Shown here piece after piece: positions 1-64,000 of a DNA stretch of 64,000 nucleotides. Below the pieces are notes generated by a model, which was not told where the DNA came from, did not search any database, and was given only the letters and a program-made list of their open reading frames with translations. Each line of letters opens with the position of its first letter. Within the stretch, counting starts at the first letter, position 1. This DNA is from Acidimicrobiia bacterium (GTDB taxonomy: Bacteria; Acidobacteriota; Vicinamibacteria; Vicinamibacterales; CAVVIG01), in NCBI GenBank assembly GCA_016871175.1, contig VFZL01000007.1, forward strand, positions 1 through 64,000, given 5' to 3'. The translations under genes were made by a program, and so were the position numbers.

Positions 1-122
1 TGAACGGGGGGCGCTCGCCGGCGTTGCCGGCTCGCGCTGACTTGAAGAACGCAGAGCCCCTACCCGGTCCCACCGGCGTCATTCTCCAGTGACGACTGGT
101 TCGAAGAAAGCCGGCAGGTCAG

Positions 123-914
123 ATGCGCATTCAGTTCTATCTCCAGGGCCGCGTCGACGAGACCGAGGGCGCGCTCGGCATCACGCTCCCGGGGGAGATC
201 GATTCGCGGCTGTTCAACGCCGTCAGGCGACGCATCTACGGATCGGTGGAGCGCATGCGTCGTCTGCGGGAAATCCCTCCAGACACCATCGTGGCGACGG
301 TCGAGCCGATCGTCGAACGTTGGTTCGTCCGCGATGCGGTGCCTGCCGTACGTCGCTACCTCGAGTCTCGGCCCTTCCAGGCCTACTGGTACTTCGCGCG
401 CACGGGCGGCGTCGGCTCTCCCGGGCCGGTATTCCCAGGCTCGCAGACCGCCATCGAGCGTCCTGCGTTCTCGCTGACTGGCCTGACGATGACGGAGGCG
501 TTCGCTCAGCTCAGGAGCGCCCGTGTGCCGCCGGCGTTTCTCAACCGCCACGCGGAGCTCGAGTCGGCGTTCACGGACGCGACGCTCACGCGCGACGAGG
601 CCATTGCGCGGACGGCGCGCCTCTCGTCGACGACGCGGGCGGCGCTGCGAGACTTCCTGCTCGCTGACGAGGGCACCGAACAAGTGTCGTCGCTCGACGT
701 CTACGCCAGAGTGATTCGTGACGCCAGCCTCATTCGCGGACGTCTCGATCGTCGGCTCGTGGGCAGCGCGATGGCGCTGGTCCACGCCGCGAAGGCGGAA
801 CGCCTGGGTCGAGAGGTTCAGCGCATTCTGGCCGACGAGCCGTCGCCACATCCCCAGCTGGAAGCCTACCTTCGAGGGTCGGCCGCTCTTATGCTCGAGC
901 TCGAGCGGCGCTAG
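123..914 (+). CDS. Hypothetical protein upstream of a phospholipase-D-like gene
   Basis: A 263-residue protein that I do not recognise. It is arginine-rich and largely helical in composition, with no signal peptide and no clear membrane segment. The ATG at 123 is chosen because the frame is open throughout and ends at 912-914, directly against the TTG start of the phospholipase-D-like gene. The two are therefore probably co-transcribed and translationally linked. A small GCCGGC-GTT-GCCGGC hairpin at 17-31 precedes it and may end an upstream transcript. Function is unknown; a role tied to the downstream phosphodiesterases is only an inference from position. Confidence 0.6.
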   Translation: MRIQFYLQGRVDETEGALGITLPGEIDSRLFNAVRRRIYGSVERMRRLREIPPDTIVATVEPIVERWFVRDAVPAVRRYLESRPFQAYWYFARTGGVGSPGPVFPGSQTAIERPAFSLTGLTMTEAFAQLRSARVPPAFLNRHAELESAFTDATLTRDEAIARTARLSSTTRAALRDFLLADEGTEQVSSLDVYARVIRDASLIRGRLDRRLVGSAMALVHAAKAERLGREVQRILADEPSPHPQLEAYLRGSAALMLELERR

Positions 915-3037
915 TTGGCCGAGCCCGCTTTCCAGCAGGGAACCGCCGGGGCAGCCGTTGGGTGGCTCCTGACTCAGTTCTTCATTGGAGGGCAGGTCCC
1001 CGTGCAGCTCTGGGCACCCGGTGGCGTGAACGGCGCCGAGTTCTCCGAGCTCGTCGACGACCTGACGCCCAAGAACCGCAGGTCCGGTGCCGACTATCGC
1101 GGCAAGCCCGTAGCGGACATCGACCTCGTCCACGATGGGCGCGAGTACCACGCCGCGCTGGTACAAGTCATCGACTCGGCGCGGCACTTCCTCAACGTCT
1201 CTTCATTCGATTGGAACGTGGATGCGGGCGGGCGCGACATCGCCTACCGGCTGATGGCGAAGAAGCTCGGGATCGTGGGTCCGGCGTACGAGCGCTTCTT
1301 GGCCAGGTTCGAACGCGGTCTGCCGATGGATCCCACGCACCCCGCCGTGGCGTCGCTCTATGACATCCCGATGACGCGCTTCAAGGATCTGCTGGTGTCG
1401 TACTTCATCGAGACGAGCGATCACCCGCAGGTGGCAGCCGTGCGAGCTGCCCTCCACGGGGCCGGAGTGACGTTCGACTGCGCGACCGTGCGGACATGCG
1501 GCGACCTCACACCGCTCCTGAAGCAGACCGGCACTCGCTATCGTGCCGGCCGCGGCACGCCGGAATCCGACCGCGCATGGCACGCGTATCAGGGGCTCGA
1601 GGCGCTGTTCGCGGCGCGTCCGCCCGCTCTCGGCGACGTGCGACCCCGCCGAGCACTCCGCGACTACTGCGAGGATCCGGACGCCCTTCGCCGACTCGTG
1701 CGCCGGGTGGGTCTACGCCGCACCGATCGACCCACCGAGCCATTCCCTGTGAACATCGTCGCGGATGCCAAGCAGAACATCTTCAACCTTCGACTCGGCG
1801 AGCGCAGCGAGCAGTTCCCGTACTTTGTCACCGAACCGATCCGGGACATCTATTTCATGCTGCTCGAGTTCGACATCCGGGTGGTCCTGTGGAAAGGCGT
1901 CATGGAGTTCCCATGGCATCTCGGGCCAGTACCACTGCCCGGGCGGAAGACCCTCGGCGTCGCTCCGATGCCCTTCATCCCGTGGCCCTGGTTGAACGCG
2001 GTCCCCGGGTTCGCGTGGGCAGGCGTGCCGACGAGCATCTTCTTGCAGTACCTGTTGTCCACCGACGTGCGCATCTGGTGGGGAAGCGTCAACCACACCA
2101 AGAGCTGGTCGAGCGAGTCGATGGCGCTCGAGAGTGGGATGGGCATGGCGCTCAAGTACTTCAATCTGAACGACCGCCATCGGACCTGGCACGACATGGG
2201 CGTCCTCGTGCAGGGTGCCCCGGTGAACGACGTCAACGACCATTTCGTGCAGGTGTTCAACGAGGCGCGCGTGAACAATCGCGGCTTGCCGGCCTCTCGC
2301 GGCGCCACGATTCCGCGGCTCGAGTACGGTGACTATGTCCTCACGTCGCCAGCTGTCGATGCCAGCCGGCGCTCGCGCGCCTGGGTGTTGACGACCCATC
2401 CGGAACAAGGCGACTCGAACTACCGTGGCGTGTTCGTCGCGGCCTTGGCCTCCGCCCGGCGGAACATCTACATCGAGAACTCGTTCTTCTCCGATCCGCT
2501 GATCGCTCGCATGCTCCGGCACAAAGCGAGGGAATTTCGGGGACGCGTGAGCTGTGATGGTCTCGGCGAGGTCGAGTGCGCGGCGAAGGTGCGCGACGCC
2601 GTGCAGATCTACCTCGTGCTCCCAGACTCCTCGGACAAGCCGATCGTGGATGCGGTCGGCACAGCCGACTTCTACGACATGCTGCGCCTCGGCATCAAGG
2701 TGCACCGCTGGAGTCCCGAGTCGGGATGGTCGGCCTCACGGATGCTGCACTCGAAGGTCTGGTTGATCGACTACCAGCCCGGGGAGGGCGGCTCGCCTAC
2801 GTCGGCGCGGCCAACGCCACGCAGCGCAGTCATCTGGCCGACAACGAGGCGGGCATCCTGTCCGACGACCCCGATTTCGCCAGGCAGGTCTACGAGCGCA
2901 TCTTTGAGCCTGATATCATGCAAGAGTCCCGTGTTGAAACGGGACAGACTTTTCGAACCGTCCGATCGTCCAATTCCGTGGTCCGGACGAGCCGGTGGCT
3001 GCGCCGCCTGCTGGTCGAGCTGTTCTGGTTCATCTGA
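915..3037 (+). CDS. Phospholipase D-like protein, frameshifted near 2790
   Basis: Member of the HKD (phospholipase D/cardiolipin synthase) superfamily, which hydrolyses or transfers phosphodiesters. The second HKD motif is clear (HSKVWLID, about 2749-2772). The first candidate (HTKSWSSE, about 2094) has Glu where Asp is expected. The frame opened at the TTG at 915 runs past the second motif but then reads nonsense to 3188. The expected continuation (LAYVGAANATQRSHLADNEA, then a tail ending LVELFWFI) lies one frame away and stops at 3037. One base appears to be missing around 2784-2794 in a G-rich run; restoring it gives about 707 residues. Either a true frameshift or a sequence error. The start abuts the preceding stop, and the next gene starts at 3050. 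Confidence 0.75.
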
Positions 3038-3049
3038 AAATCCGGGTGC

Positions 3050-4225
3050 ATGTCCCTCCGACACTCCTTTTCTCGCAGCGCCGTCGTCTCGCTTCTCGTC
3101 GCCGCCGGCTCAGCTTCAGGCTGCGCGCCGCTGCGTGGGTCGATGCTGCGGGCATCAGGTCCAGCGCTGCCGTGCCGGCTCCCGATGACGCCTGATCGAG
3201 CCGTGGCCGCAACGACCATCAGTTGGATGGTTCCGGCACCCGTGGACCAGCGCGAACGGCTAGACGCCTGGTGCGAGACCGCTGGGCCGCCGGTCATTGC
3301 TCCGAGGGCTGGCGGCGCCGCAAGGGCCAGCAGGACGACCTGGAACGACGGGGACAGCGTGTCGCCACGCCTGATCGCGGACCCGATCCAATCTGACGAG
3401 CTCATTGTCGTTTCCTGGAACGTCCACGCCGGCACGGGGGATGTGGCCGAACTCGTCCGGCGCCTTCGGAGCGGCGCGCTGACCGGCGGTCGACCGGCGA
3501 CCCGCTTCGTGCTGTTGCTTCAGGAGGCGATGCGCGCGGGCAGTGCCGTGCCAGCCGCGCTGCCGAGCGGCGTTCGTCCACCGCGGGCGGCCGGCCTCGG
3601 GGGTTCGCAGACCGATATCGTGCATCTCTCGCAGGCGCTGGGACTGTCCTTGTACTACATGCCGTCGATGCGCAATGGTGCCCCGCGGGTCACCGATCAG
3701 GATCGCGGCAACGCCATCATGTCGACCGAGCCGTTGACCGAGTTCTCCGCTATCGAGCTGCCGTTCGAGCGTCAGCGCCGGGTGGCGATCGAGGCTACGG
3801 TGTCTGTCGGAACCCGTCCGGGAGACCGTTGGACGCTGCGGATGGTCAGCGCTCACCTCGAGAGCACGGTGCCCGCGAGCCGATTGTGGGTGCTCGCCAA
3901 CGGCGCCCGCGTGAGGCAGGCGAAGGGCCTCCTCCAGGCGCTGGGCACTGATCCTGGACTCGTCCTGTCGGGAGACTTCAATACCTGGCTTGGGTTCTCC
4001 GACCCCGCCTACCGAGCGATTGACGAGCTCGTCCCGGGAATCGCTCGGGACGACCGCCGGCCAACCTTCAAGCCTTTCTTCAGGCTCGACCACATGTTCG
4101 CCCGCTTGCCGGAAGGGTGGTCGGTCGTGACCCGACGGCTCGACGACCGGCTCGGCTCGGATCACTATCCGCTTCTCGCGATGCTCCGACACGCACGGCC
4201 CGGGAGCGTGGCGCAGACCAACTGA
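3050..4225 (+). CDS. Endonuclease/exonuclease/phosphatase-family lipoprotein
   Basis: 391 residues. The N-terminus has a hydrophobic stretch ending LLVAAGSASGC, a good lipobox, so the protein is probably an exported lipoprotein. The body is an EEP-superfamily (DNase I/sphingomyelinase/inositol phosphatase) domain. Visible motifs are SWNVHAG near the start of the domain, LLLQEA (metal-binding Glu), SAHLES, LSGDFNTW (Asp/Asn pair), RLDHMFA and the terminal GSDHYPLLA (Asp-His). All catalytic motifs are present, so it should be an active metal-dependent phosphodiesterase. The substrate cannot be told from sequence; location outside the cytoplasm and pairing with a phospholipase-D-like gene favour lipid or extracellular nucleic acid. 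Starts 12 bases after the likely stop of the PLD-like gene, so the three genes are probably one operon. Confidence 0.85.
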   Translation: MSLRHSFSRSAVVSLLVAAGSASGCAPLRGSMLRASGPALPCRLPMTPDRAVAATTISWMVPAPVDQRERLDAWCETAGPPVIAPRAGGAARASRTTWNDGDSVSPRLIADPIQSDELIVVSWNVHAGTGDVAELVRRLRSGALTGGRPATRFVLLLQEAMRAGSAVPAALPSGVRPPRAAGLGGSQTDIVHLSQALGLSLYYMPSMRNGAPRVTDQDRGNAIMSTEPLTEFSAIELPFERQRRVAIEATVSVGTRPGDRWTLRMVSAHLESTVPASRLWVLANGARVRQAKGLLQALGTDPGLVLSGDFNTWLGFSDPAYRAIDELVPGIARDDRRPTFKPFFRLDHMFARLPEGWSVVTRRLDDRLGSDHYPLLAMLRHARPGSVAQTN

Positions 4226-4427
4226 CTCGATCCAGTCGCTCTTCAGCATGACCTGACGGGCTTCGATCGCTGTGAGCTGAAAGCCTCGCTTTGAGCTGAA
4301 ACCGGCTCAAGGTAAGCATGTTGCGCAGTGCTTCAAACCCGCTCGATCTGGCTGGCCGCAGCGAAACAGGCGTTCGTCGACCTGGTTCGGCCGGCGTCAT
4401 GCCACGTCGCGTGTAAGTGCAGCTGAG

Positions 4428-6122
4428 CTACGGCATACGATCGATACCTACCGTCTTCCAGCCGTCCGAGGTCCGGCGGAAGTACAGGGTCATCGGCGTG
4501 CTCCAACCCGCGAACCGTGGATGTTCACCTCGGATCTCGACGCCGATCATCTCGCGGGTCTCGAGCAGGCCGGCCGGCATGGCAAACCGCGGAACAGCGG
4601 TCCACTCCGGTGCCCCGGCTACCGGACTCCGACCGTCGGTGGCGTTGTCGAACCGAAACCACCGCGCCTGATACCGCCCCGCGTCTCGCAGCGGAGTGGT
4701 CGCCAACTGGTCCCGGGTCGCACGCTCGGCGGCGTTGGTGCAATCGAGCCATCCATCGGTGACCAGCTGGCAATCCACCAGCGGCAAGACACCGTTCAGC
4801 CAGGCGGTCGCGATCTTGTCTCGCCGAGCGATGAGGGCTCCTACGAGGAACGCTTCGGCCGCTGGATCCGAATATTGTCCCGCTTGCACCGCAGCACGAA
4901 TGGCGGAGTTGCTGAACGACGCCACCCGTCGGGCCGCCCAGAAGAGGTCGTCGGCTCGTGCGTTGTCGAATGCCGCGTTCGAGTACGGCGGAATCCAGGA
5001 GCTCGGGTCGAAGAACGTCGCCTCGAACTGACCCACCGATGGCAGATCCGGGTACGGGACCTTCACCCACGGGCGGACGGCCAGCCCGAGCGTCAGCAGG
5101 GTGCGGAGCTTCGGGCGGTTCCGCCACGCATCCTCGTTGCCAGCGGGCGCCCGCTCCGCGAGCGCGCTGCCGCTGCCCAGCGTCGCACCGAGCTCGACGA
5201 GCCAGTGCCGCACGAGCTGGCGTCCGTTGGCGTCGACCAGAACGTCGCGCGTGCCGAATGCCGCGGGCGCGTCGTGATTCAGCCAGGCGGCGAAGACCTT
5301 CAGGCCGCGCAGCTCGCGATGGTGTTCGTGGGGAAAAAGGTCGTTGGGGTCGTCGCGTCGAGTGCCGGCGTATGTGAACGGACCAAGGTCGACACCGTCC
5401 GGCTGGCGGCGCGCCACGACACGATAGCTGCCGTCGGTATGGCGTGCCGTCCGTGCCAGCAGGAGCCCCAGGTCCGTGGTGGTCATGCGGCGCCGGTGGC
5501 CGAACTGGTCGCTGACCAGCGCGATCGGGTCGATGGCGAGCTGTCCACGTTTCACACGGATGAGATGATGCGTTGGGGCGTTGTAGCCTGCAGCCCCAAG
5601 CAACGTCACAGTGAGCATCGTCGCGCCGGTCGTCCGCTCGGCATGTGCCGGCGCGTCGAATGTCAGCACGTGGCCGACACCCAAGGTGTCTCGCACGTTC
5701 AGACGAACGAGCCGCTGGGTGCCTTCGGCAGCGGTGATCGTCCACCGGTTCGCGCTGTCCTCTCTGGTCCGATCCACCCGGTTCTCACCGTCGTCCGGGA
5801 CCTCGACCGTCAGCCGTCCGGGATCGGGAGGCCGGTTCGTGAACCAACTGGAGTCCGGGACTTCGTCAATCGTGTTGACGTTCATGGCGCGTATCGGGCC
5901 CTGTCCGCGAGAGCGTCCGCGGCTCTCGAGCCAGCGAGTCACGTCCGCGCTCATCGACGCCATCGAGGTTCGCGGCTTGACGCGGCTCGCGTCATGCGAC
6001 TCAGGATCCGTCACGATCGGATCGTCGGGAAGAAACCGCGAGGCAACGGCCACGGTAGAGGTGGCCAGCGCGATGGTGACGACAGCTCTGAGGGCCCAGG
6101 TGCCGTTGCGTGGGGGAGTCAT
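4428..6122 (-). CDS. Conserved secreted protein of unknown function
   Basis: 564 residues starting at ATG 6122 with an uncleaved anchor or signal segment (TWALRAVVTIALATSTVAVA). I do not recognise a named domain. Features: an N-terminal region with NTIDEVPDSSWF, a central HEHHRELRGLKVFAAWLNHD stretch, and a C-terminal immunoglobulin-like tail rich in W and R. The ATG overlaps the stop of the upstream barrel gene by four bases (6119-6122), so the two are translationally coupled. Partnership with an outer-membrane barrel suggests an envelope role, which is inference only. Confidence 0.7.
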   Translation of the reverse strand: MTPPRNGTWALRAVVTIALATSTVAVASRFLPDDPIVTDPESHDASRVKPRTSMASMSADVTRWLESRGRSRGQGPIRAMNVNTIDEVPDSSWFTNRPPDPGRLTVEVPDDGENRVDRTREDSANRWTITAAEGTQRLVRLNVRDTLGVGHVLTFDAPAHAERTTGATMLTVTLLGAAGYNAPTHHLIRVKRGQLAIDPIALVSDQFGHRRRMTTTDLGLLLARTARHTDGSYRVVARRQPDGVDLGPFTYAGTRRDDPNDLFPHEHHRELRGLKVFAAWLNHDAPAAFGTRDVLVDANGRQLVRHWLVELGATLGSGSALAERAPAGNEDAWRNRPKLRTLLTLGLAVRPWVKVPYPDLPSVGQFEATFFDPSSWIPPYSNAAFDNARADDLFWAARRVASFSNSAIRAAVQAGQYSDPAAEAFLVGALIARRDKIATAWLNGVLPLVDCQLVTDGWLDCTNAAERATRDQLATTPLRDAGRYQARWFRFDNATDGRSPVAGAPEWTAVPRFAMPAGLLETREMIGVEIRGEHPRFAGWSTPMTLYFRRTSDGWKTVGIDRMP

Positions 6123-7432
6123 CGCAGGAAGCTCTCGACTCGGAGCGGGGCGCCCATGGCGACGTAGTAATTGACACCTTCCCGGCTGCCGAAGGCGACT
6201 TCAGCGCGCATCACGATCGCCCGCGCGGTCCCGAGCCTCACGCCAACGCCGTACGACTCCCGAGCGTTGTGCCACGAGAGATCCCGGAATCTCGGCGCCA
6301 CGGACCCACGGTCATAGAACAGCGCGAGGTCGACGCCCGCGATCGCTTCCCAACGGTATTCGGCGTTGAGCAGCCAGGCGTTGGCGTCGCGGAAGCGCAG
6401 GTCGTCGAAGCCGCGGCTCGAGTCGCGTCCACCGAACGGCGTCATGTAGCAGAAGGGCACGCGCGATCCGGGTGCGGCCCTCAGGTGATTGGCGGTGCCT
6501 CTCACGACGATCACTCGTTTGCGGTCGAAGATCGGGACGTACTGCTCGACTTGTGTCGCCACCCGCGCGAAGTCGAAGCCGCGATCGTGGCGATCGTCGT
6601 AACTCGCGAGATACGCGACGTAGCGGCCGCCGCGGTGGGGATTGGCCGGGCGATCGAGGTACGAGGCCTCAGCAAGGCCGCCTGCCTCGAAGTAATTGGT
6701 TGTGCCGTTCAGCCCCGGTGTCGTGGCATCGACGAAGCGCGTGTCAGTGGAGGGATGGTCGCCGTCGGTGCCGGGACCGATGCGGGGATACCGCCAGGCC
6801 TCCTGTGTCGCGAGACGCAGCCAGCGTCGTGGCCGCCACCCGAACTGCACGACGTACTCCGTTTCCGAGAGGCGGAAGTTGGTGCGTTCTGATTCGCGCG
6901 AGTAGGGTCCAAGACCGAAGAACTCCTCCTCCGGAAAGTACGCCGATCGAACCGAGGTCTTGAGGTCGAGCGTCTGCTTGAGAAGTCGAGGCAGCGAGAG
7001 GTCGACGCGCCCGAGTCGATAGCCCTTGATGGTGAGCAGCGCGGTGCTGTCGACGAACAGATTGTCGTTGGCGAACGCGCGGCGGTATCCGCCACCAAAC
7101 GCTAGACCGCCTCCGATGGTGATGCTGCCCATCCTGGGATAGAACCCTGCCTCCGGCGCCACGCGCTCCACCAGCCGCTTCTGCTCCGCGAAGGCCACAG
7201 CGCGATCGATGAACGTCTGAGGCGTGGCTTCGATGGCCTGCATGCGCTCGCGGCGCAGTCGATCGAGTTCCTCCGTTCGTGTTTGTGCGGCGGCTGGGAG
7301 CCACGCGAGGAGCCCGAACAGCGTGACGACGGCGGCGCCCAGTGACCGGGATGCGAACGGCAGGACCGGGGTGCCCGCCTGAGGGTTGAGGTCCCGCAAA
7401 GTCAGGATCGGGGTTGCGTGGAAGATGGCCAC
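6119..7432 (-). CDS. BamA/TamA-like outer-membrane beta-barrel protein
   Basis: 437 residues. The N-terminus carries a signal peptide (LGAAVVTLFGLLAWLPAAAQ). The body is a glycine/aromatic-rich alternating pattern typical of a surface-antigen D15/Omp85 C-terminal barrel: GSITIGGGLAFGGGYRRAF, then repeated strands, FGGRDSSRGFDDLRFRD (equivalent to the conserved Omp85 L6-type GG..RGF loop) and a final strand ending in VESFLR. No POTRA repeats are visible before the barrel, so this is a short barrel-only member of the family rather than BamA itself. Located in the outer membrane; the substrate is unknown. It overlaps the next gene by four bases. Confidence 0.75.
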   Translation of the reverse strand: MAIFHATPILTLRDLNPQAGTPVLPFASRSLGAAVVTLFGLLAWLPAAAQTRTEELDRLRRERMQAIEATPQTFIDRAVAFAEQKRLVERVAPEAGFYPRMGSITIGGGLAFGGGYRRAFANDNLFVDSTALLTIKGYRLGRVDLSLPRLLKQTLDLKTSVRSAYFPEEEFFGLGPYSRESERTNFRLSETEYVVQFGWRPRRWLRLATQEAWRYPRIGPGTDGDHPSTDTRFVDATTPGLNGTTNYFEAGGLAEASYLDRPANPHRGGRYVAYLASYDDRHDRGFDFARVATQVEQYVPIFDRKRVIVVRGTANHLRAAPGSRVPFCYMTPFGGRDSSRGFDDLRFRDANAWLLNAEYRWEAIAGVDLALFYDRGSVAPRFRDLSWHNARESYGVGVRLGTARAIVMRAEVAFGSREGVNYYVAMGAPLRVESFLR

Positions 7433-7830
7433 GCCTCTAGGTGGGTTGAGTATAGCGGGGATTGCGATAGAACTGCCGTCCCGTCGCCGTGCCGGCCCGG
7501 GAGCTCACCAGTGCAGCGCCAGGTCCACGCAGGTCGAAGACCCGGAGCCGCGTCGATCGCTGCTCATACGATGACTGTCTTGCAAGAAGAGCGGGACCCT
7601 TTCGAGTCCCGCTCTTGAACGACGGGCGAAGCAGGGTTTCTTCCCGCCGCACACGTTCTGGCGCTACCGTGTCGAGTCGAAGACGCCGCCGCTGTCGATG
7701 GCGGACTCTTCACGCTGTGCGGCACCGTCACCACCACCACACCCGAGACGCACAAGCCTGTGGCTTCGCGGAACGCGCTGCTCGTCCTGGTGCAGCTACG
7801 GGCAGATTCGCGGCGTACGGGAGAATTCGG
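7433..7830. other. Intergenic region, about 400 bases, no supported gene
   Basis: The stretch contains a strong hairpin (7587-7616, listed separately). A reading frame on the + strand from about 7619 to 7833 is open, but it has no credible start codon or ribosome binding site and resembles nothing I recognise. I see no tRNA or riboswitch. Confidence 0.5.
7587..7616 (-). terminator. Strong hairpin, candidate terminator
   Basis: AAGAGCGGGAC at 7587-7597 pairs perfectly with GTCCCGCTCTT at 7606-7616 (11 base pairs, 8-base loop). The stem ends in A/T pairs on both strands. It lies downstream of the heme-binding-like gene on the minus strand. There is no long U tract, so it may need Rho or act as an mRNA-end stabiliser. 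Confidence 0.5.
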
Positions 7831-8637
7831 CTAGGGGGCCGGCGGAACGAACGGGTAAGTCGCTGGCGCCTCGTTGCCAATGAACGTGCCGTTCCTATAG
7901 GTATTCAGACACACCGGATGCGCGAACACCGACGGCGGATCTGGAGGACTGTAGACGATATCGTCGGCGGTCGCTCCGCCAGCCGGATTCAGGTTGAGCA
8001 CGTTGCGGACCCGCTTGGCGATCTCGTGATCGGTACACGACGTGTCGCTGCTGATCCCAAGCCCACCAATGATGACCTTCCCGTTCGGCGTGGTCTTGTA
8101 GAGAGGCACGCCGCCGCCAAAGAAGATGAGGCCCCCTGCAATCTGATTTCTGCCGCCAGAAGTGCCATCCGGCGGAGCGAGGAGCGAGGAATCGAAAAGG
8201 TTCGACTGCCCCAGGCTGTTCAGCGAATGTCCCGGCTGAGTGAAGGTGTAGAGTCTCGCCGTCGACAGCGCAAATGTACTGAGGCTGAACGCGTTGGCGG
8301 TGTACGCCTTTGCCTTCGCGATCGCCTGGCTGCCGGGCCACACCCGCGTCGGATCAACCGTCGATGTGACATACGCGCAGAGTTCTCCGTCACGATTGAC
8401 GACAGCCGCCCACATCCTCGCGCCATTGAAAAGACCGCCGGCCGTCGCCGACGCGGACGCGTTCATCGCCGACCTGAGATCAGCTTCGTTCGGGAGACCG
8501 GCACAGTTCTCGGCATAGGCACTGGCGCCCATTGACGCCAGCAGGACACACGAAACGATGACTGCCTTCGTGAGGTGACCTCCGTGTGAGAATGAGCGCA
8601 GGGCGTCGGCCCCTCCGCCTCCCGTCCGGCTGTGCAC
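7831..8637 (-). CDS. GlcG/HbpS-family heme-binding-like secreted protein
   Basis: The body matches the GlcG/HbpS (DUF336) fold: AWAVVNRDGEL-like start (AAVVNRDGELCAYV), SQAIAKAKAYTANAFS, a GGLIFFGGGVPLY strand and the terminal IGGLGISSDTSCTDHEIA motif. A signal peptide (KAVIVSCVLLASMGASAYA) indicates export. The start is uncertain. An ATG at 8817 gives 328 residues, but its first 60 residues look non-coding. The GTG at 8637 is preceded by GGAGG at 10 bases, so I prefer it (268 residues). Family members bind heme or are of unknown role beside oxidoreductases. It follows the M20 peptidase gene. Confidence 0.75.
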   Translation of the reverse strand: MHSRTGGGGADALRSFSHGGHLTKAVIVSCVLLASMGASAYAENCAGLPNEADLRSAMNASASATAGGLFNGARMWAAVVNRDGELCAYVTSTVDPTRVWPGSQAIAKAKAYTANAFSLSTFALSTARLYTFTQPGHSLNSLGQSNLFDSSLLAPPDGTSGGRNQIAGGLIFFGGGVPLYKTTPNGKVIIGGLGISSDTSCTDHEIAKRVRNVLNLNPAGGATADDIVYSPPDPPSVFAHPVCLNTYRNGTFIGNEAPATYPFVPPAP

Positions 8638-8820
8638 GCGTACGATGCCTCCGACTGAGCCGGGTCGATCCCTTCCACCGCCGGGACCCGCTTCGGCGGT
8701 CGCGATGTGGATTCTGGTGCCACCCGACGCGAACACACGCCGGGACTTCAGGCGGTAGCACTGGGTGTCGGCGGGCGGCCTTGGAACCAGGCTCAGCGCC
8801 GTGATGGCGAGCCCCATCGT

Positions 8821-10194
8821 TCACTTCGGGACGCGAGACATCTCGTCGTACAAGATCGCGGACGCGATCACGCCGCCGTGGAAGTTACCCAGATCGAGTT
8901 TCTCGTTCGGCGCGTGCGCGTTCTCGTCCGGCAGGCCGACACCGAACAACACGGCAGGCAGGCCAAGAACTTCCTGGAACGTCGACACCACCGGAATCGA
9001 GCCACCCTCGCGCGTAAAGACCGGCTTTCTGCCGAAACCCCGCTCGATTGACCGTGCAGCGGCTTGGACGTAAGGATTCTGATACGCCGTCATCCACGGC
9101 TTGCCGCCGTGCATGCGGGTGAAGGTCAATTCGACGGTCTTCGGCGCAAGCTTGCGGACGTAGTCCTCGAAGATCTGCGCGATCTTGTCGGGGTCTTGGT
9201 TCGGGACCAAGCGCATGCTGATCTTCGCCATGGCCACCGCGGGCAGGACGGTCTTCGCGCCCTCAGCGGTGAAGCCCGAGAGCAACCCATTCACCTCGAG
9301 CGTGGGACGCGCCCACGTGCGCTCGAGCGTCGTGTAGTCGCTTTCGCCCGCCAGCTTCGGGATACCAAAGTCCTTCTTGTACTGTCGCTCGTTGAACGGT
9401 AGTTCGGCCCACGCCTTCCGTTCCTCCTCCGCTAACGCCAGCACATCGTCATAGAAACCCGGGATCTTGATGTGCCCCCCGCGATCTTTCATCTGGGAGA
9501 TCATCTGCGCGAGCACGAAGGCCGGGTTCGCCACCGCACCGCCAAAGACCCCTGAATGCAGGTCGGTGGAGCTTCCGCGGAGATCGATTTGACAGTACAC
9601 GAGACCGCGAAGACCGTAACAGATCGAGGGCACGCCACGCGCGAACATCGCGGAATCGGAGATGACGACGACGTCGGCGGCGAGCTCGGCCTGATGCTGC
9701 ACGATGAAGTTGTCGAGGTTGACGCTGCCGACCTCTTCCTCCCCCTCGAGGATGACCTTGATGTTCACAGGCAGCCGACCAGCCTGTTTCAGGTGCGCTT
9801 CGATGGCCTTGAAGTGCATGAAGACCTGGCCCTTGTCGTCGGCGGCACCGCGCGCGTAGATCTCGCCGTCTCGAACGGTCGCCTCGAAGGGCGGAGACTC
9901 CCAGAGGTTGAGCGGATCCACCGGCTGCACATCGTAGTGGCCGTAGAAAAGGATCGTCGGGGCACCCGGCGCGCCCAGCCAATCTCCGTAGACCACCGGA
10001 TTCCCCGGCGTGGCTTTGAGCGAGACGTTCTGGAGACCGATCCGGCGCATTTCCTCCGCGCACCACTCGGCGCAGCGGGTCACGTCCGCTCGATGCTCGG
10101 ACAGTGCGCTCACGCTGGGAATCGCGAGAAACGCCTTCAGTTCGTCGACGTACCGCTCACGATGGAGATTGATGAAATCGATGATGTTGTCCAT
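8821..10194 (-). CDS. M20-family dipeptidase/metallopeptidase
   Basis: 457 residues, the usual length for CNDP-like M20 peptidases. Metal-site motifs are intact: ILFYGHYDVQPVDP (His and Asp), ARGAADDKGQ (bridging Asp), ILEGEEEVGS (catalytic Glu-Glu) and a C-terminal REGGSIPVV segment with a late HAPNEKLDL His. A dimerisation domain lies between. No signal peptide, so a cytoplasmic Zn-dependent di- or tripeptidase is likely. The gene sits between the MBL hydrolase (43 bases upstream) and the heme-binding-like gene. Confidence 0.9.
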   Translation of the reverse strand: MDNIIDFINLHRERYVDELKAFLAIPSVSALSEHRADVTRCAEWCAEEMRRIGLQNVSLKATPGNPVVYGDWLGAPGAPTILFYGHYDVQPVDPLNLWESPPFEATVRDGEIYARGAADDKGQVFMHFKAIEAHLKQAGRLPVNIKVILEGEEEVGSVNLDNFIVQHQAELAADVVVISDSAMFARGVPSICYGLRGLVYCQIDLRGSSTDLHSGVFGGAVANPAFVLAQMISQMKDRGGHIKIPGFYDDVLALAEEERKAWAELPFNERQYKKDFGIPKLAGESDYTTLERTWARPTLEVNGLLSGFTAEGAKTVLPAVAMAKISMRLVPNQDPDKIAQIFEDYVRKLAPKTVELTFTRMHGGKPWMTAYQNPYVQAAARSIERGFGRKPVFTREGGSIPVVSTFQEVLGLPAVLFGVGLPDENAHAPNEKLDLGNFHGGVIASAILYDEMSRVPK

Positions 10195-10237
10195 TCAACG
10201 GACTCCTCACGCGGGAGGTGAGCCCGCGCGCGTGTCG

Positions 10238-11041
10238 TCAGGTTCCCCGCCACTCGTCGGCGTCGCACGTGGCGCGGCCCTCGTGTCGCAGTTTCTCCAG
10301 GTGCGCGCGAACATTCTCGCGCGCGAGCACCACGAGCCCCGGGGCCAGACCATCATAGATGGAATCCGTGATCATCTGTACGGTGGACGCGCCTCGCCGG
10401 AGCGCCTCGATCACCTGCGCTTCACGCCGACGCCGATGGGCGAGCGTCACGCTCAGGACGCGGGCGGGCTCGTCGATGGCGGGACCGTGGCCCGGCAGCA
10501 ACCGCTGCGGCTCCAGCGCGAGGATCCGCTCGAGCGACGCCACGTACTGAATGAGATCGCCGCCCCGACTGTGAATGATGGCGACGCTCGTGCCAGCATG
10601 CACGAGATCACCTGTGAAGACGGTGCTCGAGGCCTCGTGCCAGAACGCCAGATGATCGGGGGCGTGCCCAGGTGTGTGGAGTGCCGTCAGCTCGGTACCA
10701 CCCACGGCGAGTCGTGCACCGTCGGCGACGTGGTGCCAGTTGACTCCGGCGGGATCATACTCGGGCCACACGTGCTTGCCGAACCGCGCGACCCGCAACC
10801 GACGCGCCAACGCGGGGGCGCCAGACGCGTGGTCCACGTGCGCATGCGTCACCAGTACGTCGGTCAACGGAGAATGCCGAGCGGCGGTGTGGGTGGCGAT
10901 CACCTCGATGTGCTCCTCCGTCCCGATGCCCGCGTCGATGAGACACGCCGGCCCGCCCGCCGGGGCCAGGAGATACGTGTTGTTTCCGGATCCGGTGAAC
11001 GCGCTCGCGTTGCGGACCTCGAGGAGCATCGGCTCGAACAT
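10238..11041 (-). CDS. MBL-fold metallo-hydrolase, LACTB2-like
   Basis: 267 residues. The metallo-beta-lactamase metal motif is VTHAHVDHASG, followed by LHTPGHAPDHLAF, FTGDLVHAG and LLPGHGPAIDEP. The C-terminal region (RRREAQVIEALRRGASTVQM onward) matches the winged-helix tail of LACTB2-type enzymes, which are single-strand endoribonucleases or hydrolases. Six bases separate it from the stop of the outer-membrane barrel gene, so it may be the distal gene of that operon, though its function looks unrelated. Confidence 0.85.
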   Translation of the reverse strand: MFEPMLLEVRNASAFTGSGNNTYLLAPAGGPACLIDAGIGTEEHIEVIATHTAARHSPLTDVLVTHAHVDHASGAPALARRLRVARFGKHVWPEYDPAGVNWHHVADGARLAVGGTELTALHTPGHAPDHLAFWHEASSTVFTGDLVHAGTSVAIIHSRGGDLIQYVASLERILALEPQRLLPGHGPAIDEPARVLSVTLAHRRRREAQVIEALRRGASTVQMITDSIYDGLAPGLVVLARENVRAHLEKLRHEGRATCDADEWRGT

Positions 11042-11047
11042 GTGCCG

Positions 11048-12340
11048 TCAGAAAGAGTAGCGGAACGTGAGCGAGAGATGCGAATTCCGGCGGAACTGGC
11101 CGAGAAAGTCGTCCGGCTCACCGCGAATCAACGCACCGGCCACGGTCGTTCGCCAGTGTGTGCCGGAGCTCCTCGAGAGCTCGCCCTTGAGGTACACACC
11201 ATCGCCGGTCTGTCGGAGCGCGCCTTCGACCGCGGCCGAGCGCGTCGAGTCGATGGTGTACGAGGCCCGTCCAATGAACGAGCGCGTCGTCCCGCGGTCC
11301 GGTGCAAACGTGGCGGTCCCGCCGGCGCGGGTGACAACCGAGCCTGCATAGCCGCCGATGAGGAGCCACTCGCCCATTTGCCGTTCGGCCTGGGCGACGA
11401 AGAGCACGAACTCGTCGGTGCCAGGTGTCGACGTGGCGAAAAACGCCGCTTCGCCTTTCAGCGTGACCCACCGGGTCGGCAGCGCGACGTCGCCGCCGTA
11501 CATGCGCATCCGCGAATAGGTTCTGACCAGTGCCAGGGGCCTGGAGACGGGGGACATCAAGACGGTGATGCCGGCTGGTGGCTGGGGCAGCGAGGGGCCG
11601 GGTGGCACGCCGATCTGCACGTTCGGCAGATGGTTGAATCCGTTGAAGAACGCCACCGCATATTCGTAGCCGGCTCCGACGTGGCTGTAACGCGCCCCTG
11701 TCTGTGTCGATCCGGGCCAGGACTCGGGTGGGGTCGCATCGGTGATCGACACGCCGTCCGGCACGACGGTCCAACGTTGGTCGAGCAGTGGGACCCGGCT
11801 TGGCGTGAACCACGGCACCACCACGAGCTCGATCGTGTCACCGCCCTTGGCATAGGCGAGCCTGGCGCCGCGCACAGCCAGAAAGTCGTTGTCGATGACC
11901 GCCATGTAGTCGCGTGGCGCAAAGCGATCGGTCGGTGTGACGATGTCGACCTTGCCCCAGCGAATGAATTGCTTCCCGACATCGAGGGCGAGCCCACCCC
12001 GGCTGATCGCCGCCGAGAGCCGGCGCATCGCCAGCGCTGGACGTCGGACCGTCCGGTCATCGAACCGCGTCCGCCACGAGCGGTCGACCTGGTTGTAGCT
12101 GTTACCGCGCGCCTCCACCCCGCTGGAAAGCCGGAACCAGGACGTCGCGCGAATGAACACCTCCTCGCGGGCCAACAGGTCGGCAATCGCACGTTGCGTA
12201 TCATTCGCCGCACGCTGGGGAAAGAGCGTGACGCGCGCCTCGACTAAGCCCCGGTGTGTCACGCTCTGAGCGGCGGCTGGTCTCGCGTCAACGAGCTTCA
12301 GCAGCGTCGTCGCGAGGACGACGCTGTGCCGGAGTGTCAC
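11048..12340 (-). CDS. Outer-membrane beta-barrel protein (DUF1302-like)
   Basis: 430 residues from a GTG at 12340 whose last bases overlap the TGA of the LolA-like gene (GTGA), giving translational coupling. A signal peptide is visible (SVVLATTLLKLVDARPAAAQS). The body shows alternating hydrophobic strands, a DVGKQFIRWGKVDIVTPTDR segment typical of DUF1302/AlgE-like barrels, and a C-terminal aromatic strand ending TFRYSF, the classic Bam signal. The frame extends upstream to 12640, but that overlaps the preceding gene. As the last envelope member of the ABC operon it is a candidate exit channel or lipid acceptor. Confidence 0.75.
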   Translation of the reverse strand: MTLRHSVVLATTLLKLVDARPAAAQSVTHRGLVEARVTLFPQRAANDTQRAIADLLAREEVFIRATSWFRLSSGVEARGNSYNQVDRSWRTRFDDRTVRRPALAMRRLSAAISRGGLALDVGKQFIRWGKVDIVTPTDRFAPRDYMAVIDNDFLAVRGARLAYAKGGDTIELVVVPWFTPSRVPLLDQRWTVVPDGVSITDATPPESWPGSTQTGARYSHVGAGYEYAVAFFNGFNHLPNVQIGVPPGPSLPQPPAGITVLMSPVSRPLALVRTYSRMRMYGGDVALPTRWVTLKGEAAFFATSTPGTDEFVLFVAQAERQMGEWLLIGGYAGSVVTRAGGTATFAPDRGTTRSFIGRASYTIDSTRSAAVEGALRQTGDGVYLKGELSRSSGTHWRTTVAGALIRGEPDDFLGQFRRNSHLSLTFRYSF

Positions 12341-13104
12341 GACTGGCGCCGCAGCGCCTGAAGGGTGAAGTCCTCGTCTTTCATCGGCACGTTGTATTGG
12401 AGCTGCTCGAGCGTGAGGCGCGTGCGGCTGCCCGTCCGGAGGTCGCTCATCTCGAGCCGCCGGGCGGTCCACACGCCTTGCACGTTCGCCATGTCGCGGT
12501 AGTCTAGACGCCGGACCACCTGTTCCTTGATGTAGCTGTCGAGCTGGGCGAACGTGTACGTCGCCTTCCGGACCCACACGATCGAGCGAGTGTACTGCGA
12601 GGACTTCGCCTGCCTTGGCACGGACTGGATCTTCCAGCAACTCTCGCCGTCGATGGTCTCATCGCCGAGAATCGAATAGTCGAACTGGTCGACGTCCCGC
12701 TCCTCGAGGTCCTCGAAGCTGAAGTCCGTGCCGAAGAAGCGCTGCGAGCGATCCTGAAAAGCGATCCGGCGATCGCGCTCGATACTGGGTGTCCACATCC
12801 ATTGGTCGGATGCCCGGTCCGTGTGATTGACGACGAGCAACGCGACGCCTTTCACTTCAGCAGGCACGGTAAACCGCAGAATCATCTTGCTCGAGCCGTA
12901 CGAGCCAATTCGCTCGAGCACCCACCGCTTGTCCGAGACCTTGCCCTTGGCGTTGAAGACCTGCAGGACGCCTTCGTAGCGCTGCGAGCGCACGTTCGAC
13001 CGCTTCTGCACCTCTTGCACGATCTGGCGCGCGTCCTGCGCCGCCACGCCGTCGGGCGCCAATACCACCACGAGTGCGATCCACAGAGCGACGGCTCTAC
13101 TCAT
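12337..13104 (-). CDS. Outer-membrane lipoprotein-sorting protein (LolA/LolB-like)
   Basis: 255 residues starting at ATG 13104, eight bases inside the end of the permease gene. Signal peptide AVALWIALVVVLAPDGVAAQ. The mature part is a LolA-type half-barrel: an N-terminal DARQIVQEVQKRSNVRS helix, then strands including GVALLVVNHTD and DQWMWTPSIERDRRI, and QLDSYIKEQVVRRLDYRD, as in the family of outer-membrane lipoprotein-sorting proteins found next to ABC permeases or RND/MMPL exporters. It probably carries a hydrophobic ligand across the periplasm between the permease and the barrel. Confidence 0.85.
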   Translation of the reverse strand: MSRAVALWIALVVVLAPDGVAAQDARQIVQEVQKRSNVRSQRYEGVLQVFNAKGKVSDKRWVLERIGSYGSSKMILRFTVPAEVKGVALLVVNHTDRASDQWMWTPSIERDRRIAFQDRSQRFFGTDFSFEDLEERDVDQFDYSILGDETIDGESCWKIQSVPRQAKSSQYTRSIVWVRKATYTFAQLDSYIKEQVVRRLDYRDMANVQGVWTARRLEMSDLRTGSRTRLTLEQLQYNVPMKDEDFTLQALRRQS

Positions 13105-15649
13105 ACTCGAGCGCCTCCACAAGGGATCCGCGCACGGCCGATTCAGCGGGCCACAAGGACGCGACGAACGCAGCCGCCAAGATCGTCGGCACCAGCGCCA
13201 CCATCGTCGTCACTGGGAAGACGTACTCGAGCCGCATGCCGGCGATGTCGTGCTCGACGATCTGGAGGATGTAGTACAGGTTCAGGGCACCCAGCGCGAA
13301 CCCGAGAATCAGGCCCAACGTGCCGATGCTGACGGCCTCCATCCAGATGGTTCTTCGAATCTGACCACGCAGGCCGCCAACCGCTTTCAACACACCGAGC
13401 TCACGTCGCCGGTCGATGATCGACACCGTGAGCGTGTTCACGATGCCGAGAATGGCGACGAATACGGCAACGGCGATCTGCACCGTTGTCAAGCCGAACC
13501 ACTGGTCGGTGATGCGCAGGATGTAGTCACGCAACTCGCGGTTCGTGAACACGAAGACCTGTCGTTCGCTGGCGAATCGTTGCAGAATGGCCGCCTTCGC
13601 GTCGGCCGGCGATGCGTCTGGCGTGAGATAGACGCGAAAGAGATTGATCGAATCGTCTCGCCAGTACCGCTCGTACACCGTGCGATCCACGAGGATTGAG
13701 CCCTGCTGATCCGAGTAGTCGAGCACGACCCCGACGATGGGTAGGCTGATGAGACCGTGCGGCGCGGGAATCGTCAGCACCTGGCCCGCGTGGAGGCCGT
13801 GGAGCTTCGCCAGGTTGTCGGAGATCATCACCCCCTCACCGGCGGCGGCGAGCCGGTACATCTCCGTCGCGTCTCCCTCGATCGGCGGACTCGGGGCCAT
13901 CTCGGCCACGCTGCCGATTTCGACCGCCACGATCATGACCGGTGCGCCGTTGAAGAGGATGCGGGCATTGCGCACCTTCTGCACGCGGGCGATCCCTGGC
14001 AGCGCCGCCAGCGTCTCCCCCATCGGCCCCGGGAATCGCAGCGTCCTGCTCACGATCTCTGGCGAAGGACTGACGAAGAGGTCCGGATTGAGCGTCGTCG
14101 TGGTCCAATCGAGAATGGAGTCGTAGCTGGCGCGGGCCATGCCGGCGAACGCGGTCACGAGCGCCAGCGACAACATCAAGGCCGCAACGCTGGCGGATGT
14201 TCGGCGTGGTGTCTGGATCAGACTGTCGGCGGCAAGGGCCCCCTCGACCGGCCGCATCCACTTCAGCACCGGCCGCAGTGCCCGGCCGAGCCACTGGGCG
14301 AGCAGCGGCCCCAGCAGCAGCGCCGCGAGAATCGCCAACGCGTAGCCCACATAGAACGCCACTCGCGACGAGGCAGCCGTCAGACAGAGGATGGAGGTGA
14401 TGACGAACGCGGCAGCGGCCAGTGCTCGAAGACGGCTTTCTCCCACGGAGAGGACCTGGTACTTCCCCTTCTGCAGCGCCTGCACGGGATCCACTCGAGC
14501 GGCCTGTCGCGCCGGGATGAAGGCGGCGACGAGGCTCGTGCCGATGCCGATGATCAGCGACAGCGCCAGCAGTGCGGGATCGGTGGCCACCTCGTCCGCG
14601 CGCTGCGCGACACCGTACACGTCCTTCATCACACCGCCGATCGATGCCGCAATCCCGCGGGCCATCACGAGCCCGAGCAACACCCCACCCAGGGAACCGA
14701 TGAGGCCCGTGACGGCGCTCTCGAGCAGGAAGAGCCCGCGGACCTGCCCACCGGTCGCGCCGAGCGCGCGCAGAATGCCGATCTCCGAGCGACGCTGGGT
14801 CACGGCGATGGCGAACGAGTTGTAGATGATGAACATCCCGATGAACAGCGCGAAGAGGCTCGAGATGTTGATCATGATCGAGTACGACGCGGTCATCGCC
14901 TCGAACTGTCGTCCACGCCCCGCCGGGGCGTCGATCTGGAAGCCTGGTCCAAGCAGCTGGCGCAGCTCCTCTTGCGCCTTCTCGATCGACGCGCCGTCGC
15001 GCGTGGCCAGATCGATGCGGTCGAACGTTCGTCCGCGGCCGAACATGTGCTGCGCCGCGTAGATGTCCATGATGGCGAGATTTCCGCCAAACGCCGAGGT
15101 CAAGCCGGACGACCGCATGATGCCGCGGACCGTGAACGCCCGCGGCCCCAACACCGTACCAAGCGTCACGGTGTCGTTCACGGCGAGGTCATTCTTCTCG
15201 GCGAACTCCTTCGCCAGCATGATGGAGTCCGGCTGTGCGAGGAACACCAGGGGATCGTCGATGATCGCTTCGTCGGCGTCCTCGAGATCGTAGTCGCGCA
15301 GACTGCGATCGCCGGTCATGTCGGTGCCGAGGACCAGCAGGTTGCCCTGCCCCGCGATCTGGCTGTCGACAGTGGCCTCGATCACGGGCACGGCCACCCG
15401 CACGGTCGAGGCGCTCTGCACGCTTTCGAGGACAGCTTCGTCGAATCCGGTCTCCCCCGCCGTGACCTGCAGCTCGGTCTTCCCGGCTATGCGATCGACG
15501 GTGCTGTTGAAGGCGAACAGCACGCCCTGGTTGGCCGTGTGCATGCCCACGAAGACGGCGACGCCCAGCACGATGCCGGCGATGGTCAACAGCGAGCGCA
15601 CGATGTGCTTGCGGAAGTACGGCCAGCTGATCAGGCGTAGGAGCATCAT
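13097..15649 (-). CDS. FtsX/MacB-like ABC transporter permease
   Basis: About 850 residues from ATG 15649, overlapping the ATPase stop as ATGA. There are two tandem MacB-periplasmic-core plus FtsX units. The first membrane segment is RSLLTIAGIVLGVAVFVGMH. FtsX cores follow near residues 270-400 (RRSEIGILRALGATGGQVRG) and 720-850 (RRRELGVLKAVGGLRGQIRR), ending VRGSLVEALEYE. The ten-segment, two-core layout matches ADOP/LolCE-type permeases acting as mechanotransmitters rather than classical importers. It works with the ATPase encoded upstream and probably the LolA-like protein encoded downstream. Confidence 0.9.
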   Translation of the reverse strand: MMLLRLISWPYFRKHIVRSLLTIAGIVLGVAVFVGMHTANQGVLFAFNSTVDRIAGKTELQVTAGETGFDEAVLESVQSASTVRVAVPVIEATVDSQIAGQGNLLVLGTDMTGDRSLRDYDLEDADEAIIDDPLVFLAQPDSIMLAKEFAEKNDLAVNDTVTLGTVLGPRAFTVRGIMRSSGLTSAFGGNLAIMDIYAAQHMFGRGRTFDRIDLATRDGASIEKAQEELRQLLGPGFQIDAPAGRGRQFEAMTASYSIMINISSLFALFIGMFIIYNSFAIAVTQRRSEIGILRALGATGGQVRGLFLLESAVTGLIGSLGGVLLGLVMARGIAASIGGVMKDVYGVAQRADEVATDPALLALSLIIGIGTSLVAAFIPARQAARVDPVQALQKGKYQVLSVGESRLRALAAAAFVITSILCLTAASSRVAFYVGYALAILAALLLGPLLAQWLGRALRPVLKWMRPVEGALAADSLIQTPRRTSASVAALMLSLALVTAFAGMARASYDSILDWTTTTLNPDLFVSPSPEIVSRTLRFPGPMGETLAALPGIARVQKVRNARILFNGAPVMIVAVEIGSVAEMAPSPPIEGDATEMYRLAAAGEGVMISDNLAKLHGLHAGQVLTIPAPHGLISLPIVGVVLDYSDQQGSILVDRTVYERYWRDDSINLFRVYLTPDASPADAKAAILQRFASERQVFVFTNRELRDYILRITDQWFGLTTVQIAVAVFVAILGIVNTLTVSIIDRRRELGVLKAVGGLRGQIRRTIWMEAVSIGTLGLILGFALGALNLYYILQIVEHDIAGMRLEYVFPVTTMVALVPTILAAAFVASLWPAESAVRGSLVEALEYE

Positions 15650-16320
15650 CGCCGTACGTCCTGCTCGATTCGGCCGTCGCGGAGCGCGATGGTCCGGTGG
15701 CACCGCGCGGCCACGTTGGGATCGTGGGTGACGATCACGATGGTCGACCCGAGGCGCTCGTGCAGATCGTCGATGAGCTGCAGGATCTCCCGGCCGGTGC
15801 GCGTGTCCAGGTTGCCGGTGGGCTCGTCGGCGAGCAGGATGGGAGGATAGATCGACAGGGCGCGCGCGATCGCCACGCGCTGGCGCTCACCGCCCGAGAG
15901 CTCTTCGGGCAGATGCTGCGTGCGATGCCCAAGCTGCACGAGTTCCAGGAGCGCCGACGCACGTTCGTGGACCTTCGATCGTGACCAGCCCCGGAGGTGC
16001 AAGGGCAAGCCGACGTTCTCGAGACAGGTCAGGGTCGGCAGTAGATTGAAGAACTGAAAGATGAACCCGATCTTGTCGCGCCGGACCCTCGTCAGGCTAT
16101 CGTCCGACAGTCCGTCGAGCGCGTCTCCATCGATCCGCACGACGCCTGCCGTCGGCCGGTCCAGTCCGCCCATGAGATTGAGCATCGTGGACTTCCCGGA
16201 GCCGGACGGTCCGACGATCGACACCACATCCCCCTTGTCGATCGAGAGGCTGACCTCGTGCAACGCGGTGACGTTGCGCTTGCCGTCGAACTGTTTGGTG
16301 ACACGGGCGAGGTCGATCAT
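15646..16320 (-). CDS. LolD/MacB-type ABC transporter ATP-binding protein
   Basis: 224 residues, standard length. Walker A GPSGSGKST (about 37-45), Q-loop FIFQFFNLLPTLTCLENV, signature LSGGERQRVAIARAL, Walker B ILLADEPTGNLD and H-loop IVVTHD are all intact. It is the first gene of a tightly overlapping operon continuing with the FtsX-like permease. It hydrolyses ATP to drive conformational changes of that permease at the inner membrane. Confidence 0.93.
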   Translation of the reverse strand: MIDLARVTKQFDGKRNVTALHEVSLSIDKGDVVSIVGPSGSGKSTMLNLMGGLDRPTAGVVRIDGDALDGLSDDSLTRVRRDKIGFIFQFFNLLPTLTCLENVGLPLHLRGWSRSKVHERASALLELVQLGHRTQHLPEELSGGERQRVAIARALSIYPPILLADEPTGNLDTRTGREILQLIDDLHERLGSTIVIVTHDPNVAARCHRTIALRDGRIEQDVRR

Positions 16321-16381
16321 GGTCGTGTCCGCAGCGGGGGAGCCGCGAAGGTCAGGCTGGCTTCCGGGCCCCAGGCCATTA

Positions 16382-16397
16382 TGTGAATCGTTTCACA
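16382..16397. promoter_or_regulatory. CRP/FNR-like palindrome (TGTGA-N6-TCACA)
   Basis: TGTGA at 16382-16386 and TCACA at 16393-16397, spaced by six bases: an exact match to the CRP half-site consensus. It lies in the 120-base divergent region between the ABC ATPase (start 16320) and the ThyX-like gene (start 16441), so it could act on either. No CRP gene is in the window. Confidence 0.45.
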
Positions 16398-16440
16398 ACG
16401 AAGTCAAATTCGGCCTGAAATGAAGTAGCATTTCACGCCC

Positions 16441-18075
16441 GTGTCGCCTTCAGCCGCCATCACCGACACCTTCACCCCGGATGAAGCCCGCGTTCTCGCG
16501 CGGTACTTCACCAACGTCGATCGACCGGTCTTCGCGCTCACGAACCTCCCAGAGACGGTCAAGGGCGCGCTATTCGCGCGGTACTCGCGCTCGTCGAAGT
16601 CTCTGCGGAGGCTGTTCCTCGACGAGTTCCTGGGGCAAGCCGGTGTCGAGAGCCCGACGTTCGATGCCTCGCCCGTCGGCGTCGAGCGAGCGGATAAGCT
16701 CTTCGCGCGCGTGCTCAGCGAGTACGGTGACGACTCGGTCGCGCAGCTCGGAGGAGCGCACCTCGCGTGTGAGGGAGTGTCGAACGTGCTCACGAAGGTG
16801 CTCGAGTGGGGACGTCTGATGGCGTATCTCGAGCAATCGACGCGATACGTGCCGTACACCGATCAGCCTGGCGGACGCTGGAAGTACCACGTACCGGCTG
16901 AGCTCGCCGACGGTCCGCTGCGCGCGCCGTTCGTCCGCGCCATGGATCTCGCGTTCGAAACCTACGCGAAGTGGATTCCCTCCGCTGAGGATCACTTCCG
17001 GCGCAAGCATCCCAAGGCCGTCGAGGACTCCGACGCCGTCTATCGCTCCGTCATTCGCGCGAAAGCGCTCGACACGCTGCGGGGCCTGCTCCCAGCCTCC
17101 ACGACGTCGAACGTGGGGTTGTTCGGCACCGGACAGGCCTACGAGGCACTGCTCATGCGGATGTTCGCGCACCCCCTCGAGGAGGTGCGCGCTTGCGCCG
17201 CCGCCATGCTCGTCGAGCTTCGGCAGGCGATCCCGGCGTTTCTGGCACGCGTGGATCAGCCAGGTCGCGGCGCACGAACGATCGACTATCTCGCGACCAC
17301 GCGCGCCAGCTTTGCGGCGGCCGTACTTCCGCTCATCGCGAGTTCGCGGGCAGACGTCGAGGGACGATCAGACGCGGTCGCGCTGAGCGAGTTCGATGCA
17401 GAGGGGGAGGTCAAGGTCGTCGCATCGGCGCTCTATCCGCTGTCGGACCTGTCAGACGCTCGAGCCCTGGAGCTGGCCCGTCGGCTGTCCACCGACGAAC
17501 GGGTCGCCTTGCTGCGCGCATATGCTGGTGACCGCACGAATCGTCGTCACCGCCCAGGGCGCGCGTTCGAGCGGACGCGGTATCGCTTCGATGTCCTGAC
17601 GGACTACGGCGCCTTTCGTGATCTGCAACGCCATCGGTTACTGACCCTCGACTGGCAACCGCTCAGCACTGATCACGGGTACGTTCAGCCATCGGCCATC
17701 GAAGAGATCGGCGCGCTGTCGGAGTGGCGGGCCGTGATGGACGCCTCTGCGGAGCTGCACGACGCCCTGGTCGCGCGGGGGCGCCGAGAGGTCGCGCCGT
17801 ATGCGGTCGTCATGGCGTACCGCGTTCGCTTCTACATGGACATGAACGCGCGCGAGGCGATGCACGTCATCGAGCTCCGCACGGCTCCGCAAGGCCATCC
17901 GGCGTACCGCCGCGTCTGTCAGCGCATGCACCAGCTGATCGCCGATGTCGCCGGCCATCGCGCCATCGCCGCGGCGATGCAGTTTGCCGATCACAGCGCC
18001 GTGGAGCTCGAACGACTCGAGTCCGAGCGGGCCCTCGAGGCGAAACGGGCGAGATCGCGCGCCCGTGAAAATTGA
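16441..18075 (+). CDS. Double-length FAD-dependent thymidylate synthase-like protein (ThyX family)
   Basis: 544 residues, roughly twice the size of a standard ThyX, from a GTG start. The N-terminal half carries the dUMP/FAD-type segments (YGDDSVAQLGGAHLACEGVS, YLEQSTRYVPY). The C-terminal half carries RDLQRHRLLTLDWQPLS and a conserved VMAYRVRFYMDMNAREAMHV stretch. The RHR of the ThyX signature is present, but the rest (xxSxNExSxR) is not conserved, so normal thymidylate synthase activity is uncertain. The family would methylate dUMP using methylenetetrahydrofolate and FAD. A CRP-like palindrome lies 44 bases upstream. It converges on the DUF4159 gene with a single base between the stops. Confidence 0.75.
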   Translation: MSPSAAITDTFTPDEARVLARYFTNVDRPVFALTNLPETVKGALFARYSRSSKSLRRLFLDEFLGQAGVESPTFDASPVGVERADKLFARVLSEYGDDSVAQLGGAHLACEGVSNVLTKVLEWGRLMAYLEQSTRYVPYTDQPGGRWKYHVPAELADGPLRAPFVRAMDLAFETYAKWIPSAEDHFRRKHPKAVEDSDAVYRSVIRAKALDTLRGLLPASTTSNVGLFGTGQAYEALLMRMFAHPLEEVRACAAAMLVELRQAIPAFLARVDQPGRGARTIDYLATTRASFAAAVLPLIASSRADVEGRSDAVALSEFDAEGEVKVVASALYPLSDLSDARALELARRLSTDERVALLRAYAGDRTNRRHRPGRAFERTRYRFDVLTDYGAFRDLQRHRLLTLDWQPLSTDHGYVQPSAIEEIGALSEWRAVMDASAELHDALVARGRREVAPYAVVMAYRVRFYMDMNAREAMHVIELRTAPQGHPAYRRVCQRMHQLIADVAGHRAIAAAMQFADHSAVELERLESERALEAKRARSRAREN

Positions 18076-18076
18076 A

Positions 18077-18844
18077 TCAGTGGGTCATCCCGTACATGAC
18101 ATAGTTGACCATGAACTTGTACGCTTCATTGGTCGACTGCGGATTGTAGAGATCCTGCGCGGACCATTCGACGTAGTCGCCGAGATCGACGTTGTAGTTG
18201 ATGATCACGCTCAGAGGACGCGACGGATCGTTGCCTTCGTGGATCCCGAAGAACTCCGCCATCAGCCCCCGATCGCCGAGGTAGCCGGGATACGGGACGC
18301 GCAGCGTGTCGATTTCGAAGAACGTGTGGAAGATCGGGTGGCCGAGCTCGAGGCGCTCGATCTTCGCGGCCGGTAGGACACGCCGCATCGCTCGTTCGAA
18401 CACCGCCCACTCGGGCGGGAAGTGGAAATCATCGACGATGAGGAACCCGCCCTTGGCGAGATACTCACGCAGGCCCGTGACCTCGGTCTCGCTCGGATGC
18501 CAGTAGCCAGGCTCGGACAAGTACGCAACGGGAAACCTCAACAATCCCGGATCGTCGAACGTGTGGACGTTGCTCGCATCCGTCCACGGCTTGAGCTCGG
18601 TGATCTCCTTGAGGATCGTCATCAGGTTCCGCTCCATGACGGGATAGTCCGCGGCCCATCCGCCGTAGGTGGAGTACTCCGCCCGGACGAAGGTGAACCG
18701 CCCGTCATAGGTCGCGTTTGGGTACCGGCCGAATCGGTTATAGCCGAAGAATCCACGTCGCTGCGAGGCTGCCGCCAGCGGCAACGCGATGAGAATGATT
18801 GCGGCGAGCACGACCACAGCGTGACATCGGCGCATGGCTGCCAC
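18077..18844 (-). CDS. DUF4159 domain-containing secreted protein
   Basis: 255 residues with an N-terminal signal segment (AVVVLAAIILIALPLAAASQ). The body matches DUF4159: YNRFGRYPNATYDGRFTFVR, a LREYLAKGGFLIVDDFH strand and turn, LGHPIFHTFFEI, and a C-terminal NYVMYGMTH. DUF4159 proteins have a class-I-glutamine-amidotransferase-like fold and often sit in MoxR/von Willebrand gene sets, which are not seen here. It starts one base before the stop of the upstream cyclase gene, so the two are probably co-transcribed. Confidence 0.85.
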   Translation of the reverse strand: MAAMRRCHAVVVLAAIILIALPLAAASQRRGFFGYNRFGRYPNATYDGRFTFVRAEYSTYGGWAADYPVMERNLMTILKEITELKPWTDASNVHTFDDPGLLRFPVAYLSEPGYWHPSETEVTGLREYLAKGGFLIVDDFHFPPEWAVFERAMRRVLPAAKIERLELGHPIFHTFFEIDTLRVPYPGYLGDRGLMAEFFGIHEGNDPSRPLSVIINYNVDLGDYVEWSAQDLYNPQSTNEAYKFMVNYVMYGMTH

Positions 18845-19870
18845 TCAGAAGATGGCGATCGGATTGACGGGCGAACCGGTGCCATTCGGGATCGGCAAGG
18901 GGCCGACCGTCAGCATCACCTCCCACCGGTTTCGAGCGGCCGCCATCGTCGCGAGCGCATCCAGGTCGGAACGGTCGATGAGCATGATGCCGAGGTGCGC
19001 GATCGCGAAGTTGTGGAGCGCCAGCCGTGGCAGATCCCCTGCCGGACCGGGTACGTATCCCGGCGTCTCCCAGCCGATGAGCGCTACGTCCCGCCTCTTC
19101 AGCCAGGGGATGACCGTGTTGTCGAGCCCCGCCGATCCCTCGTCTGTGTTCCACGGTCCAAGGGCCGCGCCGCGCGCCCAACGGCCCCACCGCAGCAGGA
19201 AGGCATCCCCAGCACCGACACGCACGCCGGCCTTCCTCTCCCACGCCTCCAGATCTTCGGGAAAGATGCGCGTGCCCGGCTCGAGATAGGGTACGCCTTT
19301 CAGGCGCGGCATGTCGTACAGCACAGCGCGGGTGACGATGCCGTTCTTCATGTTGAGCACGGAGTTTCGTTGCGCGCCGCGCTCCTTCGACACGTTGCCG
19401 TCGACCGGGTAGCCGTTCCACATCTTGCCGTTGAAGAAGATGTGCGCGAACGAATCGATGTGGGTCGCACCGGCCCCATGAATGCACGGGTACGCGATGC
19501 GATCGGTCGCGGCGTTCTGATTCGCCGCCGTCATGGCCCACTCGGCCGGACACGGCACGTCCGCCGCTTTGCTCGTCGCCGCGTTCGAGGCGAGTGAAAC
19601 CGTCACGCCTTCCTTGACGAGCGCGGCGGCTTGCCTGCGTTTTGCCGGTGTGATGAGGTTGAGTGCGCCCATCTCATCGTCCTTGCCCCAGCGTCCCCAG
19701 TTCGTCAACTCGGTCTGCCAGCGCTCGTACTCCGCCTGTGAAACCAACGGACGGGACGACCCGGACCCTTGAGCGATGGCCGTCGCGCGCGGCCCGAGGA
19801 AGATGAGGCCGCCAACGATGGCGCCCGTCGCACCCAACAGGAACCCGCTCGCCGTTCGTCGAGTCGCCAT
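18845..19870 (-). CDS. Cyclase-family protein (kynurenine formamidase-like)
   Basis: 341 residues. An N-terminal hydrophobic stretch (LGATGAIVGGLIFLGPRATA) suggests export or anchoring. The metal-binding cyclase motif is ATHIDSFAHIFF, corresponding to HxGTHxDxxxH with the first His/Gly altered. A second conserved segment is GDAFLLRWGRW, and HNFAIAHLGIMLID follows. The family (PF04199) hydrolyses N-formylkynurenine or related amides and lactones. Together with the DUF4159 gene it forms a two-gene unit; substrate unknown. Confidence 0.8.
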   Translation of the reverse strand: MATRRTASGFLLGATGAIVGGLIFLGPRATAIAQGSGSSRPLVSQAEYERWQTELTNWGRWGKDDEMGALNLITPAKRRQAAALVKEGVTVSLASNAATSKAADVPCPAEWAMTAANQNAATDRIAYPCIHGAGATHIDSFAHIFFNGKMWNGYPVDGNVSKERGAQRNSVLNMKNGIVTRAVLYDMPRLKGVPYLEPGTRIFPEDLEAWERKAGVRVGAGDAFLLRWGRWARGAALGPWNTDEGSAGLDNTVIPWLKRRDVALIGWETPGYVPGPAGDLPRLALHNFAIAHLGIMLIDRSDLDALATMAAARNRWEVMLTVGPLPIPNGTGSPVNPIAIF

Positions 19871-19952
19871 CGGTACTTTCCTCCAGGGCGCGATTCTACA
19901 GCCGTCGGGCTCTGGTGATACCTCGGCCGCGGGACGGCTCAGAGACGGTCCG

Positions 19953-20498
19953 TCAGGCCTTCTCCTCGTCGTCGTGCTTGGCCCAGAAGCGGGCGTACTC
20001 CTCGTAGAACGTCAGCGAATCGAACCCCTTCATGCGATCGACGAACAAGACGCCGTCCAGGTGATCGGTCTCGTGCTGAATGATGCGCGCGGGGAAGTCT
20101 TTCGCGCGGAGCTCAATCCGGGTGCCATCTTTGTCGAGTGCACGGACTTTGACGTCGCGGAGCCGTGGGACCTTGCCCCTGATGTCGGGGATGCTCAGAC
20201 AGCCCTCCCAGTCCTCGACCAGATCCGACCCGACAGCAATGATCTCAGGATTGATGACCGCAATGGGCTCGCTCTCCGACTCGTCGTCTTCTCGCGCGTT
20301 CAGATCGGCGACGAAGAGGCGAATCCCCTCGTGCACCTGCGGCGCCGCGAGGCCGACGCCCCGGTACTCCACCATCGTCTCAATCATGTCGACGATCAGC
20401 TTCTGAATCTCCGCGGTTCGTACGTCGGACGGCGTGAGAGCGCGCGCCTTGGCGCGGAGCGCTGGGTGACCCATGCGCGCGACTTTCAAGATAGCCAT
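19953..20498 (-). CDS. def: Peptide deformylase
   Basis: 181 residues from ATG 20498. All three deformylase motifs are present: GVGLAAPQ (about 45-52), EGCLSIP with the metal-binding Cys (about 93-99) and HETDHLDG with two metal His and the catalytic Glu. It removes the formyl group from nascent N-terminal Met in the cytoplasm. The frame extends upstream to 20582, but the protein begins MAILKVARMGHPALR, as expected. A TATAAT hexamer lies nine bases before this ATG, implying almost no leader. Diverges from the NUDIX gene. Confidence 0.93.
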   Translation of the reverse strand: MAILKVARMGHPALRAKARALTPSDVRTAEIQKLIVDMIETMVEYRGVGLAAPQVHEGIRLFVADLNAREDDESESEPIAVINPEIIAVGSDLVEDWEGCLSIPDIRGKVPRLRDVKVRALDKDGTRIELRAKDFPARIIQHETDHLDGVLFVDRMKGFDSLTFYEEYARFWAKHDDEEKA

Positions 20499-20507
20499 GC
20501 ACTCGGA

Positions 20508-20513
20508 ATTATA
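20508..20513 (-). promoter_or_regulatory. -10 element for def
   Basis: TATAAT on the minus strand (ATTATA at 20508-20513 on +), ending nine bases before the def ATG. No good -35 is visible. The overlapping + strand hexamer TATACT at 20510-20515 could serve the divergent NUDIX gene. Confidence 0.45.
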
Positions 20514-20542
20514 CTGGTGTTGGCGTTGGCTCCGCCCCGCGT

Positions 20543-21076
20543 ATGAGTCTCGATGAATCGCACGCGTACCGCTTCTGTCCACGATGCGGCGGCGCGCTCG
20601 ATCGCCGGCTGCTGAAGCCGACCGAGCCTGAACGGCTCGTCTGCATTGCCTGTGGCTTCGTCTTCTATCTCGATCCGAAAATCGCGGTCGGCACCATCAT
20701 TCGCACGGACTCGCAGTCGCTCGTGCTCGTCCGACGGGCGATCGATCCTGGCTACGGGAAGTGGGTGTTCCCTGGCGGCTACGTCGACCGCGGTGAGCCG
20801 CTGACCGTGGCGGCAATTCGCGAGGCCCGCGAGGAGTGCGGACTCGAGGTCCGCCTCGACGGCCTCGTCAACATCTACTCCTACCCAGGTCGGGCCCCCG
20901 TCATCGTGGTCTATGCGGCGACCGCCCTCGGCGGAACGCTGTGCGTCGACGACGAAGGGCTCGAGATCGCCGAGTTCACCGCTGCCGCGATCCCCTGGAA
21001 CGACCTCGCGTTTCGCAGCACCTCTGAGGCACTTCGCGACTACCTGGCGGGTCTCCTGCATCCCGTGTCCGCCTAG
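20543..21076 (+). CDS. NUDIX hydrolase with N-terminal zinc ribbon
   Basis: 177 residues. Two CxxC pairs at the N-terminus (FCPRCGG and VCIACGF) form a zinc ribbon. The NUDIX box is GGYVDRGEPLTVAAIREAREECGLE-like with every signature residue in place (G, E, REAREE, G). The zinc-ribbon plus NUDIX layout is typical of ADP-ribose/NADH pyrophosphatase-like enzymes that cleave nucleoside diphosphates linked to another moiety. The ATG at 20543 starts MSLDESHAYRFCPRC. It shares a short divergent promoter region with def. Confidence 0.88.
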   Translation: MSLDESHAYRFCPRCGGALDRRLLKPTEPERLVCIACGFVFYLDPKIAVGTIIRTDSQSLVLVRRAIDPGYGKWVFPGGYVDRGEPLTVAAIREAREECGLEVRLDGLVNIYSYPGRAPVIVVYAATALGGTLCVDDEGLEIAEFTAAAIPWNDLAFRSTSEALRDYLAGLLHPVSA

Positions 21077-21126
21077 GCGACATTTCGAGGAATCTCGGGC
21101 TGATTCGCGCGGCGGCCCTCAAATCT

Positions 21127-21774
21127 GTGACGCCGCGCACAGATCTGTACTCGGGGACGACGTGCTTGGGTCCCGTGCGCGGCACGGAGACGCTGCGTCG
21201 CCACACGTCGTCTGGACCGGAGCCGCCTCCGCCGCCGCCGCCCGCTCCACCGCCACCACCGCCGCCGCAGACGCCGGCGCCTGGTGGATTCGATCTGGCG
21301 AGCGTGACCGTGGTTGGCAGTCCGGACGTGCGGGGCTGGCCGATCACCTCACGCATCACCGATCTTCGGTTCGGCGGTGGGCAGATCCACCTGAATCACA
21401 CGAGGCGTGGGCAGTGGCCGCCGGTCGTCATTGCGAACGACGGGACGACGCAAGAGTCCACGTTGTGGGTGTTCTTCAGGATCAGCGGGAAGTGGTACGG
21501 CACGGGCGCCGTGCGGTGGAGGCCCTATCAGACGGACAAGGCGCTCTCGAAGCCGTCCGACATCGGTCCGGGCTGGCTGTACGACTCGAGCCGGTGGGGG
21601 CCGATGGCGAACTACGTTCCACGTCCCGGCGAGCTCGTGGGCTTCATGATCGCGGCGGGCTCAACGCGCTCGGATGCGAACATCCGCGTGGCGGAACGCT
21701 CCGGCGTGACCCTGATTCCATTCCCGTCCGACAGCGGGCGGTCCAGCTACCCGCCTTTCGCGTGGGAGGAATGA
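21127..21774 (+). CDS. Hypothetical protein with a long proline linker
   Basis: 215 residues from a GTG at 21127. An N-terminal segment of about 30 residues is followed by a poly-proline linker (about residues 33-50) and then a globular domain of about 160 residues (FDLASVTVVGSPDVRGWPIT onward), rich in Trp and Gly, with WVFFRISGKWYGTGAVRW. No domain is recognised. The linker and domain suggest a surface or periplasmic carbohydrate-binding-like module, but no signal peptide is seen from this start. A hairpin terminator follows. Confidence 0.6.
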   Translation: MTPRTDLYSGTTCLGPVRGTETLRRHTSSGPEPPPPPPPAPPPPPPPQTPAPGGFDLASVTVVGSPDVRGWPITSRITDLRFGGGQIHLNHTRRGQWPPVVIANDGTTQESTLWVFFRISGKWYGTGAVRWRPYQTDKALSKPSDIGPGWLYDSSRWGPMANYVPRPGELVGFMIAAGSTRSDANIRVAERSGVTLIPFPSDSGRSSYPPFAWEE

Positions 21775-21816
21775 CGAAATAGGAATCAGGGAAGATCGAC
21801 GACTGAACCACACGAA

Positions 21817-21847
21817 GGGCCGGCATCCCATCGAAGGGAGCCGGCCC
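21817..21847. terminator. Bidirectional hairpin between convergent genes
   Basis: GGGCCGGC at 21817-21824 pairs with GCCGGCCC at 21840-21847. Inside, TCCC (21826-21829) pairs with GGGA (21836-21839). It lies between the proline-linker gene and the TonB receptor gene, which converge here. Confidence 0.6.
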
Positions 21848-21902
21848 GTTGTCGTTTCGGCGCGAACCTGAGAGCCCCGGAACCTCGAACCCAGGAACCC
21901 TG

Positions 21903-24866
21903 CTAAAACGAGAGCCTGAACCCGAGCTGGAGCATTCGCGGCAGATAGGCGACGTTGAAGTTCTGCTGCGGCTGGCCGTAGAGCGGGCTCACCTCGGCGG
22001 TCACGTAGGTGCCGTAGTTCGCGTGGTTGAACAGGTTGAACACTTCAAACGACCCTTCAAAGGACGCCCGACCATAGATGCGGAATTTCCGCAGGAATCG
22101 GAGGTCGACGCGGTGGATGGGAGCGCCATAGGTGCCGCCGGTGTTGGGATCCACGGCGCCGTTGGGAAGGCGACGGGTGTCCGAGAAACGACCTGGGCGG
22201 TTTCTGAACACCACGCTACCGTCCGGTCGCATGGCGAACGAGAGGTTGCCGCTGTTGCGGAGGTCTGCACCGTAGCTCGAGCCCATGGCCTGGCCCGAGC
22301 CGAAGAAGTACAGGCCGCTCGCCTGAACGCCGTACGGCATGTCGACAATCGCGTTGAATACCGCGCGATGCCGCTGATCGCCAAGCGCCGGGAACCACGA
22401 GTCGCCGACGTCGGCCGGCACCGGGAACGTAACCCGCTGATTCCCAGAGACCGGGGCTGGTATGTAGTCGTGGAACTTCGAGAGCGTATAGGTCGCAGAG
22501 CCTTGCCAGCGCTGGCTGAAACGCTTGGTGAACCCGGTCTCGAGCGCATGGTAGTTCGACTTGCCCGCCGAGAAGGTCTGTAGCGTGATGCCCAGGTCCG
22601 GCCAGGGACGGTTCGCAAGCACCGAGAACGGCAGCGGCGCGCCGGTGGCAGGGTCGAACTTCAGGTTCGTGTTCTGGTTGTACTGCTCTCGGCGTCCCGC
22701 GTTCCACTGATAGTCAGCCTGGAACGACATGCTGTCGCTCAGCTGTCGTTGGAAGCCGATCGAAGTCTGATGGCTGTACGGGACCCTGTTTCGGTCGCTC
22801 GCGATGTAGCCCGCCACATCACACCGGATCGTGGGATGCGAGGGGCACGTCAGCAGGTTCTGATCCGACAGCACGTTGGCACCGGCTGGCACAGGTCGGA
22901 AGTTCAGGCCAGATCCCCCGTACGGGTTGCTGAAAAAGTCCGCCCGTCCATCGTAGTTGGCCGAGTAGAGGACGTAAGACAAGTTCGCAGGAATGTGATG
23001 GGACCACTGGTCTTTCGGGCCGATGAAGTAGAGCCCCCACCCGCCGCGATAGACGGTCTTCTTGTCGTTGGCGCTGTAGGCGAAGCCGAGCCGCGGTCCG
23101 AAGTTGTTGAACTCGTTCGGCACGCTGTTCCGCAACGGCGGCACACTCCACTGCTGCCCGGCCCAATTGTGGGAGTAGTCCCAGCGGAGGCCGAGGTTCA
23201 GCGTGAGGTCCGAATTGACATGCCAGTTGTCCTGGAACCAGGTGCCGACCTTGGGTGTCCGGTTGGTCCAGGCCCACTTGCCGAAGCTCTGGTAGTACCG
23301 CACCCCAAGAGGCGACAGCGCGTTGAGGTTCCACGTCTTCGGGTCGTTCCAAACGGGGAACAAATCCTCCACGTTGGCCGGCACAGGACCGCCGCGCGCG
23401 TCGTACGCGCCATGCCGGGCGTTCTGCCACTCGTAGAAGTCGTGGTTGAAGAGCAGGTCGGCGCCCATGTGGATCTCGTGGGAGCCCTTGGCGTTCCAGA
23501 TGGTGCTGAAGTCGTCACGCAGCGACCACATGTGGCCGTTCAGCCGCAGCGGCAGCGCCTGACTCTTGCCCAGCGTGTAGCCGCGCAGAAAGACGATCGG
23601 TGATTCCTCCAGTCCAGGCAGTCCGTACTGGTCAGAGAACGCGACGAACCAGCCGACCTTCACCTCGTGCACCGATCGCTGGCCCAGCATCTGGGTCAGG
23701 GCGACATACCCCTGGTAGTTCTGATACTGGCGCGTGCCAAGCGTCGAGGGGTGGCCGATGAGCGATCCGCCGGTGAAACTGCCGATGTCGATCGGCATGT
23801 CGTTGTTCCAGAGGTTACCGCGCATCAGCAAGCGGTTCCGGTTATTCAACTGCAGGTCGCCGCGGAAGCCGGCCTTGTGCTCGACCCGCGTGACCGTGAG
23901 CGGGTTGATGTTGAAGCGCGGGTACGCGCCACCGAACGTGAACGTGAACGGCTCGCGCTCGAGCTCGTAGTAGCCGAACACGTGCGCCTTGTCACGGATG
24001 ATCGGACCGCCGAACGTGCCACCGATCTGCTGGTTGGAGTACGGCAGCACACGTTTTGCGACGAAGTCAGCGGCGTTGAACTTGTCATCGCGGAAGTACC
24101 CGTAGTACGAACCAAACGGCGTATTCGCACCCGACTTGGTCACCGCATTGACGAGCACGCCTTGCGATCGACCCTGGGTGGCGTCGAACCGGGCGCTCAT
24201 GAACTGGAACTCGCCGATGGCGTCACGGGCGAACTTCGGCTGGCCGAAGGTCGACTGCGCCATCGTGTTGGTCACCTGCTGGCCGTCCAGGATGAGCTGG
24301 TAGTAACCCGGGTCGCCGCGCTGCGAGCCACCGCCGGTCGTGCCGCCGATGCCGGTCGGCGACTCGCCGACGTCGTTCGCGCGGCTACCAGGCGCGAGCA
24401 CCGTCAGGTTCATCCAGTTACGGCCATTCACTGGTAGAGATTGCATCTGCACGGGCGTGATGTTGCCACCCAACTCGGACGCGGTCGTGTCCACGAGCGG
24501 CGCCTGGCCGCTCACCGTCACGGTTTCCTGCAGGGTCGAGACCGCGACTTTGAAGTTGAGCGTCACGTTCTGGCCCACCAGTAGCTGGACGTTGTCGCGA
24601 GAAGCCGTCGTAAACCCGGCCAACTCGGCGGTGACCCTGTACATGCCCACGCGCAGGGCCGGAATGCGGTAGGCCCCCTCGCCACCGGTCACGCCGACCA
24701 CGGCGACGCCGGTGTCCAGGTGCGTCGCGGTAATCGTCACACCGGGAAGCACCGCGTCTGTGGTGTCCGTGACCACGCCAGTGAGCGTGGCATCTTGAGC
24801 GCGCGCCGCCCATGGAACCGAAACGAAGAGGATCGTGCAGAGCAACGAAACGAACCCACGAGACAT
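21903..24866 (-). CDS. TonB-dependent receptor with carboxypeptidase-regulatory-like N-domain
   Basis: 987 residues from ATG 24866, with GGGAGG just upstream. Signal peptide SLLCTILFVSVPWAARA. Residues about 25-110 are a carboxypeptidase-regulatory-like/CNA-B sandwich (DATLTGVVTDTTDAVLPGVT). A plug domain follows (SLPVNGRNWMNLTVLAPGS, LDGQQVTNTMAQS), then a large barrel ending MLQLGFRLSF. This is the Oar-like architecture common in Acidobacteriota and Myxococcota. It imports a large substrate across the outer membrane using TonB energy; substrate unknown. Transcribed from its own promoter at about 25033-25061, with a roughly 160-base leader. Confidence 0.92.
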   Translation of the reverse strand: MSRGFVSLLCTILFVSVPWAARAQDATLTGVVTDTTDAVLPGVTITATHLDTGVAVVGVTGGEGAYRIPALRVGMYRVTAELAGFTTASRDNVQLLVGQNVTLNFKVAVSTLQETVTVSGQAPLVDTTASELGGNITPVQMQSLPVNGRNWMNLTVLAPGSRANDVGESPTGIGGTTGGGSQRGDPGYYQLILDGQQVTNTMAQSTFGQPKFARDAIGEFQFMSARFDATQGRSQGVLVNAVTKSGANTPFGSYYGYFRDDKFNAADFVAKRVLPYSNQQIGGTFGGPIIRDKAHVFGYYELEREPFTFTFGGAYPRFNINPLTVTRVEHKAGFRGDLQLNNRNRLLMRGNLWNNDMPIDIGSFTGGSLIGHPSTLGTRQYQNYQGYVALTQMLGQRSVHEVKVGWFVAFSDQYGLPGLEESPIVFLRGYTLGKSQALPLRLNGHMWSLRDDFSTIWNAKGSHEIHMGADLLFNHDFYEWQNARHGAYDARGGPVPANVEDLFPVWNDPKTWNLNALSPLGVRYYQSFGKWAWTNRTPKVGTWFQDNWHVNSDLTLNLGLRWDYSHNWAGQQWSVPPLRNSVPNEFNNFGPRLGFAYSANDKKTVYRGGWGLYFIGPKDQWSHHIPANLSYVLYSANYDGRADFFSNPYGGSGLNFRPVPAGANVLSDQNLLTCPSHPTIRCDVAGYIASDRNRVPYSHQTSIGFQRQLSDSMSFQADYQWNAGRREQYNQNTNLKFDPATGAPLPFSVLANRPWPDLGITLQTFSAGKSNYHALETGFTKRFSQRWQGSATYTLSKFHDYIPAPVSGNQRVTFPVPADVGDSWFPALGDQRHRAVFNAIVDMPYGVQASGLYFFGSGQAMGSSYGADLRNSGNLSFAMRPDGSVVFRNRPGRFSDTRRLPNGAVDPNTGGTYGAPIHRVDLRFLRKFRIYGRASFEGSFEVFNLFNHANYGTYVTAEVSPLYGQPQQNFNVAYLPRMLQLGFRLSF

Positions 24867-25032
24867 GTACCCTCCCGGAATACCGAACGAGGCACAACGC
24901 CGACGCGATGACTGCTGGCTTCGTTCGACGATTGAAACGGTCGAAATCGCGCGCGCCGAAGCCCGTGGCGAGATCGAGAGGCTGCCGCCGATGCCGCAGC
25001 CCAAACCGAGCGGTGCCCCGGTCGAGCGCTTG

Positions 25033-25061
25033 AGCTTAGGAGCAGGGCAGGCTGTTGTCAA
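25033..25061 (-). promoter_or_regulatory. Sigma70-type promoter of the TonB receptor gene
   Basis: On the minus strand TTGACA (25056-25061) and TAAGCT (25033-25038) are separated by 17 bases, giving a start near 25025. The leader to the ATG at 24866 is about 160 bases and A/G-rich near the ribosome binding site. Confidence 0.5.
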
Positions 25062-25161
25062 GAGGCGAGGGATGAAGTGGCGCGTCTTCCTGACCCCATG
25101 CTCAAAACGGACAACGACAGATTGGATCGGGCGGACGTGAAACTCGCCCCAGAGGGGTACT

Positions 25162-26610
25162 TCAGTCGGCGAGCCCCTCGGCCTTGCGCTCGGCCGCCGT
25201 GATCTTGCCTCCGGCGGCAAGAATCTCGCGATCCCGATCGATGGCGACCGGCGCGACCGTCACGTATCTCGCGACGACCGGCGCGGTTCCGTCGATCTTC
25301 AACTGACGCATCAGAAATGCGAAGCGCTGTTCGAGCGACGCGCCGATCGCCGCGCGCGCCGATTCGGGCATGTTCCACATCTGACGCTTGAACGGACCGA
25401 TCGCCTTCTTGCGCGCCTTGTAGATGAACTGCTCTTCGGTATCCTTGGGCTTCCGCTCTTCCGTGGCGTTCGCACGCAGCCAGTCGTACATCTCGGTCTT
25501 CAACGAGGCCGGGAACTGCGGATGCTCGTACACCATGTTCTGGAAGTCGGTGGCGAGGTGAATCTCACACGCCCCCACGCGCGGGAAGTTGTCGAACGCC
25601 TCCGGTGGCAGCGTGGAGGCGCCATGTTGCACGGCGCCGCCCAAACCGTACTCCTGGCGCGCCACCCGTGAGAGCTCCTCGAGCGTCACCAGGTCGATCT
25701 TGACGTCGGTCCGCACCGTGCCGTCGGCGTTGATGAACCCGCCGTGCGCCGTGCCGGTCTGCACGCTGATCTTGCTGAGGCCGACCAGGTGTGCGCCTCG
25801 CTCCTTCAGCTTACGATTGAAGCCCTTCATGTAGGCATGGAGCTCGTGCACGTCGGAGTTCTTGCCACCCACTTCGCCAATCTCGCCGCCGACCGAAATC
25901 GTCACGCCCGCCGGTTCGCACTGGCGGATGAACGCCGCGAAGTCGGCCGCGAGCGTCACGTTCACCTCTTGCTGCTCGTCGAGGGTCGGCTTGTCGAGAT
26001 CGACGAGGGTCGAGGTATCGATATCGATGTTGTAGAACCCAGCAGCGATCTCCTCCTTGATCAGCCCACGCAGGGTCTCGAGCTCCTTGTCGCGCTCCGG
26101 GCTGTGGTACTTCTTCGCGTTCGTCTGGACGTGATCGCCCTGGATGAAGAGCGGTCCCCGGAACCCTTCGCGCAGCGCCGCGGCGAAGAGCACCGCCACG
26201 TACTCATGTGGACGCTGCTCGGTATACCCGATCTCCGACCGGGCGATCTCGAAGATGAAGGCGCCGGCGTTGAGCGACCTGGCAGCACGAATCACCGCCC
26301 GGGCCGTGTCGTACGTCATCGCTCGGACGTTGATGGCCGGCACCGTGAAGCCACCCGTCTCGCCGCGGCCCATCGCGAGGTAGAGATCGTGAATCGACGC
26401 GGGACGAATCCCCGCGGCCGCGGCCACCGATCGAATGATCCAGCGCGCCGTCCCCCTCAGCTCGGCGTCCGCGCCAAACACAGCGGTCCAGGCGAGCCGA
26501 TCGACCGTCTCGGCGGTGAAACCGTCGAGGTTCGTCACGCTGACGCGGTCGCTCAACACCGTGGCGGCGCTCGCGACCGCATCCGTCATCTCTGTGATCG
26601 ATGTAAACAT
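25162..26610 (-). CDS. Class II fructose-bisphosphate aldolase-family protein
   Basis: 482 residues, longer than the usual 300-360. The core starts near residue 85 with FTVPAINVRAMTYDTARAVI. Metal and substrate segments are visible: QGDHVQTN, YNIDIDTSTL (Asp pair), ISVGGEIGEVGGKNSD, GTAHGGF and VQHGASTLP. The N-terminal 80 residues and a basic C-terminal tail are extra. The family catalyses Zn-dependent aldol cleavage of fructose- or tagatose-1,6-bisphosphate or related sugars. It is in its own transcription unit, preceded by a pair of 13-base direct repeats. Confidence 0.88.
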   Translation of the reverse strand: MFTSITEMTDAVASAATVLSDRVSVTNLDGFTAETVDRLAWTAVFGADAELRGTARWIIRSVAAAAGIRPASIHDLYLAMGRGETGGFTVPAINVRAMTYDTARAVIRAARSLNAGAFIFEIARSEIGYTEQRPHEYVAVLFAAALREGFRGPLFIQGDHVQTNAKKYHSPERDKELETLRGLIKEEIAAGFYNIDIDTSTLVDLDKPTLDEQQEVNVTLAADFAAFIRQCEPAGVTISVGGEIGEVGGKNSDVHELHAYMKGFNRKLKERGAHLVGLSKISVQTGTAHGGFINADGTVRTDVKIDLVTLEELSRVARQEYGLGGAVQHGASTLPPEAFDNFPRVGACEIHLATDFQNMVYEHPQFPASLKTEMYDWLRANATEERKPKDTEEQFIYKARKKAIGPFKRQMWNMPESARAAIGASLEQRFAFLMRQLKIDGTAPVVARYVTVAPVAIDRDREILAAGGKITAAERKAEGLAD

Positions 26611-26671
26611 AGCAACGTCTTCTTTTGCACTGGCGCTGGGGCCCCACCCCTGCCGCGAACTGACGCTGACA

Positions 26672-26704
26672 TCCTCGCTCGGATTTCCATGTCCTCGCTC
26701 GGAT
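26672..26704. repeat. Tandem 13-base direct repeat upstream of the aldolase gene
   Basis: TCCTCGCTCGGAT occurs at 26672-26684 and 26692-26704, a 20-base period that puts both copies near the same helical face. Position 62-94 bases before the aldolase start would suit a regulator, but this is speculative. Confidence 0.3.
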
Positions 26705-26799
26705 GTGGCCGCGGGCGCTTTTACGCTGGCGGCGAGTCCCGCCCCACCTGCCTTACCAGGCCCACCAGGCCTAGCCGGCCTTTGAGGCGCTGCGGGCGC

Positions 26800-27972
26800 T
26801 CACGATGATAGCACCGGGAACACGAACTCTTCGGTCGTGACGGCGCTTACGGCGGCCTCGACCATTGCCTCGACGGGCAAGGCCTGCTCCGCGGCGAGCA
26901 CCTGATCCATGCGAGCGCGTGTCGCCGGATGCCGCGGCGTGAAGAGCGTGCAACAGTCCTGGTCCGGGAGGTTGGAAATCGAGAGTGTGCCAATCCGTGC
27001 GGCCTGGTCTGCGATCTCGTCCTTGTCCATTCCTACCAACGGGCGCAGGATCTCCATCGACGCCGCCGCCGCAATCGTCGTCAGATTCTCGAGCGTCTGG
27101 GAGGCGACCTGCCCGATCACCTCGCCGGTCACGAGCGTGTTCGCGCGCCAGCGCCTCGCGAGCCGCTCGGCGATGCGGATCATCAACCGTCGATAGAGAA
27201 CCACACGGAGCTCGGGCGGGCACAAGAGCACGACCTGCTGCTGCAGGTCCCCGAACGGTACGAGCAGGAGCCGAGAACGGAGCTGATGGCGCGTCAACAG
27301 CCGCGCGATCTCCCGCACCTTGTCTTGCGACGCTCGCGACAGGATGGGATAGCTGTGGAAGTGGATGAAGAGCACCGAGCAGCCTCTCCGCATCATGCGG
27401 TAGGCCGCCACCGGTGAATCGATCCCCCCCGACAGGAGACACGCCACCCGCCCCCCGGTGCCGGTCGGGAGCCCACCAGCGCCCGGTTCTTTGTCGAAGA
27501 AGAAGAACGATTGGTCGGTCAGCATCTCGATGTGAATCGTCAGTGAGGGTTGCGAGAGGTCCACGCGCCAACCTCGCGCCTGCTTGAGGAGACCGCCCAC
27601 CTCGCGCTCGATCTGCGGGGATGTGTACGGAAGCCGCTTGTCAGCGCGACGCACGCTCACTCGGAACGAGGCGGGATGCCGATCGCTCAACGTGTCGAGA
27701 ATCCGCCCGGCCAACGCATCGAACTCGATGGGCGCCCTGCAGGCGTGCGAAAAGTTCGCCACGCCGAAGATACGCGACAGACGATCACGGACCTCCTCCC
27801 AGGGCACGCTGTCGCCCACCTCGAGCTCGAGACGTCCCATCACGGACTTGACGCTGACGACGTCAAGGTCCCGGAGCACAGCACGAAGATTCTGCATCAA
27901 TAGCTTGACGAACCACGGACGGTTCCGCCCCTTCAGCGCCAGCTCTTTGTAGTGAAGGACGACGAGGCTCAT
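26800..27972 (-). CDS. thiI: tRNA 4-thiouridine sulfurtransferase ThiI
   Basis: 390 residues. N-terminal ferredoxin-like and THUMP domains (YKELALKGRNRPWF at the start), then the PP-loop ATP pyrophosphatase motif CLLSGGIDSPVAAY (about 180-193) and a C-terminal DQDCCTLFTPRHP segment containing the conserved Cys that takes part in sulfur transfer. No rhodanese domain follows, as in many non-enterobacterial ThiI. It makes s4U in tRNA and may supply sulfur for thiamine. Its ATG overlaps the hpnE stop (ATGA, 27969-27972), so it is in the squalene operon. Confidence 0.92.
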   Translation of the reverse strand: MSLVVLHYKELALKGRNRPWFVKLLMQNLRAVLRDLDVVSVKSVMGRLELEVGDSVPWEEVRDRLSRIFGVANFSHACRAPIEFDALAGRILDTLSDRHPASFRVSVRRADKRLPYTSPQIEREVGGLLKQARGWRVDLSQPSLTIHIEMLTDQSFFFFDKEPGAGGLPTGTGGRVACLLSGGIDSPVAAYRMMRRGCSVLFIHFHSYPILSRASQDKVREIARLLTRHQLRSRLLLVPFGDLQQQVVLLCPPELRVVLYRRLMIRIAERLARRWRANTLVTGEVIGQVASQTLENLTTIAAAASMEILRPLVGMDKDEIADQAARIGTLSISNLPDQDCCTLFTPRHPATRARMDQVLAAEQALPVEAMVEAAVSAVTTEEFVFPVLSS

Positions 27973-29399
27973 GCGATCAGGGGTTCAGGGTTCACGCGCT
28001 GCACCAGCTCAGCGGCCATGTGCCCGCTCCGCACCGCGCTTTCGATGGTAGCGGGCAGGCCCGTGGCAATCCAGTCGCCGGCGAGGTACAGCCCCGGCAC
28101 CGGCGTTCGTGTCTCCGGTCGTGGGGGCTGGCCAGGCGCGAGCGAAAAGGTGGCGCGCGGTTCGCGAATCACGCTCGCGTGCACCAGCGTCGCAGTCCGA
28201 CAGGCCGGGATCGCCTCGCGGAGCTCCTCGTGAGCCAGCGCGATGAGCACTGGGTTCGTCATCACCAGCATGTCGGCGGCGCCACTCGAGAGCATTGACA
28301 CACGCGCTGCGATCCCCTCGCACGGCGCATCAGGCTGCTCGAACGCCCACTGCAGGCGGCGTCGGGGCAGTCCGACGAATGTCTCCCCGAGAATCCGGCG
28401 GTCGAACCAGAGATGCACGCTGACGATGGGCGAAGGCGCCGTGGCGCGCGCAGCGGCGAGCGTCGAGGACAGAGCGGACACGTCGCCGGCGAACGCGGAA
28501 GGCAACGCGAACCAGGGGACAGCCGCGATGACCGCGGTGGGGTGCCACTCTTGCGTCACACCGCCGGCGCGAGTTGCGCGTACGGCGGCACGGTTGCCGG
28601 CAATCACAATCGTGGCGTCGGCTCCCGTGCACACCTGCCCACCTCTCGCATCGAGAAAGGCACGCGCGGGGTCCGCATACATCGCAGCGAGCGGACGGGT
28701 GGGCACGTTGATGGACGCATCGCTCGGATTCGGTCCGAACATCTCGCCCAACACGCGCGCGAAGTACGAGGCGGCCGCCACGTGCGGCGGCTGGTTCAGC
28801 GCCGCCAGTGCGAGCGGATCCCACAGCAGCTCGCGCACCCGTGCTGACTGCCCGTGACGCGTGAGCCACGCATCCACCGTCTCTCCCGGCGCGGTCACCC
28901 GGTCCATCGCATCCGCGGGGGCCCTCGTCGCGCCAGCCCTAAGCGCCCGGCGCGCCCGCTGTATCGGCCCCGCCATGGCGAGGATGGACCGTCGATCTCG
29001 CCACGAGAGCGCCCGCCATCGACAGACGCCGACAATCAAATGCCACGGGGAGGGCCACGAGACCCACCCGCCTGACTCCGCACCACCCGGACAGACCAAT
29101 CGACTGAACCGCCCGTCGAAATCGACCATGGTCGCCGCTAGCCGAGAGGGACGATCGAGAGAGCCGCTGGCGCCGATCGTGTGCAGAAAGGCCAAAGTGT
29201 CGTGATAGGCGCCGGCAAGGACGTGTGGCCCGTTGTCGACGTGCGATCCGGTCTTCCGATCGCGAAAGGCCGTGGACCGGCCCCCGAGGCGACTGCGTTT
29301 CTCGAGCACGAGCACACGTGCACCGCGGTCTGCCAGACGCACGGCCGCGCTGAGCCCCGCGAAGCCCCCACCGACTACGACGACATCAGGTCCGGACAT
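27969..29399 (-). CDS. hpnE: Hydroxysqualene dehydroxylase HpnE
   Basis: 476 residues from ATG 29399, which overlaps the hpnD stop as ATGA. The N-terminal FAD-binding motif is VVVVGGGFAGLSAAVRLADR, followed by LGGRSTAF. The C-terminal end VPGLYLAGDWIATGLPATIE completes the amine-oxidase/phytoene-desaturase FAD fold. Together with HpnC and HpnD it converts farnesyl diphosphate to squalene, the precursor of hopanoids; HpnE does the final reduction of hydroxysqualene. Membrane-associated. No squalene-hopene cyclase gene is in the window. Confidence 0.9.
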   Translation of the reverse strand: MSGPDVVVVGGGFAGLSAAVRLADRGARVLVLEKRSRLGGRSTAFRDRKTGSHVDNGPHVLAGAYHDTLAFLHTIGASGSLDRPSRLAATMVDFDGRFSRLVCPGGAESGGWVSWPSPWHLIVGVCRWRALSWRDRRSILAMAGPIQRARRALRAGATRAPADAMDRVTAPGETVDAWLTRHGQSARVRELLWDPLALAALNQPPHVAAASYFARVLGEMFGPNPSDASINVPTRPLAAMYADPARAFLDARGGQVCTGADATIVIAGNRAAVRATRAGGVTQEWHPTAVIAAVPWFALPSAFAGDVSALSSTLAAARATAPSPIVSVHLWFDRRILGETFVGLPRRRLQWAFEQPDAPCEGIAARVSMLSSGAADMLVMTNPVLIALAHEELREAIPACRTATLVHASVIREPRATFSLAPGQPPRPETRTPVPGLYLAGDWIATGLPATIESAVRSGHMAAELVQRVNPEPLIA

Positions 29400-30205
29400 C
29401 ACTGCGGGAACATCCACTGCCTCAGCGCCAGAGTGGCCTGGATCGGCTTGGGCACGCGCGTTCGGCGCGAGAAGACGTCGTAGCCATTCCTCTCGATCCG
29501 CTGCAGCGTCTCGAAGTACACCGCGCGCATGATCTCCGCGGCCACCAGGCGACGACGATCGGGTTCTGGACGGGAGCGGCGAGCCCGTTCGTAGAACTCA
29601 CGGGCGCGGCCACATTCGAGCGCCATCACGCGCCGCACCGAATCGGTGACCATTCCTCGCGCGAGGTCCTCCGTACGACAACCCGCGGCGCGAAGATCCG
29701 CTTGGGGAATGTAGACACGACCCTTGGCGAGATCGTCTTTGATGTCTCGCAGGATGTTCGTGAGCTGAAGGGCCACACCGAGATCGAGCGCATACTGCCG
29801 GGAGGACGGATGCTCACACCCAAAGATCTGGATGCAGATAATCCCGACCGCCGACGCGACCCGGTGACAGTACTCGAGCAGATCGTCGAAGGTCTCGTAG
29901 CGCATCGTATCCAGATCCATCGCCACGCCCGCAATGACGTCGTCGAACGGCTGACGCGGTAGCTGAAATCGGTCGAGGTGTGCGCGCAGTTGCAGGCCTT
30001 GGGTGGTCTGTGGCGTGCCGCCGTCGTAGCAGCGCGCCAGCTCGTCACGCCAGAAGCGGACCGCCTCGACGGCCGCCTCTCGACTCGCCGCTTCGTCGAC
30101 GCCATCATCCACGGCGCGACAGAAATCCCAGACCGCGATGATCGCGTGGCGCTGCTCGGGTGGCAGCACGAGGAACGAGTAGTAGAAGCTCGTCTTCCGA
30201 GCCAT
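29399..30205 (-). CDS. hpnD: Presqualene diphosphate synthase HpnD
   Basis: 268 residues of the squalene/phytoene synthase family. The first Asp-rich motif is FCRAVDDGVDE and the second is NILRDIKDDLAKGRVYIP. Both bind Mg and diphosphate. It condenses two farnesyl diphosphates to presqualene diphosphate. The start overlaps the hpnC stop by one base, and its own stop overlaps the hpnE start. Confidence 0.9.
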   Translation of the reverse strand: MARKTSFYYSFLVLPPEQRHAIIAVWDFCRAVDDGVDEAASREAAVEAVRFWRDELARCYDGGTPQTTQGLQLRAHLDRFQLPRQPFDDVIAGVAMDLDTMRYETFDDLLEYCHRVASAVGIICIQIFGCEHPSSRQYALDLGVALQLTNILRDIKDDLAKGRVYIPQADLRAAGCRTEDLARGMVTDSVRRVMALECGRAREFYERARRSRPEPDRRRLVAAEIMRAVYFETLQRIERNGYDVFSRRTRVPKPIQATLALRQWMFPQ

Positions 30206-31122
30206 CAGGCGGCGATGCCTCGCCAGCGTAGGGTGCGCCAGAGGAGGCGCGGCAGATCGCCGGGCCCCAGCGTGGGGCGCGTCTGCAGGAGCTCACGACG
30301 CCCGGCATCGACCCGCTCCAGGATGCGACGGCCGCCGACCCACGTCGCCCGCAACTCATAGCGGAGACGGCCACCGACGCCGTCGCACACTGCTCGCCCC
30401 TCATCGAAGAGCCGTTGGGTGACGTCGACGCACTGTGCCAGCACGGCGGACCACGCGTCGGTCAGGCGGTTGGACGCGAGATCGCCCTCGCTGGCACCAC
30501 AGGCGGCCAGGGCCTCGCGCGGCACGTACAGACGACCCGCGCGCCAGTCGTGACCGAGATCCTGCCAGAAGTTCGTGAGCTGCAGCGCCGTGCACAGGGC
30601 ATCGGACGAGCGATCGAGCCCGGGGTCGACACGACCAGCAATACGGAGCACGAGACGGCCGATGGGGTTCGCCGACCGGCGACAGTAATCGAAGAGCTCG
30701 TCCCACGAGGCGTACCGCGTCCTCGTGGTATCCTGCGCGAACGCGCTCAGGAGATCGTCGAAGAGCGACATGGGCAAGTCGTGCGAGCGGATCGTGTGAC
30801 TGAGCGCCACGAACAGCAGGTCCTCAGCCTCGTTGGAGCGCGTCGCCAGGGCTTGGTGAAGCCGTTCGCCCCAGTCACGGAGTCGCGCCTGGCGTTCCTG
30901 TGGCCACGCGGTTCCTTCGTCGGCGATGTCGTCGGCGAGGCGTGCGAACGCGTACACCGCGGCCACGTGGGGGCGCATACGCGGCGGCAACAGGCGAGAG
31001 GCGACCGGGAAGTTCTCGTAGTGCGATCGGGCGAGACGTTCGCACGCGGCGTACGCGCGCGCCAGCGTGTCTGGACCGCCCGTGACAGATCCGGGTGCCT
31101 CGCGGTTCGGGCGCGCTACCAC
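30205..31122 (-). CDS. hpnC: Squalene synthase HpnC (hydroxysqualene synthase)
   Basis: 305 residues from a GTG at 31122 that sits seven bases inside the end of the adenosyltransferase gene. It is a squalene/phytoene synthase-family protein with FARLADDIADEG and NFWQDLGHDWRAGRLYVP. In the HpnCDE pathway it converts presqualene diphosphate to hydroxysqualene. The gene order hpnC-hpnD-hpnE is the standard one. Confidence 0.88.
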   Translation of the reverse strand: MVARPNREAPGSVTGGPDTLARAYAACERLARSHYENFPVASRLLPPRMRPHVAAVYAFARLADDIADEGTAWPQERQARLRDWGERLHQALATRSNEAEDLLFVALSHTIRSHDLPMSLFDDLLSAFAQDTTRTRYASWDELFDYCRRSANPIGRLVLRIAGRVDPGLDRSSDALCTALQLTNFWQDLGHDWRAGRLYVPREALAACGASEGDLASNRLTDAWSAVLAQCVDVTQRLFDEGRAVCDGVGGRLRYELRATWVGGRRILERVDAGRRELLQTRPTLGPGDLPRLLWRTLRWRGIAA

Positions 31123-31664
31123 TGCGTTTCAGGCGAGCCGGCCCGCAGGTTGACCGTCCTCGCAAGGACGAACAGGAGATCGGACAGGCGGTTCATGTAC
31201 CGGACCGCTAGGGGGTCGGCTGCCGGCGTCAGTCCGACGATCCGTCGCTCGGCTCGGCGGCAGACGGTGCGCGCCACGTGCAGTGCGGCCCCGCGCGGCG
31301 AGCCCCCGGGGAGAATGAAGTGGCGCAGCGGCGGCAGTGATCCCTCGAGACGATCAATGAGCGCTTCCAGACGGGCGATATCGGTGTCGCCGAGCGTCGC
31401 CTTCTCGACGCGGTCGGCGATCCTGTGTCGGGGGTCCGCGAGCATCGCGCCAAGTGCGAACAGGTCGCGTTGGATGTGGGTCAGGGCTTCGTCGAGATCG
31501 GCCGACAGCGCGGTCTGGGGGCCGGCGGCTCGAACATATCCGAGCCACGCGTTCAGCTCGTCGACGTCGCCGTATGCGTCGACGCGCGCGTCGGCTTTGC
31601 TGACCCGCGTGCCGTCGAAGAGCGCCGTCTCGCCGGCGTCGCCGGTCCGTGTGTAGATTTTCAC
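31116..31664 (-). CDS. Cob(I)alamin adenosyltransferase, PduO type
   Basis: 182 residues, normal length for the MMAB/PduO family. N-terminal YTRTGDAGETALFDG (ATP-binding loop) and VDAYGDVDELNAWLG, with LPGGSPRGAALHVARTVCRRAER and NRLSDLLFVLAR at the C-terminus, are all family signatures. It adenosylates cob(I)alamin to coenzyme B12 in the cytoplasm. It leads the operon that continues into hpnCDE and thiI; no functional link is obvious. No cobalamin riboswitch is visible upstream. Confidence 0.92.
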   Translation of the reverse strand: MKIYTRTGDAGETALFDGTRVSKADARVDAYGDVDELNAWLGYVRAAGPQTALSADLDEALTHIQRDLFALGAMLADPRHRIADRVEKATLGDTDIARLEALIDRLEGSLPPLRHFILPGGSPRGAALHVARTVCRRAERRIVGLTPAADPLAVRYMNRLSDLLFVLARTVNLRAGSPETQW

Positions 31665-31681
31665 TGCGTCCGTCCGCCGGA

Positions 31682-31687
31682 ATTATA
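31682..31687 (-). promoter_or_regulatory. -10 element for the adenosyltransferase/hpnCDE operon
   Basis: TATAAT on the minus strand, 17 bases before the ATG at 31664 and only five bases from the divergent mutY ATG at 31692. The leader would be about 10 bases. No -35 at normal spacing is seen. Confidence 0.4.
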
Positions 31688-31691
31688 CGAG

Positions 31692-32486
31692 ATGGCTGTC
31701 AAATCCCCTGGGCCCCAGTCGCGAGCGTCCAGTCGTCCGCGCCGCACGAGCAGCACCCCGACCGTGGCACCAGCGCCCCGTCCGACAGCGCGATCGCATG
31801 CAACGACAGCCGAGCCATCCGCCGCGGAGCGACGTCGCTTCCGTGCGCGCGTGTTGACCTGGTATCGCCGGCACGGACGGAGCCTCCCGTGGCGTCAGAC
31901 CGACGACCCCTATCGCATTCTCGTGTCGGAGATCATGCTCCAGCAGACACAGGTGGACCGCGTGCTGCCGAAATACGCGGAGTGGCTGGCGAAATACCCG
32001 TCCCTGCAGGCGCTCGCCGAGGCGCCCGAGGCAGACGTCACGGCCACGTGGTACCCGCTCGGCTACAACATTCGACCGCGCCGATTGCAAACCATCGCCC
32101 GAGAGGCCGTCGCGCGGTTCGACGGCCGCCTTCCGGATGATCACGAGACGCTCTTGTCATTCAAGGGCATTGGCGCCTACACCGCGGGGGCGATCCGCAG
32201 CTTCGCCTTTCGCCAACGCGCGGCGATCCTCGACACCAACGTCGCACGCGTGCTGTGTCGCGTGTTCGTCGGGTCGGGCGATCCGAAGACCCACGCGATG
32301 AAGCGTCACCTGTGGGCGCTGTCGGAAGCGCTGGTGCCGCACAAGGACGTCTTCGACTTCAATCAGGCGCTCATGGACCTGGGCGCGATGGTCTGCACGG
32401 CGCGCCGGCCGAAATGCCTGGTGTGTCCCCTGGCCAAGTCGTGCCGGACCTATCCGTTCACCCCACCATCGACACCGGCTCGCTAG
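31692..32486 (+). CDS. mutY: A/G-specific adenine glycosylase, MutY catalytic domain only
   Basis: 264 residues from ATG 31692; the first 45 are a low-complexity Pro/Ser/Thr tail. The glycosylase core is intact: SEIMLQQTQV with catalytic Glu, helix-hairpin-helix FKGIGAYTAGAI, ILDTNVARVLCR with catalytic Asp, and a 4Fe-4S cluster C-x6-C-x2-C-x5-C in the CTARRPKCLVCPLAKSC segment. The C-terminal MutT-like 8-oxoguanine recognition domain is absent. Instead the next gene, beginning at the very next base, encodes a free MutT-type NUDIX protein. It removes A mispaired with 8-oxoG. Confidence 0.88.
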   Translation: MAVKSPGPQSRASSRPRRTSSTPTVAPAPRPTARSHATTAEPSAAERRRFRARVLTWYRRHGRSLPWRQTDDPYRILVSEIMLQQTQVDRVLPKYAEWLAKYPSLQALAEAPEADVTATWYPLGYNIRPRRLQTIAREAVARFDGRLPDDHETLLSFKGIGAYTAGAIRSFAFRQRAAILDTNVARVLCRVFVGSGDPKTHAMKRHLWALSEALVPHKDVFDFNQALMDLGAMVCTARRPKCLVCPLAKSCRTYPFTPPSTPAR

Positions 32487-32882
32487 ATGCGCACCATCAT
32501 CGTCACGGCAGCCATCATCGAATCGAACGGAACGTTCCTCGTCACGCGGCGCCCCACGGGGGCGCACTTGGAAGACTGCTGGGAGTTCCCGGGCGGCAAG
32601 TGCGAGCCAGGCGAAGCGTTGGCCACGTGCTTGCGGCGCGAGTTGCACGAGGAGCTGGCCATCGATGCCGAGATCGGCGACGAGGTCCTCGTCACGACGC
32701 ACGAGTACGCGGATCGCCAGGTCATCCTGCACTTCATGGAGTGCCGTATCGCGGGGCAACCGAATCCACAAGAGGGGCAGGAGATGCGGTGGGTGGCCCG
32801 AGCGGAGCTGGCGAGCCTGCGATTTCCGCCGGCGGACGAAGAGCTGATTCAACGCCTCACGAGACAAACGGCACGGCGGTGA
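32487..32882 (+). CDS. MutT-type NUDIX hydrolase (8-oxo-dGTP diphosphatase)
   Basis: 131 residues, typical for MutT. FLVTRRPTGAHLEDCWEFPGG is followed by a full NUDIX box (GGKCEPGE then LRRELHEEL). The start ATG directly follows the mutY stop with no gap. It sanitises 8-oxo-dGTP in the nucleotide pool, completing the GO repair pair with the upstream glycosylase. Its 3' end overlaps the convergent ygfZ gene by 26 bases. Confidence 0.9.
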   Translation: MRTIIVTAAIIESNGTFLVTRRPTGAHLEDCWEFPGGKCEPGEALATCLRRELHEELAIDAEIGDEVLVTTHEYADRQVILHFMECRIAGQPNPQEGQEMRWVARAELASLRFPPADEELIQRLTRQTARR

Positions 32883-33882
32883 CCACCGCAGCAGCCCCTG
32901 CCACGGTGACGGCGGTGTCGGGGGCCGCATAGTCTCGATGCACGTAGCCGAGTGCGATCGTGGCCTTCATCGAAGGCGACCAGGTTGCGCTCGTGACCCT
33001 GCCCACCTCTCGGTCCGCCGACTGAATCGCCGCTCCCAAGAGAGGCTCACTCGGCATCGCGCCCGAGAGCGTGAGACCGACCAGCCTTTTCGCCACACGA
33101 CCGTGTCCGCGATGCAGCACGCGGGTGATGACCTCTTGGCCCACGTAACAGCCCTTCTGCAGGTTGATGGCGATCCGCTCGAGACCGGCCTCGAGCGGAA
33201 TGGTGGACTCGTCCATATCCTGATGGAAGCGCGGCACGCCGCCTTCGACGCGAATGGCCTCGGTCGCTTCGACAGACAGCGGGACCGCGCCACGTGCCTC
33301 GAGCGTGCGCCAGGTATCCTCGAACACGTCCCGGCTCACGAGGAGCTCGTACGCGGGCACACCGGCGTCACCCACTCTCAGCAGGATCGCGGGCCGCCCT
33401 CCCACCGACGCGCGAAGGTTGCCGCCGTCTGTCAGCGCGGCTAACCGCTCCGTCGGCGCGTCGAGTACGACAGCCTGAAGAGCGCGCACCGCCTCCGGAC
33501 CGAGGAGCGCGATACTCGACCACGTGTCGGTGACATCCCCAAATTGCACGTCCTCACTGAAGATGAACTGGTCCAGCCTGTCGAGGACGGTCGCTCGTGT
33601 GCGGCCTGGCGTGATCATGAGCATCATGTCGCCCAGCTCGAACAGCCACATGTCGGAGATCATCCGGCCCTGAGCGGTGAGGTAACAGGCGTAGCACCCC
33701 TGGCCAGGTTGCAGCGCGACGATGTCGTTGGTGAGCATGCCATGGAGATAGCTCGCGCGGTCGGCGCCGGAGAGGACGATGCGACCACGGTCGGATCGAT
33801 CGGCCATCGCTGCGCCTGTCCGGGCCGCATCGTATCCGGCCCAGGTCGATGTCACGATCGGCGAGGTGTTATGCTGAGTCAT
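32857..33882 (-). CDS. ygfZ: Folate-binding YgfZ/CAF17-like protein
   Basis: 341 residues. The YgfZ signature KGCYVGQE is present near residue 243, preceded by RVEGGVPRFHQDMDE. The N-terminal GcvT-like fold starts AARTGAAMADRSDRGRIVLS and includes YLHGMLTNDI. The family uses folate in repair or assembly of Fe-S enzymes and affects tRNA modification; MutY and other Fe-S proteins nearby fit that role. Its start codon overlaps the divergent hydrolase start in the four bases CATG at 33880-33883. Confidence 0.88.
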   Translation of the reverse strand: MTQHNTSPIVTSTWAGYDAARTGAAMADRSDRGRIVLSGADRASYLHGMLTNDIVALQPGQGCYACYLTAQGRMISDMWLFELGDMMLMITPGRTRATVLDRLDQFIFSEDVQFGDVTDTWSSIALLGPEAVRALQAVVLDAPTERLAALTDGGNLRASVGGRPAILLRVGDAGVPAYELLVSRDVFEDTWRTLEARGAVPLSVEATEAIRVEGGVPRFHQDMDESTIPLEAGLERIAINLQKGCYVGQEVITRVLHRGHGRVAKRLVGLTLSGAMPSEPLLGAAIQSADREVGRVTSATWSPSMKATIALGYVHRDYAAPDTAVTVAGAAAVVTAVPFVS

Positions 33883-35566
33883 GGCTCGCTGGCTTCATTG
33901 TACCTGGGCCACCGCGCTCGCGTGCGCGGTCGTCTGGCCACACGCCGCGTCGGCTCAGCCAGCGCCAACGACGGGTGCGTCACCGACACCCTCTCGCCTG
34001 CTGGTCTACATTCGTTCGACGCAGGTCGGCACGGAAGACTCTTCGGTGGTGCGCACGGCCGACGGCTGGACGATTACGGGAAGCGGACGCTCGGGACCAC
34101 CGCTCGACATCACGACGAACTTCATCGAGGTCAAGTACGACGCGGACTGGAATCCGCGCGAGCTGTCACTCGACGCGCTCCAGGGCACGCAGCCGATCAC
34201 GCTGCGGACCGTGGTGACCGGCACATCGGCACGCAACGAGTTCACCAACAACGTCGCGCCGGGCGAACGGACCGATGAGATCGCACCGCATTCGCTACTG
34301 ATGCCCAACCCGTTCTTCGTCGCGTACGAGGCGCTCTCGGCGCGCTTGATGACTGCGCCTGCGGGTACGCGCATCCCGTTATACACGGCGCCGCTCGGCG
34401 GGGCGTCCGTGGTGGTTGGGGAGTCGACCTCCGAGCGGCTTCAGACGGTCAGGCGGACGATCGATGTTCGGCGGACCCGAGCCTGGGTGGAGTCGCTCAA
34501 TGCAACGGGCCAGGGTCTGGATATCGAGGTCTGGGGCGATGAAGAGGGCCGACTGCTTCGTCTCAGCGTGCCCGCTCAAACGCTCGAGGTCATCCGTGAC
34601 GACATCGCGTCGGTGTCGACGCGGCGGGTAGCCGTCTCGCGGCCGGGGGACGAGCAAGTCCGTGTGCCGGCCAATGGCTTCTCGCTGGCCGGTACCGTGT
34701 CGAAGCCTGCCGGCGCGTCAGGCAAGCTCCCGGCGGTGATCCTGGTGGGCGGTTCCGGCTCAACCGATCGCGACGAGCTCGTGTTCGGGATCCCGATCTT
34801 CGGTCAGCTCGCCGGCGTGCTGGCCGATCACGGCTTCCTGGTGCTTCGGTACGACAAGCGTGGCGTCGGACAGAGCGGTGGCCGTCCAGAGTTCGCGACG
34901 CTCGGGGACTACGCGGAGGACGTGCGCGCGGCAGTCCGATTCATGACCGCGCGAAAGGACGTCGACGCGAAGCGCCTCGCGGCGCTCGGCCACAGCGAAG
35001 GCGGCTCGGTGGCCATGCTCGCGGCGGCCCGCGAGAACAAGATCAAAGCGCTGGTCCTCGTCGCGACCATCGGCGTCACGGGCGCCGAGCTGAACCTCGC
35101 GCAGGCGTCCCACGCGTTGTCCCGGTCCACGAGGCCCGAACCCGAGAAGCAAGCGACGCTCGAGCTGCAGAAGCGCATCCAGGCCGCGGTCATCACCGGG
35201 CAAGGCTGGGAAGGCATTCCGCTGCAACTCCGGCGTCAGGCCGATGTCCCCTGGTTCAACAGCTTCCTCACCTTCGATCCGGCCAAGCCGATGGCCGACA
35301 TCCGGCAGCCGATGCTCATCATTCAGGGCGAGCTCGACACGCAGGTCGCGCCCAGCAACGCCGACCGCCTCGAACAACTCGCCAAGGACCGCAAGCGTCA
35401 GTCGCCCGTCCAAGTCGTCAAGGTGCCTGGCGTGAACCATCTGCTGGTCACTGCGAAGACCGGTGAAATCAACGAGTACGCCACCCTGCCGGATCGAACC
35501 ATTAGCTCCACGGTCTCGACCGCCGTGGCGGACTGGCTCACGAAGACGTTTCAGTGGGCGAAGTAA
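33881..35566 (+). CDS. Secreted alpha/beta-hydrolase
   Basis: 561 residues. Signal peptide ATALACAVVWPHAASAQP. The first 250 residues form a beta-rich domain of unknown type. The hydrolase domain starts AVILVGGSGSTDRDE (oxyanion region), with DKRGVGQSGG, nucleophile elbow LGHSEGGSVA (Ser), MLIIQGELDTQVAP (Asp region) and late VNHLLV (His). It is probably an exported esterase or peptidase-like hydrolase. The start codon shares bases with the divergent ygfZ start; TATGCT five bases upstream could be a -10 giving a leaderless message. Confidence 0.85.
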   Translation: MARWLHCTWATALACAVVWPHAASAQPAPTTGASPTPSRLLVYIRSTQVGTEDSSVVRTADGWTITGSGRSGPPLDITTNFIEVKYDADWNPRELSLDALQGTQPITLRTVVTGTSARNEFTNNVAPGERTDEIAPHSLLMPNPFFVAYEALSARLMTAPAGTRIPLYTAPLGGASVVVGESTSERLQTVRRTIDVRRTRAWVESLNATGQGLDIEVWGDEEGRLLRLSVPAQTLEVIRDDIASVSTRRVAVSRPGDEQVRVPANGFSLAGTVSKPAGASGKLPAVILVGGSGSTDRDELVFGIPIFGQLAGVLADHGFLVLRYDKRGVGQSGGRPEFATLGDYAEDVRAAVRFMTARKDVDAKRLAALGHSEGGSVAMLAAARENKIKALVLVATIGVTGAELNLAQASHALSRSTRPEPEKQATLELQKRIQAAVITGQGWEGIPLQLRRQADVPWFNSFLTFDPAKPMADIRQPMLIIQGELDTQVAPSNADRLEQLAKDRKRQSPVQVVKVPGVNHLLVTAKTGEINEYATLPDRTISSTVSTAVADWLTKTFQWAK

Positions 35567-35597
35567 GGGCCCTTCAGGAAATCTCACCAAGGAGTCG

Positions 35598-35639
35598 CAA
35601 GTCATGGTGCCGGCCTGCTCGCCAGAGGCCGGCGACTTG
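35598..35639. terminator. Bidirectional hairpin between hydrolase and permease genes
   Basis: CAAGTC at 35598-35603 pairs with GACTTG at 35634-35639, and GCCGGCC at 35609-35615 pairs with GGCCGGC at 35627-35633, with a five-base bulge on one side. It lies between two convergent stops (35566 and 35647). Confidence 0.6.
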
Positions 35640-35646
35640 TCCACAT

Positions 35647-36912
35647 TCATTCGTAACGGAGCGCTTCGATCGGATCGAGACGCGAGGCTTTGAGCGCGGG
35701 CAGGAGCCCAGAGACCAAGCCAACCGCCATCAGAATCGAGGCGCTGAGGAGTACGAGATCGGGTGACAGCACGAGGTGAATGTCCGTCTTCCCCGTGGGG
35801 TCGTCCAGGAGCTCGGCGAGAAACGGCCGCGGGCTGATCAGCCATACCAGGGCGTACGATGCCCCAATACCGACGGCGCCGCCAAGCACGGTCGTCACCA
35901 TCGCCTCAAGAAGGAACTGCAGGAGAATCTCACGTCGGGGCGCGCCGAGCGCTTTGCGGACGCCAATCTCGCCCGTTCGCTCGTGCACGTTGACGAACAT
36001 GATGTTCATGATCCCGACGCCGCCGATCGCGAGCGTGACGATCCCAATAAACGTGAGGACGATCCGCAACCCGGTGACGATACCACCTACAATCTCCTGG
36101 AGCTGCCTAGAGCCGAAGGTATTCAGAGCGCGCTCGTCGGTCGGATTGAACTGGTACCGTTCTGCAAGAAACGCTCGGACGTCTCGAATGGCGCGCGCCT
36201 CCAGTGTGGGTGACACAGCCTGAAAGACGAAGGCGTGCACGTACTGGGTGTCGGCGAACGCGGACATGACGGTCCACGGAATGAACACACAGTACTTGAC
36301 CGGACGGTTGTAGTTGGCCATCTGGACTTTCTCGACGCCGACCCCGATGATCTCGAACGGCACACCCTTGACGCGAATGACCTGACCCACCGCCGGCGTC
36401 GCTCCGAACAGCTTTCGATGCACCTCGCTCCCGATGAACGCCACCCGTCGCCTGAAACGCACATCGTCGCCGTCGAGAAAACGACCGCCAGGTTGAAGGG
36501 TCTCGGAGCGCATCGACCCGTAGCTCGCCGCCACGGCCCGGACCATGTAGCTGGCCTGTTTGTTTCCCAGAACGACCGAGACATCCTAAAAGAACTCCGG
36601 GCTCACGTGCTTGATGAAGGGAAGCTCCTCGAGCGCCAGGATGTCGGCCGGCCTGACGCGCACGCGACGTCCCGCGCGCTCCCCACCCGCCTGCATACTG
36701 GTCTGCGCCGGAAATGCCACCGTCACGCCATCGGAGAACGCGCCGCGGAAGCCGTTGTCGAACGCCGCGGCGAACCCGCTTCCGTAGGCGAGCAGCGAGA
36801 CGACCGAGATGATGCCCCAGGAAATCCCGAGCATCGACAGCCCGACGCGGAACCGATGGTGGTAGAGGCTGAAGAGTGCCTCACGCACGACCTCACGACG
36901 CATCGCGAGCAT
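35647..36912 (-). pseudogene. MacB-like ABC permease interrupted by an in-frame amber codon
   Basis: Reading from ATG 36912 (AGGAG seven bases before it) gives an N-terminal membrane segment and start of the MacB periplasmic core (FRVGLSMLGISWGIISVVSL; QAGGERAGRRVRVRPADI) up to SPEFF. TAG at 36586-36588 follows. The same frame then continues without a break: DVSVVLGNKQASYMVRAVAA, through the periplasmic core to FtsX segments (RTGEIGVRKALGAPRREIL) and the ending DPIEALRYE. Without the TAG it would be a normal permease of about 421 residues. Either a nonsense mutation, readthrough, or a base-call error. TAG ends several intact genes here, so general recoding is unlikely. Confidence 0.85.
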
Positions 36913-36922
36913 GGTGGCGCTC

Positions 36923-38218
36923 CTACGTCTCGAACCGCAGCGCGTCTACCGGAGGAAGCTCGGCCGCGCGACGAGCTGGGTACGTTGACGCGAGCACGGC
37001 CACGAGCATCGACACGCCGAGTGCGAAGAGCCCGCTCTATGGCGACACGATCATGCCGGCAAACCGCGCCGGCTTCGGCGCCACGTTGACCAGCGCGCAC
37101 AAGCCCAGCGCGATCGCCATGCCGAGTCCGCCGCTGAACATTGCGAGAACGAAGCCCTCGAGAAAGAACTGTCGCTGGATGGCGCGCGTCGTGGCGCCCA
37201 GCGCCTTGCGCACGCCGATCTCGCGCGTGCGTTCATGGACCGCCACCAGCATGATGTTCATCACGCCGATGCCGCCCAACGCCAGCGTGACCAACCCGAC
37301 GATGACGAAGAAGTCACGCATCCGTTGAATCATGCGATCGAACATCAGCGACTCGATGGAGGTGTCCCACACGTTCAGCGCGTCCTCATCGGCCGGGTCG
37401 AACCCGTGGCGCCTGGCGAGGATGGTGCGGATGTTCACCGCCAGCGGCCATTGGATGTCTTCGATTCGGCCGGTTCGGTGATCCACGACCGCGGCGATCT
37501 GCTGGATCCCTTCGGGCCGAGTGCCCACGACGATGTCCGACACCGTGTCGGCCGGCGCATCGGTTCTCGGCAGATCCTGCATCATGGTGGAGAACGGGAT
37601 GAAGATCTCGTTGTTATCCGGCCCGTTGTAGTTGCTGTCTTGCTCCTTGTTGCGGATGCGGCCGACGACGGTGTACGGCAGTCCGTTGATGGCGATCGAC
37701 TCGCCCACGACCCGACGCTTGCCGAACAACTGATCGGCGGTGTCATGCCCGATGACCGCGACCCGCGCGCGTTGCGTTTCGTCGGTCCACGCCAGGGTGC
37801 GACCGGCCGCGACCTCGATGGTACGGATCCCCTGATACGGTGGTTCGACACCCGTGATCCGAACGTTCGCGGCGTTGTACAGGCTCTTGACGCTGACGCC
37901 AGCGCGCTCCAGCTCCGGACTGACGACAGACACCATCGAGGATTCCGCCGCGATGGCCCGCGCATCGTCGACCGTGAGGCGAATCCATCGACCCGCGCGT
38001 TCGCCTCCAGCCTGCAGCGACGTCCGGTTGCCCCAGATGATGGCGACATTTTTGCCAAGCTCCTGGAGTACGTGCTCGTTACCTTGTCGGAACCCCTCTC
38101 CGGTCGCCGACAGGATGACGACGGCAATCATTCCCCACATGATCCCGAACATCGTCAGGAAGCTGCGGAGCCTGTTCGCGCGCAGGTTGTCGATTGACTG
38201 GACGATGGCTTCGCGCAT
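36923..38218 (-). pseudogene. MacB-like ABC permease with an in-frame amber codon near its C-terminus
   Basis: From ATG 38218 the frame encodes a MacB permease: RLRSFLTMFGIMWGMIAVVI, periplasmic core with SLQAGGERAGRWIRLTVDDA, and FtsX core RTREIGVRKALGATTRAIQR. TAG at 37037-37039 interrupts after GMIVSP. The same frame then encodes the expected last membrane helix and tail (SGLFALGVSMLVAVLASTYP, then ARRAAELPPVDALRFET) to a stop at 36923-36925. Truncation would remove the final transmembrane segment. It lies between the adaptor gene (stop 38230) and the second permease. Neither permease gene has an adjacent ATPase gene. Confidence 0.85.
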
Positions 38219-38229
38219 GCCGGGCGGAC

Positions 38230-39348
38230 CTACGTGGGGAGGATGACCTGGTCGCCGGCCTTCAGCCCTTCGAGGATCTGGACCTTCGTGCCGTTCCCGA
38301 CGACGAGCTTCACCGAAACGGCGCGACGGCCGTTGCGAGCGGCCGGCTCCGCGAGCTCGACAGTCGCGTGGCGCTGCGCGTCATAGCTGATCGCGGCCTC
38401 GGGCAGCAGCAGGCTGTTCGGGTGCTCGTCCAGCACGATTTCGGCGTTCGCCGTCATGTTGGCTTTGAGCTCCTGGCCCGGGTTCTCGATGGACACGCGG
38501 ACCTCGAAGCTCGTGACGTTGTCCTTCTCGGTGCCCATGGGCGAGACCTTCGTGACCCGACCGGTGAACACCTTGTCCTTGAAGGTCTCGACGCGGATGC
38601 GGGCCAGCTGCTGCAGCCTCACGCGGCCAATATCCGCTTCGTCGACCTTGCCTCGCACGAACACCTGGTCGATGTCGCCGATCGTCATGATCAACGTCGC
38701 GTTGGCGACGTCCTCGGCCGCCCGGTCGTTGGCGGCCGCCGACTGAGCCACTTGCGCGCGAGCTTCGGCGACGCGGGCGCGCGTCACCGCCAACTGTAAC
38801 TCCGCCGCGCGGCGCTTGTTCTCGGCGACGTCGAGCGCGCTCTGCGAGTCGTCAAGCGCGGATTGGGGAATCAGCTGCTGCGCAAAGAGCGACCTCGCCC
38901 GCTCGAGCGCGCGTCGAGCGAACTCCACGTCTGGGCCTTCGGCTTCGACGATGTTCTTTTGGAGCTGGGCTTCGGCGGCTTCGAGGGCCGCGCGAGCGGC
39001 GAGCAGATTGGCTTCAGCGCCTCGTCGGGCGGCGAGGAGCTGCTCCTTGTCCAGCTCAGCGAGGATGTCGCCTTCCTTGACCGCGCCGTCGATATCGACT
39101 GGCAGAACCTTGATGATGCCGTTGGCCTTCGACTTGATGTCGACCTTGGTGATCGGCTCGACCTTGCCCGTCGCGACCACCGACTGCACCATCGTCCCGA
39201 CCTCGACCATGGCCAGCCCGGACGGGTCGACGGCGGCGGACGCGCCGTTCAGCGTCCGGTATCCGACCAATGCGGCCGCCACCGCCAGCATCACGCCGCT
39301 CACTGTGAGGATCCGTCGCGTCCGGCTGGAGCGGGTTCCCTGACTCAT
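38230..39348 (-). CDS. MacA/HlyD-type periplasmic adaptor with shortened lipoyl domain
   Basis: 372 residues. An N-terminal membrane anchor (LTVSGVMLAVAAALVGYRTL), first half of a lipoyl/barrel-sandwich domain (ATGKVEPITKVDIKSKANGI), a long coiled-coil hairpin rich in Ala/Glu/Arg (about 100-210), then directly a beta-barrel domain beginning TLIMTIGDIDQVFVRGKVDE and a C-terminal membrane-proximal domain. In related adaptors the returning strand of the lipoyl domain (roughly 30 residues, usually containing SPxDGxVLSRxVEVG) sits between the coiled coil and TLxMTxGD. It is missing here. The two permease genes downstream are also damaged. Confidence 0.82.
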   Translation of the reverse strand: MSQGTRSSRTRRILTVSGVMLAVAAALVGYRTLNGASAAVDPSGLAMVEVGTMVQSVVATGKVEPITKVDIKSKANGIIKVLPVDIDGAVKEGDILAELDKEQLLAARRGAEANLLAARAALEAAEAQLQKNIVEAEGPDVEFARRALERARSLFAQQLIPQSALDDSQSALDVAENKRRAAELQLAVTRARVAEARAQVAQSAAANDRAAEDVANATLIMTIGDIDQVFVRGKVDEADIGRVRLQQLARIRVETFKDKVFTGRVTKVSPMGTEKDNVTSFEVRVSIENPGQELKANMTANAEIVLDEHPNSLLLPEAAISYDAQRHATVELAEPAARNGRRAVSVKLVVGNGTKVQILEGLKAGDQVILPT

Positions 39349-39404
39349 AATCCACCTTACGGAGGAAGCGCGGTCGAAGTTTCAGGAAATGAGAGAATAA
39401 CCTG

Positions 39405-39707
39405 ATGTGGATTCTGCAGGCCGCAGAAGAGGGCGTCGACCCCGTTCTGTTTCGGGTTGCCCCCGGTGCGATCAAGACGCTCGGGCGGGCGCCTCGGGCG
39501 GATTTCGTTGTGGATGCGGCGCTTGTCTCCCGTGTGCACTGCCGGCTCGAGGTCAGCGACGACCGGATCGATGTCACAGACCTCAAGAGCACCAACGGGA
39601 CCTTCGTGAACGGTACACGTATCGACCGGGCGCCCGTTCGAAGCGGCGACTTGCTGCGGGTCGGTCGCCTCGCGCTCAAGGTCCAACGGGTCGTCGAAGC
39701 CAGCTGA
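39405..39707 (+). CDS. Small FHA-domain protein
   Basis: 100 residues, essentially only a forkhead-associated domain. The phosphothreonine-binding residues are present: KTLGRAPRADFVV (Gly-Arg), LVSRVHCRLEV (Ser-Arg-x-His), DLKSTNGTFVNG (Ser-Thr-Asn-Gly). It should bind a phosphothreonine peptide. The Ser/Thr-kinase-like gene 1.3 kb away is a natural partner but looks inactive. It converges with the MBL gene, four bases apart. Confidence 0.88.
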   Translation: MWILQAAEEGVDPVLFRVAPGAIKTLGRAPRADFVVDAALVSRVHCRLEVSDDRIDVTDLKSTNGTFVNGTRIDRAPVRSGDLLRVGRLALKVQRVVEAS

Positions 39708-39711
39708 CTCT

Positions 39712-40353
39712 CTACCGGAGAAACGGATTCGTTGCTCGCTCTCGACCAATCGTCGTCGCCGGCCCGTGCCCTGGATAGACCCGGGCCTGGTCACCGAACG
39801 AGAACAGTACCTGTTTGATAGAGGCGATCAGGGTCTCGTAATCACCACCCGGCAAATCCGTGCGGCCAATCGAGCCGGCAAACAGGGTGTCACCAACGAA
39901 CAGGTCTTCGCCTCGCTGCCCCTTCGGAGCGATCTGCAGGCACACCCCACCAGGACAGTGACCGGGCGTGTGATGCGGCCGGACCTCGTAGTCCCCGAAC
40001 CCGATGACCTGGCCGGGCGCGTAGTACTCGTCCACCGGCGGCGGTGCCTCCACGCGCAAGCCGAAGAGCAACCCGTGCTGAACCGCGTCCCGATACAAGA
40101 ATTCATCGTCCCGGTGCAGATACACTTTGACACCGAGGGCGCGTTTGGCCGCCGCGACACCGGACACGTGATCGACGTGCGCGTGCGTGAGAAGGATGTG
40201 CCGAATCGCCAGCTGATGACGTGCCGCGAACGCGATCAGTCCTTCGATCTCGTCGCCGGGATCAATGAGCACCCCTTCGCGCGTTCGGTCGCACCAGAGG
40301 ACGAATCCGTTCTTCATGAAGGGGCCAACCGCTTGCGTTTCGATCTGGAGCAT
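39712..40353 (-). CDS. MBL-fold hydrolase, glyoxalase II-like
   Basis: 213 residues with all metal-binding motifs: LTHAHVDHVSG, HHTPGHCPGGVCL, VGDTLFAGSIGRTDL and VYPGHGPATTIGRE. This is the short YcbL/glyoxalase-II-like subgroup, which hydrolyses thioesters such as S-lactoylglutathione or related substrates in the cytoplasm. It lacks the C-terminal helical domain of full glyoxalase II. It diverges from the receiver-like gene with 11 bases between starts. Confidence 0.88.
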   Translation of the reverse strand: MLQIETQAVGPFMKNGFVLWCDRTREGVLIDPGDEIEGLIAFAARHQLAIRHILLTHAHVDHVSGVAAAKRALGVKVYLHRDDEFLYRDAVQHGLLFGLRVEAPPPVDEYYAPGQVIGFGDYEVRPHHTPGHCPGGVCLQIAPKGQRGEDLFVGDTLFAGSIGRTDLPGGDYETLIASIKQVLFSFGDQARVYPGHGPATTIGRERATNPFLR

Positions 40354-40364
40354 AGGACTCGCCG

Positions 40365-40724
40365 ATGATTGTCGCCGTCCTGGATGATCTCATGTTCACG
40401 TCGAAGATTCGATCTGCGGCGCGTGCCGCCGGGGTCACCGTCGTCTTCGCCCGGTCGCGAGACGCCGCTCTGGCCGCCGTCCGCCATCATCGCCCGTCGC
40501 TCGTCGTCCTCGACCTGAACAACCCGCGTGCCGAACCGTTGGAAATCGTCTCCGCGCTCAAGCAACCCGCCGGCGATGCGCCATCGCCACCACTCGCGAT
40601 CTTGGGTTACGTGTCCCACGTAGACACCGCCGCGATCGAGGCCGCCCGTGCGGCTGGCGTCGACACCGTGCTCGCGCGTTCCGCGTTCACGCAACGAATC
40701 GGCGAGCTCCTGCAAGGCAAGTAA
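40365..40724 (+). CDS. Receiver-like protein with degenerate phosphorylation site
   Basis: 119 residues with the alternating beta/alpha pattern of a response-regulator receiver (MIVAVLDDLMFTSKIRSAAR, SLVVLDLNNP). An Asp is present at the phospho-acceptor position (VLDLNN). The conserved Lys after strand 5 is replaced (DTVLARSAF) and the Thr/Ser position reads AILGYVSH. It is probably a pseudo-receiver that cannot be phosphorylated in the usual way. It is in a patch with FHA and kinase-like genes. Confidence 0.65.
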   Translation: MIVAVLDDLMFTSKIRSAARAAGVTVVFARSRDAALAAVRHHRPSLVVLDLNNPRAEPLEIVSALKQPAGDAPSPPLAILGYVSHVDTAAIEAARAAGVDTVLARSAFTQRIGELLQGK

Positions 40725-40731
40725 GCCTGAT

Positions 40732-41750
40732 TCAGACCCTAAACCACCAGATCAATGCGGCAAGCACGAGCGCGACGGCCACGACCACCGATGCGGTCCT
40801 GGCGACAGCGTCCGGTCCCGCCAGGCCCACGGTTGATCTGGCTGGCGGAGGCACCGGGCGCACCGCTTGGCGTTTCCAACGGGAACCCGGCGCCGGTGTA
40901 GTCTCCGGGGCTGCCAGGGGCCGCGGCCTTTCCGGCGACGGGCTCCCCTTCACGGGCGTGTCGGCCAGCGGTGCGTCGCGTTACGCGTCCAACGTGGCGA
41001 TGAGTTGACGGAGCTCCGCGGCGACCGTCGCGGCCGAGTCGACGCGTCGTGCCGGATCTTCGACCAGCATCCGGCCCACCACCGGCTGAATCGCGGTTGG
41101 CACCAGCGACAGATCTGGCGCACGGCCATCCGTCTGCGGGAATTTCCCTGTCAGCATCTCGAAGAGCATGAGGCCCAGCGCGTAGATGTCGCTGCATGAG
41201 TCGGCGCTGCCGGTACGCTGCTCCGGGGCCCAATAGCGCACGCTGGGCACTGCCGCGCCGCTCTTCGCGGTCCGGGCCGCGACGGCGGTTGCGTAGTGGC
41301 CAAGGCCGAAATCCAGCACCTTCGCGTTCCCCTTGGTCGAAATCATCACCGTATCGGGACGCAGCGAGCGGTGCACGAGACCGAGCGCGTGTGCGTCGGC
41401 CAGCGCATCGGCGATCTGTGCTCCGAACTCGAGAGCGCGACGAGGGTTGATCGGCCTGCCACCGAGGAGCGCCTCGAGCGTCTGGCCCTGAACGAACTCG
41501 TACACGAGGTGCGGCCGCCCTGCTCCCCGATCTCGTAGAGCGTGGCCGCGTTGGGATGTCCCAACGTTCGAGCGAGGAACGCTTCGTCGGCGATGGGTGG
41601 TCCCCCGACGGGATCCATCGCGACATCGGCCATCAGCACCTTGATGGCAGTGGTGCGCCCCGCCCGCGTATCTCGAGCCCGATAGACCTCCGCGTGGCCA
41701 CCGGTCCCAATCCGCTCAAGGACTTTGTAGTCACCAAACGATTCGAGCAT
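40732..41750 (-). pseudogene. Ser/Thr protein kinase-like gene, frameshifted, with degenerate catalytic loop
   Basis: From ATG 41750 the N-lobe is normal: RIGTGGHAEVYRARDT (Gly loop) and TTAIKVLMAD (Lys). After YEIGEQGGR (near 41515) the expected sequence (HLVYEFVQGQTLE) is one frame away, so one base is missing. The C-lobe then runs to TAA at 40981: LVHRSLRPDTVMI replaces HRDLKPxN (catalytic Asp is Ser, Asn is Thr), while VLDFGLG and YWAPEQ are kept. Beyond the TAA the same frame continues through a Pro-rich linker to a transmembrane helix (TASVVVAVALVLAALIWWF) and stops at 40732. Kinase-linker-TM is a normal bacterial layout, so this looks like one gene with several lesions. Confidence 0.75.
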
Positions 41751-41766
41751 CGAGCCGACGTGTATC

Positions 41767-42018
41767 TTAGTGCGGTTTCAGCTCGGCCATCGCGCTCTGC
41801 ACCAACTGCTTCGCATCGTCGAGCTGCTCGAGCACGAGCGCGATGTCCAGCTTCGGCTTGCCTGGAAGCCGATCAGTGCGACAGTACACGCCGTGCTGGC
41901 CCACAAGGGCGAGCGCATCCGTCAGGAGGTCGAGCGCGACGGCGAGCCGACCCCGGGCCGCGCCCATCATGGTTTCGTGAGTCTCGAGCGTGGCGCGATG
42001 CTTGTCGAAGACAGACAT
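41767..42018 (-). CDS. Small helical hypothetical protein
   Basis: 83 residues, predicted all-helical with heptad-like Leu/Ala spacing (LAVALDLLTDALALV; LEQLDDAKQLVQSAMAEL). I do not recognise it. It starts at ATG 42018 just downstream of the SDR gene (stop 42035) and ends 16 bases before the kinase-like gene, suggesting an operon SDR - small protein - kinase. Confidence 0.55.
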   Translation of the reverse strand: MSVFDKHRATLETHETMMGAARGRLAVALDLLTDALALVGQHGVYCRTDRLPGKPKLDIALVLEQLDDAKQLVQSAMAELKPH

Positions 42019-42034
42019 AAGGAAGCTCTGGACT

Positions 42035-42763
42035 CTATTTGGCTGGGGGCTTCGTTGGCCTCACTTCCACACGACTGGGCAGTGTGCGAGGGTTCATGTG
42101 GAGCAGATCGAGCACGATCTGTGCGACGTCGTCAGGGCCGATCTTCCAATCCACGCCTCTCTGTTCGTCTCCGCCACTGAAGCCGGTGGCGACTGATCCA
42201 GGCATGATGTAGCTGACGCGGATGTTCTCGTGCCGTAGTTCCAACATCAGCGCTTCGCTGAAGGCGTTCAGACCTGCCTTTGTCGCGCAATATGCGGCCG
42301 CGCCGACGAAGGCGTTCTTCCCTGCCAGGCTGCTGATGTTGATGATGTAACCACCACCCCGCGCGCGCAGGTGCGGGATTGCCCCGTGACAGCAGTTGTA
42401 GACACCGGTGAGGTTTGTGTCGAGCGTGGCGGCCCATTGCTCCGGCGTCATGTCGGCCACGTGACTGAAGATGCCGATGCCAGCATTGTTCACAAGCACG
42501 TCCAAGCCACCGAAGCGGCCGAGGATCGTGTCGATCGTCCGCTGGACCTCGGCGAGGTCGCGCACGTCCGCGGGCACGGCCTCGATCGAACCCGGCCGGC
42601 CGGCCTGCAAACGGCGCGAGGCCCGCTCGAGCGACCCTTTGTCTCGTCCCGTGATCGCCACACGTACACCTTCGCGAACGAGCGCGGACGCGATGGCGAA
42701 TCCGATTCCCCGTGACCCGCCCGTCACCAGGGCGACCTTTCCCGCGAGTGTTTGAGCTGTCAT
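42035..42763 (-). CDS. Short-chain dehydrogenase/reductase
   Basis: 242 residues from ATG 42763. The cofactor motif TGGSRGIGFA (about 14-23), NNAGIG, and the catalytic Ser...YxxxK (ISSLAGKNAF then AAAYCATKAG) are intact, followed by MPGSVATGF. It is a classical SDR, most likely 3-oxoacyl-ACP-reductase-like; substrate unknown. TATTAT six bases before the ATG could be a -10 for a leaderless transcript. Confidence 0.9.
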   Translation of the reverse strand: MTAQTLAGKVALVTGGSRGIGFAIASALVREGVRVAITGRDKGSLERASRRLQAGRPGSIEAVPADVRDLAEVQRTIDTILGRFGGLDVLVNNAGIGIFSHVADMTPEQWAATLDTNLTGVYNCCHGAIPHLRARGGGYIINISSLAGKNAFVGAAAYCATKAGLNAFSEALMLELRHENIRVSYIMPGSVATGFSGGDEQRGVDWKIGPDDVAQIVLDLLHMNPRTLPSRVEVRPTKPPAK

Positions 42764-42768
42764 CCCCT

Positions 42769-42776
42769 CATAATAG
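42769..42776. promoter_or_regulatory. Back-to-back -10 elements between SDR and MDH-like genes
   Basis: The 22-base gap holds TATTAT on the minus strand (42770-42775), ending six bases before the SDR ATG. On the + strand it holds CATAAT/TAATAG (42769-42776), ending nine to eleven bases before the MDH-like ATG. Both messages would have little or no leader. Confidence 0.4.
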
Positions 42777-42785
42777 TGCCCGCGC

Positions 42786-43637
42786 ATGCCTGAGGTCGTC
42801 ATCGTCGGAGGGGGCCCCATCGGCGGGGCGCTCACGTTCGAGCTGGCGCGGCGCGACGCTGTGCCGTCGATCGCGCTCGTCGATCCGTCGCGACAGGTCG
42901 CGGCCGGCAAAGCGCTCGACATCGCACAAGCGGGCCCGATTGAGGGGTTTTCCACCAGAGTCGCGGGTCATTCAGATGTGTTCATGGCGACGGGCGCACG
43001 GGTCGTCGTCTTCGCGGACACCGCAGCCGGCGAGGAATGGGGTGGCGATGACGTGTTGGCGCTACTGCGACGGATCGTTGACGTGGGCCATACGAGCGGT
43101 CTCAGCGTGGTCGTTTGCGCCGGGGCAACGCATGCCACATTGGTCGAGCGCGCCGTAGGCGAGATTGGCGCCAGCCGGCTGCGAGTATTTGGCACTGCGC
43201 CAGAGGCCCTTGCGGCCGCGGTTCGCGCCATGACGGCGCTCGAGGCCCGCCGATCGCCGAACGAGGTCGCCTTGACGGTCCTCGGCCTGCCGCCTCGCCA
43301 GGTGGTGATTCCATGGGCGCAGGCGAGCATTGGCGGATGTGCGGCGACCGATGCCCTCGACGAGCCGACCCGGCGTCGCCTGGCCGCGCGCGTTCCGCAT
43401 CTCTGGCCACCCGGTCCGCTGGCGCTCGCCGCAGCGGCGGCTCAGGCGGTACTCGGGCTGTACGGCTTGTCACGCCGGGGTCTGAGCGCGTTTGTCGCGC
43501 CGGACAACCGCATGGGCAAGAAAGAGCGCACGACCGCCGTTCCGGTCGTGCTCAACTCCAGCGGCATTGCGCGCATCGACGCGCCACCGCTTTCAGGTCT
43601 AGACCGCGTGGCCTTCGAGAACGCGATGCGGCTTTAG
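42786..43637 (+). CDS. Lactate/malate dehydrogenase-like protein, probably catalytically dead
   Basis: 283 residues. The Rossmann start VVIVGGGPIGGALTFELARR and VALVDP-like IALVDPSRQVAAGKALDIAQ match LDH/MDH. The DIAQAGP segment aligns with the MDH DIxEGxP loop. The catalytic GGHGDxMVP segment is replaced by LGLPPRQVVIPW, so the active-site His and its Gly-Asp neighbours are gone, and the substrate Arg loop is not recognisable. It is probably an NAD-binding pseudoenzyme or a divergent oxidoreductase. Overlaps the convergent sigma-factor gene by 39 bases. Confidence 0.7.
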   Translation: MPEVVIVGGGPIGGALTFELARRDAVPSIALVDPSRQVAAGKALDIAQAGPIEGFSTRVAGHSDVFMATGARVVVFADTAAGEEWGGDDVLALLRRIVDVGHTSGLSVVVCAGATHATLVERAVGEIGASRLRVFGTAPEALAAAVRAMTALEARRSPNEVALTVLGLPPRQVVIPWAQASIGGCAATDALDEPTRRRLAARVPHLWPPGPLALAAAAAQAVLGLYGLSRRGLSAFVAPDNRMGKKERTTAVPVVLNSSGIARIDAPPLSGLDRVAFENAMRL

Positions 43638-44255
43638 ATGGAGGTGGAGACCGCCCGCGAAATCCGCGAGCTGTCGGCGCAGCATCGTGCGCCCACGATG
43701 CAGACGCGACTTGAGCGTCTGATCCTTCACTCGCAGCATCGCGCTCGCTTCCTCAGTCGACATCCCCTGCAGATCTCGCAGGACCACCGGTGCTCGATAG
43801 ATCACCGGCAGATCAAGGATGGCGCGTAGCACCCGCCGACGCAGCTGGGACCGGAGAACCCGTTCGTCGGCCATGTCCGACCAGTCGGGAATCTCCCGTG
43901 GCTGTGTCGTACCAGCCTCATCGACGATGCCCCCGAGGGCCTGCGAATCTTCCTGCTGGGCGCGCTGATACCGCGCGGTGCGCAGCCGCGACATCGCCGC
44001 ATTGAACGTGATGCGGTAGATCCACGATGACAACGCGGCATCTCCGCGAAAGGCGCTGACGTTTCGGTGCACCTTGTAGAGGACGTCCTGCACGACTTCC
44101 TCAGCATCCTCTTTGTTCCTGAGGTATCGAAACGCCAGCTGATGGATTCTCGCGCCATACAGCTCGGCTACATCCGCCAGGGCCCCCTCCTGTCCTGACT
44201 GAAGTCGACGGAGAAGGTCTCGGTCTCGGGTTCGATCGGTGTGCACTCGTCGCAT
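43599..44255 (-). CDS. ECF-type RNA polymerase sigma factor
   Basis: 218 residues. Region 2: VAELYGARIHQLAFRYLRNK, then EDAEEVVQDVLYKVHRNV and FRGDAALSSWIYRITFNAAM. Region 4: LPVIYRAPVVLRDLQGMST and VKDQTLKSRLHRGRTMLRRQ (helix-turn-helix). It binds core RNA polymerase and promoter DNA. No anti-sigma gene is adjacent; the gene downstream converges on it, and the gene upstream is a DUF1648 membrane protein, which might sequester it, though this is unsupported. Confidence 0.9.
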   Translation of the reverse strand: MRRVHTDRTRDRDLLRRLQSGQEGALADVAELYGARIHQLAFRYLRNKEDAEEVVQDVLYKVHRNVSAFRGDAALSSWIYRITFNAAMSRLRTARYQRAQQEDSQALGGIVDEAGTTQPREIPDWSDMADERVLRSQLRRRVLRAILDLPVIYRAPVVLRDLQGMSTEEASAMLRVKDQTLKSRLHRGRTMLRRQLADFAGGLHLHLKPHRVLEGHAV

Positions 44256-44365
44256 GGTTTTTCAACTCGCTACGAGTGAAAACACCGGCAACCCCGGGAT
44301 TATTCCGGCCCGAGGCCTCGGAGGCCCTTGCGCTGGCTCTGCCGGCGCCGCAACCATTTGCCGAA

Positions 44366-45127
44366 TTAGAAGTTATATCGAAGGGTCAGGATGAGGATCG
44401 TCGTGGGCCCGATGACGCCGACGGCGAGCGCGACTGCCAGCAACGCGGCCGCGCCCGGCCGACCGAAGTTCAGGGTCCACCGGGATCCGTCGCGGGTCGG
44501 TACGAACAAGGCCGGATCGTTCGCGTTCTTGTAGAGCTGCCCGAACCGCCAGTGCTCGGCGACGTAGGGCCGCGGTGTTGGACGGCCCACGCGAACGTGT
44601 CCGCGCACCGCGACGATGCCTGTCAGGACCACACCGAGTGCCTCGAACACGGTGTAGAGCTGGCCGAGGTGGCCGAACCCCGTGGTCCACATCCGCGCGA
44701 GCGCGTAAGCGCCGTGGGCTTGAAATGCCACCCAAATGAACGCCATCAACAGGACGGTTTCCGCGGCGGCCCGAGCTGCATGGACATCCGGGGGCACCTG
44801 CGACTCGACAGACACTCGCGTAGCGGAGTCCACGCTATCCGACGAACTCGCCCCTCCCGCAGGGCGAGACAGCAGCAACAGCGCTATCCCGCCAAACGTC
44901 GCGGCCAGCGACAGTTGAATGAAGGCGGGCAGCAGGACGCGTCCAACGGTCTTGTACTGCCAGCCGTTCGGGACCCCTCCGCGTTTGAAATGCACGGGCA
45001 GGAGCTCGGGGAGTGACGCGTACGACGCCAGGAGATACGCGGTTGTCGCGATCACGATAATTGCCGTGCCCCACGCCGCACAGCGGGCGAGCCCGGTCGG
45101 AGCGATCAACCCGCGTCCCATCGTCAT
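44366..45127 (-). CDS. DUF1648 domain-containing membrane protein
   Basis: 253 residues from ATG 45127, overlapping the lipB stop as ATGA. The DUF1648 motif LPELLPVHFKRGGVPNGW follows a first membrane helix (AAWGTAIIVIATTAYLLASY). At least four further hydrophobic segments are visible, including TVLLMAFIWVAFQAHGAYAL and the C-terminal LLAVALAVGVIGPTTILILT. DUF1648 is found in SdpI-like immunity and signal proteins. Function here is unknown. Confidence 0.8.
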   Translation of the reverse strand: MTMGRGLIAPTGLARCAAWGTAIIVIATTAYLLASYASLPELLPVHFKRGGVPNGWQYKTVGRVLLPAFIQLSLAATFGGIALLLLSRPAGGASSSDSVDSATRVSVESQVPPDVHAARAAAETVLLMAFIWVAFQAHGAYALARMWTTGFGHLGQLYTVFEALGVVLTGIVAVRGHVRVGRPTPRPYVAEHWRFGQLYKNANDPALFVPTRDGSRWTLNFGRPGAAALLAVALAVGVIGPTTILILTLRYNF

Positions 45128-45810
45128 GCGAGCGCGCCGTTGATTGGGCTGACATCGGCCCGTACGATGGGTGTCCGCTCGAACACGTCGGCGAAGCGCG
45201 CGATGATTCGGGCTTCCACGTCGCGTCGGTCGAGGGAGAGACCCAGTTTCGCGAACGAGGTGACGCCACGGTCCGCGATGCCACACGGCACGATCAAGTC
45301 GAAGTCGCGCAGATCGGTCGTGACGTTGAGCGCAAATCCGTGGCTCGTCACCCACCGTGAGATCCGGACGCCGATGGCGGCGAGTTTCTCCGAGCCCACC
45401 CAGACACCAGTCAGCCCCGAGACACGTCCAGCGGTCACGCCGAAATCCGAAGCGACCCGAATGAGCACTTCTTCGAGATCTCGCACGTAGCGATGGACGT
45501 CGCGGCGATCTGGGTTCAGGTCGATGATGGGATAGCCGACGATCTGTCCCGGGCCGTGATAAGTGACGTCACCGCCGCGGCCGGTGTCGAGCACATCGAT
45601 GCCGCGGGCCACGAGCTGCTCGTCGGTCGCGAGGATGTGCGCCCGCCCACCGTCGCCGCGCACACCCAGCGTCAAGACGGCCGGGTGCTCCACGAGCAGC
45701 AGCACGTCGTTCACTCGCTGCGCCTGACGCTCAGCGACGAGCGCGCGCTGGAGCACGAGCGCATCAGCATATGCCAGCCGGCCGAGGTGGCGGACTTCCA
45801 GGGACCGCAT
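45124..45810 (-). CDS. lipB: Octanoyltransferase LipB
   Basis: 228 residues from ATG 45810 (MRSLEVRHLGRLAYADAL). The family signatures are LLLVEHPAVLTLG, GRGGDVTYHGPGQIVGYP, GSEKLAAIGVRISRWVTSHG (catalytic Lys) and LIVPCGI (catalytic Cys). It transfers octanoate from ACP to the lipoyl domain Lys of 2-oxoacid dehydrogenase E2 and glycine-cleavage H protein. Its gene follows the E2 gene, so enzyme and substrate are made together. Confidence 0.95.
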   Translation of the reverse strand: MRSLEVRHLGRLAYADALVLQRALVAERQAQRVNDVLLLVEHPAVLTLGVRGDGGRAHILATDEQLVARGIDVLDTGRGGDVTYHGPGQIVGYPIIDLNPDRRDVHRYVRDLEEVLIRVASDFGVTAGRVSGLTGVWVGSEKLAAIGVRISRWVTSHGFALNVTTDLRDFDLIVPCGIADRGVTSFAKLGLSLDRRDVEARIIARFADVFERTPIVRADVSPINGALA

Positions 45811-45904
45811 GGGAAGAGCGGCCAAGCCAATGCCTGGCCCATGTGTGATTGTATCGGCCTGGAGCGTAGTCGGGGCATGCACGCGACCGCGCGGATCCTC
45901 ACAT

Positions 45905-47209
45905 CTAATCCGACTCCCAGGTCTCCAGCGTGCGCTTGACGTGCGACAGGAACTCGTCCGCTGTGGCGCCATCGATGATCCGATGGTCGTAGCCGAGCGA
46001 GACGTACGCCATCGGACGGATTGCGATGGCATCATCGATCACGACGACGCGCTTCTCAACGACGCCGATGGCCATGATCGCTGCTTGCGGCTGGTTGATG
46101 ATCGGCATGCCGAACTGCGCGCCGAACACGCCAGGATTGGTGATCGTAAAGGTTCCGCCTTGCACCTCGTCCGGACTGAGTTTCTTCGCGCGCGCGCGAG
46201 TCGCCAAGTCGGCGACCGCGCGGCTGATGCCGAGCAGGCTCTTCTCGTCGGCGCGCTTCACCACCGGCACGATCAGTCCCCAATCGAGCGCGACGGCGAT
46301 GCCGATATTCACGTCCTTGTGGTAGACGATGTTGTCACCGTCGACCGACGCGTTGATCACAGGCACCGCACGCAGCGCCTCGACGGCGGCCTTGATGATG
46401 AACGAGAGATACGTCAGCTTGCCCCCAGCACGCTCGAACTCGTCCTTCTTCGCTCGCCGAATCTGATCAATGCGGTGACAGTCGATCTCGAACACGGAGT
46501 GGACGTGGGCCGAGGTCTTCTTGCTCAGCACCATGTGCTCGGCGATCCGCTTACGCATCACCGACATTGGCGCGATCGTGCCTGGCGCTACCGGCGTCGG
46601 TGCGGATCTCGCCGCACGCGGCGCCGCGCCGGTGGGTGCAACACCTGGTTGGGTGGAGGTCCCGGATGCAGGCGCCGGGACCACAGCGGGCTCCGTGGGT
46701 CGCGCCGGAGCTTGTCCAATGTAGAAGAGGATGTCGCGCTTGGTGACGCGACCGCCGATCCCAGTGCCCTGAATGCGGGACACATCGACGTTGTGTTCCT
46801 GCGCGATCTTCTTCACGACCGGTGACAGCCGCTGCCCGTCGCCCGCTTGGGCGACAGCGTACGCCGACGCGAGCGGTGCAGCAGCGGGTTCAGGGGCAGG
46901 CTGTGGGGCGCCCGCCTTCGACGATGCCTTGACCGCAAGATGTGCCACAGACGATGCCGAGGTGGCTGTCGCCGATCCTCCGATGACGGCAACGACGGTA
47001 TGAATGGGAACGGTCTCTCCCTCTTTGTGGCGAATCTCGGAGATCACACCCGCGGCGGGCGAGGGAATCTCGGCGTCGACTTTGTCGGTCGAGATCTCGA
47101 AGAGCGGTTCGTCGCGCTCGATCCGATCGCCAACCTGCTTCAACCAGCGGACGATGGTGCCTTCCGCAACCGATTCGCCCATCTGGGGCATGACTACTTC
47201 CGTGGCCAT
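45905..47209 (-). CDS. 2-oxoacid dehydrogenase E2 (dihydrolipoamide acyltransferase)
   Basis: 434 residues. One lipoyl domain with the modified Lys in FEISTDKVDAEIPSP (about residue 43), a Pro/Ala linker, an E3-binding domain (SPVVKKIAQEHNVDVSRIQG), a second linker, and the catalytic domain ending SLGYDHRIIDGATADEFL with the His and Asp of DHRxxDG. The domain set fits a succinyl- or branched-chain acyltransferase. E1 is not in the window. E3 (lpdA) is the gene just upstream and LipB just downstream, a coherent lipoate operon. Confidence 0.92.
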   Translation of the reverse strand: MATEVVMPQMGESVAEGTIVRWLKQVGDRIERDEPLFEISTDKVDAEIPSPAAGVISEIRHKEGETVPIHTVVAVIGGSATATSASSVAHLAVKASSKAGAPQPAPEPAAAPLASAYAVAQAGDGQRLSPVVKKIAQEHNVDVSRIQGTGIGGRVTKRDILFYIGQAPARPTEPAVVPAPASGTSTQPGVAPTGAAPRAARSAPTPVAPGTIAPMSVMRKRIAEHMVLSKKTSAHVHSVFEIDCHRIDQIRRAKKDEFERAGGKLTYLSFIIKAAVEALRAVPVINASVDGDNIVYHKDVNIGIAVALDWGLIVPVVKRADEKSLLGISRAVADLATRARAKKLSPDEVQGGTFTITNPGVFGAQFGMPIINQPQAAIMAIGVVEKRVVVIDDAIAIRPMAYVSLGYDHRIIDGATADEFLSHVKRTLETWESD

Positions 47210-47237
47210 CGACGTCCCTCTCGGTTCCCCGAAACGC

Positions 47238-48656
47238 TCACGCGTGAATCGCGCTTCCGTGCACAGCGTGGGCTGCCTCTCCCACGGCCTCGGACATCGT
47301 CGGATGCGCGTGAATGGTGCGAATCACCTCTTCCACCGTCGACTCGAGCCGGAGCGCCAGCGTGGCTTCCGCCACGAGTTCGGTGGCTCGCGGCCCGATC
47401 ATGTGCACACCCAGGACCTCGTCGTAACGCTTGCCGGCGACAATCTTGACGAAACCCTCCGTCTCGTTCGCGATCTTGGCGCGACCAAGCACTCCGAATG
47501 GGAATGTGCCGACGCGGACGTCGTAGCCGCGCTCGCGAGCCGCACGCTCGGTGAGGCCCACGCTGCCGATCTCCGGATCGCAGTACGTGCAGCCTGGCAC
47601 CTGATCGTAGTTGATGGGGGGTGGGTTGCGACCCGCGATCCGCTCGGCGACGAATATGCCTTCGGCTGACGACACATGGGCCAACTGCGGGTGCGGTTGG
47701 TCTCCCAGTGTCACGACGTCCCCAATCGCCGAGATGCCGGGCACGCTCGTCCGATACTCGTGGTCCACCGCAATGTAGCCGCGATCGATCCGCACCCCCA
47801 GACGCTCGAGATCGAGCCCGGCGGTCACTGGTCCACGACCGATGGCGACGAGCAGGTAGTCCGCCGCGCTGGAGAGCGACTTGCCGTCCGCTAGCCGCAC
47901 GGTCACCTCGACACCGGTGGCCGTCGCGGTTGCGCCGGTCACGGTGGCACCCGTGTGACAGGCGATGCCCTGCTTCCGGAACGAGCGCTCCAGCTCTGCC
48001 GAAACGTGATCGTCTTCCACGGGCACGATGCGAGGAAGCAGCTCGAAGATCGTCACTTCGGACCCAAACCGCCGAAAAATCGAGGCAAACTCAACCCCAA
48101 CAGCACCGGAGCCCATGATAGCCACCGATTTGGGCACTTCCCGTAAGCCAACGGCCTCGTCGCTCGTGATGATCCGTTGGCGGTCGAGTTCTATGCCCGG
48201 TGCGGGGCGAGGCGCCGAGCCGGTGGCAACGATGATCTCGCGGCTGGCTTGCAGGGACTGCTCTTCCCCGTCGAGGACGTCGACACGCCCGTTCCCGACA
48301 AGCCGAGCCGTTCCCTTGATCCAGTCGATCTTGTTCTTTTTGAAGAGGAACTCGACGCCCCTGCTCAGGCCGCTGACGATCTTGTCTTTTCGGGCCTGGA
48401 CGAGGCGCATATCCAGACTGATTGGGCTTTCACCCAAGGTGACGCCCCAATCCTTGGCGTGCTGAATGATCTTCAGAGCATGCGCGTGCTCAAGGAGAGC
48501 TTTTGTCGGGATACAGCCCCATAACAAACACGTTCCGCCGAGCGCCTTCTGCCTCTCGACGACGGCAACGCGCATCCCAAGCTGAGCTGCTCTGATGGCA
48601 GCGACGTAACCGCCCGTGCCGGCTCCAATGATGACGACGTCGTATGCGTTCGGCAC
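47238..48656 (-). CDS. lpdA: Dihydrolipoyl dehydrogenase (E3)
   Basis: 472 residues. FAD motif VVIIGAGTGGYVAAIRAAQL, redox-active disulfide GGTCLLWGCIPTK (Cys-x4-Cys, with Trp in the loop), NAD motif IMGSGAVGVEFASIFRRFG, GDVVTLGDQP-type FAD region and the C-terminal HAHPTMSEAVGEA with the active-site His-Glu pair. It reoxidises dihydrolipoamide of the E2 encoded 28 bases downstream. Confidence 0.95.
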   Translation of the reverse strand: MPNAYDVVIIGAGTGGYVAAIRAAQLGMRVAVVERQKALGGTCLLWGCIPTKALLEHAHALKIIQHAKDWGVTLGESPISLDMRLVQARKDKIVSGLSRGVEFLFKKNKIDWIKGTARLVGNGRVDVLDGEEQSLQASREIIVATGSAPRPAPGIELDRQRIITSDEAVGLREVPKSVAIMGSGAVGVEFASIFRRFGSEVTIFELLPRIVPVEDDHVSAELERSFRKQGIACHTGATVTGATATATGVEVTVRLADGKSLSSAADYLLVAIGRGPVTAGLDLERLGVRIDRGYIAVDHEYRTSVPGISAIGDVVTLGDQPHPQLAHVSSAEGIFVAERIAGRNPPPINYDQVPGCTYCDPEIGSVGLTERAARERGYDVRVGTFPFGVLGRAKIANETEGFVKIVAGKRYDEVLGVHMIGPRATELVAEATLALRLESTVEEVIRTIHAHPTMSEAVGEAAHAVHGSAIHA

Positions 48657-48748
48657 GATCGAGCTTCAGCTCGCTTTCTTGCGCGAGGCGCACGGAGTGA
48701 ACCCCGGGCAGCAGAGATAGATATACAGTTCAATTGGGGCTTAAGAGC

Positions 48749-48768
48749 GATACGATTCGAGTCGTATC
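48749..48768. promoter_or_regulatory. Inverted repeat in the lpdA / response-regulator intergenic region
   Basis: GATACGA (48749-48755) and TCGTATC (48762-48768) around TTCGAG. It is a 7-base perfect dyad 93 bases upstream of lpdA and about 77 bases upstream of the response-regulator fragment. It could be an operator for either, or a hairpin. Confidence 0.35.
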
Positions 48769-48798
48769 CGAATGTCTAAAGCCACCTTAGCGAACGAC

Positions 48799-48827
48799 TT
48801 GCAACGATGTCAACCGCCTGCCACAAT
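48799..48827 (+). promoter_or_regulatory. Possible sigma70-type promoter for the response-regulator fragment
   Basis: TTGCAA at 48799-48804 and CACAAT at 48822-48827, 17 bases apart. The start would be near 48834, giving a leader of about 10 bases. Confidence 0.35.
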
Positions 48828-48844
48828 ACCGACGCCTCCCGGAA

Positions 48845-49084
48845 ATGCAGCACAAGGCTAAGACTGTCCTCATCGTCGATGATGATGAGGGCATGCGAGA
48901 TACACTCACGGCGATCCTGAAGTGGGAGTATCGAGTCCTGCGCGTCGGGAGCGGCGAGGCCGCCTTGCCGGTGCTGAACCGTGAAGATGTGGACCTCGTC
49001 CTGCTCGATGTCCGCTTACCGGGCATCTCGGGCTTTGAAGGGGATGTCCCGCCCGCTGTTGAAACTCGGCGGCGGCTCGGTTGA
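48845..49084 (+). pseudogene. Response regulator receiver domain, truncated by an IS remnant
   Basis: The first 65 residues are a proper receiver: TVLIVDDDEGMRDTLTAIL (acidic pocket) and VDLVLLDVRLPGISGF (phospho-acceptor Asp). After GISGF the similarity ends, and the rest (EGDVPPAVETRRRLG) is read from the end of an IS256-type element. The receiver lacks strands 4-5 and any output domain, so it is presumably inactive. Confidence 0.85.
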
Positions 49085-49600
49085 GATTCTACGCGACGTG
49101 CTCGACTGAGACGCGAAGGCCCATTCTATGATCGCGAGCACGGAGCGCGGCGACGAGCCGGGGCATGTCAGCGTGTTCCTTCAGTCGCCGGAAGCCTTTG
49201 ACGGCTTCGAGCACGCCCGCCGCGACCCAGCGCAGCATCATCTGCCCACCACCCCAGCGTTTCACGTTGCGCTTCACGTGGCGCGTCCGACTGAGGAGAC
49301 TCTCCGCCGCGTTGGTCGTGGCGAGCGACCGCTGCAAGCGGGCCGAGAGCTGCAGCGTGAGGACGGTCAGCGTTTCCTCGAGCCCTTCCCGCACGCTGCC
49401 GGCGGCGCTGGGATATTCGTCGTTCAGGCGCTTGGCGCGATCGGTGAGCAACCTCGAGGCGCGGGCCGCACGACTCGTACCGGCGACGCTGGCGTCGCGG
49501 CGGCTCGCAAAGAGCACCGCTGCCTGAATCGCGGAGAGCGTTCGTCCTCGCGATGCCTGATTTCTCAGGGTCGCGTGTGGCGCGGGCCGGTGCACGCAAT
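49037..49600 (-). mobile_element. IS256-family insertion sequence remnant (transposase C-terminal part)
   Basis: The minus-strand frame 49595 to 49089 encodes a transposase C-terminus: DEYPSAAGSVREGLEETLTV, RSLATTNAAESLLSRTRHVK, RNVKRWGGGQMMLRWVAAGV and LEAVKGFRRLKEHADMPRLV, the standard IS256/mutator DDE-family tail. Only about 120 of some 400 residues are recognisable, so the 5' part and one end are lost. The right end probably lies at about 49037-49040, where the response-regulator similarity stops. From about 49600 to 49773 nothing is recognised. Confidence 0.75.
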
Positions 49601-49773
49601 TGCACTCCGGGGAGCCGGCGCAGATCGCCGGGTCACTCTGATCACTAGCCGTCTCGAGCGCAGCCTGACGAGCCCGTCAAGCGTCGAGCGCTCAAGACGT
49701 CTAGCTCCGTGACGACAATCCCGTCCGGGTCACCACAGCGGAGGCTGGCAGCGCTGGCCTAGGGAATCCCGCG

Positions 49774-50073
49774 TTACTTGCGGGGCAGAACGGCGTCTTT
49801 CAGCTGTTTGGTAATCCGAGCCTTCACCACGGTCTTGGCCGGGATCTTGATCGCCTCTCCAGTCGCCGGGTTGCGTCCCATGCGTGCCTTGCGCTTCTGC
49901 ACTACGAGTTTCACCATCCCGGGCAACACGAACTCGCCCGAGCGCTTGAGCTGCTCCTCGGCCAGTTCCGCCAGTGCGTCGAAGAAGTCACGCGCCTTGG
50001 TCCGCTTCATCTCGAACCGTTCCGCAAAATGCGAAAAGAGCTCCGATTTGCCCATCCTCCGGGCGTCTGCCAT
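49774..50073 (-). CDS. HU-family DNA-binding protein
   Basis: 99 residues from ATG 50073 with AAGGGG about seven bases upstream. It has a typical HU fold: GKSELFSHFAERFEMKR, FVLPGMVKLVVQKRKARMGR and the arm and C-terminus GRNPATGEAIKIPAKTVVKA. It bends and compacts DNA as a dimer. The frame extends upstream to 50271, but the HU fold begins at this start. A promoter lies at 50164-50193, with a hairpin (50139-50159) at about the transcription start. Confidence 0.93.
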   Translation of the reverse strand: MADARRMGKSELFSHFAERFEMKRTKARDFFDALAELAEEQLKRSGEFVLPGMVKLVVQKRKARMGRNPATGEAIKIPAKTVVKARITKQLKDAVLPRK

Positions 50074-50163
50074 CGTCGTTCCCCTTGCTGTGTCGCGCGT
50101 GATGTTCACCGGCGATCGCATGCGCACTGCGAAGATCGCGGTTTTGCCTCGAAAAACCGGGCA

Positions 50164-50193
50164 ATCGTAACGGAGTCCTCTCGCGAGTGTCAA
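50164..50193 (-). promoter_or_regulatory. Sigma70-type promoter of the HU gene
   Basis: On the minus strand TTGACA (50188-50193) and TACGAT (50164-50169), 18 bases apart; start near 50157 and a leader of about 84 bases. CGGTTTT (50139-50145) and AAAACCG (50153-50159) form a 7-base hairpin at the very start of that leader. Confidence 0.5.
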
Positions 50194-50232
50194 ACCGCGC
50201 GGGCTGAAGACAACGGGATTTTCGGCCCAGAA

Positions 50233-50241
50233 TGCTAGAAT
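50233..50241 (+). promoter_or_regulatory. Extended -10 element of queF
   Basis: TG-C-TAGAAT: TG at 50233-50234 and TAGAAT at 50236-50241, ending seven bases before ATG 50249. This spacing puts the transcription start at or one base before the start codon, implying a leaderless queF message. Confidence 0.5.
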
Positions 50242-50248
50242 TTTTGTG

Positions 50249-50599
50249 ATGTCAAACTCGACGCTCGACACGTTTCCGAACCCGCGACCCGAGCGCCGCT
50301 ACAGCATCGCGATCCACTGTCCCGAGTTCACCTCGTTGTGCCCGAAGACCGGGCTACCAGACTTCGGCGAGCTTCGGATCACGTATGTCCCTGACGCACG
50401 ATGCGTCGAGCTCAAGTCGCTCAAGTATTACCTCATCGAGTTTCGCAATCGCGGCATCTTCTACGAGGCCGTGACCAATCAGATTCTGGATGATCTGGTC
50501 TCGCTGCTCGATCCGCACGAGATGACGGTCGTCGGGGACTTCTCGGCGCGCGGCGGCATCACCACCTCGGTGACGGCGACGCACAAGAAGGGCCAGTGA
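50249..50599 (+). CDS. queF: NADPH-dependent preQ0 reductase QueF
   Basis: 116 residues, the short single-domain QueF type. The catalytic Cys is in EFTSLCPKTGLPDFG, and the substrate-binding segment is VELKSLKYYLIEFRNRGIFY followed by EAV. It reduces 7-cyano-7-deazaguanine (preQ0) to preQ1 in queuosine biosynthesis, a cytoplasmic homo-oligomer. A GTG at 50246 is also in frame, but the ATG at 50249 fits the promoter better. No preQ1 riboswitch is present, and no other queuosine gene is in the window. Confidence 0.93.
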   Translation: MSNSTLDTFPNPRPERRYSIAIHCPEFTSLCPKTGLPDFGELRITYVPDARCVELKSLKYYLIEFRNRGIFYEAVTNQILDDLVSLLDPHEMTVVGDFSARGGITTSVTATHKKGQ

Positions 50600-50625
50600 G
50601 TCGTTGACGATTGCAGAATTGAACA

Positions 50626-50913
50626 GTGCCCGACGATCCCCACCCTGTGCCGATCGAGCGCGAACTGGATCTGCATCCGTTCGCGCCGGGAGACGTGGTG
50701 TCGGTCGTTGAGGAGTACATCCGGGCGGCGGCCGAGAAGGGGCTCGCGGAGGTGCGTCTCGTCCACGGTCGTGGCAAGGGGATCCAGCGGGGTCTCGTCC
50801 AAGCGGCGCTCGAGCGGCATCCGCTCGTCGAGGCGTTCTGGGACGACACCGACGCCCACCTTGGCGCGACCTGGGCCAGGCTCAAGGAGAATCGGGAGCG
50901 TGAAGATGGCTGA
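50626..50913 (+). CDS. Small Smr-domain protein
   Basis: 95 residues from a GTG. The Smr (small MutS-related) motifs are LDLHPFAPGDVVSVVEEYI and VRLVHGRGKGIQRG. Stand-alone Smr proteins are endonucleases or RNA-binding proteins. It follows queF by 26 bases and overlaps the convergent DUF192 gene by 32 bases. Confidence 0.88.
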   Translation: MPDDPHPVPIERELDLHPFAPGDVVSVVEEYIRAAAEKGLAEVRLVHGRGKGIQRGLVQAALERHPLVEAFWDDTDAHLGATWARLKENREREDG

Positions 50914-51319
50914 TGGAAGACTGAAGACTCCCGCGGAAGGCGGGCGCGAAGCACACACGATCGCCGACGTGGAGGTCAACGGCTTGCACCGCTCCAGCCC
51001 ACAGCTCGATCGCCATGGCCGCCGACCATTCCGCAGCCGCACGCCAGCCCACCATGCGTTGGACGACCTTCAAGACCAGCCCGTCGCTGTCGACGAAGAC
51101 CACATCGATCGGAAACCGCATGCCGATGGTGTGAACGGTCCAACACGGCGCCAAGACGAAGGCGCACCCCGCATCCAGGCCATCGCGACCGAGCAGACCG
51201 CGGCGACGCGCACGCCGCGTGGTCGCGAGTTCCACCGACGAAGCGACCGCACGGCCGGTGCACGCGTCGACGATGATCGGCCTGTCCGTCGACGGGAGGG
51301 AATCCAGAAGACGCCCCAT
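50882..51319 (-). CDS. DUF192 domain-containing protein
   Basis: 145 residues from ATG 51319, overlapping the stop of the methyltransferase gene (ATGA). DUF192 motifs: ELATTRRARRRGLLGRDGLD, TVHTIGMRFPIDVVFVDSDG and LWAGAVQAVDLHVGD. The family is a small beta-barrel of unknown function, often secreted; no signal peptide is seen here. Confidence 0.88.
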   Translation of the reverse strand: MGRLLDSLPSTDRPIIVDACTGRAVASSVELATTRRARRRGLLGRDGLDAGCAFVLAPCWTVHTIGMRFPIDVVFVDSDGLVLKVVQRMVGWRAAAEWSAAMAIELWAGAVQAVDLHVGDRVCFAPAFRGSLQSSISHLHAPDSP

Positions 51320-51939
51320 CACAACACTCCAGGCACCAAGTGCCAGCCGACCTTCGCGCAGTACTCCCGGTAGCGCTCGTCCTGCGTCAGCACGCGTTCT
51401 TCGAGCAGAGCCCGGAAGACCAGCGCGGAGTCGGCGATCACGATCACCGCAATGTTCCACGCAGTCGGGTGCGCGGCGATGAAGCCGACGTGGGTCAGGA
51501 GATACCCGGCGTAGATGGGATGTCGCATCCAGCCGTACGGGCCTCGCGCCACCACACCACGATTGGCCGGAATGAGCCCAAAGCTCCGGCCGAGCACGAT
51601 CTTCCCCGCAATCACGAAGGCGAGACCGACGAGCGACAGGCTGGCGGTCAGCGGATCCGGCATCAGCGGATCGGCACCGCCCGCACGGAGCAGCGGCGGG
51701 CCGACCAGCGACACCGCCGTGATGATCGTCGCGATGACGGTCCGATCGACCACCTGCGCACGGCGGCGGAAGATCGTCAACACGACGACGAGGGCTTCGC
51801 TGAACAGCAGTAACAGTCCCGTGAAATGGTGCGTCTTCGTGAAGTCAGCCCACAGGTTGACCGACAGCAACACGAAGAGCGCCGCGACCAGGAGCCGGGC
51901 GGCCAAATCCGATATCCGCTCGCGTACCGTCAGCGCCAT
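51319..51939 (-). CDS. Isoprenylcysteine/phospholipid methyltransferase-like membrane protein
   Basis: 206 residues from ATG 51939. Five or so hydrophobic helices (LLVAALFVLLSVNLW, VIATIITAVSLVGPPLL, LVGLAFVIAGKIVLG), then the ICMT-family signature RGPYGWMRHPIYAGYLL and a terminal EERVLTQDERYREYCAKVGW. It is probably an inner-membrane SAM-dependent methyltransferase or a related NnrU/MddA-type protein. Confidence 0.85.
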   Translation of the reverse strand: MALTVRERISDLAARLLVAALFVLLSVNLWADFTKTHHFTGLLLLFSEALVVVLTIFRRRAQVVDRTVIATIITAVSLVGPPLLRAGGADPLMPDPLTASLSLVGLAFVIAGKIVLGRSFGLIPANRGVVARGPYGWMRHPIYAGYLLTHVGFIAAHPTAWNIAVIVIADSALVFRALLEERVLTQDERYREYCAKVGWHLVPGVL

Positions 51940-51941
51940 CG

Positions 51942-52274
51942 TTACGACTCCAGCGCCGGGCGACGGCGCAGCCGACCACCAGCACGCGTGGCGCGCGACT
52001 CGTCGGTGTCGACGAAGTAGGCCCGACACGCAGCGTCGAGGAGCTCCCGTGTGATCGTTGGCTCCCGACCACGGTAGCGGCAGAGCGCGATCACCTGTTC
52101 CAGGATGTCCCTCAGATGGCAGGCTCGAAGCGGCCGGTGGGTCGGCACGTAGTGCCGGCGCTGCAGGTACGCAATCATCACCTTGTGGAACCTGAGCCCC
52201 CGCTTACGGCAGTTCAGCTCGAAGATGCGAACGAACTGATCGAGTGTCGGATCCTCCACGGGAATCTTGTATTG
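51942..52274 (-). pseudogene. C-terminal remnant of an AAA-family ATPase
   Basis: The minus frame from 52274 reads QYKIPVEDPTLDQFVRIFEL, then NCRKRGLRFHKVMIAYLQRR, RPLRACHLRDILEQVIALCR and TITRELLDAACRAYFVD. This is the helical lid end of a bacterial AAA ATPase. Nothing upstream on this strand encodes the Walker motifs. A GTG at 52259 could start a 105-residue peptide. The piece that should precede QYKIP is found on the opposite strand (52271-52336). Confidence 0.65.
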
Positions 52275-52336
52275 TGTTTGCGACGAACCTGGATCCAGCG
52301 TCGTTGGCAGACGAAGCGTTCCTCCGTCGCATATCC
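52271..52336 (+). pseudogene. Inverted fragment of the same AAA ATPase
   Basis: On the + strand 52271-52333 translates as IVFATNLDPASLADEAFLRR followed by Ile: the sensor-1/arginine-finger segment (ATN...DEAFLRR) of the AAA module, normally located immediately before the QYKIPVEDP segment encoded on the minus strand. The two fragments share the bases ATTG at 52271-52274 and point away from each other. Confidence 0.6.
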
Positions 52337-52424
52337 GTACGCACTGTTTGGTGAATTCGCCGCGATTCCTATTCGCCGTCCCGAGACCACACGGCCCACG
52401 GCGTCGTCTGGCGAGTCCCCATTC

Positions 52425-54253
52425 GTGATCGCGTCGAATCCAGAGGAGGTGGTCGACGACGAGCTACCGCCTGCCACACCCCCATGGACACCACCACCGC
52501 TGGCATCCACCGACGAGGAATGGGAGGAGATCGCGCTCGATACGGACGGGACGAGCGGGCAGCGGCCCGTCCCTTCGGCCAGCGGCACGGCCGCGCACTT
52601 GGACATCGGCGCAAGCCACCATGTGGACCTGATGTCGGAGCCAATGGATCTCGATGCTTTCGTACGCGACCTCCACACGGTGGAGTCGACCGCGAACGCG
52701 CAGCCGATGATCCCGGTGGTCGATCTCAGCCACGTCAGCGATCCGGACGGCATTACCGAGCGATCGGATGCGATTGCCATCGACGCGCTTCTCCCAGAGC
52801 CAGTCGTGGTGACCGAGGAGGAGATCAGGCAGGAAGCGCGCGCGACACTCGAGGCGGAGATTGCCGCCGCTTTCGCCACCGAGGGCGAGCTCAATTCAGC
52901 ACTCGGGTCGCACAGCGAACCCTCGGCCAGATCGAGACATCCAGCACACCGACCGGGCTGGATGTGACCGAGCTCGCCTTCACCAGTGAGCTCGAGCTGA
53001 CAGCCGCAACCCCGTCCGCGTTCGCAGAGGAACCCGGCCTGCTGCCAACGTCGGTCGACCTGGGAGAGGAGGACGTCCCGTCGGCTCCGGAATTGCTAGC
53101 GCCGAACTACCTTGACGCGGCGCTGGCAGCTTTCAGTCCCGAGATCGAGGCCGCACAACGGTCGCGCGCCCGGACGTGGGAACCGCCAACCGAGAGCTGG
53201 CGCGCCGAGCTGAACACGCTGCCGCCGCCGCCCGCGCCAGCGGTTCACCCATCCTCCGCCATCGAACAGGCGCCTCGAGCGCCCGCGTTCGGAGCGGAAT
53301 GGGGTGACGTGCTGTCCGCGATTCGCCGCGATATCGAACAGCGGCGTGCCGCGGAGGAGGCGCAATCGGCGGCGGTGAGATCCAAGGCGGATGTCACGAC
53401 ACCGCCGCTGGTGTTCCCCACGCGCGCCGTCGCGCCAAGTGTCATCGCGGCCATCGAGTCCGGAGCCGCCGAGCGCGTGCGCCCGGAACCTCTCGTGGTC
53501 GCGTCACGCCCCGCGCTGGACGTGGTGCAGCCGGACCGCGCCCTAGCCGCGCTGCTCGAAACCGTGTCGAATGCGGAGAGCTTGCGCGTCCGACCAGCGC
53601 TCGAAGTCACAACGGCGAAGCCACTCGCGGTCGCACACGCAGGGCAGACCACTCTGATGCCGACGCCACTCAGCGAGGTCGTCACTGGCGAGGCGGCGGT
53701 CGAAGCGACAGTCGTGGGCGGGACCGCCGCCGCGATCGAGACACCGCTGCCGGCCGTGGCGGAGGCTGCGACCGGAGATCACTCACCGTTGGAGCGCGTG
53801 ATCGCAGCCGAGGAACGGGTTGAACCTCGGGTCGAGGACGTCATCATCGTCGGGGACGAGCGTCCGGAGCCGACCAGCCCCACGGTCGACCCTCTGGCGT
53901 GGCTCACCGCGGCGAGAGCACCGACAGTGTCCTTTGGAACCGAGAAGGCCTCGACGCCGGCCGACGTGACCGTTGTCACAGTGGAGGCTGCCCAGGTGAC
54001 CGAGTCACCGGCAGTCGCGGCGTTCACGGAATCGGCGCGGCCGAGCACCGCCGCGGCAACGCCCGCATTGCCGGCCCGTGCGGGGCGCCCACCAAAGGGC
54101 AAGAAGAAGCGGAAGCCGCAAAGGAGCGAGGCGCCCCAACTCGTGCTACCGCCCATCGACGATTGGGGATTCTTCGATCCACAAACGGCCGGATTCGGTC
54201 CACTGGTCGCGCGCCTGAATCAACTGTCCGCAGGCATGGAGGCGTACCCCTAA
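52425..54253 (+). CDS. Long acidic low-complexity protein, frameshifted near 52915
   Basis: About 609 residues if one missing base is restored. The first part (from a possible GTG at 52425, NPEEVVDDELPPATPPWTPP onward, rich in Glu/Asp/Pro/Ala) is open to about 52967. Similarity of composition then continues one frame away from about 52920 (LGQIETSSTPTGLDVTELAF) to 54253. The C-terminus has a basic hinge (GRPPKGKKKRKPQRSEAP) and a compact end with PIDDWGFFDPQTAGFGPLVA. The true start is uncertain. No catalytic domain is recognised. It lies next to the AAA remnant and may once have been its partner. Confidence 0.6.
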
Positions 54254-55041
54254 CGGCCGACGAGCTCCTCCTCCTTGCGCCCTTGCACCATTTCGACGCG
54301 GACGCCGACTGGCGCGTCGACGAATGCCACGCTCAAGTGGCGAACAGCGCGAGGCTCGGTGGGCTTCGCGCCGGCTGATGCCAGTGCCGTGACCTTGGCG
54401 GCCACGTCGGGCACGGCCCAGCCAAGGTGATCGATTGCGCGTCCGAGACTCGGCGCCGGCGCGTCACCCTTTTGCGCCAACAGCCACACGTTCGGATTGC
54501 TGTACTTGACGGCGTCAATCCGACCCTTCAACTTCGATGGCGTCCCCCCGAAGTTGTCCGAAATCCACTTCAAGCTCGCGGCCGGGTCTGGAACGAGCAA
54601 GTGGATATGGTGGAAGCCCGGCGTCTCGGCGTCCTGGACGATCTCGAGCTTCACGCCGAACGGATCCTGCACGAACGCCAGCTTGAAGAGCCCCGGGACG
54701 TCGCGGGCCGGGGTCAAGACGGTCGCGCCCGCAGCCGTCATCGCCTTCACGGTGGCGTCAACGTCAGTTACAGAGAAACCAATGTGATCGATCGCGCCGC
54801 CGACGCTCGGCTGCGGCTTGTCCGCCTTGGCGAACGCAAAAATCGTACGGCCGATGACGAAGCGGTCCGGCTGGTCGCCACGTTTCGCGTTCAGCTGCTC
54901 GACATACCAGGACACTGCCTTGGCAGGGTCCGGCGCCGCGAGGTGCACGTGATCGTACGGAAAGGTCTGCGCACGCGCCGTGAGCGGCAGTGTCGATGAC
55001 AGAAGGGTGAACGCACAAGCGAGGTACAGGTTTGTTCGCAT
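54250..55041 (-). CDS. Secreted two-domain VOC (glyoxalase/bleomycin-resistance fold) protein
   Basis: 263 residues from ATG 55041 with signal peptide LYLACAFTLLSSTLPLTARA. Two VOC modules: FPYDHVHLAAPDPAKAVSWY ... FVQDPFGVKLEIVQ and FHHIHLLVPDPAASLKWISD ... FVDAPVGVRVEMVQ, with metal-ligand His and Glu at the expected places in both. It is probably a periplasmic dioxygenase-, lyase- or binding-type VOC protein. Overlaps the convergent acidic-protein gene by four bases. Confidence 0.88.
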   Translation of the reverse strand: MRTNLYLACAFTLLSSTLPLTARAQTFPYDHVHLAAPDPAKAVSWYVEQLNAKRGDQPDRFVIGRTIFAFAKADKPQPSVGGAIDHIGFSVTDVDATVKAMTAAGATVLTPARDVPGLFKLAFVQDPFGVKLEIVQDAETPGFHHIHLLVPDPAASLKWISDNFGGTPSKLKGRIDAVKYSNPNVWLLAQKGDAPAPSLGRAIDHLGWAVPDVAAKVTALASAGAKPTEPRAVRHLSVAFVDAPVGVRVEMVQGRKEEELVGR

Positions 55042-55239
55042 GGCAAGAACTGTCGATGATCTCACGCTGAAAAGCAAGATGGCTCGTTCGTGTGCTCGGC
55101 TCTCAAGCTCTTGGCGCCCCTGTCCGGCATGACGGTTGCGGCCTCTCCGTCGAACCCGGGCGCGGTCACCGCAAGTCCTTGACTCCGCGCGGGGGCGAAT
55201 CGGGGTGCGCGAAAACTGCGCGTGGGAGAGGCGTCGAGC

Positions 55240-57749
55240 ATGGCAACTTCTGCACCGTCACAGATGTGGGGCGTGGGGGATCGCGTCCGGGTGCGGCGCG
55301 AACGATGGCGGGTCGCCGCCGTTGACGGAGACGTCGCGTGCCGTGTGATCACACTCGATGGTCTGGGGCCCCACAACTTCGCCGAACAACGCATCCTCCT
55401 CGAGCCATTCGAGACGATCGAACCGCTAGGGCCGCGCACGGCGCCCGGCACACGACGGCTTGGGGACCTCCGTTGGCGTTCCGGGCGCCGGCGCTGGCGC
55501 CGCGCGTGCCGACACGTGCTCGCGTCGGTCGGACCTTGGACGCGGCTCCGCAGCGTCGACACAGCCAATATCGCCGTCATGCCGCACCAGCTCGAGCCGG
55601 CGCTCGCCGTCCTCGGTGGTCGCGGGGCTCGCGTGCTCCTGGCGGACGCCGTGGGTCTGGGCAAAACGGTCCAAGCGGGCGTGCTGCTATCGGAGCTCCT
55701 GCGACGTGGCGTCGCACACTCGGCGCTGGTGCTCACCCCCGCGGGCCTCCGCGACCAGTGGCAGCAGGAGCTCTCCACTCGCTTCAACCTCCAGGCCGAC
55801 ATCATCGACTTCCGAGCGACCGCACGCCTGACCTGGGATCTACCGCTCGGCGTGAATCCCTGGAGCACCTGCCCACTGGCGATCGCCTCAGTGGATTACG
55901 TCAAGAGACCGGAGGTGCTGCCCGCCGTTCACGCCCGGGGATGGGACATTTTGATTGTGGACGAGGCCCATGCCGTGACACCGGGATCGGATCGCTACGC
56001 TGGGCTGGCGCAGCTCTGCCGATCGGCCCTCTTCGTCTTCTTGCTCACCGCAACGCCGCACAGCGGCGACCGCATGGCATTCGCCGCGCTCCGCGCGCTC
56101 GGCGCATGCGATTCCTCCGCGGATGACTGTCTGCTCTTCCGTCGATCGCGGGCAGACGTGTCGAGCGCGACGAGACGGCGCGTCCACCTGGTCGGCATCC
56201 GCCCAAGCCCCGCCGAATCGCGTATGCACGCCGCACTGGACGACTATGCGGATGCCGCGGACCGAGTAGCCACCGACGCCCGGAACGCGATGTTGCTCGT
56301 CTCCACGCTGCGGAAGCGGGCGTTGTCGAGCCCGCGGTCGCTTCTGGCATCGGTCAACCGCCGGCTGCGCGTCCTCGATGCTGTCGCATCCGGCGCGAGC
56401 CGCGAGCCGAGCGTCGGTGAGCAACTACCGCTGCCGCTCTCGGACCCGAATGACAACGGGGGGAGCTGGACGCTGGCGATGAGGCCCCGAGCCTTGACGG
56501 CGCGGGCCTCGACGACGTGGATCGCGAGCGTGCTCTTGTCGAACACGTGCGTCTGTCAGCGACCGGGGCCACGGCCGCCGAATCGAAGCTCGCGTCGCTG
56601 GCCCGCTTGCTGCGTCGACTCGCGCGGCGGGGCGAAGCCGTCATCGTGTTCACCGAGTATCGCGACACGCTCCTGCACCTGCAACGCTCGGTCGCACCCG
56701 ACGCGCTCGTGCTGCATGGAGGGCTGAGTCGCTGGGAACGGCGGGCAGCAATCGATGCGTTCACGACTGGCGTCTCCCGCGTGCTGCTGGCGACGGACGC
56801 GGCTGGTGAAGGTCTGAATCTTCACTACGCGTGCCGATGCGTCGTGCATCTGGAGGTGCCCTGGAATCCCGTGCGCCTGGAACAGCGGATCGGTCGTGTG
56901 GATCGGATCGGCCAGCCACGAACGGTGCACGCCTTCTGCCTGGTCTCTCGTCACCACACGGAGCGAAACCTGTTGCAGCGACTCGCGCGGCGTGTTGCGT
57001 CGGCCGACGTTGACGTTGGGATGACGAGCCCGCTCGAGTCGTGTCGCTCATCACATGACGCGTCGACACAGTCCGCTCCCGATGCCCCGACCGGCGCGCG
57101 CGACACCGGGTGGCATCAGGCGTTGGCGCGGGCGGCCGAAGCGGAAGCCGATCGGGTTCGCCGCTCGCGTGCGCTTCGAGCGAACGAAGAACGCAGTGGA
57201 CGTCGCGCTTCGGTGATTCTACCCACGGCCGTCGTCGCGCGCGCCAGACCTGCGATCCGATCGTGGCTGCAGGGACGAGCACTTCTTCTCGTCGAGGTCG
57301 TGCGTCTTGATGAGGCTGGACGATCGTTCGCGTCAGTGGCGCGGCCGATGCTCGTTCCGGTGAGATCGGCGACAACGGCTGTGGGCCCTGTCGTCCCCGG
57401 CGTGTTCGGGCGGCTGACTGATTCCGCGCGTGAGATGGTGACCCGCCTCGAGCACGTCGTCGGGAACCTGGTCGGCCATCTCCAACAGGACTCGACATTC
57501 ACGGAACCGGCGCCGTTCTGGTCGATGGTCGCTACCCGGGCCGCCGACATCGCACGTACAACGTTGAGCGGCGCCTCGCAGTCTTTCCAGCCGGGGCTGT
57601 TCGACCGTCGCGCGCAGCGCCTCCGGCAGCTGCGCCTGGACAAGCAGGCGGCACTCGCCGAGCTCATGACGCAGCGCCTTCGACGGATCGAGGCGCTCAG
57701 CCGCGTGTCGGCCATGTCGGTCGGGCGTGCGTTGCTGTTGCTTCCCTGA
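55240..57749 (+). CDS. SNF2/DEAD-type helicase (DrmD-like), frameshifted at a G6 tract
   Basis: About 836 residues if one base is restored. The N-terminal part from ATG 55240 has an SH3-like strand set, VMPHQLEPAL (Q-like motif), LLADAVGLGKTVQAG (Walker A, about residue 132), LIVDEAHAV (DEAH, about 240) and LLTATPHSG. The frame closes after DPNDNGGSW. The other frame takes over at about 56465 (DGAGLDDVDRERALVEHV) with VIVFTEYRD, LLATDAAGEGLNL and EQRIGRVDRIGQ (motifs IV-VI). A run of six G at 56458-56463 is the likely site; seven G restores the frame. Family: SNF2 translocases of the DISARM DrmD type. The methyltransferase gene starts five bases after its stop. Confidence 0.8.
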
Positions 57750-57754
57750 CGCTG

Positions 57755-60700
57755 ATGCTCACGGGGTTTCGCGGGTCGCTCATCGCCGAAGGCAGCGTTG
57801 CTTCTCGGGTCGCCGAGGCTCTGCACGACGAGACCGTCGAGACGGCACATCGCGCGTTCACCCTCGCTCGCCGAGCCAGCCTGTCGCTGGGTCCCGCGTC
57901 GAGCCTTCGACAAATGTCGGAGATTGGCGCCGAGCCACTGGCTGAGGCATTGGGCTTCAGCCTGCGCGATTCGTTCGCGGCCTCAGGGCTATCTCGACCG
58001 GTGTCGCCATCCGAGCCGCGCGTCCTCCTGGCGCGGGCGGGCACTATCCAGGTGCCGTGGTGTGTCGCAACGTGGGCGGCACGCCTCGACCCACTCTGGA
58101 GGACCGCCGCAATCGCGGCCCGAGAAGTCGGTTCGCGTTGGGCCGTGCTCTTCAATGGCACCCATGTGCGCCTCATGGACGGGACCTCACGGTACGCCGC
58201 CCGGTGGCTGGAAGTGGATCTCGACGCAGCCGCCGACGACCGCTCGACGTTTGTCGCACTTTGGCTCCTCGTGCGGGCGGAGGCCATCGCCAGTGGTCTC
58301 GCCGCCCTCGTCGACGCCTCGGACGCCTTCGCGGCCGACGTATGTCGATCACTCGGCGAGGGTGTCCGTTTCGCCTCCGGGCAGGTACTCGACGTCGTCA
58401 TCGGACGACAGCGTCGCGCCGTCGACGTGCAACAGGCGTTTGAGGAGGCGCTGACGGTTGTGTATCGAATCCTCTTCCTGCTGTTCGCGGAGTCTCGTGG
58501 CCTGGTTCCAATGTGGCATCCGGTGTATCGACGTAGTTACAGCATCGACGCACTGCGACTGGCGGTCGAACGAGGACGGACCGACGGCCTCTGGGAGGCG
58601 GTGCGCGCGGTCAGCCGACTCGCACACGCCGGCTGCCGCACGGGGCCGCTGCAGGTGACACCGTTCAACGGACGGTTGTTCGATGCGCGGCGCGCGCCGT
58701 TCGTCGAGCGACGAGACTTGGATCGACGCGACGATCAGGCCGCAGGCCGAGCCCTGCTGGCCTTGACGACGCGCGTCTCTCGCGAACGAGGTGGACGGGA
58801 GCGCATCGCGTATAGCGACCTGGGCGTCGAGCAGCTGGGCGCCGTGTACGAGACGCTGCTCGACTACGAGCCCCGTGGACAGGCTACGCTACGGCTCGAG
58901 CCGGGATCAGGTGCTCGAAAAGCGAGCGGGTCGTTCTATACCCCTGAGCCGATGGCGCGGTACTTGGTGCGGCGCACGCTGGCACCGCTCGTCTCCGGGC
59001 GATCCCCCCACGAGATCCTGGCGCTCCGTGTCCTCGATCCGTCGATGGGCAGCGGTGCGTTCCTCGTCGCAGCCTGCCACTTCTTGGCTGACGCCTACGA
59101 AGAAGCGCTGCTCACCGAGGGCGCCTGCCTGCCGCAGGACCTCGACGATGTCGAGCGTAGCCGCATCCGAAGGCAGGTGGCTGAGCGTTGTCTGTTCGGC
59201 GTGGATCTCAATCCGATGGCGGTCCAGCTCGGTCGGCTGTCGCTCTGGCTCGCGACGCTGGCGCGGGACCGGCCGCTGTCCTTTCTCGATCACCACATCC
59301 GTTCGGGCGACAGCCTCCTCGGTGCGTGGGTCTCAGCGCTGGACACGCCGCCGGCCGCATCGAGACGCACGGCCACCGACGAAACGCCTCACCTCTTCGA
59401 TTCCGCCTTGTTGGCGACGAAGGTTCGGGAGTGGCTGCCGGCTCGGTTTGCGCTGACGGGCCCAGGCGACACGATTGACCAGGTGCGCGGCAAAGAGCGC
59501 GCACTGGCGACACTCGAGCACCAGAGTTCAACGCTCAGCCGGTGGCGCCGGGTGGCGGACCTCTGGTGTGCGTCCTGGTTCAGCGGCCGCAGCGGACTTC
59601 CTGCGTCCGCCTATCGGGCGTTGGCGGACGCGCTGCTCCATGGCACTGGCCCTCTCCCGGCCCACATCGCCGGGGAGTATCACGCGAGGGCTGACGCGAT
59701 CGCGAAGGCACGGCGCTTCTTCCACTGGGAGCTCGAATTCCCCGAGGCGTTCTTCGATGCCGACGGCCGACGGCATCCGCGTGCCGGCTTCGATGTCATT
59801 ATCGGCAATCCTCCGTGGGACATGACCCGCGGCGACATGGGATCGGGGGCGGCACGTGAGCGGGCTCGTGAAGACGCTCAGCGCCCAATGCGGTTCGCCC
59901 GTAACGCTGGCGTGTATGAAGCGTCCGGCCACGGACACGTCAATCGCTATCAGCTCTTCGTCGAGCGTTCGGTCGCCTTGCTGCGGGAGGGCGGACGATG
60001 TGGCCTGGTGCTCCCGAGCGGGATGCTCTCCGATCACGGCAGCTCGCCGGTCCGTCGGCTTCTGTTTTCCCGGTGCGAGGTCGACGGGGTCGTCGGATTC
60101 GACAATCGGAAAGCCATCTTTCCGATTCACCGCGGCGTCCGGTTCGTCGTCCTGACCGCCACCAAGGGCCACGCCACCCAGCAGTTCGGCGCGCGCTTGG
60201 GCGAGACGGATCCGGCCGTGTTGGGCTCCGACGACAGCGGCTCGCCCGACTGGTTCACCGTGCACCTGAGCACGGGTCTGCTCCAACGGCTGTCCGGACC
60301 GGCATGGACGGTGCCCGACCTGCGCTCGGCGAAAGACCTGGCAATCGTCGAACGGGCAGCTGCGAGCTTCCCGCCTCTCGGATCGAGAGAAGGATGGCAC
60401 CTCCGCTTCGGGCGGGAGCTGAATGCGACCGACGATCGCGACGTCCTGCGTCCGCCCGGCGAGGGGTTACCGGTCATCGAAGGTAAGCTTGTGGGCCCGT
60501 TCGTCGTCGACGTCGCAGGCGCGAGGCAGTCTGTTCGCTGGAGCGAGGCGGCGCGGCGGCTGGGCGACCGGGTCGGCCGCGTGCGCCTCGCGTATCGAGA
60601 CGTCGCGAGCGCGACGAACCGGCAGACGCTCATCGCCGCACTACTCCCGGCGGGGTGCGTCTCGACCCACACCGTGTTCTGCTTGAAGACACCACTGCCG

Positions 60701-61057
60701 CTCTGGGCACAGTACTGTCTGTGCGGGCTCTTCAACAGCTATGTGCTGAACTACCTCGTCCGCTTGCGTGTGACCACCCACGTGACCACGACCCTCGTCG
60801 AGTACCTGCCGGTCCCGACGAGGGCTGTACGACCGCACGAACTCCGACGTGTCGCTGCGTACGCGCGACGGCTGATTCGATGTCGCACGCGTCAAACGCC
60901 GGAGGCGACCGAGCGGTTTGCAGCGATGAATGCCGCTGTCGCGGCCGCCTATCGGCTGTCAGCGGATGAGTACGCGCACGTCCTCAACTCGTTCCCGCTC
61001 GTCTCAGCAGCCGAGCGGGCCCGCGCGCTGAGCCTCTACGCGTTGCGCCCGTATTGA
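57755..61057 (+). CDS. Eco57I-type N6-adenine DNA methyltransferase (DrmMI-like)
   Basis: 1,100 residues. Motif X GSFYTPEPMARYLV (about 391), motif I LDPSMGSGAFLVAA (about 427), CLFGVDLNPMAVQLGRLSLW (about 482), and the catalytic motif FDVIIGNPPWD (about 685), followed by a target-recognition region (VIEGKLVGPFVVD) and a C-terminal helical part. The N-terminal 390 residues include WAVLFNGTHVRLMD, reminiscent of restriction-fold domains but without a clear PD-(D/E)xK triad. It methylates adenine in DNA using SAM. With the preceding helicase gene it forms a two-gene module resembling drmD-drmMI. It overlaps the convergent panE-like gene by 22 bases. Confidence 0.88.
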   Translation: MLTGFRGSLIAEGSVASRVAEALHDETVETAHRAFTLARRASLSLGPASSLRQMSEIGAEPLAEALGFSLRDSFAASGLSRPVSPSEPRVLLARAGTIQVPWCVATWAARLDPLWRTAAIAAREVGSRWAVLFNGTHVRLMDGTSRYAARWLEVDLDAAADDRSTFVALWLLVRAEAIASGLAALVDASDAFAADVCRSLGEGVRFASGQVLDVVIGRQRRAVDVQQAFEEALTVVYRILFLLFAESRGLVPMWHPVYRRSYSIDALRLAVERGRTDGLWEAVRAVSRLAHAGCRTGPLQVTPFNGRLFDARRAPFVERRDLDRRDDQAAGRALLALTTRVSRERGGRERIAYSDLGVEQLGAVYETLLDYEPRGQATLRLEPGSGARKASGSFYTPEPMARYLVRRTLAPLVSGRSPHEILALRVLDPSMGSGAFLVAACHFLADAYEEALLTEGACLPQDLDDVERSRIRRQVAERCLFGVDLNPMAVQLGRLSLWLATLARDRPLSFLDHHIRSGDSLLGAWVSALDTPPAASRRTATDETPHLFDSALLATKVREWLPARFALTGPGDTIDQVRGKERALATLEHQSSTLSRWRRVADLWCASWFSGRSGLPASAYRALADALLHGTGPLPAHIAGEYHARADAIAKARRFFHWELEFPEAFFDADGRRHPRAGFDVIIGNPPWDMTRGDMGSGAARERAREDAQRPMRFARNAGVYEASGHGHVNRYQLFVERSVALLREGGRCGLVLPSGMLSDHGSSPVRRLLFSRCEVDGVVGFDNRKAIFPIHRGVRFVVLTATKGHATQQFGARLGETDPAVLGSDDSGSPDWFTVHLSTGLLQRLSGPAWTVPDLRSAKDLAIVERAAASFPPLGSREGWHLRFGRELNATDDRDVLRPPGEGLPVIEGKLVGPFVVDVAGARQSVRWSEAARRLGDRVGRVRLAYRDVASATNRQTLIAALLPAGCVSTHTVFCLKTPLPLWAQYCLCGLFNSYVLNYLVRLRVTTHVTTTLVEYLPVPTRAVRPHELRRVAAYARRLIRCRTRQTPEATERFAAMNAAVAAAYRLSADEYAHVLNSFPLVSAAERARALSLYALRPY

Positions 61058-62013
61058 GGCGTAATCGTGGGGGGGATGCTCGGCGGCAGCGGTGGCAGCG
61101 GCGGCCGTTCTCGGAGCGCAGCGTACAGCGTGTCCATTACAGGGGTCTTCACTTTTCGGCGTTTCGCGCGGCACACCACGGAGCCGATGAGCGCTTCGAC
61201 CTCGGTCGACCTGCGCGCTTCGATGTCGATGAGCAGCGAGGAGCGCACACGGGCGTCGAGCGAGTCGACGTACGCGACGATCCGCTTGAGCAGCCCCGGC
61301 CGGACCGCGACGCGCTCGGCCTTCGCGACCGTCTCGACTTCCTTGAAGGCGGCGATCATCAGCGCCTTGGTGTCGGGATCGGACCACAACGGGCCGATGG
61401 GCTGGCGAGCCACGCCGGTAAAGGCGGCGAACGGCGACACGTAGACGTACTTCTCCCAGATCGGGACCCATCCGTCGGGAACCGGCTCTGACTGCACGTC
61501 CGCTTCCTTGAAGAGCGTGTCGAGCAACATCGCGCGCAACGACACGCGCGAGACATCGCCGGTCGTCTCGCCGAAGGCGATCCGCCGATGCGTGCCGGTG
61601 GCTTCGATGCGACCAGGCTCGACAAGCGCAGTGGCCACGTAGGCTGCGCCGCCGATCACGCGTCCGCGCCCGATGACGGCTTCGATCTCGGGCGCGCTGT
61701 CGACGCCGTTCTGCAGGGTCAGTACCACCGCATGATCGCCGGCGACCGTGTTGAGCAACGGCAGGGCTTCACGATTGCTGTAGGTCTTGACGGCGTAGAA
61801 GACGAAGTCCATCTCCCCAAGTCCTTCGCCCCGCTCCTCGGCCTGCGGCCTGACGCACCATTCGCCCTTGTGGTCGCGAATCGTGAGCCCCTTCCTGCGG
61901 ATGGCCTCGAGGTGCGCACCCCGTGCCATGAAGATGACGTCGTGCCCGGCGCGCGCCATCTTCGCGCCAAAGTAGCCACCGACGGCTCCTGAACCGACAA
62001 CGCACAATCGCAT
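61036..62013 (-). CDS. 2-dehydropantoate 2-reductase (ketopantoate reductase family)
   Basis: 325 residues from ATG 62013. NADP motif LCVVGSGAVGGYFGAKMARA, VFYAVKTYSN, LTLQNGVDSAPEI and GGAAYVATALVEPGRIEATG are the PanE/ApbA signatures. The central Lys and the C-terminal helical domain (LLIDIEARRSTEVEALIGSV) are present. It reduces ketopantoate to pantoate in pantothenate synthesis or is a related reductase. The C-terminus has a Pro-rich tail. Confidence 0.9.
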   Translation of the reverse strand: MRLCVVGSGAVGGYFGAKMARAGHDVIFMARGAHLEAIRRKGLTIRDHKGEWCVRPQAEERGEGLGEMDFVFYAVKTYSNREALPLLNTVAGDHAVVLTLQNGVDSAPEIEAVIGRGRVIGGAAYVATALVEPGRIEATGTHRRIAFGETTGDVSRVSLRAMLLDTLFKEADVQSEPVPDGWVPIWEKYVYVSPFAAFTGVARQPIGPLWSDPDTKALMIAAFKEVETVAKAERVAVRPGLLKRIVAYVDSLDARVRSSLLIDIEARRSTEVEALIGSVVCRAKRRKVKTPVMDTLYAALRERPPLPPLPPSIPPTITPQYGRNA

Positions 62014-62160
62014 GGTGCCGGCAACTTTACAACGCGCAAAGCGGCTGAATATAGTTTCGGCTGGTGCATTTTGCACGCAAACGATCGGCGAAGCTGGCAT
62101 GACACGTGGCCGGAGGGCCGCAGTCGGAGTATTCCGCCGACTCCGGGAACAGGTCCAACC

Positions 62161-62889
62161 ATGAGCACGGAACGGTTTCGCGCGTTCAGTCCGAAGGCAC
62201 TCGCCTTTCTGCGCGCGATGAAGCGCAACAACGACCGCGAGTGGTTTCGCGCGCGCAAGGACCAGTACGAGACGTGGCTGCGTGCGCCGATGATCGCGCT
62301 GATCGAACGGCTCGCCATCGACATGCGACCGTTCGCGCCCCACCTGGTAGCGGATCCGAAGGCGGCAATCTATCGCGTGTACCGTGACACGCGCTTTTCC
62401 GAGGACAAGACGCCGCTCAAGACCAACATCGCGGCGATCTTCCCCGCGCGCGGCTTGCCGAAACACCAGGGCGCCGGCCTGTACTTGGAGGTGTCGCACG
62501 GGTGGGTGTGGGTCGGCGGTGGGATGTACGCGCCAGACACCGCACAGCTCCAGGCGGTCCGCGAGCACATCGCCGTCAACCACCGCCGGCTCCGGGCGAT
62601 CGTGGAGTCGCCCGGGTTCAAAAAGGCGGTGGGCGCGTTGTCCGGCGAGCAGCTCCGGCGAACGCCTCGAGGCTTTGCCACCGATCACCCCGCGGCCGAG
62701 TACTTGGCGTACCGGCAGTTCCTCGCAGGTCGGGAGTTCCCCTCAGCGTTCGCGACCAGTTCGACCTTCTACGCGGGCGTGTTGAGTGTCTTCAAGCAAG
62801 TGGCACCGCTCACGAGATTTCTGAACGAGCCGCTGCTGGCCGCCCCGGTCCAACCGTCATCCCTTCGGAAGACGGCGACCTCGACTTAG
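62161..62889 (+). CDS. DUF2461 family protein (TIGR02453)
   Basis: 242 residues from ATG 62161. The family signature is RFRAFSPKALAFLRAMKRNN and DREWFRARKDQYETWL at the start, then IYRVYRDTRFSEDKTPLKTN and a GLYLEVSHGWVWVGGGMYAP beta region. Function unknown in the family. The frame extends upstream to 62071, but that part is not conserved-looking. Confidence 0.9.
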   Translation: MSTERFRAFSPKALAFLRAMKRNNDREWFRARKDQYETWLRAPMIALIERLAIDMRPFAPHLVADPKAAIYRVYRDTRFSEDKTPLKTNIAAIFPARGLPKHQGAGLYLEVSHGWVWVGGGMYAPDTAQLQAVREHIAVNHRRLRAIVESPGFKKAVGALSGEQLRRTPRGFATDHPAAEYLAYRQFLAGREFPSAFATSSTFYAGVLSVFKQVAPLTRFLNEPLLAAPVQPSSLRKTATST

Positions 62890-62982
62890 GGCCCGTGAGG
62901 TGCGACTGGCACTGGGACGAGCGACGGTTCCCCAGCCTTGTGTCGCTCCGTAACCGCAGTACACTCCGGTCGTGGGGGTTCA

Positions 62983-64000
62983 ATGTCACGCCATTCTGCG
63001 TTCAATGGCCGGCGCCGCGTGCCGCCACCGATCAACGAGCCTGTCCGATCGTACGAGCCGGGATCGCGAGAGCGCGCCTCATTGAAGGCGCGGCTCGCCG
63101 CGATGGCCGCCGAGCACATCGAGATCCCTTTGGTCATCGGCGGTCGTGCCCTCATGAAAGCCGACGCGGCCCGCTCGGTGATGCCGCACAACCACCGCCA
63201 CGAGCTCGGTCGATACGCGCGCGCCAGCGCCGAGGACGTTCGGCAGGCGGTGGCCGCCGCGCACGACGCGCACCGTGAGTGGTCCGGGTGGACGTTCGAG
63301 GATCGCGCGGCGGTGTTCCTCAAGGCTGCCGAGCTCCTGACGACGACGTGGCGCGACACCCTGAACGCGGCCACCATGCTGGGCCAATCGAAGACGGCGC
63401 TTCAGGCAGAGATCGACTCCGCGTGTGAAATCATCGATTTCTGGCGCTTCAACGTGCACTACGCGCAGGAGCTGCTCGACGAACAACCTGTCAGCGATCG
63501 CACGATGTGGAATCAGCTCGAGTATCGGGGGCTCGAGGGATTCGTCTTCGCTGTCACACCCTTCAACTTCACCTCGATCGCCGCCAATCTTCCAACCGCG
63601 CCAGCCCTGATGGGCAACACCGTCATCTGGAAGCCTGCAGCGAGCGCCATGTTCTCCGCGCACTACATCATGGCGCTCCTGCAAGCTGCCGGGCTTCCGC
63701 CCGGCGTCATCAACATGGTCGCCGGTGACGCGGTCATGATCTCGAAGGAGCTCTTGAGCCACCGCGACCTCGCCGGCGTGCACTTCACCGGCAGCACGGG
63801 CGTCTTCAACGACATGTGGAAGACGATCGGCGCATCGATAGCCTCCTACCGCTCGTACCCGCGCATCGTTGGCGAAACCGGCGGCAAGGACTTCATCATC
63901 GCGCACGCGTCGGCGGACACGGCGGCGTTGGCAACGGCCATCCTGCGCGGCGGATTCGAGTTCCAAGGCCAGAAGTGCTCGGCGGTGAGTCGCGCGTACG
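62983..64000 (+). CDS. pruA: 1-pyrroline-5-carboxylate dehydrogenase, 3' end outside window
   Basis: 339 residues are visible from ATG 62983. It is an aldehyde dehydrogenase of the P5CDH type: INEPVRSYEPGSRERASLKA at the N-terminus, VFAVTPFNFTSIAANLPTAP (oxyanion Asn region), GNTVIWKPAASAMFS, HFTGSTGVFNDMWKTIG and GETGGKDFIIAH, and it is cut at FQGQKCSAVSRAY, which contains the catalytic Cys. It oxidises glutamate semialdehyde to glutamate with NAD, the second step of proline degradation. The gene runs off the right end of the window. Confidence 0.92.
   Translation, partial: MSRHSAFNGRRRVPPPINEPVRSYEPGSRERASLKARLAAMAAEHIEIPLVIGGRALMKADAARSVMPHNHRHELGRYARASAEDVRQAVAAAHDAHREWSGWTFEDRAAVFLKAAELLTTTWRDTLNAATMLGQSKTALQAEIDSACEIIDFWRFNVHYAQELLDEQPVSDRTMWNQLEYRGLEGFVFAVTPFNFTSIAANLPTAPALMGNTVIWKPAASAMFSAHYIMALLQAAGLPPGVINMVAGDAVMISKELLSHRDLAGVHFTGSTGVFNDMWKTIGASIASYRSYPRIVGETGGKDFIIAHASADTAALATAILRGGFEFQGQKCSAVSRAY

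Follow-up and report, generated by a model that had tools for sequence, protein, structure and literature searches.

Genes and features of the locus

The stretch of DNA analysed (the window, 64,000 nucleotides) was derived from a genome of 4.44 Mb in 85 contigs and 96.8% complete (G000), in which the site described here is placed on contig C7. The closest relative, a member of the same genus, was MAG RBC058 (G001; contig CADEDC010000003.1, holding locus L005), with a DNA identity of approximately 76–80%. All pN/pS ratios refer to the comparison with G001 and were obtained by Nei–Gojobori type counts with our own script.

On the left flank, a QueF-like gene (50246–50599, plus strand; tblastn and Pfam PF14489, E = 3.1e-32) and a DUF192 gene (50938–51319, minus strand; PF02643, E = 4.9e-15; ORF 50882–51460) were syntenic with G001, with pN/pS of 0.17 and 0.46, respectively. 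They were followed by a gene for an ICMT/PEMT-like membrane methyltransferase (51319–51939, minus strand; PF04140, E = 1.7e-6) with an intact frame, 78% amino acid identity to G001 and a pN/pS of 0.27; its start was chosen by homology, the mechanical ORF beginning at 52029. In relatives, this gene lies directly downstream of a gene for an AAA-like ATPase. Further to the left, a segment of 87 bp (49441–49527) shared 89.7% identity with G001, while blastn yielded no match for the adjacent DNA. In the whole window, this segment included, ARAGORN detected no tRNA and no Rfam family reached its gathering score.

The right flank starts with a truncated gene, designated X (52335–54253, plus strand; tblastn and blastn). 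A glyoxalase-family gene (54250–55077, minus strand; PF00903, E = 1.2e-21), the match of which in G001 is on contig C15, sits in the window between X and a SNF2-type (DrmD-like) helicase gene (55222–57749, plus strand; homology and synteny). The frame of the helicase is broken near a run of six G at approximately 56458, while G001 has a single frame of 844 codons. An Eco57I/DrmMI-like DNA methyltransferase gene (57755–61057, plus strand; PF07669, E = 4.7e-21; pN/pS 0.41) was syntenic with G001. In G000, G001 and G012, the DrmD-like helicase and the DrmMI/Eco57I-like methyltransferase form a pair adjacent to the tad locus. The helicase also adjoins X in G016, where the fetched stretch ends; neither gene was seen in the 2–3 kb past X in G013, G015, G017 and G020.

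Two pieces of the AAA-like gene were located between the ICMT-like gene and X. The plus strand at 52271–52336 translates as IVFATNLDPASLADEAFLRRIS, and the minus strand from 52274 to 51942 as QYKIPVEDPTLDQF onward, its stop at 51942 preceding the homology-based ICMT-like start ATG (51939) by two bases. By homology with the intact protein of 454 residues (orthologue ORF L005:4966–6330), the minus-strand piece (51942–52271) is a C-terminal remnant from residue 346 onward, and the plus-strand piece (52271–52333) is an inverted scrap corresponding to residues 324–344. The first ATG, GTG or TTG in frame with the remnant is a GTG at 52259. Blastn against L005 placed 50936–52271 on one strand (75.6% identity) and 52271–52332 on the other (80.6% over 62 bp, E = 3.2e-9 against 29 kb), the two blocks abutting at base 52271. 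Thus, both the translations and the blastn strand switch bear out the first-pass annotation, which had placed AAA pieces on opposite strands at this position. It had also considered the pieces to be consecutive in intact proteins. Intact genes were read in genome contigs at five relatives' loci (L004–L008; L004 and L005 are nearly identical at this gene), and in 5/5 the pieces are adjacent, ...FATNL...EAFLRRI-P-YKI..., with a frame continuous through both; one Pro codon between them had been overlooked. In the window, this residue (345) is absent between the scrap and the retained part, which starts at Tyr 346. The claim that the upstream AAA coding sequence was gone was confirmed, residues 1–323 being absent at the site. 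With respect to L004 itself (CADEHD010000117.1, 3308–6553), a contig binned as Chloroflexi bears a locus of the Acidobacteria type, which is 94.2% identical to L005 overall, 99.6–100% past position 6001 and only 80–94% in 5001–6000; judged by these identities, the contig is apparently a mosaic or mis-joined.

All 21 residues of the scrap were identical to those of G001, while 13 of its 63 nucleotides differed, in 12 codons and all silently; chance similarity is excluded because of this identity despite the silent differences. The thirteenth difference, at 52333, possibly belongs to the junction. The path-averaged count gave a pN of 0.023, above zero owing to a Leu codon with two differing positions, and the protein-level match had an E value of 3.6e-6 in a whole-genome search. 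The remnant showed 84% amino acid identity to G001 and a pN/pS of 0.17; the best segment of this fragment was 86% identical to the L005 orthologue, directly upstream of the ICMT-like gene. A Pfam search with the remnant alone gave no significant match. No further AAA copy was found in G000, where four other matches were weak and partial (E = 0.0018 to 0.07).

The intact homologue was compared with solved AAA ATPases (6pdw, MSP1, Cdc48), which it resembles in the ATP-binding stretch, residues 159–192. With 6pdw, a membrane-spanning ATPase-like protein, residues 159–192 and 316–367 align, the latter including the scrap; the similarity is weak, with a best whole-sequence E value of 4.6e-6 (6pdw) and values of 0.29 and 0.19 for the two stretches alone. 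We take these stretches to correspond to the Walker A, sensor 1 and arginine finger. The Pfam AAA match of the intact homologue (E = 0.0019, 19.1 bits) is below the cut-off of 21.2 bits, and the AAA label itself is based on weak matches and is used here as a putative one. In G000 the ATP-binding part (residues ~159–192, containing GPPGNGKT) is missing and only residues 324–344, inverted, and 346 to the end are left; the C-terminal fragment without the ATP-binding stretch therefore constitutes no working ATPase.

Gene X begins in the window at residue 208 of the 920-residue G001 protein, the first 207 residues being gone. In tblastn without low-complexity filter against G001, residues 208–383 matched at 45% (E = 4.7e-39) and residues 446–920 at 29% (E = 3.3e-25) in a different frame; at DNA level the identity was 73% over 226 bp. 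The frame changes between approximately 52890 and 52975, in a stretch with runs of three bases at most, as might fit a young pseudogene. The protein is rich in Ala and Pro, and its residues 1–280 gave no Pfam or NCBIfam match. The first part of X had a pN/pS of 0.54, in a gene that is poorly alignable; the value for the tail (0.76 at 22% identity) appears mis-registered and was left out.

Gene order in relatives and the missing Tad cluster

AAA and X were found on one contig in ten relatives (G001, G006, G012, G013, G015, G016, G017, G020, G032 and G037), always divergent and 9–14 kb apart; eight more relatives, with the two genes on different contigs, were uninformative. In G001, X is on the opposite strand, approximately 14 kb from the AAA start. 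Gene-by-gene tblastn mapping was carried out in seven of the ten genomes, G001 and members of six other genera (TadC was not among the queries; in G012, the fetched stretch ended short of the AAA and ICMT-like genes, and their positions were taken from separate searches). In 7/7, tad genes lie between AAA and X, and the AAA gene closes a Tad (Flp) pilus cluster.

From X to AAA, the order in G001 is Flp-like pilin, TadV-like, TadE-like, CpaB, a secretin in the CpaC position, a MinD/CpaE-type ATPase in the TadZ position, TadA and TadB/TadC-like. CpaB exceeded its cut-off (NCBIfam TIGR03177, E = 6.8e-64), while TadA reached 334 bits against a cut-off of 373 (TIGR03819, E = 8.3e-100). The names Flp, TadV, TadE, CpaC, TadZ, TadB and TadC are presumptive, being given by position and characteristic features. 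CpaB, CpaC, TadZ, TadA and TadB followed the G001 order in all seven mapped genomes. On the other hand, Flp was matched in G001 and G015 only, QueF in G001, G015 and G016 only, and TadE was unmatched in G013 and G016, its best match in G012 being after CpaC and not before CpaB.

The G001 cluster and the window share the same flanks and gene order: with the exception of the glyoxalase gene, they are collinear over QueF, DUF192 and ICMT on the left and X, helicase and methyltransferase on the right. The G001 cluster is complete, while in the window the AAA C-terminus, the scrap and the X C-terminus remain, and everything from the X N-terminus through the pilus genes to AAA residue 323 is missing. 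In total, 15,808 bp of G001 (C3, 59572–75379) are replaced by 62–63 bp of inverted scrap. For the genomes as assembled, this comparison establishes the ancestral order, the 15,808-bp loss and the derivation of the inverted filler from the lost stretch beside the left break.

Elsewhere in the G000 assembly, the tad sequences searched for had no close counterpart; TadA and TadC apart, most tad genes were queried at the DNA level only. The 13.7 kb of tad DNA of G001 gave three short marginal matches in G000 (E = 3.5e-4 to 6.6e-4; 40 of the 428 initial candidates scored), whereas the same search at the same limit recovered the full tad match in G001. With protein queries, TadC gave no match in G000, in a search that carried no positive control, and no close TadA was detected, the best of nine partial matches having 45% and E = 2.2e-12, against 1.1e-290 in G001. 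A second, diverged tad cluster is present in G001 (C47, 16000–27613), and G000 has no TadA close to that of either cluster.

Origin of the junction

The first-pass annotation had proposed that a block of about 64 bases was inverted or that a template switch had occurred. Both notions hold, and the predicted outcome of computational re-inversion was reproduced, since turning 52271–52334 gives ...AFLRRIYKIPVEDP... in frame and exactly one codon (Pro) short, the re-inverted stretch reading ...FLRRIYKIPVEDP... with that codon absent. Alternative block ends also preserve the frame, at the cost of at least one missing or wrong residue. An inversion of 64 bp in place is insufficient by itself because the far side of the block is gene X, the matching point of which is approximately 15.8 kb away in G001. 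The inverted block had thus been recognized, while the large deletion, the second truncated gene and the lost codon had been overlooked. A simple local inversion was ruled out by gene X beyond the block and by the codon missing after re-inversion.

At the left join, approximately 1 bp of matching sequence is present, and at the right join (52334–52341, between scrap and X, by homology) an ambiguous 4–7 bp. TCCGTAC (52334–52340) also fits AAA ATTCCGTAC of L006 and L008, with one extra A ahead; the homology with X begins at CCG (52335), and ATCCG fits X of G001. The right junction thus requires either one inserted base, if TCCGTAC derives from AAA, or two substitutions in X (GAA in G001 to TAC). 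With a nearest relative that is only ~76–80% identical, the junction microhomologies are tentative. No more than 30 bp from the breakpoints, AAA and X of G001 have an inverted 11-bp word, TCGAGGATCCG, in common; words of this length or longer were shared by 50 of 3000 random AAA/X position pairs (~1.7%), and the part of the 11-bp word as a switch aid is suggestive only. Outside G001, the X loci inspected lacked the motif seen at the break site.

The site is best read as the scar of a recent deletion of the Tad/Flp cluster, sealed by two inverted template switches, to which we assign a probability of roughly 0.6. A strand copying rightward through the AAA gene would have stalled at the Tyr346 codon and switched, at a match of about 1 bp, onto the opposite strand approximately 66 bp away; copying would then have run back toward the break for about 63 bp, until a second switch, via TCCG/TCCGTAC or the word GAGGATCCG, led into gene X about 15.8 kb off. 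The expected product is the one encountered, with AAA and X both broken and the Tad pilus gone, and the filler consists of 62–63 bp from the opposite strand, no further than about 66 bp from the left breakpoint. We infer that two inverted template switches are the simplest account in a single event, and an inversion followed by a deletion would yield the same product.

In that sequence of events, which we consider unlikely, the ~15.8-kb stretch would have been inverted between short inverted AAA/X matches, such as the 11-bp word near the G001 breakpoints, and later deleted except for its last 62–63 bp. The order and orientation observed, including TAC at both junctions, are as predicted; however, two rare events are required, both recent, given a scrap without amino acid change, the second would have to end within 62 bp of the first join in a stretch of 15.8 kb, and the inverted operon was seen in none of the seven mapped genomes. 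A phase-variable (switchable) segment of 62 bp would also explain a short block inverted relative to its left neighbour, but this candidate was rejected, with hardly any probability left to it: no pair of inverted repeats bounds the block at 52271 and 52333, the nearest repeat (11 nt, 82%) having arms at 52327–52337 and at 52220–52230, the latter 41 bp outside, and flipping could not restore a gene lacking residues 1–323 and one codon. Just as negligible is the reading that takes the window as the older state and has the relatives acquire the tad operon by insertion between X and AAA. No support for it was found; both genes would have had to pre-exist truncated and be completed in the ancestor of at least seven genera, and parsimony opposes it, the full arrangement being present in 7/7 mapped genomes.

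The junction is known from one assembly (G000), and it could be a chimeric molecule or assembly path (for instance, by multiple displacement amplification or from mixed strains), the operon being retained or arranged otherwise. Among amplification chimeras, as reported in PMC1855051, the most frequent type is an inverted join accompanied by an intervening deletion, 406 of 475 being inverted and 337 of these having segments less than 10 kb apart. The artefact was retained, as rather improbable, because such chimeras also join inverted segments with deletions; their short complementary segments may resemble the site as well, although they arise in the test tube. The absence of decay in the AAA pieces, with their low pN/pS, is compatible with an artefact too. 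Against it, the site has two inverted joins instead of one and regains the correct ancestral neighbour, and the misassembly raised in the first-pass annotation loses likelihood with two flanks that were neighbours ancestrally. Moreover, the join sits 52 kb inside a contig of 146,863 bp, gene X changes frame, and a chimera would not strip the operon from the rest of a 96.8% complete assembly, in which no close tad sequence was detected. The scrap carries no amino acid change, and therefore the event is recent, or else an assembly artefact. For most of the time after G000 and G001 split, constraint at the protein level apparently acted on the AAA pieces, the pN/pS of the C-terminus (0.17) being that of QueF. 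The frame change in X, where no run exceeds three bases, was counted toward recent decay; errors in the contig sequence are a possible cause of the broken frames because the second one, in the helicase, is at a homopolymer run.

The probable deletion sealed by template switching would add a new example to a known class of mutation and is no novel type of system. For starving E. coli, PMC3161906 describes double inverted template switches as well as deletions with microhomology of 1–4 bp, with amplifications and secondary rearrangements observed experimentally and accounted for by serial template switching. These rearrangements resemble the site in having several junctions per event, inverted pieces and, apparently, very short matches; the site differs as a natural deletion with a filler of 62–63 bp, for which the mechanism is derived by sequence comparison. 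Among the titles listed in literature searches, none refers to the loss of a tad operon in Acidobacteria, the nearest of those listed being that of a paper on gene decay in A. salmonicida (PMC2627896).

Possible Tad loss in the family

Searches for the AAA gene were performed in 27 genomes of the family (G000–G026). A match of at least 69% was obtained in 16, two had matches of only 44–48%, eight had none or weak ones (partial, E ~4e-4 to 5e-4), and G000 had the remnant. Loss of the Tad pilus may thus not be rare in the family, in which assembly completeness varies. The ICMT-like probe was run against 28 genomes, 18 of them from the family, and a close copy (E = 3.3e-59 or better) was present in 11/18, including G000; the other ten all have an AAA match of at least 69%. 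Among the seven family genomes lacking a close copy, the AAA match was 70% in G006 and 48% in G004, and none or weak in five. No second scar of the same kind was found with this probe in the 18 family genomes.

The ICMT-like gene (L095–L105) co-occurs with the tad AAA gene, the exceptions being G000, with the remnant, and G006, with AAA and no ICMT-like gene. From this co-occurrence, the ICMT-like methyltransferase may belong to the pilus system. Judged by its assembly, G000 is expected to be without this Tad pilus.

A bolder proposal, which we regard as very improbable, sees in the scar a natural record, at base level, of a fold-back template switch in two steps, captured in an uncultured lineage before decay set in. 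In this proposal the family would be losing the Tad operon repeatedly, with the scar as an intermediate, and the 105-residue AAA C-terminal frame beside the ICMT-like gene may have been retained as a small protein that has taken on a new role. If real, the site would show the loss of a whole pilus operon in one step together with its joint before decay, would provide a natural case of template switching outside model bacteria, and would mark this lineage as a recent loser of the Tad pilus.
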